Virus record (IMG/VR): IMGVR_UViG_3300013099_000047
Coordinates: 1-36,532 of that record
Direction: 5' to 3' (one strand)
DNA length: 36,532 nucleotides
From: a virus
Shown: piece after piece, positions 1-36,532 of the stretch
Layout of the letters: the number at the start of each line of letters is the position of its first letter
Numbering within the stretch: the first letter of the stretch is position 1
The notes under the pieces: generated by a model
Database searches by the model: none
Told to the model about the DNA's origin: nothing
The model's input: the letters and a program-made list of their open reading frames with translations, nothing else
Made by a program: the position numbers and the translations under genes

Positions 1-123
1 GAGAAACTTATGGAAATATTAAATTTCCCTGAAGTTTCTACGCTCGGAGCATACAAAGGTGGCGTCTTATTGCGAAAGCCAGCAGAGATTATCGTCTCTG
101 ACACCCGCCCTGTTTTTGTCCAA
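1..123. repeat. Direct terminal overlap (left copy)
   Basis: Bases 1-123 are identical to 36410-36532. A perfect repeat that stops exactly at both contig ends is what an assembler leaves when a circular or circularly permuted molecule is closed. The unique length is then 36,409 bp. The repeat lies inside one reading frame that continues across the junction, which supports circularity over a true terminal repeat. Confidence 0.93.
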
Positions 124-477
124 TTGAGCAGGAAGAAAAAATCATCTTTTGCCAGTAACGAGTACGCTGAGCGAGTCTCAGAAAAGCTCTCTGCCGGCCC
201 ATCAGTTCTTATTCAGCCTCGATGGGTTTGCTCTAGAGACCGGACGATTGAAGAAATTCTCTCCGATATCAAGAACGAACCGATTGTGCCACCTGTTGAC
301 CCGGCAGTCGAAAGCACGCCGCCTGTCGAAACTGACATCGACACGCCTACTTCCGGCGTCGAGTGTACTGACGCAGCCAAGAAGCTGGCTGACGAGTCAG
401 ACATCGACATTGCCGCAGTGCCCCATCTAGGCCATCGCGTCACAAGAGCCGATGTACAGGCTGTCCTGAACACATGA
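1..477 (+). CDS. Head protein with C-terminal E3-binding-like domain (3' part)
   Basis: The joined protein (36350 through the junction to 477) is 178 residues. An N-terminal domain of about 90 residues has no recognised fold. A Pro/Thr/Asp-rich linker follows, then a C-terminal segment reading TDAAKKLADESDIDI and HRVTRADVQAVL. That spacing matches the peripheral subunit-binding (E3-binding) fold of 2-oxoacid dehydrogenase E2 chains. In a virion gene it more likely serves as a small docking module than as a metabolic domain. It sits between the major capsid/DUF115 genes and the head-tail genes, and its stop overlaps the next start (ATGA). A role as head or connector protein is inferred from position. 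Confidence 0.7.
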   Translation, partial: EKLMEILNFPEVSTLGAYKGGVLLRKPAEIIVSDTRPVFVQLSRKKKSSFASNEYAERVSEKLSAGPSVLIQPRWVCSRDRTIEEILSDIKNEPIVPPVDPAVESTPPVETDIDTPTSGVECTDAAKKLADESDIDIAAVPHLGHRVTRADVQAVLNT

Positions 478-1316
478 GAATCCTCTGCGTCATATCGAAT
501 GCGACGTGGCGAAACACGTTCGGCCCGGCAGTTTTAGACGGGCTATGCACTTTCTCTGATGCCAGGGTGGTTGCAAAATGTAAGCCCGAAGGACTTCGCG
601 GGAACGATGCGCTTTGTGTCTGGAACGGCGCGAAGGATTTATCAGGCAGGCTTGTTGTGGCCGCCAGAGAACAGGGTATCAAGACGATCGTTGCGGAGCG
701 CGGCTTCTTCAACCGGATGAATTACACTCAGATTGATCTTGAAGGATTCAACCATACCGCGAGTTGGGCGAACGACACCCATACTATCTGGGGCGACGAG
801 AATCGCTTCTTTAAGGCTTTTGGCAGTCGCCCTGCTGAGCAGAAGAGCCGCGAGAACGGTTATATCCTTGTCCTTGGCCAGGTTCCGACTGACGCCCAGT
901 TGAAAGATTCCGAGATTCGCCATGCTGATGTTTTGGTAGAGCTGGTCAAAAATGCTCTGCCTCCGGGCCTGGAAGTCAAGCTCCGTAAACACCCGACCAT
1001 AGCTGAGCCTGGCCGGTCACTCGAAGACGATATCCGAGACGCCCGATTCTGTGTGACGATCAATAGCAACTCTGGCAATGAAGCAATCGCCCGAGGATGC
1101 CCGGTATTGTCGTTTCACCCATCCCTCTACACCATGGCTGGCGTCGCTCACGAAACTACCGTGGCGACGCTGCCGGACGACTTACAGCGGATGCTCGATG
1201 GATATCATCCGACTACCACCGACGCGACTCATTACCTTCATGCCTTGGCAAGCAGGCAATGGAACGATGCTGAGCTGCGCGAGGGATCGGTTTTGAAAAG
1301 GTTATTGGAGAACTGA
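474..1316 (+). CDS. KpsC/KpsS-like capsular polysaccharide-type protein
   Basis: This 280-residue protein resembles the GT-B-like fold of capsule polysaccharide (KpsC/KpsS) and CDP-glycerol-type transferases. Residues 170-174 read LRKHP, and residues 195-211 (TINSNSGNEAIARGCPV) match the acceptor/nucleotide-sugar loop of that group, where a conserved Ser and Glu precede a Gly-x-Pro turn. Such enzymes build or transfer sugars, so in the head operon it could decorate virion proteins or alter host surface glycan. It starts within the previous stop (ATGA) and overlaps the next gene. The family assignment is by motif reading; substrate unknown. Confidence 0.6.
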   Translation: MRILCVISNATWRNTFGPAVLDGLCTFSDARVVAKCKPEGLRGNDALCVWNGAKDLSGRLVVAAREQGIKTIVAERGFFNRMNYTQIDLEGFNHTASWANDTHTIWGDENRFFKAFGSRPAEQKSRENGYILVLGQVPTDAQLKDSEIRHADVLVELVKNALPPGLEVKLRKHPTIAEPGRSLEDDIRDARFCVTINSNSGNEAIARGCPVLSFHPSLYTMAGVAHETTVATLPDDLQRMLDGYHPTTTDATHYLHALASRQWNDAELREGSVLKRLLEN

Positions 1317-2119
1317 TGGCATATGTTACCAAATTTGAATACGGTTATTGCTATGAAGACCGCGCAGATATTCATACGTCCAGGCTGAAACTTCTTGGGA
1401 TGGATACCCGCGAGCCTGGCAATAACGAACGTGGCTGGCTCTGGATGTCAACGGTTGATACAGGCGGTTCTCTCGCTGTGACATTCTACAAGGATCAGGC
1501 CGGGGCGTCTTCGGTTATGACCGGAACATCTGATATTTCAGGCATTGCGGACGCCCCGGTTCAGGTGGTGCTTGCCGAGGCGAATTCGTCGGGTTTGTCC
1601 GGTGAGATATGGGTTCACACTCATGATGCCGATGTGACGCTGAATGCTGTACTCGTGTCCTTGTGCGTTGATGAAGACCTTGCAATTTGCTTTGCCGACA
1701 TTGACGATCTCCCGGACGATGTTTATTCAGCTTCCGAGGGCCTGGCCTTCCATTGCGCGGCTGCAACTCGCAATACGCTCCTGCGAGCTTCCCAGCTCTA
1801 TTCTACGCAGCTTGGGGGCCATGGCGGACCGGAAGACCGACGTTTGACTGGCGCGACCCGTCTTGTGCCTGATTACCGCAGACTGAGTGTGCCTGACGAA
1901 CTCAAAGAGGTGGCCACGTTCTGGGCGCTCGAGTTGGCATTAGGCTCGAAGCATGAAAGACACGACGAAACAATGTACTCCGAACTTCGCGATTATTACA
2001 AAGAGTGTCGTAATAACGCAATTGATTCCTGGAATCTGACGTTCAACCTTGATCCGAGCGACAACGACGACGCTGACACCACCTCTAACACGACCACCAG
2101 CTTTCCAACGAGGTTATAG
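1316..2119 (+). CDS. Virion protein, probable head/connector component
   Basis: The product is 267 residues and I do not recognise the family. Residues 1-130 are beta-rich and low in charge, like a decoration or jelly-roll domain. Residues 180-250 are helical and acidic, with a conserved-looking stretch ending in WNLTFNLD, reminiscent of connector subunits. The tail is Asp/Thr/Ser-rich. The ATG follows TTGGAG at 5-base spacing and overlaps the previous stop (TGATG). Its place between head genes and the head-tail joining protein suggests a structural role at the portal vertex. Confidence 0.5.
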   Translation: MAYVTKFEYGYCYEDRADIHTSRLKLLGMDTREPGNNERGWLWMSTVDTGGSLAVTFYKDQAGASSVMTGTSDISGIADAPVQVVLAEANSSGLSGEIWVHTHDADVTLNAVLVSLCVDEDLAICFADIDDLPDDVYSASEGLAFHCAAATRNTLLRASQLYSTQLGGHGGPEDRRLTGATRLVPDYRRLSVPDELKEVATFWALELALGSKHERHDETMYSELRDYYKECRNNAIDSWNLTFNLDPSDNDDADTTSNTTTSFPTRL

Positions 2120-2121
2120 CC

Positions 2122-2553
2122 ATGGCAAAGAAACTCACAGACGAGCAACTGACAATCGTTATTGCCAATGAACGAAAAAACAATGGTGAGCCGTCGTATA
2201 TCAATCAAGAGATAGATATGATATCCTGGCGTCAGGCTACATATTACATGCACGTCAATAATATCGACACAACGGCTGACATGAAGATCCAAGAATCGGA
2301 CGTGTCTGGTAGTGGTCATGCTGATATTGCCGGCACTGCGATAACCCAGCTCACCGGCTCCAGCGACGATACACCAGTTGCTATTGAGGTTGACAGTACG
2401 GTTTCTGCAAGGAAGCGGTATCAAAAAGTGATTGCCACAGTCGGAAACGGAACGATCGGAGCAGACCTAATGATATATGTAGTACTCTCTGGATACCGTG
2501 GAACCGCCACTCAGGTTGCGAACGCGGGCCAGGACGAGATCGTTAGTGTGTAA
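2122..2553 (+). CDS. Putative virion structural protein
   Basis: A 143-residue protein of unrecognised family. The N-terminus (MAKKLTDEQLTIVIANERKN) looks helical; the remainder alternates short hydrophobic and Thr/Ser/Gly stretches typical of beta-sheet virion proteins. GAGG precedes the ATG by 8 bases, and the gene is two bases from its upstream neighbour. Position between a head/connector gene and the tail-completion gene suggests a head decoration or neck protein. Confidence 0.5.
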   Translation: MAKKLTDEQLTIVIANERKNNGEPSYINQEIDMISWRQATYYMHVNNIDTTADMKIQESDVSGSGHADIAGTAITQLTGSSDDTPVAIEVDSTVSARKRYQKVIATVGNGTIGADLMIYVVLSGYRGTATQVANAGQDEIVSV

Positions 2554-2555
2554 CA

Positions 2556-3083
2556 ATGGCAAAACGATACAAAGCCAGCGGGTTCAAAGAAACTTACCAC
2601 GACCTCGACAAACTTATGTCGCCGACCGAAATTTGCAGGGTAATGGCTGAGATAGAAAACAAGATGCACATACTTGTTACGGTCATGATTGGGTCTGCAA
2701 CGGCTGGGCTCGGGCCGAACGGGAGCGCTTACCAGGCCTATTCAGCTAAATACCTCGTCAAGAAGCGAAAAGCAGGGCAGGAGTATCTCCGGCTCCGCGG
2801 CATTAACCGAGAACCAAGTCAGGGCATGTTGTCGATTCCACGTTTCACAGCATCTCACAAAACCACTGGTATCAAAGCCCAAAATAGCGAGATGGTGTTG
2901 AAGTGGAAGGGTCAGAATCACCAGATGACAAAGTATGCCAAGGCTCATAATTACGGCGAGGGCAGGATGCCTGAGCGAGAGTGGATGCACCTTGACTCAG
3001 ACGCAGGCGATGAGGCAATCAGCCAACTTGCAAACTTAGCCTTGGACCAGCGAGCGGCAGCTTTCCAGGCAGGGACAATATAA
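2556..3083 (+). CDS. Head-tail joining / tail completion protein (HK97 gp10 or Mu gpG-like)
   Basis: The 175-residue product is rich in Lys/Arg and has the C-terminal signature of gp10/virion-morphogenesis proteins: YAKAHNYGEGRMPEREWMHL, comparable to the usual His-Asn-x-Gly...iPaRpFl motif, followed by a short helix. These proteins cap the tail tube or join it to the head. It lies directly before the probable tail terminator, as in many siphophages. No strong ribosome site is visible; coupling to the upstream gene (2-base gap) is likely. Confidence 0.6.
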   Translation: MAKRYKASGFKETYHDLDKLMSPTEICRVMAEIENKMHILVTVMIGSATAGLGPNGSAYQAYSAKYLVKKRKAGQEYLRLRGINREPSQGMLSIPRFTASHKTTGIKAQNSEMVLKWKGQNHQMTKYAKAHNYGEGRMPEREWMHLDSDAGDEAISQLANLALDQRAAAFQAGTI

Positions 3084-3085
3084 TC

Positions 3086-3580
3086 ATGGCAGAAATCACA
3101 GTTGCAAATATCGAAGGCGAGATCCTTGATGATTTACAAAGCGCCCTTGCAGCCGCAACGGTATCCAGCGTGGATTTCTTCGACGCGGTTTATATTTGCG
3201 CATCTGAGGAATCTGTCAAGGACAAGAGATTTACCAGCCCTAAATTTGCGGCAATCATTTGCGACGAGATTACCGAGGGCCATGCAGCCAGCCTGCGCCG
3301 AACCGGTCATGTGATGGTAACTCTCTTGGTTGCGTTCAAAGGCGACGAAGGCGAGGGCACGGCCAAGGGAGCTTTGGGACTTGCAGCCGGGGCCAGGAAC
3401 GCGATTGAAAGCACTCCGCCATCCGACGCATCAGCAGTCAATACCGACGACCAATACGGCGAATTCCACGAGCCTCTTGAGTGGGGCGAGATCACACTTG
3501 TAGACGACAAGGAGCCTTGGATGATTGCCAAGATTCCACTAACGATAAACTTTTCAATAGCCAGCCGAACCAGCCATTAG
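3086..3580 (+). CDS. Probable tail terminator protein
   Basis: This 164-residue protein has the secondary-structure pattern of minor tail terminators (lambda gpU-like): an N-terminal helix, then strands with a helix rich in Ala/Gly around residues 85-100 and a final strand pair (WMIAKIPLTINFSIA). No family-specific residue decides it; the call rests on position between the gp10-like gene and the tail tube gene. Confidence 0.45.
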   Translation: MAEITVANIEGEILDDLQSALAAATVSSVDFFDAVYICASEESVKDKRFTSPKFAAIICDEITEGHAASLRRTGHVMVTLLVAFKGDEGEGTAKGALGLAAGARNAIESTPPSDASAVNTDDQYGEFHEPLEWGEITLVDDKEPWMIAKIPLTINFSIASRTSH

Positions 3581-3591
3581 GAGACAATGTC

Positions 3592-3972
3592 ATGGCCGAA
3601 ACAGTATTTTACGATCCGAACACCGTGCTTTATGCAGCCGTACCAGTCGCGGGAATCTTGTCGATTTCCTACAACGACCCGACTCTGCCTATGGATGTAC
3701 GCGGCGGCGATGGTCAGGTGACCCAGTACCTGCCAGACGCTGGAATTATCCGCGGCAACATAGCCTGCAAGGACACTATCGAGGCCGGTAAGTTGTCAAA
3801 CAAACACGAGGGATCTGATGTGACCGCTCACGTCAAGGATGCTTTGGGTGCAGATTTCCTGCTTACGTTAACTGACTTCTGCTCAGGCGGCGTGTCGAGC
3901 GCAGCTTCTACGCCTGCGGCCCCTGCTGTCTTGCAGTTTACTGCCCTGGCTGTCTCGCTGGCAGCCGTGTAA
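3592..3972 (+). CDS. Putative major tail tube protein
   Basis: I start this at the ATG preceded by TAGGAG, giving 126 residues (MAETVFYDPNTVLY...). The protein is low in charge, with many Val/Thr/Ala strands, as expected of a small tail tube subunit. The C-terminal third is Ala/Ser-rich and ends in a hydrophobic strand. It immediately precedes the tail-chaperone-like gene and the tape measure, the usual tube position in siphophages. Its stop overlaps the next ATG by one base. Confidence 0.5.
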   Translation: MAETVFYDPNTVLYAAVPVAGILSISYNDPTLPMDVRGGDGQVTQYLPDAGIIRGNIACKDTIEAGKLSNKHEGSDVTAHVKDALGADFLLTLTDFCSGGVSSAASTPAAPAVLQFTALAVSLAAV

Positions 3973-4439
3973 TGACATTCGATCAATGGAAAGAATTTGA
4001 GGCTGTGCATCGCCGGGAAATCTCTGGCGATGTAGCCCACCCTGACAACTGCCCCAAGCTGACAATCTTCGGGGTGGACTTTGCAATTCCTTCGCGAAAA
4101 GTTCAGGTGACAGCCAGCCTGACACCGAAGTTTGACGGCGGCAAGGCCACTCTGACTATACACGAGCCTCCAGAGGTTCCAGAATGGTCTGAGATCAAAG
4201 AAGTGTCTCTTGGCGCTCCGGTAGTTCCTGTGAACGAATGCCCGACGTGTGGGCACATTCAGGAGCTTCAGCTAGAGGACATGGCTGGTCACGTCGAGTA
4301 CCTAGGCAAGTGCATGGAGCTTGCTGCGCGGTCGTTGCGATGCCAGTACGAACTTTCTGACGATGATCTGTCATTGATGTTTGCCCCGGCAGACATTAAC
4401 AGCACCTGGCTAGTCGATCTACTTGAGTGGTGTGCATAA
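3972..4439 (+). CDS. Putative tail assembly chaperone
   Basis: The 155-residue protein sits between the tail tube gene and the tape measure, where siphophages encode the chaperone that coats the tape measure during tail assembly. It carries a CPTCGH metal-like pair near residue 90 and a helical, acidic C-terminal half. Many phages make a longer frameshifted form here, but the tape measure ATG overlaps this stop (TAATG), so there is no room for one. Function is inferred from position only. Confidence 0.5.
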   Translation: MTFDQWKEFEAVHRREISGDVAHPDNCPKLTIFGVDFAIPSRKVQVTASLTPKFDGGKATLTIHEPPEVPEWSEIKEVSLGAPVVPVNECPTCGHIQELQLEDMAGHVEYLGKCMELAARSLRCQYELSDDDLSLMFAPADINSTWLVDLLEWCA

Positions 4440-6385
4440 TGGCTAGAGCTCCTCTCATGTTGACGCTCGGTCTCAAGGCCACGAGAGCGGTGCAAAACGC
4501 TGCTAAGGCTAAAAAGTCTCTCAAGGGAATTGAGAAAGGGGCCAAGGGTGCTGGCGGCGAGCTTGATAAGGCTGATAAAAAAGGTGTAAGCCTCTATAAA
4601 AATCTTGGGATTGCAGGCGGGGCAATCGCTGGAATAATGGCGATTAGCGCAGCAGCAGCAAAACTGTTTGATATGCTGGACAAGTCAAACGAAGCATACG
4701 CCAGGCTTGCCAAAAATTCGCTTACTTTCCAAGAGCAGTTACTTGCCCCAGCTGCTCAATTTGGTGTATCGACAGATGTTCTAGCAAACGAGATGGCCCG
4801 AATGGGCGTGAAGTACGGTATAAAGCCTGAACATCAAGCCATGGCAGCGAACGCTATGCAATCGTTGGATTCAGCGAATATCTTCGGCGGGAAATTGTTC
4901 CAAGGAGGTAAGCTGACTGATGAGGCTTTGACAACCGCCGGTATATCGATGACGTTCATGGCACAAAAAAAGGCCTGGTCTGCTGCGCCAGATATCGGGT
5001 CGCTTGTCCGGGCGATTGCAGGTCAAGACAACCCAACACCACGTCAGCAGTATTCCGCACTAGGTAAAATTGAAGCTGCTTTTGGCGGCGCAAAAGCGGT
5101 GAATTGGGGCGAAGCGATTTCTGGCATGAACGCGGGATTGTCAGGCATGATGAGGCAAGGCGCTGATCCTAACAAAGTAATCCCAATGTTCGCAGCAGTT
5201 TCTCATGTAATGAAGTCGTCGGTAGCTGCCGGCGAGACGATGAAACAGATGTTTGCAAAAGTCGGCCAGACGTACAATCCTGATTTTGAAGGTCTTATCA
5301 CGGATTACGCGAATCTGCAAAAAAACGACCCAGCCGAGTTGATGCGATCAGTCATCATGAAGTTGGCGACAGGAACTCAAAAAGGAAATGCTGAGCTTCT
5401 CAGTCTCCTTGGTATCGACGAAACAATAGCTGGCAAGTTTATGGCTGCGTCTGCGATGGTGGAAAAGACGCTCGCTCTTGAAAAAACAATCGCAAATGTT
5501 AACCCAGATGATGTGGCATTCAAAATGAGGGGCTGGAAATTCTCAACCGTTGGCAGGGCGGCTGTCGCAGAGGCCAATCGCCACTATGTTGAAATGCAAA
5601 GATCGGGGAATGTCGCTGAGGCCGCCCAGCTTGACGCATTGGCAAAGACCGCCGCTCAATGGTCAGAAGAGCAAGCTGATATCGGATATGAAATAGAAAA
5701 GGTATTGACCCCCGGAGGCGATACAGCTGATAGGGAATTGGCGATAGAGGCTTATCTGAAAAGCCGGTACGAGGATGAGGCCACGATGCCGAAAGGCATC
5801 ACGCTCAGAGAATATAACCGCCACATGGAAAAGGTTGGTGGAAGGAAGTTTGTATATTACAACCAGCACGATAAGCTGGTTAGTGACCTCAATCTCAGAG
5901 ACGACTTGATTAGCCCTGAGTCCATGGCGAATAAATATAAAAAAGCAACAATGGCTTACTTATTCCCGTTCCATGGTGTGGAAATAATAAAAAACAAATT
6001 ACACTTTCAGCGACTCGATAGCTTCGATGGATATGAGTTGCATAGCGGCGCAGTGATAACGGCTAACCAAGCGTACATGGAAGTCAGAAGGCTTCGGAAG
6101 TACTCAACTGGCATCAGTCAAGAAGAATGGATGCAGTACCAAAAAGAACAAGACTGGAGGGATACCGAGCTCGCGATCGACGCAAGAGAGGCGGAGGTAA
6201 GAGAAGCCCAATCAAAACTCCCCAAAACAAGGCTTGGCCGTCAAGGCGGCAACCTCCCAGCCGCCGGGACGTCAATAACAACCATCATAGGTTCTCAATA
6301 TAATTTCAACAACAACAAGCAGCCTGATAACGTTTCGCCGTCTGACGGAAAAGGTGGCGGCAAAGGGCCAGGTAGCCAAGAATGA
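4439..6385 (+). CDS. Tail tape measure protein
   Basis: A 648-residue protein, the longest late gene except the hub. The Lys/Ala-rich helical N-terminus (residues 1-50) is followed by a hydrophobic Gly/Ala/Ile segment at about 52-72 (GIAGGAIAGIMAI), typical of tape measure proteins that enter the membrane on infection. Residues 75-450 are mostly helical. The C-terminus is Gly/Ser/Asn-rich. At about 0.15 nm per residue it would set a tail near 97 nm. The start chosen (MARAP) overlaps the previous stop as TAATG; an in-frame ATG 12 bases earlier is also possible. Confidence 0.85.
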   Translation: MARAPLMLTLGLKATRAVQNAAKAKKSLKGIEKGAKGAGGELDKADKKGVSLYKNLGIAGGAIAGIMAISAAAAKLFDMLDKSNEAYARLAKNSLTFQEQLLAPAAQFGVSTDVLANEMARMGVKYGIKPEHQAMAANAMQSLDSANIFGGKLFQGGKLTDEALTTAGISMTFMAQKKAWSAAPDIGSLVRAIAGQDNPTPRQQYSALGKIEAAFGGAKAVNWGEAISGMNAGLSGMMRQGADPNKVIPMFAAVSHVMKSSVAAGETMKQMFAKVGQTYNPDFEGLITDYANLQKNDPAELMRSVIMKLATGTQKGNAELLSLLGIDETIAGKFMAASAMVEKTLALEKTIANVNPDDVAFKMRGWKFSTVGRAAVAEANRHYVEMQRSGNVAEAAQLDALAKTAAQWSEEQADIGYEIEKVLTPGGDTADRELAIEAYLKSRYEDEATMPKGITLREYNRHMEKVGGRKFVYYNQHDKLVSDLNLRDDLISPESMANKYKKATMAYLFPFHGVEIIKNKLHFQRLDSFDGYELHSGAVITANQAYMEVRRLRKYSTGISQEEWMQYQKEQDWRDTELAIDAREAEVREAQSKLPKTRLGRQGGNLPAAGTSITTIIGSQYNFNNNKQPDNVSPSDGKGGGKGPGSQE

Positions 6386-6792
6386 CCACGACATATAAAA
6401 TTGATACGATTTTGAACTATGGTGAGCGAATAAAAGTCGGCACGGCGGAGCCTCGATTGTCGGCAGATACTTTGCCAAGCGTTGACGGTGTTTTTGTTCA
6501 GCAGTTTGGGACTGGTGCGCGACGGATATCAATTGATGGTTTTTTTCAATCCATCGATGCAGTCGGCGGCGCTGCATCAGCTTCTCAGGATATCGAATCA
6601 ACCACCGAAACCAAGCGAGTAAACAATGTCAACACGGTTCCCGGCACGTTGACTTTCAACGGAGAGACTTACGAAAATTGCATTATGGTTCGATACGACA
6701 AAGCGACTCTGATTCAATTCGAGCGTGTATCTGGAACAACTTACAGGGCGTACTGCCGTATGGTAGCAGAATTCATTCAACTATATCAATAG
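6382..6792 (+). CDS. Putative distal tail/baseplate protein
   Basis: The 136-residue protein follows the tape measure with an ATGA overlap. The segment GARRISIDGFFQS near residue 45 resembles the Gly-x-r-x-i-x-G-f-f turn found in small baseplate or tail-tip proteins. The rest is beta-rich. It likely forms part of the distal tail ring, an inference from position and this weak motif. An AGGAG site follows the stop and serves the next gene. Confidence 0.45.
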   Translation: MTTTYKIDTILNYGERIKVGTAEPRLSADTLPSVDGVFVQQFGTGARRISIDGFFQSIDAVGGAASASQDIESTTETKRVNNVNTVPGTLTFNGETYENCIMVRYDKATLIQFERVSGTTYRAYCRMVAEFIQLYQ

Positions 6793-7089
6793 GAGCCAGC
6801 TATGGCATTGACAATAAGTGCAATCACAAAGAAGATCGGCACGCCGACCAAGTCAAATCACACGCTGTACAACACCGGCAGTTCGACAATCTATATCCAT
6901 ACCGACATTACCAAGACTGGCTTTGTCGGTAATGCAGCGGAGCTGCTTGTGCTGAGTGAGATTGAACTACAGGCAGGCGAGAGCGTGACGATTGATCAAA
7001 CGCTCAATGATGTTTTGGCTGTGTGCGCAACCGGCGAATCATCGACGTTGCGAAAGGCAGCAGGTGACCTGCGCCCTTTTGAGCCGAAC
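6792..7089 (+). repeat. 298-bp duplicated module (copy 1)
   Basis: This segment, from the ribosome site of the first fiber gene through codon 96, recurs at 8040-8337 with a constant offset of 1248. I count seven differences: one upstream of the ATG and six in codons, all synonymous. The encoded 96 residues are identical. Confidence 0.95.
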
Positions 7090-7515
7090 CCCCCCGCCAA
7101 CTCAGTAGGCGTACCAGAACTCACCGCCCCGATGCAAGCCTTGTTACCGTATGTTGAAATCACATCGGTTGATAATGAAAGCCTTACGGGTGCCAAAGTG
7201 TATTTTCAAGTAAAGGACGCCGCTGGGAATAACCTCGCGGGCCTATTCTTTATTCGCTTTTTCTTCGATGAAGAGGAGTACGGATCGGGCTGGGGCGACT
7301 TTTGGGGTGCGGGTATCCTTAATGATGGTGACGTGCTCTTCGATGCATCGCCTAGCTACGAACGACCTCATAGCGATATATCAGCGGGGACAGTGGTAAC
7401 GTCACCAGACGGGTCTGCGGAACTCGAATTGAACCTAGAGGATCAGTCTGTATCCGAGTTCGTAATAGCAGGCGTTGTCGGTCAGGCATTCTCGGCGCCA
7501 GTAACCATATCGTGA
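6802..7515 (+). CDS. Tail fiber/baseplate protein A with shared N-terminal docking domain
   Basis: This 237-residue protein has two parts. Residues 1-96 (MALTISAITKKIGTPTKSNH to PFEPN) are identical to those of the protein at 8050-8781. Residues 97-237 form a beta-rich domain with an Ig-like pattern (YVEITSVDNESLTGAKVYFQ, then strands ending in VVGQAFSAPVTIS) seen in host-contact appendages. The shared domain likely docks onto the baseplate while the variable domain projects. AGGAG lies 6 bases before the ATG. The receptor is unknown. Confidence 0.65.
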   Translation: MALTISAITKKIGTPTKSNHTLYNTGSSTIYIHTDITKTGFVGNAAELLVLSEIELQAGESVTIDQTLNDVLAVCATGESSTLRKAAGDLRPFEPNPPANSVGVPELTAPMQALLPYVEITSVDNESLTGAKVYFQVKDAAGNNLAGLFFIRFFFDEEEYGSGWGDFWGAGILNDGDVLFDASPSYERPHSDISAGTVVTSPDGSAELELNLEDQSVSEFVIAGVVGQAFSAPVTIS

Positions 7516-7569
7516 TATCAGGATAGTGCAATCGTGACAACCATTACAACTACTACGAAGGAAAAAACA

Positions 7570-7779
7570 ATGGAAACTATAGCAATAAAAGAAGGTACAA
7601 ACGTCGTCGAGCGAAAAGGCGTAAAAGTGAATGAAACCGTCGTGGTCAGACAGCAGACAAAAGAGCAAATCCAGGCAAAACGAGATACCGTTGCTGGCTT
7701 GCTGGTGAAGTCTGAGGCTAGGACGGTATCGCTGGCCAATGTCTTGGCTGGAATAGATAACACCCTGGCTCAGATGTAG
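7570..7779 (+). CDS. Small helical protein between the two fiber genes
   Basis: A 69-residue protein starting at METIAIKEG after AAGGA (7-base spacing); an in-frame ATG at 7534 would add a Thr-rich leader and lacks a good ribosome site. The N-terminal half is short strands rich in Val/Lys; the C-terminal half is helical (TKEQIQAKRDTVAGLL). No family is recognised. It lies between the duplicated fiber modules and may be a fiber chaperone or baseplate component. Confidence 0.45.
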   Translation: METIAIKEGTNVVERKGVKVNETVVVRQQTKEQIQAKRDTVAGLLVKSEARTVSLANVLAGIDNTLAQM

Positions 7780-7787
7780 GATCACGT

Positions 7788-7895
7788 ATGACCTGGCCAA
7801 TAGACAACCTCGACATGACCCGCCGACTCCGTCGCTCAGACGGTCAGGATACGGTTATGCCGATATCACGGTTCAGCATTCTTGATGCAGGTTGA
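7788..7895 (+). CDS. Short ORF (35 aa), possibly a degraded gene
   Basis: ATG at 7788 follows TAGGA at good spacing directly after the previous stop. It gives 35 residues (MTWPIDNLDMTRRLRR...), ending at TGA 7893-7895. A second open frame overlaps from about 7882 and runs into the downstream fiber gene, so this may be the 5' end of a gene broken by the nearby duplication. No function is evident. Confidence 0.3.
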   Translation: MTWPIDNLDMTRRLRRSDGQDTVMPISRFSILDAG

Positions 7896-8039
7896 TCGGC
7901 AACATGCCAGGGTGATAACCCGCTGGGCGCCAGACTTTGGTTACAAAGCAACCTACATTTTAGGCAGTCTGTCAGGCGGCGAGAAAATCGAAGATGAGAC
8001 TGACAACGGCGGTAGTAACGATGAGCAAGTACTTTTTTT

Positions 8040-8337
8040 GGAGCCAGCCATGGCATTGACAATAAGTGCAATCACAAAGAAGATTGGCACGCCGACCAAG
8101 TCAAATCACACGCTGTACAACACCGGCAGTTCGACAATCTATATCCATACCGACATTACCAAGACTGGCTTTGTCGGTAATGCAGCGGAGTTGCTTGTGC
8201 TGAGTGAGATTGAACTACAGGCAGGCGAGAGCGTGACGATTGATCAAACGCTCAATGATGTTTTGGCTGTATGTGCTACCGGCGAATCATCGACGTTGCG
8301 AAAGGCAGCAGGTGACTTGCGCCCTTTTGAGCCGAAC
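8040..8337 (+). repeat. 298-bp duplicated module (copy 2)
   Basis: Second copy of the segment at 6792-7089, including GGAGCCAGC just before the ATG. The copies diverge abruptly after the codons for PFEPN, where different C-terminal domains begin. Confidence 0.95.
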
Positions 8338-8781
8338 GTTTACGGAGAGATATCGGCTGTATCAAATTCGACCGAAACTGTGATTGTTGCACAGGGTACG
8401 GCGGTTCAGGTGTTGATATTCGATACGAACGGATGCAATAACCGCCTGACACCTGACCACACGAATGATCATCTGACGATTGTAGACCCTGGCTGTTACA
8501 AGATTGATGTTGCCGCAACCGTCAACTCTGTCGGTGGGGCTGGCAGTAGATTTGAGATGACCGTCCGAAAGAACAATGGGTCAACCCAGGTCGGCGCGTT
8601 GCATGTTGACCGCAATATTGAGGGTGGAGGGGGCTCTTCAGGTAGCGTGTCGATGACGGGCTTGGCTGATCTTGTGGCAGGTGACACGCTTGAGGTTTGG
8701 GTCGAAAACGAAACCAATACCGCTAATTATATCCTTGAAGATATAGTTTTGACAGCGATAAGGATCGCTCCAACAACATGA
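8050..8781 (+). CDS. Tail fiber/baseplate protein B with TNF/C1q-like C-terminal domain
   Basis: The 243-residue protein begins with the same 96 residues as the gene at 6802. I place its start at the duplicated GGAG-ATG site rather than at an upstream in-frame TTG/ATG near 7882. Residues 97-243 follow the order of a C1q/TNF-type jelly-roll: a strand with GCYKIDVAATVNS, then an MTVRKN strand, then LVAGDTLEVWVEN, which parallels the usual l.aGD.v.l.v edge motif. Such trimeric domains occur in phage fibers and decoration proteins. The stop overlaps the next ATG (ATGA). Confidence 0.65.
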   Translation: MALTISAITKKIGTPTKSNHTLYNTGSSTIYIHTDITKTGFVGNAAELLVLSEIELQAGESVTIDQTLNDVLAVCATGESSTLRKAAGDLRPFEPNVYGEISAVSNSTETVIVAQGTAVQVLIFDTNGCNNRLTPDHTNDHLTIVDPGCYKIDVAATVNSVGGAGSRFEMTVRKNNGSTQVGALHVDRNIEGGGGSSGSVSMTGLADLVAGDTLEVWVENETNTANYILEDIVLTAIRIAPTT

Positions 8782-10922
8782 CCATAACCAACGCAGTATA
8801 TACACCTCCGGTAATGGAGGTAAGAGTCTCTGACTTTGTCCAGGTGCAGGGTGTGCCGACATGGTTGCCGGAAGACATCGCGCTTTTCTGGCAACCCTTA
8901 GCTATCGAATGGGCGTCAAACGGTGGAATCTCAAAACTTAAACTGCGATATGAACTCGGACGCGGCAAGAATAAGGATCATCAGGAGAACATTGAAGACG
9001 AATTCGCAATCGCCGGTGACAGGTTCATCTTGGTAGATTCTGACGGTACGCGGTGGTTTGACGGTCACATGGGGCACAAGTCGATCCTGCTGCAAACCCA
9101 ACAGGACAAAGAAACTTATTCGATAACCGCCTACGGGCCAGAACTCCGATTGGTTCACAAAGTCGTATACGGCCAGTGGTATGCGTCCAAAGCAATCGAC
9201 GACAAGGAAATTACTGGAACCGTTGACACGGGTGAAAGGATATTCTCCAACGCCGTGCTTGTCCCAATGCCGTGTGTTCTGAACCCCAACGGCGAACCTA
9301 ACATGAGCGAATCATCATGGGCGTTGAAGAGCGACGCGATTGCAGCCGATACCAAAGACTCATATGTTTTCTTCCCGGCTGGCAGGCCCGCTTCTGGCGA
9401 TGTTGGGGCGGCGAAGCTGTGGACAGCATACAAGGCGTTGCGAACTCTCGTTGAATATATCGACGATGGCGATGTCATTTCAGACGAGCAGACCGACTGG
9501 GACGAAATCGAAACTTTACTGCAAGGCGACCTTGGGTTTGATCCGGTGCTGCCAGAGGTCAACCTTGAGGGCAAGAATCTTCTTGAGGCGATCTCTGAGA
9601 TCCTCCTGCCACTTGGGTATGGGTTCAATCTGCAACCATGGAGCGAAAAAGACGCCGACGATGTTTATCGTTACAAACTCAGAGCTTACCCGCAGCACGA
9701 GGCAGCGTGGTCGAAAGAGCCTGAGCTTGCAAAGCCAAGTTCCGAGACTGGGAATAACATCGGTGACGAGGATAGCGCAGAAGTCTCAAGGCTCCATATG
9801 GAATACAACTCGCTCAATATCAGAAACGATGTCCGGGTAATAGGTGATGTGCAGCGGATGGAGTGTGTGGTCAAATGGGAGGGTGGGGCTGATGAAGAGG
9901 ATCTTGTCCCAGGGTGGGATATTATAAGCTACGACGTTGACACATATCGCGTTGACGGCAAGGTGTTGTTAACCAATTGTACCCCTACGAACCGCGAAAA
10001 CTTTCTGAATCGTCACGAGCCGACAGGTGAAGACTTCGGTACATATGGTAACGTATTTCGTGAATACATCCTTGACACAGACGGAGCGGCATTTGATACC
10101 TCGTCACAAACAGCAGACCTCACAGGCCTGGATTCAGACTTTGATGATCATGTCAACAGGTCACGAACTTTTGGCCAGACCTGGCAAATAGACGGCGATG
10201 GTGGAATGCCAAGAAATAAGCCTGCTTATGCGACTATTGAAATCGCGGGCAAAACTGAAACTGCCGTTGTGATTCCCAGCGTTGTTTTTGACCGAAAGAG
10301 AGCAGCTTTCAGAATTATGCGGAATAAGCTTGACGAATGGCGTCCTTTCGACAAATACAATGTCAAAAAAGACAACCACGACACAGCAACGCTAACGGAC
10401 CCGGATACAAAAAAAAGCATCGCCAACGCAACCTATCTCGACTTGATCCAGAACACAATCGACGACACGGGGCTAAAGTGTGTCATTAGGCTTTATACTT
10501 CCATCGAAACGGATAAGTTCACCGAAGGTCATTACACCCGCAAGCTGACTCAAACTTGGCCGTTTACTTGCAAAAAGATCGTCAGGTTGCCTAACCGGTT
10601 CCGGTGGCAAGATCAAGTAACTGGCAGGCCTGTTGGCAATACGATCAACCAGGCTGCGGACGCCTTGGACCTGGCTTCGAGGATGGGCGATGCGCTCGAG
10701 GACGAAGCTGGTAACGGCTCCGTAATGCTCAGAATGATGACACAGGACTACTGGCCCGGCATGGGCATCCCCAGGACGTCTGAGAGGGCGATAGAGCTGA
10801 CTGTTGATGGTGGGGAGCAGCATTATCCGCCGATCATCCACACGGTATTCTGGACGATGCTGGAGGGTACTTTTACGACCGAACTGGTGCTTGATTCTGA
10901 TATCGTAAAGGTTGGACGATGA
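8778..10922 (+). CDS. Baseplate/tail hub protein
   Basis: At 714 residues this is the largest protein of the window. Residues about 15-125 read as a gp27/gpP-like hub domain (strands with GDRFILVDSDGTRWFDGHMG). Around residues 250-285 a helix-strand segment (LEGKNLLEAISEILLPLGYG) matches the hub pattern in which an N-l-l-e-a-i-s helix precedes a beta element. It should form the central trimer under the tail tube and carry the fibers. No lysozyme or peptidase motif is visible. Bases 9619-9642 inside it recur in an unrelated gene at 22829. Confidence 0.6.
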   Translation: MTITNAVYTPPVMEVRVSDFVQVQGVPTWLPEDIALFWQPLAIEWASNGGISKLKLRYELGRGKNKDHQENIEDEFAIAGDRFILVDSDGTRWFDGHMGHKSILLQTQQDKETYSITAYGPELRLVHKVVYGQWYASKAIDDKEITGTVDTGERIFSNAVLVPMPCVLNPNGEPNMSESSWALKSDAIAADTKDSYVFFPAGRPASGDVGAAKLWTAYKALRTLVEYIDDGDVISDEQTDWDEIETLLQGDLGFDPVLPEVNLEGKNLLEAISEILLPLGYGFNLQPWSEKDADDVYRYKLRAYPQHEAAWSKEPELAKPSSETGNNIGDEDSAEVSRLHMEYNSLNIRNDVRVIGDVQRMECVVKWEGGADEEDLVPGWDIISYDVDTYRVDGKVLLTNCTPTNRENFLNRHEPTGEDFGTYGNVFREYILDTDGAAFDTSSQTADLTGLDSDFDDHVNRSRTFGQTWQIDGDGGMPRNKPAYATIEIAGKTETAVVIPSVVFDRKRAAFRIMRNKLDEWRPFDKYNVKKDNHDTATLTDPDTKKSIANATYLDLIQNTIDDTGLKCVIRLYTSIETDKFTEGHYTRKLTQTWPFTCKKIVRLPNRFRWQDQVTGRPVGNTINQAADALDLASRMGDALEDEAGNGSVMLRMMTQDYWPGMGIPRTSERAIELTVDGGEQHYPPIIHTVFWTMLEGTFTTELVLDSDIVKVGR
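9619..9642. repeat. 24-bp exact repeat (copy 1)
   Basis: This 24-base stretch inside the hub gene is identical to 22829-22852 in an early gene, and both are read in the same frame as GFNLQPW. Its ends form an imperfect inverted repeat (ATGGGTT near AACCAT). A chance 24-mer match in 36 kb is very unlikely. Confidence 0.9.
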
Positions 10923-11911
10923 AAACAGGCAGTGACAATGTACGATACGACACGCGCGCCCAGCGTAACGCCGAACATTACCAACGGCTGACATTGCCAG
11001 ATTTGCCTGTTGAGGCCCAAGCCTCGGCTGGCAGGCAGGGTGTGTGTAAGATCACGGTGGACAACGCAGACGGTACTTACGAGTGCACCGAAGTCATCTG
11101 GGATAGTTCGACTTCGACATGGGACTTGCTGGCTGCTGGCGGTGGGTTTGTCGGTGAAGAGTGCCAGGACTTTCTCGAAAGCACGGCAGGTTCAGTAGAT
11201 GACATTGTACGCTTCTGGACTGACATCTCCGAAGAGGGAGAGCTTACGATATTCATCGATGTTGGGGCGGCGGGCGGCGGGGGTGGCACTCACACCCTTC
11301 TTGACGGATCGACCCATACGGACACGGTAAGCAATACCGTTGAAGAGGGCGCTGTCACATTTGGCAATGCTACCTCTAAGTGGGATATGACGCATCTTGT
11401 TCACATCGACCCAGACAATTTCAATGTCGGGATTGGGACATACTGGGAAGACGGGAGCAATGTTACATATGATTTGCACCTGCTAGACACCGACCCAGTC
11501 ATGGCTATAGAAAGCAAGGCAGGCACAGGTGACGGCACTGCCACCCTCATATTCACCACTGATTCAGGAATGGGTTATGACAATATCTGGAGATTCCAGC
11601 AAGTCTCGGAAGGTGAGCAGCTTGACCTTGCTTTTGCGAGCAGTACTACTGGTGGTATTACCTATGTTAGCTATACACTTGATTCTAGTTTAGGCCAACA
11701 TAAAATCACGTTCAACCCAAACGATGACGACGTTGAGTTCTGGATGCTGGACTCGTCTGGCAATCCAGTTATTGATATACAAGACAAATATATTGGTTTT
11801 TTTGACACAACCCCAGTATCCCAAAGAACCAAAGCCAGCCATAATAATTGGGCTTCACTTTCGGATGTCGTGGACGCCCTCGTCGAACTAGGTTTATTTG
11901 ACACAGCCTGA
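10919..11911 (+). CDS. Tail fiber/receptor-binding candidate
   Basis: A 330-residue protein. The N-terminal 60 residues are probably the baseplate attachment. A Gly-rich hinge (VGAAGGGGG) near residue 120 leads to a long beta-rich shaft. The last about 40 residues (IGFFDTTPVSQ, then VVDALVELGLFD) match a recurrent phage fiber ending in which a G-f-f-x-x-T-P-V strand precedes a helix with a-L-x-x-L-G-L. That tail is common in trimeric fibers with a C-terminal trimerisation helix. The start overlaps the hub stop (ATGA), with AAAGG 7 bases before it. Confidence 0.65.
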   Translation: MKTGSDNVRYDTRAQRNAEHYQRLTLPDLPVEAQASAGRQGVCKITVDNADGTYECTEVIWDSSTSTWDLLAAGGGFVGEECQDFLESTAGSVDDIVRFWTDISEEGELTIFIDVGAAGGGGGTHTLLDGSTHTDTVSNTVEEGAVTFGNATSKWDMTHLVHIDPDNFNVGIGTYWEDGSNVTYDLHLLDTDPVMAIESKAGTGDGTATLIFTTDSGMGYDNIWRFQQVSEGEQLDLAFASSTTGGITYVSYTLDSSLGQHKITFNPNDDDVEFWMLDSSGNPVIDIQDKYIGFFDTTPVSQRTKASHNNWASLSDVVDALVELGLFDTA

Positions 11912-11926
11912 CCCCAGGGAGAAATG

Positions 11927-12220
11927 ATGACAGAGCAAATTACAACCGCTGGCATGTTTGCGGTGATATTCGGGTTGATTGAAATAGTCAAATTGGTCAT
12001 GTCCAAGAAGAAAGAACAGCGGTGCTACTTCAAAACCAGCGATCATGAATCAATGATCAAGATGCATTCTACCGTTGAAGCTCTCGCGGACAAGATCGAC
12101 CGACACAGCGAACACGCGGCCACAACCGCACAATCAAACAGTAATGACCATATACGAATCGAAGGTAGTGTTACCGGTTTGACCAGAGAGGTCAACAATT
12201 TACGTCACGACATCAAATAG
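11927..12220 (+). CDS. Single-helix membrane protein with coiled-coil tail (holin or spanin candidate)
   Basis: The product is 97 residues if it starts at the second of two tandem ATGs, which has the better spacing from GGGAG. One membrane helix spans residues 8-25 (GMFAVIFGLIEIVKLVM), followed by basic MSKKK. The rest is polar and heptad-like, ending in REVNNLRHDIK. Small one-helix proteins with a cytoplasmic coil right after the fibers often act in lysis, but no holin family is recognised. It pairs with the lipoprotein-like gene 10 bases downstream. Confidence 0.4.
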   Translation: MTEQITTAGMFAVIFGLIEIVKLVMSKKKEQRCYFKTSDHESMIKMHSTVEALADKIDRHSEHAATTAQSNSNDHIRIEGSVTGLTREVNNLRHDIK

Positions 12221-12230
12221 GAGCTTTAAC

Positions 12231-12851
12231 ATGCAAGATATCAATCGAAAAACCTGGCTGGATTTCATTCCGGCGGGTGTAGCAATCATTATCGGAGTCC
12301 TCCTCCTATTGTGTTCAGGCGGATGCAGCTCCGGCGCCTTCCGCTTTGCCCCTACCGAGTCACAGAAACAGGCACAGTTACTTGTCGTGACGAACTTGGA
12401 ATATTTGACGCCTCTTGTCGTGGACGAAGGCCAGCCGTTGCTTGAAGAGGCCAAGGACGCGGCATTGCCAGGCCTTGCTTACATGGGATTGCCGAAAGAG
12501 CCTGTTAAATCGCAGACGCCATCAGCGGTTGCATCCGTCAAAGAAGCTGCTGAGGTTGCCGCTGACAGGCCTACGACTGGACAGGTGCTCAACGATACTC
12601 TTGACCGAGCGTTCTTCACGGCAGAGCGTGTTGTTGGATTCCTCGCAATATTTGGCATATCTGGCGGAGCTGGCATTGCCCTCCAAAAGCTCAAGGCCGC
12701 CCGCAAGTCCGTAGTTGAGATCGTCACGGGTGTCCAGGCTGGCAAGACTGACATGCCGTATGACGCGAAGAAGAAGCTCAACAAGGCCCTGGATGACGCC
12801 CAGTCCGAGGACACTAGAGTAGCTGTGGCGGTCATCAAAGCGAAGAAGTGA
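12231..12851 (+). CDS. Membrane lipoprotein-like phage protein
   Basis: This 206-residue protein has a helix at 12-30 ending in LLLLCSGGCSSG, which looks like a signal peptide with a lipobox-type cysteine. A second hydrophobic segment lies at about 136-153 (VVGFLAIFGISGGAGIAL). The C-terminal 45 residues are charged and helical (KKKLNKALDDAQSEDT). An AGGAG site sits 7 bases before the ATG. It ends the late operon, followed by a terminator hairpin. A role in lysis or superinfection exclusion is plausible but unproven. Confidence 0.5.
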   Translation: MQDINRKTWLDFIPAGVAIIIGVLLLLCSGGCSSGAFRFAPTESQKQAQLLVVTNLEYLTPLVVDEGQPLLEEAKDAALPGLAYMGLPKEPVKSQTPSAVASVKEAAEVAADRPTTGQVLNDTLDRAFFTAERVVGFLAIFGISGGAGIALQKLKAARKSVVEIVTGVQAGKTDMPYDAKKKLNKALDDAQSEDTRVAVAVIKAKK

Positions 12852-12894
12852 ACACTGCCAGACGCCGACAGGACTATCGCAAAAAACTACGTAA

Positions 12895-12931
12895 GGCCTC
12901 GTAATCTGAACGGTTGCGGGGCCGGTTTTTT
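12895..12931 (+). terminator. Intrinsic terminator of the late operon
   Basis: GGCCTC at 12895-12900 pairs with GGGGCC at 12918-12923 (one G-U), followed by GGTTTTTT. It lies 44 bases after the last late gene. A competing smaller stem (AACGG/CCGGTT) overlaps it. Confidence 0.6.
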
Positions 12932-12998
12932 ATGCTCAACTCGTCATATTAGCCCCCTAAGTGCGGCGCAAGCCTGGTTGCTGTTCATAGATTAGCTA

Positions 12999-13027
12999 TT
13001 GACTTTCCCCGGCTGCGTGCCTATCAT
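12999..13027 (+). promoter_or_regulatory. Sigma70-type promoter of the moron unit
   Basis: TTGACT at 12999-13004 and TATCAT at 13022-13027 are separated by 17 bases, a near-consensus promoter. The predicted start (about 13034) is just after the late-operon terminator and 110 bases before the first gene of this unit. The first transcribed bases would be AUG. Confidence 0.7.
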
Positions 13028-13033
13028 ACTTTC

Positions 13034-13114
13034 ATGGAACCGTACCCCGCAATTATGTCGCCCCTCTGTGCCTATGCTCAGGCAAGGTTCCACACAGGGG
13101 GAGCGGCTTTTTTT
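13034..13114 (+). ncRNA. Leader RNA with interleaved helices ending in a terminator (attenuator or small RNA)
   Basis: From the predicted start, TGGAACC at 13035-13041 is the perfect complement of GGTTCCA at 13086-13092. A second helix pairs 13057-13070 with 13093-13107 (14 pairs with one bulged A and G-U pairs), followed by seven Ts. The two helices interlock as in an H-type pseudoknot, and GCCT/AGGC forms a hairpin inside. The result is either an 81-nt terminated small RNA or an attenuator controlling the genes from 13144. Ligand or protein partner is unknown. Confidence 0.5.
13057..13114 (+). terminator. Intrinsic terminator/attenuator upstream of the DUF6948-like gene
   Basis: A GC-rich stem (13057-13070 with 13093-13107) is followed immediately by TTTTTTT at 13108-13114. 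Because it lies between the promoter at 12999 and the first gene at 13144, it would cut transcription before the genes unless overcome. Confidence 0.65.
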
Positions 13115-13143
13115 AGAACTAACCCTTTTGAAAGGACACGCAA

Positions 13144-13512
13144 ATGGAACAACCGAAAAAAATTAAGATTGATGATGTTGAGTATGTGAGGGCAGACGAG
13201 TTGCCTGCTGTAGAATCACCAGAAGGCTTGAGGCTTTGCATTATTCGCACGTACTCAGCAGGAGTTTTTTTCGGCTGGGTAAATTATGACGCCGAAAACA
13301 CATACTCGTCTGTTGTCTTGATAAACAGCCGTCGTATACATCTCTGGAACGGTGCTTTCACGCTTTCGGCAGTTGCAATTGACGGAATCAGCGATGATTC
13401 TAGACTGTCACGAATCGTGCCTGAGCAAAAAGTCAACAGAGTTATTGAAATGATTCCCGTAAGCGTAAGGGCAGGGAAGCAGCTGCGTAATTTCCCGGTT
13501 CATGGTGAATAA
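13144..13512 (+). CDS. DUF6948-like phage protein (copy 1)
   Basis: The 122-residue protein carries IRTYSAGVFFGWV near residue 35 and IHLWNGAFTLSAVAIDG near residue 75. These match, from memory, the DUF6948-type phage family, in which a v-R-t-y-s-A-G-v-h-x-G strand and an R-r-l-W-x-W-x-G-A hairpin are typical. Function of the family is unknown to me. A related protein is encoded at 24603-24911, and both are followed by a Gly/Tyr-rich low-complexity gene, suggesting a functional pair. AAAGGA precedes the ATG. Confidence 0.6.
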   Translation: MEQPKKIKIDDVEYVRADELPAVESPEGLRLCIIRTYSAGVFFGWVNYDAENTYSSVVLINSRRIHLWNGAFTLSAVAIDGISDDSRLSRIVPEQKVNRVIEMIPVSVRAGKQLRNFPVHGE

Positions 13513-13513
13513 T

Positions 13514-13804
13514 ATGGACTTATTATTCAATGCTGAACTTGGCTCTGGTTCTGGATATGGCGATGGTTCTGGCTCTGGCGATGGTTATGGCTCTGGTTCT
13601 GGATATGGCGATGGCTCTGGTTCTGGTAATGGTTATGGTTCTAGTAATGGTTATGGTTCTGGTTCTGGCGATGGCTCTGGTTGTGGTAATGGCGATGGCG
13701 ATGGCTCTGGTTCTGGATATGGCTCTGGTTCTGGATATGGCGATGGTTCTGGATATGGCTCTGGTTATGGCTCTGGTTCTGGCTCTGGTTATGAACTTGG
13801 CTAA
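13514..13804 (+). CDS. Gly/Ser/Tyr/Asp low-complexity protein (copy 1)
   Basis: After MDLLFNAEL the 96-residue protein is almost entirely Gly alternating with Ser, Tyr or Asp (GSGYGDGSGSGDGYG), ending in YELG. The DNA is a short-period repeat built on GGN-TCT/TAT/GAT codons, so other frames are open too. I prefer this frame because it starts one base after the upstream stop behind GGTGA, and because a second locus shows the same gene order. Such silk-like sequence is disordered and can self-associate; adhesion or condensate formation is speculative. Confidence 0.6.
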   Translation: MDLLFNAELGSGSGYGDGSGSGDGYGSGSGYGDGSGSGNGYGSSNGYGSGSGDGSGCGNGDGDGSGSGYGSGSGYGDGSGYGSGYGSGSGSGYELG

Positions 13805-13821
13805 ATTGCACATCAAGTTAC

Positions 13822-13900
13822 CCTTTGCGTAGGGAGCTGGTATTACTCCCAGCGTCAATCCTGTATCGGCACGCAGTGTCAGAGCGCAAAGGCTTTATTT
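13822..13900 (+). terminator. Structured three-helix hairpin and terminator-like element
   Basis: CCTTTGCG at 13822-13829 pairs perfectly with CGCAAAGG at 13885-13892. It encloses two hairpins, GGGAG/CTCCC (13832-13836 with 13846-13850) and GCGT/ACGC (13852-13855 with 13871-13874). A T-rich CTTTATTT follows. This is a three-way-junction shape. The 3' flank (GGCTTTnTTTAGAAC, then a run to AAAGGA) resembles the flank at 13105-13137, so the two leaders are related. Confidence 0.45.
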
Positions 13901-13923
13901 AGAACCCTTGAAAGGAATGCAGA

Positions 13924-14193
13924 ATGAAAACAGCACTTCAATTGTTTGCAAAATCAATATACCACAGCCGAATATCTATGGTATGGTCTGCGATATTGGT
14001 AACGACCAATATCGCAGCCTTAGTCTCAGGCTTATTTGGGGCGTGGATATTCTTCTGTTTGGCAGTTCATGGGGTTTCGTTCGCGATATGCCTCCCCTTT
14101 GTCTTCTACCATCTTTCCAAGGCGAAAAAACTACGACTGGAAGGTGAGAAAAAAATGCTTTTTCCCCTTGACGAACAACTCGACGATGAGTAG
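13924..14193 (+). CDS. Two-helix membrane protein of the moron unit
   Basis: The 89-residue protein has a short amphipathic N-terminus, then two hydrophobic segments at about residues 17-38 (ISMVWSAILVTTNIAALVSG) and 43-65 (FFCLAVHGVSFAICLPFVFY). A charged tail ends in DEQLDDE. AAAGGA precedes the ATG. Small inner-membrane proteins in phage morons often block superinfection or alter host envelope functions, but no family is recognised here. Confidence 0.55.
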   Translation: MKTALQLFAKSIYHSRISMVWSAILVTTNIAALVSGLFGAWIFFCLAVHGVSFAICLPFVFYHLSKAKKLRLEGEKKMLFPLDEQLDDE

Positions 14194-14207
14194 GATGATG
14201 GTGTTAT

Positions 14208-14286
14208 GAGTTTACCTGCCAACGACATTTTGACGTACACACGATTTAACGTGGACGCTACCCTGGCAGGTAAGCTCACGTCCACG
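14208..14286 (+). ncRNA. Interleaved inverted repeats (pseudoknot or switch)
   Basis: 14208-14221 pairs with 14264-14277 (13 Watson-Crick pairs plus one G-U; core TTACCTGCCA/TGGCAGGTAA). CGTGGACG at 14250-14257 pairs perfectly with CGTCCACG at 14279-14286. The helices alternate (A, B, A', B'), so they form a pseudoknot or exclude each other as a switch. A terminator follows six bases later. Confidence 0.5.
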
Positions 14287-14291
14287 GCTTT

Positions 14292-14326
14292 CAGGCTCCG
14301 ATCTAAACAATCGGGGCCTGTTTTTT
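14292..14326 (+). terminator. Strong intrinsic terminator closing the moron unit
   Basis: CAGGCTCCGAT (14292-14302) pairs with ATCGGGGCCTG (14310-14320), 11 pairs with one G-U, across a 7-base loop. TTTTTT follows at 14321-14326. It ends transcription from the 12999 promoter. Confidence 0.8.
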
Positions 14327-14444
14327 ATTCTGAGAACGCGAGAGATGGTAGTGTGCGTCACACAGCCCGAGTGCCACTGATCCATACAGTAAGGTTCGGA
14401 GCGGATAAGGCTAACAACCCCCGCGTGGATATCATCTCTCTTTC

Positions 14445-14509
14445 GGGGCCAAGGTGCTTGAGCGCTCCCCCTCGCTCAGGTTTTGGCAGTTCAATTCTGT
14501 CAGGCCCCA
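14445..14509 (+). ncRNA. tRNA-like fold lacking a D stem
   Basis: GGGGCC at 14445-14450 pairs with GGCCCC at 14503-14508. Directly before the latter is a T-arm: stem GGCAG/CTGTC (one G-U) around the loop TTCAATT, matching the TTCRANY pattern. A 6-bp hairpin TGAGCG/CGCTCA (14459-14464 with 14473-14478) stands where the anticodon arm would be, with an 8-base loop of CTCCCCCT. No D stem and no encoded CCA are present. It is a degenerate tRNA or a tRNA mimic, not a normal tRNA gene. Confidence 0.4.
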
Positions 14510-14747
14510 TCTATCGTAACCCGTCGCTGCCACTTTCCAACCGGCTTTATACAGCGATATTCGACCACTTCGACACGTCTACGGCAAAAATCAGAGTTTT
14601 TCTCAGCGCCAGAGACTTCGAGACTTTTCATTCAGGCATGTGGGCTAAGCAAGTAGCATAGGCACAGTAACCAGGTTAGAGCAAGAACCTGCCGGAGATG
14701 GAGAGAAGGACGAGAATAGGGGAAAGCCGGTCTATTAACACTTAGGG

Positions 14748-14753
14748 TATAAT
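14748..14753 (+). promoter_or_regulatory. Perfect -10 box (TATAAT) before the early operon
   Basis: TATAAT lies 22 bases before the ATG at 14770, but no TTGACA-like hexamer is found 16-18 bases upstream. If it is a promoter it is weak or activator-dependent, and the leader would be very short. Confidence 0.3.
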
Positions 14754-14769
14754 TAGAAAGGACAGGGCA

Positions 14770-15126
14770 ATGAAATCGCAAGAGATTATGAACAAGGTAA
14801 AAGCAGTCGAAGAGTTTGCGGAAAGCATTGGGCTTCCGGCAGACGTTATATTTTGGGATGTTGACCGTGAAGCTACGGTTGACGATATTGAGCAGGCTGT
14901 AAACGATTGCTATTGTTACGACGGGCGAAGTCCTGTAGCAATGCGACTTACCCCGCAACTGCTTTTCTCCCACGACATCTATGTCAAGGCTGAGCCAGTA
15001 GGCGAGGATTGGTGCGATAAGTACAAGTTAGTTGACCCAAAACCGAAAGGGCAGTGCTGCGGGAATTGCGAACACGTGAAACACGCGGCTACTATACTCG
15101 CCAAGGCAAAGGCAGGCCCGCAATGA
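14770..15126 (+). CDS. Hypothetical early protein with a Cys/His cluster
   Basis: A 118-residue protein of unknown family, starting after AAAGGACAGG. The C-terminal part contains QCCGNCEHVKHA, a possible one-ion metal site; the N-terminal part is acidic and helical. The stop overlaps the next ATG (ATGA), so it is translationally coupled to the PD-(D/E)XK-like gene. Confidence 0.5.
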   Translation: MKSQEIMNKVKAVEEFAESIGLPADVIFWDVDREATVDDIEQAVNDCYCYDGRSPVAMRLTPQLLFSHDIYVKAEPVGEDWCDKYKLVDPKPKGQCCGNCEHVKHAATILAKAKAGPQ

Positions 15127-15368
15127 CCCACAACGAATTAGTAGAGCGGGCTGGACGGTGGTTGCTCAATACCATGAGATGCAAGCTGGTCATCCTGGAG
15201 CCGAAGCCTATTTCATGCGACGAGCACCCTGACGCAATCGGTTGGGATCGTCACGGTAATTCAATTGTTGTGGAATGCAAGATAAGCAAGGCTGATTTTT
15301 ATGCAGATCGTCGGAAGAAATGGCGAGAGCGAAGAACAAGCTCTGCTGATAGCCCAGCTCAGCCCTAG
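15123..15368 (+). CDS. PD-(D/E)XK-like nuclease-fold protein, short
   Basis: The 81-residue protein opens with MTHNELVERAGRWLLNTMRC and carries HPDAIGWDRHGNSIVVECKI, where D...ExK spacing fits the PD-(D/E)XK nuclease core. Similar phage proteins are recalled as about 130 residues, with a Tyr/Pro-Gly strand after the core. Here the frame ends soon after ADFYADRRKKW, so the product is short and may be truncated. ATG overlaps the upstream stop. Role in DNA processing is inferred. Confidence 0.5.
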   Translation: MTHNELVERAGRWLLNTMRCKLVILEPKPISCDEHPDAIGWDRHGNSIVVECKISKADFYADRRKKWRERRTSSADSPAQP

Positions 15369-15433
15369 CGGACGGGAACTGATAGACAAGAAACGGCAGA
15401 GGCAAACCCCTCCAGAATAAAAATATTACAAAC

Positions 15434-15464
15434 TTGCCATTTTCAACTTGATTTATTATGGCAA
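15434..15464. promoter_or_regulatory. Inverted repeat overlapping the early promoter
   Basis: TTGCCAT at 15434-15440 and ATGGCAA at 15458-15464 are perfect inverted copies, 17 bases apart. They bracket the -35 hexamer at 15448. The half-site TTGCCA is also the half-site of the leader palindromes in the leftward operon. This is a likely operator. Confidence 0.5.
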
Positions 15465-15476
15465 TGATCCGATAAT
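15448..15476 (+). promoter_or_regulatory. Early sigma70-type promoter
   Basis: TTGATT (15448-15453) and GATAAT (15471-15476) have a 17-base spacer. The site sits in a gap between 15368 and the small gene at 15517, and would drive the chain of overlapping early genes. Confidence 0.55.
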
Positions 15477-15516
15477 TACTTTCAGTGCAACAAAGTACTA
15501 ACGAAAGGATAAAAAC

Positions 15517-15621
15517 ATGTGTAATTTTCTCAGCTGGATTAAAACAGAAAACGGTGGCATGGTTATTCACGCCGGGGAAGTCTTGAGAGAAGCCATAGCC
15601 AAGGCAGAGAATAAATCATGA
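15517..15621 (+). CDS. Small early protein (34 aa)
   Basis: ATG at 15517 follows AAAGGA by 7 bases, giving MCNFLSWIKTENGGMVIHAG and a helical end (EVLREAIAKAENKS). Its TGA overlaps the next ATG. It is the first gene after the early promoter. No function is recognised. Confidence 0.55.
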   Translation: MCNFLSWIKTENGGMVIHAGEVLREAIAKAENKS

Positions 15622-15797
15622 CGAGTGAGAACTTCAAAGAAAGTCAGAACCTCAAGTCTGTAACCACCGCATCAGGTGACTGGTATTGTCTTGGTCGGCC
15701 TGAGCACAATAAGGTTGTGAACATCCACGTTGTGTACGAGCCTGGGCAAATGTCCAATGTGAATTTGGCTTTTGCAGAAAAAGTGGAGTTACTATGA
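15618..15797 (+). CDS. Small early protein (59 aa)
   Basis: The frame starts in an ATGA overlap and ends in another ATGA overlap with the next gene. The 59-residue product (MTSENFKESQNLKSVTTASG...) contains strands around YCLGRPEHNKVVNIHVVYEP. No family is recognised; the double overlaps argue that it is real. Confidence 0.55.
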   Translation: MTSENFKESQNLKSVTTASGDWYCLGRPEHNKVVNIHVVYEPGQMSNVNLAFAEKVELL

Positions 15798-16090
15798 GCG
15801 ATATCGCACTAACAGAGAGCAATCATGAAAAATCGCCAATAGTGGCGACTATGGAGGTTGAGACTATGAAGCAAGGACTACGAGATATAGACTGGGGCCA
15901 AGCGGGTGCGGAATTAGCCCGTAGTGACGACGACGAACAGGCAGATTTCTTCAAAGCCTTTGTTCGCGAATGCGCAAGTTGGGGAACTACCTACCAGATC
16001 GAAAGGCAGCTGGCAGGTGTCAATCAGAAATTGACGCTGAAAGAAAAACAAACTCTTGCCATGCTTGGTTACTCGGAAGGGAACGTATGA
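15794..16090 (+). CDS. Hypothetical early protein preceding the XRE gene
   Basis: The 98-residue protein is mostly helical and acidic in its middle (WGQAGAELARSDDDEQADFF) and ends near the start of the XRE gene with a 4-base overlap. The palindrome TCGCCA-ATAG-TGGCGA falls in its codons 14-19, so the true start could be the internal ATG just after it. No function is recognised. Confidence 0.5.
   Translation: MSDIALTESNHEKSPIVATMEVETMKQGLRDIDWGQAGAELARSDDDEQADFFKAFVRECASWGTTYQIERQLAGVNQKLTLKEKQTLAMLGYSEGNV
15835..15846. promoter_or_regulatory. Palindrome GCCAATAGTGGC (fifth copy)
   Basis: This 12-mer is the exact complement of the site before 26378 and differs by one base from the others. 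Its arms extend to TCGCCA/TGGCGA. It lies 241 bases before the XRE gene in the early operon and is in the opposite orientation to the leader copies. Confidence 0.55.
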
Positions 16091-16338
16091 AAAATAGAGC
16101 AAAATATTACGGACTAGTCCTCGCAGATGAGCGGAAACGCCAGGGCTACAGCCAAGAAGCCCTTGGCTTGGAGATTGGACTTGGTCAGTCAGAGGTGTCG
16201 GACGCCGAAAATGGTAAGCACCTGAAGCGTGACTATGACCCGTTGTGCAACGCTCTAGGCATAACATTCTTAACGCTCATGCTACGCGCTGATGCGCTGG
16301 CAAAAGAGGAGGCTGGCCATGAAAAGGGTACTCAATAA
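16087..16338 (+). CDS. XRE-family helix-turn-helix regulator
   Basis: The 83-residue protein contains an XRE/Cro-type HTH: GLVLADERKRQGYSQEALGL as helices 1-2, then LGQSEVSDAENGK as the turn and recognition helix, and a short dimerisation tail. It is about the size of Cro-like repressors. It likely binds a palindromic operator; the GCCA-n4-TGGC sites of this genome are candidates. The start overlaps the previous stop. Confidence 0.75.
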   Translation: MKNRAKYYGLVLADERKRQGYSQEALGLEIGLGQSEVSDAENGKHLKRDYDPLCNALGITFLTLMLRADALAKEEAGHEKGTQ

Positions 16339-16480
16339 AATCCGGCTGATCGAAAACGAGTTGTACTTGCTCGCCAAGGTGGTCGGCGGCAGTGAATGCG
16401 ACCCTGGCCAGTACTTCCACGATATGGAAAAGGATGAGATATCCAGCCATATTTATGATATCGGCAAGGGCTGGCCATGA
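16319..16480 (+). CDS. Small early protein (53 aa)
   Basis: ATG at 16319 has a strong GAGGAGG site at 6-base spacing and overlaps the XRE gene by 20 bases. The product (MKRVLNKIRLIENELYLLAK...) is helical with an acidic middle and ends GKGWP. Its stop overlaps the next ATG (ATGA). No family recognised. Confidence 0.55.
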   Translation: MKRVLNKIRLIENELYLLAKVVGGSECDPGQYFHDMEKDEISSHIYDIGKGWP

Positions 16481-16827
16481 AATCGAATGAAATAAAAAGA
16501 TTGATGAGCCACCTCGCAGAAGCCCACTCGCCTGCAGTCAGCGCGTCTAACCCAGAAGATCAGCCAGACGATATTGACCTGCTCTGTGATATTAGAGATA
16601 CGATGTTAGAGTGGCTCGACAAGCTCAGGCCGGTTTGTATTGACGCAGCCAGGCTGGAAGACGGTGCGGTGCGGTGTCTCTTGTGCAAAATAGTGGTTGA
16701 CAGGTACGCGAGCTGCGGACGCTGCGGACAAGAAACAAGTGTCTGCGAGGATTGCCTGGACGGAGAGTGCGTAGTTTGCCAGCAGGAGCGCGACGTGCCT
16801 ACAAGGCAAGAATTGAATGGAAGGTGA
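16477..16827 (+). CDS. Zinc-ribbon-like early protein
   Basis: The 116-residue protein has an acidic helical N-terminal half and a Cys-rich C-terminal half: CLLCK, CGRCGQ, CEDC and CVVC pairs, enough for two zinc sites in a RING or double zinc-ribbon arrangement. It may bind protein or nucleic acid. It is coupled to neighbours on both sides and no specific family is recognised. Confidence 0.55.
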   Translation: MKSNEIKRLMSHLAEAHSPAVSASNPEDQPDDIDLLCDIRDTMLEWLDKLRPVCIDAARLEDGAVRCLLCKIVVDRYASCGRCGQETSVCEDCLDGECVVCQQERDVPTRQELNGR

Positions 16828-16833
16828 GGAGAG

Positions 16834-17388
16834 ATGGAAAACGAACCGAAAGTAGCGATAGACGTAGCACTGGAAGAAATAGAGGCCTTGTTGAGTGCCG
16901 AGGCATCTATTGAAAAGAGGATCGCGGATGTTCAAGATGAATCATGGATCCCTATTTTCTACCTCAAAATGCTACACAACAACAACGCCAAGCGTGCGAA
17001 GTTGAAGGAGCAATGCGCTATCAGACTTGCACAGCTGGATACTGAGTTGACTTCGTTGGCCAGGACGTGGATGGTCCCGTGCTGTCGTGAGGTCGAGAAG
17101 CAGTTGAAAGATCAGCATGGGGAACGAAAGAGCATAGACACCGAGTATGGCAAGGCAGGATTCAGGACAGTAAGCAAATCCCAGAGAATTGACATTCTTG
17201 ACGAAGACAAAGCTGTTTCGATCCTGGAATACACTTGCCCTGATGCTGTCAAGAAATCCATCAGGAAAACCGAATTGAAAAAGCATCTCGTGGCGACAGG
17301 TGAAGAGATTGATGGAACCAAGGTGGTTACGACGCCCGCGAGAGATATATTCTTTATTGGATCACAGAAATTTGAGGAGCAAGAATAA
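16834..17388 (+). CDS. Gp157-like / Gam-like recombination-associated protein
   Basis: The 184-residue protein is a long coiled coil (residues 10-110) followed by a conserved-looking domain: a strand GKAGFRTVSKSQRIDILDED, then CPDAVKKSIRKTELKKHL and a final VTTPARDIFFI. This matches siphovirus Gp157 and the related host-nuclease-inhibitor Gam group. It sits directly before the ERF annealing gene, the usual partner. GAGGAG precedes the ATG and its stop overlaps the next start. Confidence 0.7.
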   Translation: MENEPKVAIDVALEEIEALLSAEASIEKRIADVQDESWIPIFYLKMLHNNNAKRAKLKEQCAIRLAQLDTELTSLARTWMVPCCREVEKQLKDQHGERKSIDTEYGKAGFRTVSKSQRIDILDEDKAVSILEYTCPDAVKKSIRKTELKKHLVATGEEIDGTKVVTTPARDIFFIGSQKFEEQE

Positions 17389-18104
17389 TGGCTGAGTCAG
17401 CGAAAAAGAATCCTATCGAAAAGTGCATGGTGAAGATACTTCGAGAAATCGAGGTGATCGGCAAAAACCGAGTAGCCGGAACTGGAAATTATAGCTACAA
17501 CTATCGCGGAATTGATGATTTTTTCAATGCTATCCACCCTTTACTAGCTAAATACGGCGTATTTCTTTTGCCGAATTATGACATTATTGATAAAACTGAA
17601 AGGCCAAAGCTTGACAACCAAGGCAGACAAAACGGGATGTATTCGCTTGTCAAGGTGAAAGGCAGCTTTAGGTTTACTGCTGAGGATGGTTCATTTGTCG
17701 AAGCGAGTTGTATTGGAGAAGGAATAGACCCAGGTGACAAGGCCAGCAACAAGGCCATGGCAGCAGCGCTCAAATACGTTTTGATGCAGACTTTTTGCGT
17801 GGCTTGCGAGGGCGCGATAGACAGCGAAACAGATTCGCCAACTCCGCAATACCAACAGCAACAGCAGCAGCAACAAGCTCCGCAGCAGACCCAACCGCAG
17901 GCCCCTCCGCCCGTAAGCAAAGAAGCCCTGGAGCAGGCTGGCAATGCAATGCTTCAACTCATAATGAACAACACACAATCCGACCGCGCTGAGGCAGCCG
18001 CAATAGCGAACGAAATCGCTGTCAGGTTGAGAATCAAACGTGGCACAATCGAAGGAATCAAAGCAATCTCTACGGAGTTCAAGAAAGGTCTTCCAAATGG
18101 CTAA
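17388..18104 (+). CDS. erf: ERF-family single-strand annealing protein
   Basis: The 238-residue protein shows the ERF core: NYSYNYRGIDDFFNAIHPLL at residues 32-51, a GSFRF...DGSFVEAS strand pair and GEGIDPGDKASNKAMAAALK near residue 110. ERF proteins bind single-stranded ends and anneal homologous strands in phage recombination. A run of eight Gln plus a Pro/Gln linker (about 147-170) separates the core from a helical C-terminus. The linker DNA is a CAA/CAG microsatellite. It overlaps the SSB-like gene by 8 bases. Confidence 0.85.
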   Translation: MAESAKKNPIEKCMVKILREIEVIGKNRVAGTGNYSYNYRGIDDFFNAIHPLLAKYGVFLLPNYDIIDKTERPKLDNQGRQNGMYSLVKVKGSFRFTAEDGSFVEASCIGEGIDPGDKASNKAMAAALKYVLMQTFCVACEGAIDSETDSPTPQYQQQQQQQQAPQQTQPQAPPPVSKEALEQAGNAMLQLIMNNTQSDRAEAAAIANEIAVRLRIKRGTIEGIKAISTEFKKGLPNG

Positions 18105-18432
18105 GAAAAATTATGGCTATGCCGACATGTTCACAGTTGCAAATCCAAACAACAAACCCGACATGCCTATATACAGGGTTGTTTTTGAATTCAAGGGGCA
18201 GGAATTGGTTATCCCGATCTGGCAGAAGAAAAGAAAGGACGGCCAGCTTGTGTTTGACAGAGGTGGCCAGCCAATATTTGCAGGTCCAATCCAAGATGAT
18301 GATTATATAGGGCAGTCGGACCAAAACCAGGGTCAAGGCTACCAGCCTGACAATCAAACACAAGGCCAGTACCAACCGCCTCAGCAGCAATACAATCAAC
18401 AACCAGAAGCAGGCGATATCCCGTTCGTGTGA
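18097..18432 (+). CDS. SSB-like single-stranded DNA-binding protein
   Basis: The 111-residue protein is shorter than normal SSB. An N-terminal beta-rich part (IYRVVFEFKGQELVIPIWQK) could be a reduced OB fold. It is followed by a Gln/Gly/Pro-rich disordered tail and ends in EAGDIPFV. The acidic DIPF ending is the classic SSB tip that recruits partner proteins. Position between ERF and a nuclease supports the call. The extra Val after Phe is unusual. Confidence 0.6.
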   Translation: MAKKNYGYADMFTVANPNNKPDMPIYRVVFEFKGQELVIPIWQKKRKDGQLVFDRGGQPIFAGPIQDDDYIGQSDQNQGQGYQPDNQTQGQYQPPQQQYNQQPEAGDIPFV

Positions 18433-18439
18433 GAATATA

Positions 18440-18982
18440 ATGTTCAAGAAAAAAACAAACAAATATAACGCCAAGCGTACTTTTTCGGAAATCATGCACC
18501 GTGCTTTTGATTCTGGTGATGAACGCGAGTATGCAGAGCACCTTTATGAGCGAGAGCAAAAAGGTGAGATCGACGATTTGAAATTTCAACAGTCGATTGA
18601 TCTTGGCCGTGGCGTGAAGTTGAGGGTTGATTTCACTTACATTGAACACTGCTGCTCCATGTCAGTCGAAGTTCCTCAATTGGTTTATGATGAGTTTAAG
18701 GGCTTTTCGACTGATATCTGGAAGCTCAAGAAACGCATCTGGTCGCTCGGTGCTGGGCCTGGAATACTGTTCGTGACTTACAAACGAGGCAAAGGTTGGC
18801 GGCGGACATACTCCCGTGAAGAGATCATCCCGGTCGGCTTCGATCCGCTTCACCCTGACGCGCCTCGACGGATGGAAAAACTGGCAGTGCTGATAGGCTC
18901 GTGGAAGCCGAAAAGCAAAAAACAAATCAAAGCGAAAACAGCAGCAATCGAATTAATAGAAAAGGAAATGGATAATGGATGA
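18440..18982 (+). CDS. DUF1064-type PD-(D/E)XK nuclease (Holliday-junction-resolvase-like)
   Basis: The 180-residue protein opens with KKKTNKYNAKRT and then has DSGDEREYAEHLYEREQKGEI, followed by FQQSIDL, LRVDFTYIE and DEFKG. This order (K-Y-N/G-A-K-k, an S-x-x-E helix, a DF strand and an E/D-x-K-G strand) matches the DUF1064 endonuclease family. In phages it is thought to cut branched DNA. Basic C-terminal helix (KKQIKAK). It overlaps the next gene by 8 bases. Confidence 0.7.
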   Translation: MFKKKTNKYNAKRTFSEIMHRAFDSGDEREYAEHLYEREQKGEIDDLKFQQSIDLGRGVKLRVDFTYIEHCCSMSVEVPQLVYDEFKGFSTDIWKLKKRIWSLGAGPGILFVTYKRGKGWRRTYSREEIIPVGFDPLHPDAPRRMEKLAVLIGSWKPKSKKQIKAKTAAIELIEKEMDNG

Positions 18983-19808
18983 TATGATCCTCCAAGGGAC
19001 CGGATACTCAATAACACCATGCAGCCTGCAAATCGACGAGGGCCTGCATATCGAAGATTTCAGGGTACTTATACAGCAGATACATAGGATGCGAACCGCC
19101 GGGCACTGGGCGTTGGGCGATGCCATGAACTATGGTGAGAGGAATTACGGCGATGGGCTTTATGACCAAGTTTCTGAGCTAACTGGTTTTGCATACGGTA
19201 CTTTGCGAAATGATAGCATGGTCGCTCGTGTATTTGAATTGTCACGGCGCCGTGACAATCTATCGTTTGCCCATCATCAGGTTGTATGCTCAAAACAGCT
19301 CACCCGCAGCCAGGCAGATGACTTACTTGAGCAGGCTTCGCATGAAGGGTGGACGCTTGAGGAGCTTCGAGGAAAGAAGCAACTGTTACTTGAACCCCCG
19401 GAATCCCCGCCTGCGGCCAAGCCACTAGAGCCCCCAAAACCTGACCATGATGTCATCGAAACGCTTGGGTTGCTTTCTGGCAAGACTATACCGAACCAAA
19501 AGATAGCTGACGATATCGCCCAGGCCAAGCTGGATGTGGAGCCATTTATCAAGGGGATGGCCCTTGTGAATAAGACGGTCAAAAAATGGGTAATGTCGCC
19601 AACACAACACCCTTGTTTTGTCGGGTTCACCTCATTCAGCCAGCTTCAAGTCGATATTAAGAACGTGATAAATCAACTCAAGAAAGCGGTTCCGGCTGTG
19701 CTTTGTGCTTATTGCGGTGGCGATGGATGTCAAGAGTGTTGCGAACGCGGATGGCTGAATCAGTTCGCATCCAAGACGACCGTGCCGGAGGAATTGAAAA
19801 GTGAGTAG
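18975..19808 (+). CDS. Hypothetical replication-region protein with zinc motif
   Basis: The 277-residue protein has an N-terminal helical domain with HWALGDAMNYGERNYGDG and TLRNDSMVARVFELSRRR, similar to phage proteins annotated as HTH or DUF3102-like DNA-binding domains. A Pro-rich linker lies near residue 145. The C-terminus holds CAYCGGDGCQECCERGW, a DnaJ-like zinc arrangement. It is placed just before the helicase and overlaps it, so loading or origin recognition is a reasonable guess only. Confidence 0.5.
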   Translation: MDDMILQGTGYSITPCSLQIDEGLHIEDFRVLIQQIHRMRTAGHWALGDAMNYGERNYGDGLYDQVSELTGFAYGTLRNDSMVARVFELSRRRDNLSFAHHQVVCSKQLTRSQADDLLEQASHEGWTLEELRGKKQLLLEPPESPPAAKPLEPPKPDHDVIETLGLLSGKTIPNQKIADDIAQAKLDVEPFIKGMALVNKTVKKWVMSPTQHPCFVGFTSFSQLQVDIKNVINQLKKAVPAVLCAYCGGDGCQECCERGWLNQFASKTTVPEELKSE

Positions 19809-21576
19809 CTATCAACTTCGGCCATATCAGAAAGAAGCGGTTGACGCCATTTTCGAGGCATGGAAAGAACATCAATCAACCCTTGTGGTCATGCCTACCG
19901 GCGTGGGCAAGAGCGTACTGTTTTCAGAGGTTTTGAAGCGAACCCAAACATGGGGACGTGGCATGGTGCTTGCTCATCGTGGCGAGTTGATTCACCAGGC
20001 AGCAGAGCATATCGAACGGGCCACTGGGATACACCCTGATATCGAAATGGCGGAATATGTAGCGAACGAAAGCTCGTGGGGCCAAGCACCTGTGATTGTC
20101 TCATCGATACAGACTCAATGTGCGGGCAAAAATGGTGGTAGGATGCAGAAGTTCGATCCTAACGACTTCGCTATTATTGTAGTTGACGAGGCACACCACG
20201 CAACCGCTGACACATATGTTCGAGTGATTGATTATTATAAGCAGAATCCGCGAGTGAAGATTTTGGGAGTCACCGCCACGCCAGACAGGGCAGACGAAGA
20301 GGCTTTGGGGCAGGTGTTTGAATATTGTGCCTACGATTATGAACTGCCTGACGCAATTCGCGACGGTTGGCTTGTGCCGATTGAAGCGAGTGCGGTACAT
20401 GTTGAGGGGCTTGATTATTCCTTGATCAGAACAACCGCAGGAGACTTGAACGGTAAAGACCTGGCTGCGGTGCTTGAGGATGAGGAGCCATTGCATGAAA
20501 TGGCTCAGGCTACGGTAGAGGCGGCAATGGGATTGAAGCCTCACGCGCTTGACCCTGTGGCCGATCTTGCGAGAGACGACATAGGATTGTTTCATGCAGA
20601 AATGAAGACATGGCTGGAGAGTAATCCGCCTGCAAAGACGTTAATATTCACAGCAAGCGTTGAACATGCCAGGCTATTTTCCCTTGTCTTGAATCGATGG
20701 ATACCAAATTCTGCAGAATGGGTTTGCGGCAAAACAAACAAGGATGATCGCAGGGTAATGTTTGAGCGATATGCAAATGATAACTTCCCGTTTTTGTGCA
20801 ATGTTGGAGTTGCTACCGAGGGCTTTGATGAGCCTAATATCAAGCTGGTTGTCATGGCAAGGCCGACGAAAAGCCGAGGCCTCTACAGCCAAATGACAGG
20901 CAGGGGAACTAGGCCGTGTCGACTCATTGCCGTTGCGTTGAATGAATGCTTTGATGCTTTAGCTCGTCGTGCGATGATTATGGCTAGTGAAAAGCCAATA
21001 TTGAAACTGCTTGATTTTGTTGGGAACGCTGGAAGGCACAAACTGGTATCTGCTGCTGATATCTTGGGCGGCAACTATCCAGATGAAGTAATTGTCCGTG
21101 CTGGCGAAATGATGCGGGAGACGGAAGAACCAAAAAAGCCAGAAGAGATTCTTGAAGAGGCTCTTGAACAGATAAAGATTGAGGCAGAACAGGCTGCGAA
21201 CGAGGATGCGAGAAAGAAAGCCAAGCTGTTAATTAAATCTGTCTACAAAACCGTGAGGATCAAGAATCTGTTTGATCGAATATCCGTCGAGCCTCAAAGG
21301 GAACGGGCATGGCACAAAGGAAGACGCCCGACTGATAAGATGCAGGCGTACCTCGAAAGAAAGGGAATGTGGGATAAAAATCTGACCTATACGCAAGCCA
21401 GTGTGTTGATTCAAGGGCTTGTCGACCGGCAAAGCAATGGCGTCTGCACCCCGAACCAGGGGAAGATACTGGAAAGATTTGGGTACTCAAAAGAAATGAC
21501 ATTCAAGCAGGCGTCGAGGACTATTGACGCTATCAAATTGAACGACTGGAAAAGACCAGAAGAGGCGATAGCATGA
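19801..21576 (+). CDS. SF2 DEAD/H-box helicase
   Basis: The 591-residue protein has Walker A PTGVGKS (residues 32-38), DEAH (129-132), TATPDR (158-163) and a motif VI-like QMTGRGTRP around residue 360, so it is an intact superfamily 2 ATPase related to RecG/UvrB/Type I-R helicases. The C-terminal 150 residues are helical and basic. It probably unwinds DNA for replication or recombination. The GTG start lies inside the end of the previous gene; an ATGA overlap leads to the primase gene. Confidence 0.85.
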   Translation: MSSYQLRPYQKEAVDAIFEAWKEHQSTLVVMPTGVGKSVLFSEVLKRTQTWGRGMVLAHRGELIHQAAEHIERATGIHPDIEMAEYVANESSWGQAPVIVSSIQTQCAGKNGGRMQKFDPNDFAIIVVDEAHHATADTYVRVIDYYKQNPRVKILGVTATPDRADEEALGQVFEYCAYDYELPDAIRDGWLVPIEASAVHVEGLDYSLIRTTAGDLNGKDLAAVLEDEEPLHEMAQATVEAAMGLKPHALDPVADLARDDIGLFHAEMKTWLESNPPAKTLIFTASVEHARLFSLVLNRWIPNSAEWVCGKTNKDDRRVMFERYANDNFPFLCNVGVATEGFDEPNIKLVVMARPTKSRGLYSQMTGRGTRPCRLIAVALNECFDALARRAMIMASEKPILKLLDFVGNAGRHKLVSAADILGGNYPDEVIVRAGEMMRETEEPKKPEEILEEALEQIKIEAEQAANEDARKKAKLLIKSVYKTVRIKNLFDRISVEPQRERAWHKGRRPTDKMQAYLERKGMWDKNLTYTQASVLIQGLVDRQSNGVCTPNQGKILERFGYSKEMTFKQASRTIDAIKLNDWKRPEEAIA

Positions 21577-22478
21577 TCTACCAGAAAACAATTTGGGGCC
21601 GGGTTTCGAGAAGAAGCCGCTGTCCGATTTGTGATGCTCCTGACTGGTGCTCTGTTTCGAGTGATGGCAATGTTGTGTTTTGCATGAGGACGATATCTGA
21701 AAAACCAGTCGAGACTAAACACGGGCTTGGGTATATCCATAAGCTGACGGGTGAAATGCAAGAGGTAGCAAAGCGGGTCTGCCGACGACCTGCGATAGCG
21801 AAACGACGGCAGAGCATTTGCGGCGACTTGTCGAAGCGTGCGCAGGAATCAATCATTCTTGCCAACTTCGTAGACCTTGCTCGTACCCTGGGCGTGTCTT
21901 GCGATTCACTCAGGCGGTTGCATGTAGGTTGGTACGAAGAGTGGCATAACGATAAGCATTACTCAGGCTGGTCATTTCCTATGAGGAGTACACGAGGCGA
22001 GACGGTTGGGATGCGCATCCGCAACGGACGGGCGAAATTTAGTGCCCCAGGATTCACTGAGGGGTTGTTTATTCCTGATGGTATTCCTCATCGCGGCGGT
22101 CGGCTGTACATCGTCGAGGGGCCTACAGACTGTGCAGCGATGCTTGATTTAGGTGGGCATTGCATTGGACGCCCAAACTGTTCTGGCGGAGTCGATGACC
22201 TGCTTTCCTGGGGCAGGAAGCGAGAGGTTATAATTATAGCTGACAGGGATAAGGACAAAATCCGACCGGATGGGTCGAAGTGGAATCCAGGCTGGGACGG
22301 CGCGATCGATCTGGCCGAGAAGATGGTGCATTCTGCCAAAACATTGTATGTGATGAAACCAATCGGCGCGAAAGATGTTCGAGAATGGTCGAAGAAGAAT
22401 CCGAAATTAAACGAAGCGGCTGTATTTCTTGTAGCGAAATCACAAGGCGCATGGCCGCAACAAAAGAAAAGTGAATGA
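21573..22478 (+). CDS. Toprim-domain DNA primase-like protein
   Basis: The 301-residue protein begins with a zinc-binding region (Cys at 17, 20, 26 and 37, CPIC...CSVSSDGNVVFC), as in bacterial and T7-type primases. The Toprim core follows: LYIVEGPTDCAAM with Glu182, and IIIADRDKDK with Asp224/Asp226 for Mg2+. No helicase domain is fused, but the SF2 helicase lies directly upstream. It likely makes primers at the phage fork. Confidence 0.8.
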   Translation: MIYQKTIWGRVSRRSRCPICDAPDWCSVSSDGNVVFCMRTISEKPVETKHGLGYIHKLTGEMQEVAKRVCRRPAIAKRRQSICGDLSKRAQESIILANFVDLARTLGVSCDSLRRLHVGWYEEWHNDKHYSGWSFPMRSTRGETVGMRIRNGRAKFSAPGFTEGLFIPDGIPHRGGRLYIVEGPTDCAAMLDLGGHCIGRPNCSGGVDDLLSWGRKREVIIIADRDKDKIRPDGSKWNPGWDGAIDLAEKMVHSAKTLYVMKPIGAKDVREWSKKNPKLNEAAVFLVAKSQGAWPQQKKSE

Positions 22479-22480
22479 TG

Positions 22481-22618
22481 ATGAATAAATATAAAGATTG
22501 TGGCGGCGGGACACTAATTCCCTCCGGTAAAATACAACATGGCTTTGCCAAGGCTGTGTTTGCCTCCAACCAAGACCATGCCGTGGACGTGCACGAGATG
22601 GTCGGAAAGGATGAATGA
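22481..22618 (+). CDS. Small early protein (45 aa)
   Basis: The frame opens with up to three tandem ATGs (22475, 22478, 22481) after the primase stop; the best is undecided. The product (MNKYKDCGGGTLIPSGKIQH...) ends MVGKDE. Its TGA overlaps the next ATG. Function unknown. Confidence 0.45.
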   Translation: MNKYKDCGGGTLIPSGKIQHGFAKAVFASNQDHAVDVHEMVGKDE

Positions 22619-23019
22619 TGGATAAATTACAAAAAGACATCGGGCTGTTGAACAAGTCCATCGAACACTGGGAGCGGATGAGGGGTGACCGCGAGGGCGG
22701 GGATGAGCCGTCTGGAAGCAACTGCCCACTATGCAAAAAGTACTTCAAAACTCGGGGGTGCGGACCGTGCCCGCTAGTCCCATCGTTGATATGTACGAGA
22801 CTGTATGTCAAGGCCATAATCACCTTCCATGGGTTCAATCTGCAACCATGGAAAAGAGCCGCAACCGCTGTCATCGACGCGATCACTATTGTCCGGGATG
22901 GCCTGGTTGGTAAAAAGGAGAACTCTGCCAACGCAGGCGACTTGATCAAGAAAGTCGAATCAGCCCAGAAAGATGCGGCTGGTAGCCAACGGGTTTACAA
23001 GGAGAATGAAAATGGATAA
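22618..23019 (+). CDS. Hypothetical Cys-motif early protein
   Basis: The 133-residue protein starts at the second of two ATGs, 6 bases after AAAGGA. It has a coiled N-terminus, then CPLCKKYFKTRGCGPCPL, a four-Cys motif seen in small phage proteins of unknown role. A helical end follows. Codons for GFNLQPW share a 24-base identity with the tail hub gene. It overlaps the membrane protein gene downstream. Confidence 0.5.
   Translation: MDKLQKDIGLLNKSIEHWERMRGDREGGDEPSGSNCPLCKKYFKTRGCGPCPLVPSLICTRLYVKAIITFHGFNLQPWKRAATAVIDAITIVRDGLVGKKENSANAGDLIKKVESAQKDAAGSQRVYKENENG
22829..22852. repeat. 24-bp exact repeat (copy 2)
   Basis: Identical to 9619-9642. Here the preceding base extends the CCATGG palindromic end, so that CCATGGGTT faces AACCATGG across an 8-base spacer. 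Confidence 0.9.
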
Positions 23020-23146
23020 GTTATTCCCGACCATCCTGCTGACTCTTGATGTTGCGGCGGCAATCGTGTACATGGCAGGGCACGACTGGCGCAAGGCGAT
23101 TTATTGGCTGGCGGCGGCGGTGCTGACGACCGTTGTGACTTATTAA
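23012..23146 (+). CDS. Small two-helix membrane protein (44 aa)
   Basis: The 44-residue product has two hydrophobic segments, LFPTILLTLDVAAAIVYMAG and AIYWLAAAVLTTVVTY, with a charged turn (HDWRK) between. AAGGAG precedes the ATG by 7 bases and the start overlaps the previous stop. Function unknown. Confidence 0.55.
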   Translation: MDKLFPTILLTLDVAAAIVYMAGHDWRKAIYWLAAAVLTTVVTY

Positions 23147-23171
23147 TGATAACAAACAAGGAAGGACGTGA

Positions 23172-23264
23172 ATGATGAATAACATGATATACATATGCAG
23201 CCCCTATACCAGCAAGAGTCAGGCTACACAATACCGACTTGACACCCTAGAGAGGCTGAAATGA
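23172..23264 (+). pseudogene. Truncated nucleoside-deoxyribosyltransferase-like fragment
   Basis: The 30-residue frame reads MIYICSPYTSKSQATQYRLD. That start closely matches the first strand and loop of DUF1937/DUF4406 nucleoside 2-deoxyribosyltransferase-like proteins (i-Y-l-a-s-P-Y-t). The family is normally over 90 residues, so the gene is cut short. AGGA lies before the tandem ATGs and the stop overlaps the next gene, so the stump may still be translated. Confidence 0.4.
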
Positions 23265-23431
23265 AGAACATTGAACCAAGAGACATGAGAACCTTAGCCA
23301 AGGAATTCACAGGCCAGGAGCCAGGGAATGTCGCGATGGCGAATCTCGTACACCATAACCGCGAAGTTGACGCTGAAGAGGATTCGTTGGCAAGACGGAT
23401 GGGCGAGAAGCTACCACAAAGGGGTGGGTGA
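23261..23431 (+). CDS. Small early protein (56 aa)
   Basis: ATGA overlap with the preceding fragment. The product (MKNIEPRDMRTLAKEFTGQE...) is polar and helical, ending in GEKLPQRGG. It precedes the methyltransferase gene by 6 bases. No family recognised. Confidence 0.5.
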   Translation: MKNIEPRDMRTLAKEFTGQEPGNVAMANLVHHNREVDAEEDSLARRMGEKLPQRGG

Positions 23432-23437
23432 TAGAAC

Positions 23438-24166
23438 ATGCAGTCAAAAAAAGAGTGCTTAGAGAAAATAACTGCTGTGTTAGGAGGCGAATTGGATGGA
23501 TGCATATTAAATCAAGATTGCCTAGAAATCATGAAGGACATGCCCGATGGGTGTGTGGATGCAGTGGTGACAGATCCGCCGTATGGGATGGCTTTTCGAT
23601 CTAATTATAGGCTGGATAAACATAAGGATATAGCTGGTGATGCTGATCCGAGGTTGCTAGAATGGGTTTGTTCAATTCAAGTGAATCATTCGCGATATGT
23701 ATTTTGCCGATGGGATAATTTACTAAGTCACCTACAACCAAAGAGTTGTATCACATGGGTCAAAAACAACTGGTCAATGGGGGATTTGCTTCATGAACAC
23801 GCAAGACAAACTGAGCTAATATTGTTTTGGCCGGGGGACGATCACGGCTGGGCACAGGGGAGGCCGAAGGATGTTGTTTATTCAGCAAGGTCTGGCAACA
23901 ATAACCACCCAACCGAAAAACCAGTTGATTTAATGCTGCAGGTTATTAAGTGGACAAAAGGCGTTATCCTCGACCCATTCTGCGGCTCAGGCACAACATG
24001 TGTAGCTGCCAAGAAACTTGGCCGTAGATATATAGGTATCGAACTCGACCCGAAGTACGCTGAGATAGCCAGGCAGCGGGTGAAGTCAACGCCCAAGCCC
24101 CTTTTCGACATGGATGACGTGAAAGCCGAACAGCATTCGCAACTATTCACCCTGGCTGATCACTGA
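23438..24166 (+). CDS. DNA (adenine-N6/cytosine-N4) methyltransferase, beta class
   Basis: The 242-residue protein has motif IV DPPY at residues 46-49 before motif I DPFCGSGTT at 179-187, with HPTEKP (157-162) between. That permuted order defines beta-class amino-methyltransferases. It transfers a methyl group from SAM to the amino group of adenine or cytosine in DNA. No cognate endonuclease is beside it, so it probably protects phage DNA from host restriction. It ends the early operon and overlaps the convergent gene by 20 bases. Confidence 0.85.
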   Translation: MQSKKECLEKITAVLGGELDGCILNQDCLEIMKDMPDGCVDAVVTDPPYGMAFRSNYRLDKHKDIAGDADPRLLEWVCSIQVNHSRYVFCRWDNLLSHLQPKSCITWVKNNWSMGDLLHEHARQTELILFWPGDDHGWAQGRPKDVVYSARSGNNNHPTEKPVDLMLQVIKWTKGVILDPFCGSGTTCVAAKKLGRRYIGIELDPKYAEIARQRVKSTPKPLFDMDDVKAEQHSQLFTLADH

Positions 24167-24365
24167 TATACTCACCCAACCCATCCGGTCGGATGGCGGC
24201 AAGCGGGAGGTCCATCTGTTTCAGCAGGTGGTCTCTCGTTCGCTTCATCATGTCCAGAAACTCGGTCTTTCCACGATCTTTCGCCCATTGGATAGCATCG
24301 TTTAGCGTCCTGAGCTTTTCCGCCGGCGTCATGGCCTGTAATTTCTCCATCCATTCATAACTCAT
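24147..24365 (-). CDS. Small helical protein at the end of the leftward operon
   Basis: I start at MSYEWMEKLQAMTPAEKLRT, whose ATG follows AAAGGA, giving 72 residues. A longer frame upstream is an artefact of the low-complexity gene. The protein is helical and charged, ending LGEYISDQPG. No family recognised. It overlaps the end of the convergent methyltransferase gene by 20 bases. Confidence 0.5.
   Translation of the reverse strand: MSYEWMEKLQAMTPAEKLRTLNDAIQWAKDRGKTEFLDMMKRTRDHLLKQMDLPLAAIRPDGLGEYISDQPG
24181..24196. other. Inverted repeat at the convergent junction
   Basis: CCATCCG and CGGATGG are perfect inverted copies separated by GT, 15 bases after the methyltransferase stop. No T-run follows on either strand, and the site is inside the leftward coding region. 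It could slow converging polymerases, but a terminator role is unproven. Confidence 0.3.
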
Positions 24366-24402
24366 AACTCTAGTCCTTTCATAAAGTAAACGGCTACCTA
24401 TT

Positions 24403-24422
24403 CCCCGCCTCGCAAGGCAGGG
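24403..24422 (-). other. GC-rich hairpin between leftward genes
   Basis: On the leftward transcript CCCTGCC pairs with GGCGGGG around a 6-base loop. No T-run follows, so it is not a simple terminator. ACCCTGCC is repeated before the genes at 26378 and 26937 as part of their shared leaders. Confidence 0.35.
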
Positions 24423-24435
24423 TGTAGGGGGTCGT

Positions 24436-24606
24436 TCAGTATCCGCCGCCGTATCCGCCGCCGTATTCGTCGCCGCCGCCACCGCAGCCGTATCCGTATC
24501 CGCCGCCGTATTCGTCGCCGTATTCGTCGCCGTATCCGTCGCCGTATCCGTCGCCGTCACCGTCACCGTAGCCATCGCCGTAGCCATCGCCGTTGATGTT
24601 ACTCAC
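24436..24606 (-). CDS. Gly/Tyr/Asp low-complexity protein (copy 2)
   Basis: The GTG start lies in a GTGA overlap with the preceding DUF6948-like gene. After MSNIN the 56-residue product is GDGYGDGYGDGDGDGY-type sequence with a single Cys, ending GGGYGGGY. It parallels the protein at 13514 but uses Asp/Glu where that one uses Ser. Both follow a DUF6948-like gene. The GTGA coupling strongly favours this frame. Function unknown; likely disordered and sticky. Confidence 0.6.
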   Translation of the reverse strand: MSNINGDGYGDGYGDGDGDGYGDGYGDEYGDEYGGGYGYGCGGGGDEYGGGYGGGY

Positions 24607-24911
24607 AGTTCCCACGCCCCATCTGCACAGTCATATACAGCCATGGTCGACTGTACTCTGACTGTTTTTTGTTTGCCAAGCTTCGTTTTTGGGGTAGGGC
24701 CATCGCAAAGCTCCGCGATATGTTTCGTAGTCCCCCAGTAAACAACACATCGCGCGTCGTGTATTGTGATAAAACCAAGATCGTCTTGGATAAGGGATGT
24801 TTTGCCCACAAATAGCAGCCCTCGATTGTCTACAAGCACCAACCGTGTTGCTTCGCCGACGGTTGATGCTTCTCTGTACTTCCGTCCGTCGATAATTACT
24901 TCTTTTTCCAT
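24603..24911 (-). CDS. DUF6948-like phage protein (copy 2)
   Basis: The 102-residue protein (start MEKEVIIDGRKYR) aligns by eye with the one at 13144: a charged N-terminus, then RLVLVDNRGLLFVGK, a strand FITIHDARCVVYW that corresponds to the RRIHLW region, and a Lys-rich C-terminus. It shares the palindromic leader (24932-24943) and AAAGGA with other leftward genes, and its stop overlaps the Gly/Tyr-rich gene. Confidence 0.5.
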   Translation of the reverse strand: MEKEVIIDGRKYREASTVGEATRLVLVDNRGLLFVGKTSLIQDDLGFITIHDARCVVYWGTTKHIAELCDGPTPKTKLGKQKTVRVQSTMAVYDCADGAWEL

Positions 24912-24931
24912 GATCATTATTCCTTTCATTC

Positions 24932-24943
24932 GCCATTATTGGC
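24932..24943 (-). promoter_or_regulatory. Leader palindrome GCCAATAATGGC before the DUF6948-like gene
   Basis: On the leftward strand the leader reads GCCAATAATGGCGAATGAAAGGA before the ATG, with the palindrome 21 bases upstream of the chosen start. Same arrangement as the copies at 25516, 26398 and 26954. Confidence 0.6.
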
Positions 24944-24971
24944 AATATCTACTTATCAATAACCATCAAAA

Positions 24972-25496
24972 TTACGTCAGGGGCGTCCTGGTATGCAGGC
25001 CGCCCTCGAATGTTCCGCCCTCGAATGTTCCGCCCTTGAAGAGTCCGTCCACGAATGTTCCGCCATGGAATGTTCCGCCATGGAAGAATCCGCCATGGAA
25101 GAATCCGCCCGTGAAGGTTCCGCCCTCGAATATTCCGCCCGTGAATATTCCGCCCTCGAATAGTCCGTCCTTGAAGGTTCCATCCATGAAGAGTCCGCCC
25201 TCGAAGAGTCCGCCCCAGAAGAGTCCGCCCTTGAATAGTCCGTCCACGAATGTTCCGCCATGGAATGTTCCGCCATGGAAGGTTCCGCCCTCGAAGAGTC
25301 CGTCCACGAATGTTCCGCCCCAGAATGTTCCGCCCGTGAAGGTTCCGCCATATACCAGGGCGTTAGGGCCGATATATACGCCTCTGTCAATAAAAGCATC
25401 CTTATATACCCATCCGCCTCCGTTTTTGTGATGATGCCAACCATTAGATGACTTTGGCAGGTCTGGGTGCAGCTGCCTAATTTCTTTCCAGTTCAT
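24972..25496 (-). CDS. GGTFx-repeat beta-helix protein A
   Basis: The 174-residue protein starts at MNWKEIRQLHPDL behind AAAGGA. A capping region (WHHHKNGGGWVYKD, then YIGPNALVYGG) resembles the first turns of a left-handed hexapeptide helix. About 24 five-residue repeats follow, GGTFTGGTFWGGTFV and variants with DGLFE. A Phe every fifth residue flanked by small residues suits a pentapeptide-repeat quadrilateral helix with Phe at the inward position. It ends GGLHTRTPLT. A paralogue is encoded at 25944-26378. Target unknown; some pentapeptide proteins mimic DNA or bind gyrase. Confidence 0.65.
   Translation of the reverse strand: MNWKEIRQLHPDLPKSSNGWHHHKNGGGWVYKDAFIDRGVYIGPNALVYGGTFTGGTFWGGTFVDGLFEGGTFHGGTFHGGTFVDGLFKGGLFWGGLFEGGLFMDGTFKDGLFEGGIFTGGIFEGGTFTGGFFHGGFFHGGTFHGGTFVDGLFKGGTFEGGTFEGGLHTRTPLT
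25005..25351. repeat. 15-bp-period tandem repeat in beta-helix gene A
   Basis: Variants of a 15-base unit (such as GTTCCGCCCTCGAAT on the plus strand) run through this stretch, coding for five residues each on the leftward strand. Neighbouring units often differ at one or two bases, consistent with growth by slippage or unequal exchange. Ends are approximate. Confidence 0.8.
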
Positions 25497-25515
25497 AATC
25501 TCAATCCTTTCATTC

Positions 25516-25527
25516 GCCATTATTGGC
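25516..25527 (-). promoter_or_regulatory. Leader palindrome GCCAATAATGGC before beta-helix gene A
   Basis: The leader on the leftward strand reads TTTGCCAATAATGGCGAAT, then GAAAGGATTGAGATT to the ATG. It is nearly identical to the leader of beta-helix gene B. Confidence 0.6.
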
Positions 25528-25549
25528 AAAGCCATTTTACTTACCATCA

Positions 25550-25729
25550 TCAGTCCTGGGGCAAACAACGCCCAAGAATAGCCTGCGATGCTCTCTCAGC
25601 GTCCTCAAGTGTCCAAATGAACGCTCTGCCCATCTTCTTCGGCGGCGAGAAGTCGCCTTCGTAAATCCGACGTTGCAACTTCGCGGGTGTAATGCCCAAC
25701 ATATTCGCAATTTGTTTTGTGCTAAACAC
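25550..25729 (-). CDS. Excisionase/MerR-type HTH protein (59 aa)
   Basis: A GTG start behind GGAG (5-base spacing) gives MFSTKQIANMLGITPAKLQR, then IYEGDFSPPKKMGR and a short helix. This is the winged-helix layout of excisionase or DNA-binding-domain proteins of the MerR/AlpA type, where the K-Q-I-A-x-x-L-G helix reads DNA and the wing contains Pro and Arg. The frame is short and does not start with ATG. It may regulate the leftward operon; no integrase is present for an excision role. Confidence 0.65.
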   Translation of the reverse strand: MFSTKQIANMLGITPAKLQRRIYEGDFSPPKKMGRAFIWTLEDAERASQAILGRCLPQD

Positions 25730-25780
25730 TTTGTCTCCGATCAGTAAAGGGTTACGAGTGATAATCTACCGCTGGCAGGC

Positions 25781-25942
25781 CTACTTTGTGGGTTTGTCAA
25801 GTTTGTAGAGCCTCATCCATGCGTATATATGTTCAATATGTTGCCGATATTCTTTCTGCTGTTCTTCGGAGTAATTATGCTTTTCTGCGCATCTCTCTCC
25901 GTTTTCCGCCCACCACGTCACTGGCTTGAGGATACAGCCCAC
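25781..25942 (-). CDS. Small protein downstream of beta-helix gene B
   Basis: A GTG at 25942 beside the stop of beta-helix gene B gives 53 residues: VGCILKPVTWWAENGERCAE, then a charged helical part with EEQQKEYRQHIEHIYAWMRL. The clean frame and helical pattern suggest a real gene, though the ribosome site is weak. Function unknown. Confidence 0.45.
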   Translation of the reverse strand: MGCILKPVTWWAENGERCAEKHNYSEEQQKEYRQHIEHIYAWMRLYKLDKPTK

Positions 25943-25943
25943 C

Positions 25944-26378
25944 CTAGTAAATCCAGGCGCTGCGTACTGTACGGTGTAGCGAACCGGTTATCACGAGCGG
26001 CGTCCTGGTATGCAAGCCGCCCTCGAATGTTCCGCCCACGAAGGTTCCGCCCTCGAATATTCCGCCCATGAAGGTTCCGCCCATGAAGAATCCGTCCATG
26101 AATGTTCCGCCCTCGAAGAGTCCGTCCACGAAGGTTCCGCCCATGAAGAGTCCGCCCGTGAAGGTTCCGCCATCGAAGAATCCGCCCCAGAATGTTCCGC
26201 CCTCGAATATTCCGCCCCAGAATGTTCCGCCATATACCAGAGCGTTAGGGCCGATATATATATCGCTGTCAATAAAAGCATCCTTATGTACCCATCCGCC
26301 TCCGTTTTTGTGATGATGCCAACCATTAGATGACTTTGGCAGGTCTGGGTGCAGCTGCCTAATTTCTTTCCATGTCAT
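25944..26378 (-). CDS. GGTFx-repeat beta-helix protein B
   Basis: The 144-residue paralogue of the protein at 24972 shares the start (MTWKEIRQLHPDLPKSSNGW), the capping region with YIGPNALVYGG, the repeats (GGTFWGGIFEGGTFWGGFF) and the phrase GGLHTRTPL after them. It has about 15 repeats, fewer than protein A, and its C-terminal 16 residues diverge (ending RSAWIY). The shared leader was duplicated with the gene. Confidence 0.65.
   Translation of the reverse strand: MTWKEIRQLHPDLPKSSNGWHHHKNGGGWVHKDAFIDSDIYIGPNALVYGGTFWGGIFEGGTFWGGFFDGGTFTGGLFMGGTFVDGLFEGGTFMDGFFMGGTFMGGIFEGGTFVGGTFEGGLHTRTPLVITGSLHRTVRSAWIY
26021..26236. repeat. 15-bp-period tandem repeat in beta-helix gene B
   Basis: Same 15-base unit family as at 25005-25351, with fewer units. 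Together the two tracts and their shared 5' parts form an imperfect direct duplication about 0.9 kb apart. Ends are approximate. Confidence 0.75.
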
Positions 26379-26397
26379 AATCTCAATCCTTTCATTC

Positions 26398-26409
26398 GCC
26401 ACTATTGGC
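26398..26409 (-). promoter_or_regulatory. Leader palindrome GCCAATAGTGGC before beta-helix gene B
   Basis: The leftward-strand leader carries GCCAATAGTGGC, one base different from the other leaders and identical to the copy at 15835-15846. AAAGGATTGAGATT follows up to the ATG. Confidence 0.6.
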
Positions 26410-26439
26410 AAAGCCTGGCGGGGACAGGCAGGGTGTGAC

Positions 26440-26937
26440 TTAGTTTTCACAGTTGATGTAAGATTGCACGGTTACGCTGGCCACCTTTTCTGCTGCCTGC
26501 GCCATGGCGTGGTCGATCTCGCTGGCTATCTTTGCCTGGAGGATTTTAAGCCAATCATCGCTAGCAGTCATCCATGCGTATGTGTCAAACTCGTCGGTGT
26601 CTCGCTCGTCACCTTGTGTTGTGTCGTCCAGTGGTTCGATCGTCTCTGGGACTTCGATCGAAACAACCCTGCCCGGCCCGCCATTCCAGTATTCAAATCG
26701 ACAGTTGAAATCAACTACAACTTCTAGCGTTTCACACTCTAGCGACTCAGCGAACTCTCCGCCTGCCGTGCTGATCGGTTCGCAGTCATCCTTGTCGAGG
26801 CCTGCGATGATTTGGCAAGCAATCTCGGCGTCAATATCGTTTTCGATAGCTGCCTGGTCGATAGCTGGCGCAAGATATTGTTCTCTCAGGATTTCGTTGT
26901 TGCTACAAATGTGAATTGTCATTTTTAGTAGTCTCAT
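26440..26937 (-). CDS. Hypothetical acidic protein of the leftward operon
   Basis: Starting at MRLLKMTIHI, 7 bases after AAGGA, the protein has 165 residues. The middle contains a beta-rich stretch (LEVVVDFNCRFEYWNGGPGR) followed by an acidic loop, and the C-terminus is helical with AMAQAAEKVASVTVQ. I do not recognise the family. The longer upstream frame is rejected because it crosses the shared leader. Confidence 0.5.
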   Translation of the reverse strand: MRLLKMTIHICSNNEILREQYLAPAIDQAAIENDIDAEIACQIIAGLDKDDCEPISTAGGEFAESLECETLEVVVDFNCRFEYWNGGPGRVVSIEVPETIEPLDDTTQGDERDTDEFDTYAWMTASDDWLKILQAKIASEIDHAMAQAAEKVASVTVQSYINCEN

Positions 26938-26953
26938 TTTTAGTTCCTTTTTC

Positions 26954-26965
26954 GCCATTATTGGC
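26954..26965 (-). promoter_or_regulatory. Leader palindrome GCCAATAATGGC before the gene at 26937
   Basis: Fourth leader copy. On the leftward strand it is preceded by a perfect GCCCGG/CCGGGC hairpin (26975-26980 with 26988-26993) and CCAGGCTTTT, and followed by GAAAAAGGAACT before the ATG. Confidence 0.6.
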
Positions 26966-27022
26966 AAAAGCCTGGCCCGGAGTTGCACCGGGCACTGCTG
27001 GCAGGGTGTTGGGGGGGGGTCG

Positions 27023-27169
27023 TTATCGGTTGCGATTGAATTGGCCCAGGTCATCATCTGTAATCGGTAAGTCGCTCTCGATTGAGGTGATCGCCCCGTG
27101 CTGCTGCTGATAATTACACATCTCCCGCATCCACTCGTCCTGCTCGATTCGTTCTTGATCGGTCAACAT
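27023..27169 (-). CDS. Small protein (48 aa) of the leftward operon
   Basis: ATG at 27169 is 6 bases after GGAG, giving MLTDQERIEQDEWMREMCNY and an end rich in Asp (PITDDDLGQFNRNR). A longer in-frame start upstream would overlap the preceding gene and lacks a site. Function unknown. Confidence 0.5.
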   Translation of the reverse strand: MLTDQERIEQDEWMREMCNYQQQHGAITSIESDLPITDDDLGQFNRNR

Positions 27170-27213
27170 AATAGTCTCCAGTAAAGTAAGGGGTTCGGTT
27201 TCGTATGTAGCGT

Positions 27214-27576
27214 TTACGCTGCGGCAAACTTTGCTTTGGCCAGCCATGATGGGATTATAACCGCGTCCATCGGGCCGTTTGCTCTGAGAAGAATCTGCGT
27301 TTTCGATTTCGGCAACCAGATTTCCATGCCGCCGATTGACTCTTGGCCCATATAATTGGCCACTGAAAAAAGGACTGCTTTTTCTGTTTCGCGTTTGACC
27401 GAACCGTAAAAAGTCTCGCCCTCGTTTTCGGTTTTTTTTAGCATCTTCTTGACCGCTGCCAAGACGGCCGCCGGAGTCGTTTTCATCTCTTCAATTTTCA
27501 GCTTGCCCTCTTCAATCATCCAGGCCAGGTGAGAAATTGAATAAGTCTTGCCGTCGATTTTCATTTTCTTTGCCAT
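27214..27576 (-). CDS. First gene of the leftward operon, hypothetical
   Basis: The 120-residue protein (MAKKMKIDGKTYSISHLAWM...) has a helical Lys-rich N-terminal half and a strand-rich C-terminal half with GGMEIWLPKSKTQILLR. AAAGG precedes the ATG. It is closest to the divergent control region and would be transcribed first. No family recognised. Confidence 0.5.
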   Translation of the reverse strand: MAKKMKIDGKTYSISHLAWMIEEGKLKIEEMKTTPAAVLAAVKKMLKKTENEGETFYGSVKRETEKAVLFSVANYMGQESIGGMEIWLPKSKTQILLRANGPMDAVIIPSWLAKAKFAAA

Positions 27577-27603
27577 GCTCTTTGCCTTTCATTTGGTTGT
27601 TAT

Positions 27604-27627
27604 TGTTACAACACTTTCATTGTAACA
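27604..27627. promoter_or_regulatory. Perfect inverted repeat over the leftward promoter
   Basis: TGTTACAA (27604-27611) and TTGTAACA (27620-27627) are exact inverted copies with an 8-base spacer. The right arm contains the -10 of the leftward promoter, a typical repressor operator placement. Confidence 0.6.
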
Positions 27628-27646
27628 CTCATCGGCCAGAATTCAA
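27619..27646 (-). promoter_or_regulatory. Leftward sigma70-type promoter
   Basis: On the minus strand TTGAAT (27646-27641) and TACAAT (27624-27619) are 16 bases apart. The predicted start is about 35 bases before the ATG at 27576. Confidence 0.5.
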
Positions 27647-27706
27647 GCCCGACTTGAGAAAAAAATAAAAAATTATATCCCAAGACAAAACCAAGACTTA
27701 CAACCG

Positions 27707-27727
27707 TAACGATAATAATTATCGCTA
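27707..27727. promoter_or_regulatory. 21-bp near-perfect palindrome in the divergent control region
   Basis: CGATAAT-A-ATTATCG is a perfect palindrome (27710-27724), and two further outer base pairs match after one mismatch. It lies between the leftward and rightward first genes, suiting a dimeric regulator such as the XRE or sigma-4-like protein. Confidence 0.5.
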
Positions 27728-27758
27728 AATAACGCCGAAATGCTTATATTTTTCTGTA

Positions 27759-27783
27759 TTAACATACAGAGGGTGTTAACATA
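27759..27783. repeat. Two direct copies of TTAACATA
   Basis: TTAACATA occurs at 27759-27766 and 27776-27783, 17 bases apart, just before the late regulator gene. This spacing (about 1.6 helix turns) could bind tandem regulators; significance is uncertain. Confidence 0.35.
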
Positions 27784-27789
27784 GCCCAC

Positions 27790-28050
27790 ATGCTTACTGA
27801 GATGTTAAACAATCGGCAAATCGATATTCTCAATCTCTATTATTTTGAAAACTACACGCAAGAAATGATTGCCGAACTGTTCAAAATATCGCAATCAGCC
27901 GTATCCCAGACGATCTCAACAGCAAAACGCAAGGTCAAGGCCAAAGCAGGCTATGACTTTGTGCACAGAGCACACGCACAAACCGCAATAAGCAGGGGAG
28001 TGCTGAAGGAATATTATAATTGTGCCAACCCAGGCAGTAAGCATGACTGA
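27790..28050 (+). CDS. Sigma-70 region-4-like late regulator
   Basis: The 86-residue protein has an HTH like sigma70 region 4: NNRQIDILNLYYFENYTQEM, then AELFKISQSAVSQTISTAKR. Region-4-only phage proteins of this size act as transcription factors for late genes. It stands first in the packaging/late operon. The ribosome site is poor; ATG at 27802 is an alternative start. It overlaps the terminase small subunit start. Confidence 0.6.
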   Translation: MLTEMLNNRQIDILNLYYFENYTQEMIAELFKISQSAVSQTISTAKRKVKAKAGYDFVHRAHAQTAISRGVLKEYYNCANPGSKHD

Positions 28051-28600
28051 TGATCCCACAAACGAGGGCTCTCCTGAGTGGAAGAAGCTTACGATAAAGC
28101 AACGCATGTTCGTCCAAACATACTTCGATAATGGGTTCAATGCTACAAGGGCAGCTATCACAGCAGGTTACAGCAAAAAAACAGCCAAGGATATCGCCTG
28201 TGAAAACTTAGCTAAACCCAATATCAAAGCTGCGATTGCCGCTGAGATGAACACGCGAGGTTTATCGCCAGACAGGCTGATGAGGGAAATCGCCCGTATT
28301 GCCTTCGCTGATGATACTCTCGCCATGGAAGAGTGGCTGACTGGCCACCGGACGATGGCAGAATTAGTAAACAGTGGTGACCTTTCTGGTGGTGTCGTTC
28401 AATCGATGAGCCTGACCGATAAGGGTCGAAAGATCACGATGTACTCGAAGCTGGCTGCACTTGAGCAGCTTGTGAAGATACAAGGCTTGATAATCGACCG
28501 CACAGATATCAATGCCAGAGTTGAAAACGTGGCCCCTGTCTACCACCCAACAAACGAGCAGCTGGAAATCGACGCAGCGAAAAGGAATGGGCCTAAGTGA
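28043..28600 (+). CDS. terS: Terminase small subunit
   Basis: Starting at MTDDPTNEGS, the 185-residue protein has the Terminase_2-type N-terminal HTH: LTIKQRMFVQTYFDNGFNAT, then AAITAGYSKKTAKDIACENL, matching the usual L-t-x-K-Q-x-x-F-v...N-a-T-x-A-A-i-x-A-G-Y-s pattern that recognises packaging-site DNA. The C-terminal half is the oligomerisation region. A GTG 21 bases earlier is another possible start. Its stop lies against the radical SAM gene, not the large subunit, which is unusual. Confidence 0.85.
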   Translation: MTDDPTNEGSPEWKKLTIKQRMFVQTYFDNGFNATRAAITAGYSKKTAKDIACENLAKPNIKAAIAAEMNTRGLSPDRLMREIARIAFADDTLAMEEWLTGHRTMAELVNSGDLSGGVVQSMSLTDKGRKITMYSKLAALEQLVKIQGLIIDRTDINARVENVAPVYHPTNEQLEIDAAKRNGPK

Positions 28601-29448
28601 TGCGAGCAGGAATCGAGATCACCTCCCGCTGCAATCTGGCCTGTCCGTTTTGCGGTTACGCTACGATGGAGCGGGCCAAAATCGACATGCCCCGCAGCCT
28701 GTGGCAACCGATATTCGAGGACATCCGCGATAACGGTCATGAGCTGCGGTCGATGGCGCTCTACGGTGAGCCGCTCCTAAGCGAGCAATACATTCCTGCC
28801 CTGCGATACTTGGCTGAGAACGTGATGTACGTCACGAACGCTTTCTACACGAACGCGACATTATTGACGCCCAAAAAGACTGACGAACTTATCGAATCAG
28901 GTTTCTTCAACGTCCACCGGCGAACCCGCAAAGTATGGCTGGGCCTTGATACTTTCGATCATGAAGTGTATCGCAGGCTGAGGGGCGGGAACTGGATTGA
29001 GACGGCAGAGAATATCGAATATTTCCTTGATGCAGGTGGGCGTGACTTGCCTGGAGTTGCTGTCCAACTTATGCGCACCTGCCTCAACGAGGACGAATCG
29101 CCTGAGCCGATGCAAGACTATTTCAATTGCGATATAGCTGTCCGTGAGGTGGGCAGGCAGTTCAACAAGGCCAATGACATGACCGTCAAGGCGTTCGAGG
29201 GCGATTGCAGGCCTGATTGTCGGGAATTATGGGGAACCATCTGGATATCGTCTGATGGACGGGCAACGGCCTGCTGCATCGATGGCGAGTTTGAGATGTC
29301 GTTCGGCGGTTTCCCAGGACAATCGCTGCAAGATCTGGCCGGCTGCGCAACCCTGAAAGACCAGAGAGAAAACTTCGGAAAACAAAACTACGACGAACTA
29401 ACCCTGTGCCAAAGGTGCCACGGAGATGAGCCGAGAGGCAGGAGATGA
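28600..29448 (+). CDS. Radical SAM/SPASM enzyme inside the packaging module
   Basis: The 282-residue protein begins GIEITSRCNLACPFC, the CxxxCxxC signature (Cys 11, 15, 18) that holds the SAM-cleaving 4Fe-4S cluster. YGEPLL at 55-60 is the GGEPLL-like SAM contact. The C-terminal third (Cys 203, 207, 225, 226, 270, 273; DGRATACCID and LCQRCHG) looks like a SPASM auxiliary cluster domain, as in peptide-maturing enzymes. All signature residues are intact. Placement between small and large terminase genes is odd. Substrate unknown; a virion peptide or host molecule are options. Confidence 0.8.
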   Translation: MRAGIEITSRCNLACPFCGYATMERAKIDMPRSLWQPIFEDIRDNGHELRSMALYGEPLLSEQYIPALRYLAENVMYVTNAFYTNATLLTPKKTDELIESGFFNVHRRTRKVWLGLDTFDHEVYRRLRGGNWIETAENIEYFLDAGGRDLPGVAVQLMRTCLNEDESPEPMQDYFNCDIAVREVGRQFNKANDMTVKAFEGDCRPDCRELWGTIWISSDGRATACCIDGEFEMSFGGFPGQSLQDLAGCATLKDQRENFGKQNYDELTLCQRCHGDEPRGRR

Positions 29449-29451
29449 ATG

Positions 29452-29559
29452 ATGGCCGAAAACACAAAGAAGACCGAGACCAAAGAAGCACCCAAACCCA
29501 AAGAAGAGCAGGCCAGCTACCAGGCAGGCAACCTCAGCAAGATCAAGGAGCCGAAGTAG
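29452..29559 (+). CDS. 35-aa charged peptide coupled to the radical SAM gene
   Basis: AGGAG lies 7 bases before the ATG, inside the end of the radical SAM gene. The product is MAENTKKTETKEAPKPKEEQ plus 15 residues ending in SKIKEPK, with no Cys. Its position and size resemble a RiPP precursor, but the Lys/Glu/Pro composition gives no obvious core. It shares MAENT with the scaffold protein start, which may be coincidence. Confidence 0.5.
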   Translation: MAENTKKTETKEAPKPKEEQASYQAGNLSKIKEPK

Positions 29560-29562
29560 CGT

Positions 29563-31020
29563 GTGGACAGACCAACGACAAGACCGGCATTATGGATGTT
29601 CATCGCTGGATACCTTGGTATCGAGTTGCCGTTTACGGCCTTCTCGCCGGGTTTTAGCACACCATTCGATTTCGTAGCCGATGCGTTTTTCAATCCGCAA
29701 AAGGACATTGCGGCCTGGGCGAACCGCTCGGGCATAAAGACACTTGGCGCGTCAATCCTTGCGGCGCTCGAGTACCGATTCGCTGACAACCTGCAATCGC
29801 GGGTATTGAGCGGCTCGGAAGATCAGGCCAAGAATATGTATTCTTATTGGGCAAAGTTCTGCGACAGCTTCCTGGCCGACAGACTTGATGACAAGTCGGT
29901 AAAGCAGATGCTTACCAAGATCGGCGGCGGCAAGATGGAAATCCTATCGGCCTCGCAACGAAGGGTGAGAGGCCCGAAGGTTCACCGTCTTTATGAAGAT
30001 GAACTCGACGAGATTGACACCGAACTCGACGAAGCCGCGGCTGGCATGATTGCATCAAGCGACGAGCACCCAGGCAGGACGATCTACACTTCGACATGGC
30101 ACAAGGTCAACGGGGCCATGCAAAGGCTTATCGAGGCCTCGCCAGGCAACGGCGTGACGGTTCACCGGTGGGCTTTATGGGAGTCGATCCAGAACTGCGA
30201 CGAGGACAGGCACGGTTACGGGACGGGCTGCAAGACTTGCGGTCTTGCTCCGACGTGCCTTGATAAAGCCCGGCAGATCGACCCCAGAGCGAAGATCGGT
30301 ATCGCATCGAAGGCACGCGGCCTCTACCGCCTCGACGACGCTATCAAGGCCTATCGCAAGCTCGGCAAAGCAAGCTGGGGGGCTGAGTACCTGTGTCTAA
30401 GACCAAGCGTCAAAGGTGCTGTATACCCCGCGTTCGACGGAACCGTTCATTGCACGACAAAGCCGCCGGCGGCACTTAAGATATACCGGGCGATTGATTG
30501 GGGTCTTAATGTATTCGTCTGCCTCTGGGTGGGCGAAGACAAAAACGGCACGGCTTATGTGCTTGACACTTACCGCAGCGAGATCGGTACGATTCCGCAG
30601 CACATCAAGCACATCAAAGAACATAAATACCAGAATATCGCAGCGACTTACGTTGACCCGGCAGGACGCAACCGCAACGACCAGACCGGCAAGAGCAATA
30701 TAGACGTCTTCCGTGAGGCTGGCATCGAATGCCGCTTCACAATGACCAAGAGGCTGCGAAATGTCCAGAACGGCATCCGCCTGGTAGCAGACAGGCTTGA
30801 ACCCAACCAGGGCCCGCCGCGTCTCATGGTGGTACAGTCAGCGAACAATGCCGCTTTCATCAAGGCAATGCAAAGTTATTGTAACCGCAAAGTCAACGGG
30901 ATATTCATACCGGAGCCGCAAGATCCCCAAGAGTTTGAGCATATCCCAGACGCACTCAGATACTTCATAGTCAACCGCGAGACAACCAACGTGGTGGTCA
31001 AAGCATACGGAGCCAATTGA
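29563..31020 (+). CDS. terL: Terminase large subunit
   Basis: The 485-residue protein has a Walker A-like ANRSGIKT (53-60), a Walker B-like VHRLYEDELDE (140-150) and a RuvC-like nuclease with Asp312 (RAIDWGLN) and Asp365 (TYVDPAGRN). A Cys cluster (212, 223, 226, 232) lies between the two domains. It cuts and pumps DNA into the procapsid with the portal. The start is GTG, overlapping no upstream gene; it follows the 35-aa peptide by 3 bases. Confidence 0.9.
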   Translation: MDRPTTRPALWMFIAGYLGIELPFTAFSPGFSTPFDFVADAFFNPQKDIAAWANRSGIKTLGASILAALEYRFADNLQSRVLSGSEDQAKNMYSYWAKFCDSFLADRLDDKSVKQMLTKIGGGKMEILSASQRRVRGPKVHRLYEDELDEIDTELDEAAAGMIASSDEHPGRTIYTSTWHKVNGAMQRLIEASPGNGVTVHRWALWESIQNCDEDRHGYGTGCKTCGLAPTCLDKARQIDPRAKIGIASKARGLYRLDDAIKAYRKLGKASWGAEYLCLRPSVKGAVYPAFDGTVHCTTKPPAALKIYRAIDWGLNVFVCLWVGEDKNGTAYVLDTYRSEIGTIPQHIKHIKEHKYQNIAATYVDPAGRNRNDQTGKSNIDVFREAGIECRFTMTKRLRNVQNGIRLVADRLEPNQGPPRLMVVQSANNAAFIKAMQSYCNRKVNGIFIPEPQDPQEFEHIPDALRYFIVNRETTNVVVKAYGAN

Positions 31021-31021
31021 G

Positions 31022-32521
31022 ATGGCTGAGCCTACGACATTCGACCCGACAAGCAAATCCGCTCTTTACGACAAATATGCGCCCGGGTGGCAGCTTGCCA
31101 TCGACTTCTTTGAAATGGCAGAGCATGTGCTCCGCGATGGCACATACCTTGATCGATTCGGCGAAGGGTCCGACAAGGCGGAATCGGCTTCTCAATTTGA
31201 GTGGCGAAAGATAGCGTCATTCGCTATGGACATCTGCTCCGAATTGGTCGGTATTCGAGTCGGCAACATTTTCAGGACTAACCCTGTCAGGTCGTTTGAA
31301 AACTCGCCGTATGCCACCCAAATTAAAGGCTTCCTTTCCGATGTTGACGGGGGCGGAACGTCAATGAACACCTTTATGAAGCGGACTTTGGTTAAGTACT
31401 ACGTCAACGGCGTAGATATCGTCGTGGACAAAACAGGCCTGCTTTTCGAGCCTCAGAACCTCAAAGAAGAAGAAGAGGCAGGGGCCAGGCCTTATTTGAT
31501 GGCTCTCGGCCCTCTGCAGCGGCTTGATTGGGCGTGCGACTATTCAGGAAAATATAAATGGGTCCGGTACGATCTCGGGGAGAAGCCCCGAGAAGCCGAA
31601 GAGTCGGAGGCAGGTAGTCATCAATATTTGACGCTGTCAGAATCGTCTTGGACGCTGTACACATCAAGCGTTGACAATGAAGAAACCAGCGTCGTAGAGG
31701 TCCATGGTCCCATCGCTGGCGGAAATGTTCCTGTCATCCCGTTCTACTGGAGCGAGTCCATCAAGGCTGATGCCGTCAAGGTTCCGATTCCACTGCTTGA
31801 CCGACCTGCTCCAATCGCAAGAGCGATGTTGAATCTTGTGAGCCAGGGGCAGCTTGATATACTCATGTCGATCGGCATGATAGCAGTGTTCGGTGTCAAA
31901 GCCGACCAACTGCCAACCGAGGTCGGCCCGATGTGCTTTTTGGGCTTCGACGAAGGCTCGACACTCCAGCATGTCACCCCGGATGTGTCGCATATCGAAG
32001 AGAAGCGTAATTGGCTTGGCATGATGGGGACTCAAATTCTTCGCTTGGGCAAACTGACTGGTGTTACAGGCGAACTCATGGGACGGGCGTCGTCAGGCTT
32101 GCAGGTTGCGATTGAGCGAACCGACCTCGACAATGAAATGGCTGCGACTGCTGGCCAGGCTGAGCAGGTCGAAGAGGATATTATGAGACTGATGGTATCC
32201 CGGTCTGTTGGCAAAGAAGTGACAGCAGAAGAGCTTGGTTACAGCGTCGAATACAACAAAAAGTATATCTTGGTCGGCGTGAACAGCCTGCTTGAAGAGG
32301 CGAAGTTGTTTACCGAACTTGGGGTCAATAAGAAAGTGCCTGAGTTGATGCGAGTGATGCTTGACCGCTTCAAATCGGCAGTCATCAGGCCAAGCGACGA
32401 GAAGAACAAGCTGATCGACAAGGAAATCGCGGCTGCGGATTTCGAGGGTGAGTTCGACGTGCCTGGCTTGGGCGAAATAGCCGACGGCCAGCCCGATGAC
32501 CTGAGTGTTGAAGATGCCTGA
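31022..32521 (+). CDS. Portal protein
   Basis: The 499-residue protein follows the large terminase by one base. Its helical N-terminus, beta-rich wing with repeated aromatic strands, and long C-terminal helix (about 340-400, EQVEEDIMRLMVSRSVGKEV) match SPP1 gp6/HK97-type portals. The dodecameric ring is the DNA entry port and the nucleus for capsid assembly. The C-terminus is acidic and disordered. Confidence 0.75.
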   Translation: MAEPTTFDPTSKSALYDKYAPGWQLAIDFFEMAEHVLRDGTYLDRFGEGSDKAESASQFEWRKIASFAMDICSELVGIRVGNIFRTNPVRSFENSPYATQIKGFLSDVDGGGTSMNTFMKRTLVKYYVNGVDIVVDKTGLLFEPQNLKEEEEAGARPYLMALGPLQRLDWACDYSGKYKWVRYDLGEKPREAEESEAGSHQYLTLSESSWTLYTSSVDNEETSVVEVHGPIAGGNVPVIPFYWSESIKADAVKVPIPLLDRPAPIARAMLNLVSQGQLDILMSIGMIAVFGVKADQLPTEVGPMCFLGFDEGSTLQHVTPDVSHIEEKRNWLGMMGTQILRLGKLTGVTGELMGRASSGLQVAIERTDLDNEMAATAGQAEQVEEDIMRLMVSRSVGKEVTAEELGYSVEYNKKYILVGVNSLLEEAKLFTELGVNKKVPELMRVMLDRFKSAVIRPSDEKNKLIDKEIAAADFEGEFDVPGLGEIADGQPDDLSVEDA

Positions 32522-33404
32522 TAACATCCGCCAATCAGTAGCGACTGCCAGGCCCGTAGTTGATGGCATTGTCTGGCGTGACGACATGCACAGCATTATA
32601 TCCCGGTACGCAAAAACGCTGCTTTATACGAGCACGAAATCTACTGCCAGGCTTCGCAAGGAAGTCCTGACGTACTACACGAATGAGGTTATTAGGCAGG
32701 CCAATCTAACCGGGCTAAAGACAGCAGAGCCAATCCTTAAGGCCCTCGGATCACCCATAGAGGCAGTCAGAGGCAAAGCCCTTCGGCGACTGGCCACGTG
32801 GACGGCGAACAATGTCAAGGCGTTTCGGCAAGAGTTGAATCTTGCCAAGGTGGTGCTTGACGGTGAAACACAAGCCGCTTTCTTCCGGGCCACACGCGAT
32901 GATGTAGGCCGCAAGACGCTTGTAGACTCGCTGACTAAAGCCAACCGCGACGACATGGCTGCGATACGCAAAGCCAACAATCGAATCAGATCGGCCCGGA
33001 CGAAACTTGCCAAGGCTGAGAAAGTCGGCAACTCCGCGACGGTCAAGGCTGCAAGGCTGGAGATGACCAAGGCGCGGGCGGCACGCGCTACAAAATCAAT
33101 GCTTGGCCGATTCGAGGAGCAAATTCAAGCGGCCACCCGTGATTCTGTCAGGAGGCAGATAGCACGGTCAAGGAAAGCCGCTTTTGAGCAAGCTTACGGC
33201 GTCGGCGTCAAGCGGACATGGGTTGCCGTCAATGGTTCAGGTGCCTGCCCGCAATGTGACGAACGGCACGGGCTGATATGCCCGTCAGAGACAGGCGGAG
33301 AACCAGGCAGCGGGCAGACTTATTGCCAATCATCCTGCATGTGCCAGGCCGTACCTGAAAAGTATCTTGTGGGCAATCCGATCCCGGAGCCCATCGTTGC
33401 ATAA
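32514..33404 (+). CDS. MuF-like head morphogenesis protein
   Basis: From the ATG at 32514 the protein has 296 residues and overlaps the portal stop by 8 bases; a TTG upstream is possible but less likely. Residues 60-230 are helical and basic. The C-terminus (RTWVAVNGSGACPQCDERHG, then CQSSCMCQ) is the SPP1 gp7/Mu gpF minor head region with its Cys pairs. Such proteins are packaged at the portal vertex. Confidence 0.7.
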   Translation: MPDNIRQSVATARPVVDGIVWRDDMHSIISRYAKTLLYTSTKSTARLRKEVLTYYTNEVIRQANLTGLKTAEPILKALGSPIEAVRGKALRRLATWTANNVKAFRQELNLAKVVLDGETQAAFFRATRDDVGRKTLVDSLTKANRDDMAAIRKANNRIRSARTKLAKAEKVGNSATVKAARLEMTKARAARATKSMLGRFEEQIQAATRDSVRRQIARSRKAAFEQAYGVGVKRTWVAVNGSGACPQCDERHGLICPSETGGEPGSGQTYCQSSCMCQAVPEKYLVGNPIPEPIVA

Positions 33405-33438
33405 CCAGAGGCAGTGGCCTCACAGACGCCCTGTCGGG

Positions 33439-33459
33439 CAAAGGACGAATCATGGCAGA
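33439..33459. repeat. 21-bp leader repeat (copy 1)
   Basis: Contains the ribosome site and ATG plus the first codons of the gene at 33452; identical to 33813-33833. Confidence 0.85.
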
Positions 33460-33802
33460 TTTTAAAAAAGAACTTGACTGGGCAATTAAATCCCTTGGCC
33501 TGTCGGACTGGGAATTTGAGCTCGAATATCAAAACAGAGGCAAAAGACCGCCATGGACTGGCGAAATAGAGGACGATGTCGATGGATGCTGTAAGCCTGT
33601 GGCGAGGTACAAAACCGCTTACATGTGGATTGACCCGGAAGGCGATAATCCCATCAAAGTATTATTCTACGAAATGATTCGAGTGGTGATGACTGATATC
33701 GGTGTTGATCAAAACGAACACAATTGCCACCAGGAGTTTTCTTGGAATATGATGTCGCAGATTATGGTAATTGCATATTCAGCAGACGTAGCCACACAAT
33801 AG
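33452..33802 (+). CDS. Metallopeptidase-fold-like phage protein with degenerate active site
   Basis: The 116-residue protein runs from SDWEFELEYQNRG through RYKTAYMWIDPEGDN to KVLFYEMIRVVMTDIGVDQN. This order (W-x-f-e-l-x strand, an r-x-A-x-I-x-i-d-P strand, then the spot for HExxH) matches small phage metallopeptidase-like proteins, but the motif reads YEMIR, so both His are missing. It is probably inactive and structural, or a remnant. Shares a 21-base leader with the scaffold gene. Confidence 0.45.
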   Translation: MADFKKELDWAIKSLGLSDWEFELEYQNRGKRPPWTGEIEDDVDGCCKPVARYKTAYMWIDPEGDNPIKVLFYEMIRVVMTDIGVDQNEHNCHQEFSWNMMSQIMVIAYSADVATQ

Positions 33803-33812
33803 GGCAGAAGCC

Positions 33813-33833
33813 CAAAGGACGAATCATGGCAGA
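33813..33833. repeat. 21-bp leader repeat (copy 2)
   Basis: Identical to 33439-33459 and placed the same way at the scaffold gene, AAAGGA and ATGGCAGA included. Two neighbouring genes thus share one initiation cassette. Confidence 0.85.
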
Positions 33834-34548
33834 AAACACAACAACCGAGACGACTACCGACGATACGCAAACTGCTGACACCGTTCCGATGGATAAGCAT
33901 CGAGCAACAATCGCAGAGTCAAAAAAGTACCGCTTACAACGACAGGATGAAGAGGCCAAGAACGCCGAATTGCAAGCGAAGCTCGACGAGTACAAGACCC
34001 GCGAGAACGATGCCGCAAACGCGGACCTCGAAGCCAAAGGCGAGTTTGAAAAGCTCAAAGAATCGATAACGACGAAATTCAACGAAGACCTTGCCGCTCA
34101 CAAGGCAACCATCGATTTGCAGGCAGCAGTAATACAGGATATGGCAGTCAAAAAGGAGCTACTTAGCCTGTTGGCTGATGCCAACGTCACAGGCGTCGAA
34201 TCGGCACTGCGATTGATACAGAACCCATCAGGACGACGGGCTGTGGCAGAACTCAAAGACGGCAATGTTGTAACGTCGATCGTAGACGCTGCTGGCAACC
34301 CCGTGTTTGCCTCTGGAGATGGCGCGAACCCAATGGCACTAAAAGAGTTTGTTGACGGGTGGCTCGCGACTGACGACGGCAAACGATACCTGCCACCCTC
34401 CGGGGACTCAGGCAGCGGTGGTCGGCAGGGCGGCGGGAAAGCAGACGCGAAAATGACTCAGAAATACTTCATAGGCAATCCGATCGAGGCTGTGAATTAC
34501 ATTCGAGAACATGGAAAAGATGCTATATCAAAATTACCGAAAGAATGA
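33826..34548 (+). CDS. Scaffold protein
   Basis: Starting at MAENTTTETTTDD behind AAAGGA, the 240-residue protein has a Thr-rich N-terminus, a long charged coiled coil (about 25-90), an Asp/Gly-rich middle and a Gly-rich C-terminal hinge (GDSGSGGRQGGG) before a final basic helix. This is the usual scaffold/assembly protein upstream of the capsid gene in siphophages. No protease is fused. Confidence 0.7.
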   Translation: MAENTTTETTTDDTQTADTVPMDKHRATIAESKKYRLQRQDEEAKNAELQAKLDEYKTRENDAANADLEAKGEFEKLKESITTKFNEDLAAHKATIDLQAAVIQDMAVKKELLSLLADANVTGVESALRLIQNPSGRRAVAELKDGNVVTSIVDAAGNPVFASGDGANPMALKEFVDGWLATDDGKRYLPPSGDSGSGGRQGGGKADAKMTQKYFIGNPIEAVNYIREHGKDAISKLPKE

Positions 34549-34610
34549 GGCAGTCGTCTCGCAGATAGGCCAGAAGGTCATAACATTAACTTTTTTCTTA
34601 GGAGTCTATC

Positions 34611-35648
34611 ATGTCAGACGCACTATCAGCACGCAGTGACGCAACGATACCAGAAATCCTCGACAGCATTCGTTACCTCGGGGTAGCCGAGAAACTCGAC
34701 ATCTTCAACGCTGCAACCGGAGGGGCCATTGTTCTTGAGTCGCGCCCTGCCCAGCTTGCCGCTTCTGGAGGCGAGTTTACCAAAATGAACCGGTTTAAAG
34801 AGATTTCAAGCCTTGTCAATCATATGGATGAGGCGAATCCGACCGGAGCAATCGATACGCTCAAACAAGAGCAAGCGGCTGGCTCGACGGTATACCAAGC
34901 CCAAAGGATTGGCCCCGTAGCACTCAATAGTGACTACGCAATTACAGGCCAGGCAACCCCAGACCAGTGTGTCGCTAACCTGGCGACTCAGTTTGCTGAA
35001 CAGCAGCTCGTGACGATCAGAGACAACCTGCTTGCTGCTGGAGTTGCGGCAATTGCGGCGATGGATACGCCCAGTGCGGATTACCACATCCTTGACGTTG
35101 CCAGGGGCAAGGTTACTGGCGCGGCTGTGACAGCAACATTCTCCTACCTGAATACGCTTAGGGCAAAGATGGGCGATCGGTTGAGCGACATAAAGACCTG
35201 GGTCATGCCGTCTGCTGTGTACAAGGACTTGATCGGTGACTCTCTTGCCAACTACAAGGTTGACCAAATCGCTGGTACTCATTTGTATCGGGAGATCGAT
35301 GCGTTATTCGGTGGCAACCTGGTTGTGGTTGACAGTCCAAGCCTGACCGAGGCGCTTACCAGTTCGTATCCCACTGAATACTTCGTACTAGGCCTTGGCA
35401 AGAACGCATTGCGGGCAACCATCCTGCACGATTCGCCTGTGAAACAGGCTGTCACACTCGACACCGAAGTTGATAGCGAGATGTATCGTTCTAACTTCTA
35501 CGTCGAGTACGCAATTGCTGGAATGAAGTATGATCAGAATCCAGCGAACCCGACCAATGCCGAGTTGGCGACCACTGCCAACTGGGACGAAGACCTTGAC
35601 GATCATCGCCAGTGCCCAATCGTCATGGGTGTGTTCAACGCTGCATAA
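34611..35648 (+). CDS. Major capsid protein (HK97-fold)
   Basis: The 345-residue protein follows the scaffold after TTAGGAG. It has an N-terminal arm of about 40 residues, a P-domain-like helix (about 112-140, ANLATQFAEQQLVTIRDNLL), a conserved TWVMPSAVYKDLI strand-helix and a C-terminal A-domain strand pair (MYRSNFYVEYAIAGMKY). The length and order fit HK97-type coat proteins of the E/P22 subgroup. Abundant Ala/Thr/Asp composition suits a shell protein. Confidence 0.8.
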   Translation: MSDALSARSDATIPEILDSIRYLGVAEKLDIFNAATGGAIVLESRPAQLAASGGEFTKMNRFKEISSLVNHMDEANPTGAIDTLKQEQAAGSTVYQAQRIGPVALNSDYAITGQATPDQCVANLATQFAEQQLVTIRDNLLAAGVAAIAAMDTPSADYHILDVARGKVTGAAVTATFSYLNTLRAKMGDRLSDIKTWVMPSAVYKDLIGDSLANYKVDQIAGTHLYREIDALFGGNLVVVDSPSLTEALTSSYPTEYFVLGLGKNALRATILHDSPVKQAVTLDTEVDSEMYRSNFYVEYAIAGMKYDQNPANPTNAELATTANWDEDLDDHRQCPIVMGVFNAA

Positions 35649-35708
35649 GAATCCTTTCTGCCCTCGGGGTGAGTGGGCTTGTCTTGCTTGCCCCGGTGGT
35701 TTAATAGA

Positions 35709-36362
35709 ATGAAACTAAATAACGCGATCTTGATTGTTGGTAATGGCCCGTCTGTTGATCAGATGCCTAGGAAATTCTGGCAAGATTGGCAAGGGCGAAT
35801 CATCGGCACGAATCGTAGCCTGGTTGTCAAGGCATTACAGGGTGTTGATGTCGAGGCGGTTGTCATCCGCGATCGGTCAACGCAGTTGTGGGTAGACCAG
35901 TCGCTAGGCTCGAAGTACAAGACGCTGTGGAAGTCGTCTGATGCCCACAGGGTCATCACGGAATCAGCCAGGAATCTTCCGTTCGACGAGATGTTGACGT
36001 TTGTCGCCGGTTGGCAGGTTTCGCCGCCAGACACATCGAGAAGCAAGCCTGTAACAAAGGTGATGAAATCCGGAAGTGTAGTACTTGCAGCCGCCAACTG
36101 GGCATGGTGTTGCGGTGTCCGAGAGATTTACCTTATCGGCGTGGACTACCACGGTGGTCATGCAAAGATGATTCCTCCATTCGACGCCGATACTCGTGGC
36201 TCAGGCGGTTGTTTGCCAGAGCATAAGCATGTAATTGAAAAAGAATTCAGCGAGGCCGTTGCTGCGGTTGAGTATCGCTGTGGTTCGCTGGTAAACTTAT
36301 CGCAGAACAGCCAATTGAGGGCAGTTCCGCACAGCAGAAAGGATGCATCATGGATATTGTAG
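35709..36362 (+). CDS. DUF115/MptE-like protein, possible glycan-linked
   Basis: The 217-residue protein begins MKLNNAILIVGNGPSVDQM. GNGPS is the family signature of DUF115 (6-hydroxymethylpterin diphosphokinase MptE-like), and later SGSVVLAAANWAWCCGVREI with YLIGVDYHGG fits its C-terminal fold. Bacterial members include flagellin glycosylation (Maf-type) proteins, and phage copies often lie near capsid genes. With the KpsC/S-like gene downstream it may form a virion-glycosylation pair. The ribosome site is weak. Confidence 0.65.
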   Translation: MKLNNAILIVGNGPSVDQMPRKFWQDWQGRIIGTNRSLVVKALQGVDVEAVVIRDRSTQLWVDQSLGSKYKTLWKSSDAHRVITESARNLPFDEMLTFVAGWQVSPPDTSRSKPVTKVMKSGSVVLAAANWAWCCGVREIYLIGVDYHGGHAKMIPPFDADTRGSGGCLPEHKHVIEKEFSEAVAAVEYRCGSLVNLSQNSQLRAVPHSRKDASWIL

Positions 36363-36532
36363 CACTAGCACCGACAAGTAATTCTCAGTTCAGGCGAGAG
36401 AAAAAATGGGAGAAACTTATGGAAATATTAAATTTCCCTGAAGTTTCTACGCTCGGAGCATACAAAGGTGGCGTCTTATTGCGAAAGCCAGCAGAGATTA
36501 TCGTCTCTGACACCCGCCCTGTTTTTGTCCAA
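36350..36532 (+). CDS. Head protein with C-terminal E3-binding-like domain (5' part)
   Basis: This is the 5' end of the gene whose remainder lies at 1-477. The ATG at 36350 follows a good AAAGGA site at 6-base spacing and overlaps the end of the preceding DUF115-like gene. The first 20 codons (MDIVALAPTSNSQFRREKKW) are read before the circular junction, and the frame then runs unbroken into base 1. The joined protein is 178 residues. A start at base 10 would drop these residues and is less likely. Confidence 0.85.
   Translation, partial: MDIVALAPTSNSQFRREKKWEKLMEILNFPEVSTLGAYKGGVLLRKPAEIIVSDTRPVFVQ
36410..36532. repeat. Direct terminal overlap (right copy)
   Basis: Second copy of the 123-bp sequence at bases 1-123, with no mismatch. 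It lies inside the 5' part of the gene that begins at 36350 and continues at base 1. Confidence 0.93.

Follow-up and report, generated by a model that had tools for sequence, protein, structure and literature searches.

Radical SAM enzymes of the SPASM type carry a seven-cysteine motif, CX9-15GX4C-gap-CX2CX5CX3C-gap-C, that serves two auxiliary clusters (PMC6231123), and those of the twitch type have one auxiliary cluster (PMC9012708). BtrN, a twitch enzyme of butirosin biosynthesis (PDB 4M7S/4M7T), oxidises an aminocyclitol (PMC9012708). The RiPP maturases SkfB, CteB and SuiB join a radical SAM core and a twitch or SPASM domain to an N-terminal RRE, and have a dedicated precursor peptide (PMC6231123). 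Within the SPASM/twitch subfamily, similarity networks predict fold or function poorly (PMC6231123). Among phages, pelagimyophages are already known to carry radical SAM cassettes in a region rich in glycosyltransferases (PMC7029224), and from work cited in PMC11256854 it is known that major capsid proteins can bear glycans. Our literature searches turned up no account of a radical SAM gene lying between two terminase genes.

Such a gene (28600..29448, + strand) is present in the IMG/VR virus contig analyzed here, a stretch of 36,532 bases that we call the window. Like the pelagimyophage cassettes, it is an accessory radical SAM gene in a phage with a variable glycosyltransferase-rich region; those phages, however, are large myophages and the region concerned is one of host recognition, whereas the window is a 36-kb phage and the gene lies in its head module. 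Phage-encoded glycosyltransferases are also shared with the cluster F mycobacteriophages Che8 and Rita, whose capsid protein bears glycans according to the work cited in PMC11256854, but their glycosyltransferases are different, and no mention of a radical SAM enzyme was found there. The core and the type of C-terminal domain are common to SkfB, CteB and SuiB; the RRE and the precursor peptide of these maturases are both absent in the window.

The radical SAM gene and its surroundings

The record carries a direct repeat of exactly 123 bases at its two ends (1..123 and 36410-36532), with the reading frame passing through it, so that the record is a complete genome and can be read as circular, with a length of about 36.4 kb. 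The small terminase subunit gene (TerS; 28043..28600, +; Terminase_2 PF03592, 4e-27; phrog_51, 3e-31) precedes the radical SAM gene, and the stop of the former and the start of the latter share one base (TGATG). Downstream lie a 35-codon ORF (29452..29559, +), the large subunit gene (TerL; 29563..31020, +; Terminase_6C PF17289, 2.6e-6, and PHROG terL families) and the portal gene (31022-32521). The following gene (32505-33404), which had no profile match, is presumably MuF-like, as judged by its position. It is separated by a small ORF (33452-33802) from the scaffold gene (start at 33826), which lies upstream of the gene for a Gp13-like major capsid protein (34611..35648, +; PF20036, 5.8e-46). 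The third-position GC content of the radical SAM gene (0.642, against 0.658 for TerL) is that of the late genes. Elsewhere in the window, two related genes of tandem FxGGTF/GGLF repeats, pentapeptide- or MORN-like (24972-25568 and 25944-26450, both on the - strand), have near-identical N-termini and appear to have arisen by duplication.

The radical SAM ORF is intact and codes for 282 amino acids. A Pfam search matched it to Radical_SAM (PF04055, E 1.2e-14; 55.3 bits against a cut-off of 29.5) and, over residues 207-274, to SPASM (PF13186, E 8.1e-6, above the curated cut-off). A first-pass annotation, made from the sequence alone, had described a SPASM-type, probably active enzyme from its CxxxCxxC cluster, a GGEPLL-like motif and a cysteine-rich C-terminus, and had proposed the HMM search against SPASM. 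The cluster motif, which places the protein in the radical SAM superfamily, is C11/C15/C18, and the enzyme, whose frame and core are intact, is probably active, as predicted from sequence. The second motif is present too, with the exact reading YGEPLL (residues 55-60). The C-terminus is indeed related to SPASM, but it does not have the full cysteine set. Over seven aligned homologs the invariant cysteines are solely C11, C15, C18, C207, C225, C270 and C273; C226 is common to the enzyme and its phage ortholog (see below), but not to all homologs. The four C-terminal cysteines are thus spaced CX17CX44CX2C, and the auxiliary cysteines of BtrN, read from the profile alignment at chain positions 169, 187, 232 and 235, have the same spacing. 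Four conserved cysteines, instead of the seven of the two-cluster motif, provide for a single auxiliary cluster, as in a shortened SPASM domain. By the published definitions, the C-terminus is a twitch domain, with one predicted auxiliary Fe-S cluster, rather than a full SPASM domain.

BtrN was also the best PDB match of the single sequence (phmmer, E 8e-5) and of the seven-homolog profile (E 9e-32), which aligned to it in two separate segments, the radical core and the C-terminal domain. The two proteins are of similar length, have the core near the N-terminus, lack a recognition domain and share the YGEPLL motif; the phmmer similarity is nevertheless limited, and the present gene belongs to a phage head module. 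NCBIfam gave only general partial matches, the best of them, to a tungsten-cofactor maturase, being far below its cut-off, and PHROGs returned broad radical SAM families only. An AlphaFold model built from two sequences was poor (pLDDT 48), a fold search with it was non-significant, and it was set aside.

The first-pass annotation had also suggested that the enzyme and a 35-residue peptide encoded at its 3' end form a peptide-modification pair. The reading frame itself is confirmed, with an AGGAG followed by an ATG at 29452 (36 amino acids if the ATG at 29449 is used) and a stop at 29559, but its expression is uncertain: it may be a true small gene, or it may only fill space, its end providing the ribosome-binding site of TerL. 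Adjacency and a good ribosome-binding site speak for a RiPP-like pair. Against it, the Lys/Glu-rich peptide has no cysteine, no tryptophan and a single tyrosine, and tblastn found no homolog of it in the related phages. Furthermore, RiPP maturases carry an RRE at the N-terminus or are accompanied by a PqqD-like protein. Only 10 residues precede the first cluster cysteine, residue 11, too few to accommodate an RRE, and no PF05402 match to a PqqD-like protein was found anywhere in the genome. A conserved precursor is lacking as well, since in the related phage a glycosyltransferase gene overlaps the 3' end of the ortholog and follows it directly. That the enzyme modifies this peptide is therefore very improbable. 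The MAENT start said to be shared by peptide and scaffold does occur in the scaffold, but we judged it a coincidence of low complexity, both tails being low-complexity T/E/K sequence.

The TerS-TerL gap in related phages

A search with TerL yielded 24 related contigs (42-62% identity), some of them near-duplicates and most of them fragments; near-identical records may be hidden in all counts of relatives given here. The region upstream of TerL is visible in about a dozen distinct relatives, and none of these has a radical SAM gene in the gap. Instead, L019 and L021 have a calcineurin-like phosphoesterase with small ORFs, L008 and L011 a DUF5681 or similar gene and, behind it, one for a small zincin-like HExxH protein, and L013 several unassigned ORFs; in some other relatives the gap holds nothing. 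The product of window ORF 33452-33802 is a relative of the zincin-like protein found in L011, and since the gene lies in the gap in one phage and among the head genes in the other, genes of the module move between slots. In this family (window 33452-33802; L008:1903-2286; L011:4029-4397) the relatives have HEMMH and HEMVH, and the HExxH motif has apparently been lost in the window protein (FYEMI). A radical SAM protein of a different type is encoded upstream of TerL in another relative (L041:8224-8997); BLAST did not match it to the window enzyme, and it was rejected as a relative.

The placement between the terminase genes thus stands for the window, but the TerS-rSAM-TerL order is not kept in the relatives, and the premise of the first-pass annotation that terminase genes are usually adjacent fails in this group. 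Judging by gene content, these phages use the gap as a slot for changing cargo, and the position of the radical SAM gene is uninformative on packaging. A role of the enzyme in DNA packaging with the terminase, to which only the location and the overlap with TerS point, is the least probable of the explanations considered: relatives with a TerL of this similarity lack the gene in the gap, and its ortholog lies elsewhere.

The ortholog and the glycosyltransferase block behind the capsid gene

The sole ortholog found (L040:6500-7339; 48% identity over 279 amino acids) is in a related phage contig, IMGVR_UViG_3300025669_000493, here L040, whose TerL and capsid protein are 50% and 37% identical to those of the window. 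Because this contig starts within TerL, it does not reach the gap between its terminase genes. Identities at codon positions 1, 2 and 3 (0.54, 0.68 and 0.33) indicate purifying selection on a gene, rather than a chance ORF. Scans of IMG/VR and GTDB genomes revealed no close relatives of the window enzyme. A two-sequence profile recovered the L040 contig alone in IMG/VR, plus one weak Gammaproteobacterial match over 102 residues, and searches with the L040 protein and with a NAFYTNA DNA pattern added no relatives. In GenBank phages tblastn found no match to the window enzyme and one insignificant match to that of L040. A scan with the seven-member alignment was dropped because the sequences were too diverse.

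In L040 the ortholog lies after the capsid gene, between an MptE/GT42-like gene and a capsule-synthesis-like, GT-B-like glycosyltransferase gene, whose start its stop overlaps by ATGA, so that the two are coupled in translation. A small ORF (L040:6230-6514) lies between the MptE-like gene and the ortholog; its C-terminus, we presume, resembles the end of a sulfotransferase. The window carries orthologs of both flanking genes behind its own capsid gene, with no radical SAM gene between them. The MptE-like gene (35706..36362, +; PF01973, 1.7e-6, below cut-off), of which orthologs were found in the relatives, is followed by a short ORF that spans the circular junction and by the glycosyltransferase gene (474..1316, +; PF05159, 1.2e-5, above cut-off; 38-46% identity to the orthologs of relatives), after which come the neck and tail genes. 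A model of the MptE-like protein (pLDDT 59 overall, higher in the core) matched the GT42 sialyltransferases Cst-II (6e-4) and Cst-I (7e-4) with probability 1.0, and a Maf glycosyltransferase at lower rank; PDB sequence searches with both glycosyltransferase-like families gave nothing significant.

Of the contigs that cover this region, about nine distinct ones share the arrangement capsid, GT42/MptE-like gene, insert, glycosyltransferase, with the MptE-like gene missing or undetected in L067 and L068. The insert is the radical SAM gene in L040, a Rhamno_transf protein with an enlarged glycosyltransferase in L056 and L057, and little or nothing in L054, L055, L060-L063 and L066. L053 has the MptE-like protein in fusion with Glycos_transf_1 and Glycos_transf_2 domains. 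The block, with the ortholog inside it, is most simply explained as a phage glycosylation module, and one that likely serves the virion. Its members (window 35706-36362 and 474-1316; L040, L053-L057 and L060-L066) arguably outrank the position of the radical SAM gene in interest.

Outside phages, ten plasmid-borne cellular homologs were examined, a plasmid sample and not a survey. Most of them adjoin glycosyltransferases, amino-sugar aminotransferases, LPS heptose genes or glycosidases, and one, from Thermovirga, adjoins a tungsten oxidoreductase. Radical SAM/SPASM proteins of O-antigen or polysaccharide loci (Lawsonia, Deltaproteobacterium Smac51, Methylobacterium, Roseibium) have the same domain order as the phage enzyme, glycan neighbors and, in those aligned, the four C-terminal cysteines, at about 22-29% identity. 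The phage pair differs from them in extra residues after position 102 and in having NAFYTNA instead of a shorter motif.

Possible roles of the enzyme

We consider it about an even chance that the enzyme is an accessory, carbohydrate-directed one that works with the glycosyltransferases of the phage on a virion or host-surface glycan. The context of the ortholog, the recurrence of the block, BtrN as the closest solved relative of both the single sequence and the family, and the sugar genes around most cellular homologs all argue for it. We infer the chemistry, the substrate and the target (virion versus host-surface glycan) from this context. A 5'-deoxyadenosyl radical would take a hydrogen from a sugar, be it free, nucleotide-bound or in a glycan; then either the auxiliary cluster would accept the second electron, making the reaction an oxidation like that of BtrN, or the substrate would regain a hydrogen atom, which gives epimerization; and the phage glycosyltransferases would place or extend the altered sugar on a virion protein or the host surface. 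Several observations weigh against a carbohydrate role. In the window the gene is not adjacent to the glycosyltransferases and no sugar-nucleotide biosynthesis gene was found beside it, the single ortholog found provides just one independent placement, the peptide enzyme SkfB and MoaA have twitch domains too, and the Thermovirga homolog keeps other company. Likewise, the model of the enzyme is poor, and the model behind the GT42 match is of moderate confidence.

The enzyme might instead directly modify the side chain of an amino acid in a virion protein or another phage protein (crosslink, epimerization or formylglycine-like oxidation), with no sugar involved. The gene lies in the head module in both phages, and SPASM/twitch enzymes include the protein or peptide modifiers SkfB and anSME (PMC6231123). 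We hold this to be rather unlikely, because BtrN is not a peptide enzyme, the N-terminus has no recognition domain, the auxiliary cysteines number four only and the ortholog has a glycosyltransferase context. The suggestion of the first-pass annotation that a virion protein may be the target survives in altered form, since this context points first to a glycan. Nor does a host-directed role, in which the enzyme alters the host surface polysaccharide (superinfection exclusion) or metabolism and has no bearing on virions, seem probable to us. Cellular homologs in LPS and polysaccharide loci and the accessory slot of the gene are in line with it, and such a role has been proposed for phage glycosyltransferases (PMC7029224), but the block keeps its place among the head genes, behind that of the capsid, and the enzyme gene has the composition of late genes. 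Within the carbohydrate-directed reading, the fixed place of the block slightly favors a virion protein as the target. More specifically, and only tentatively, the enzyme could form a virion-glycan pathway together with the sialyltransferase-like protein and the glycosyltransferase of capsule type, by which the phage makes an unusual sugar through radical chemistry and puts it on its own capsid.

Whatever the radical SAM enzyme does, the block is a concrete, testable predictor of virion glycosylation in about nine uncultured phages. If the enzyme does tailor a virion glycan, radical chemistry would join the few known routes of phage capsid decoration.
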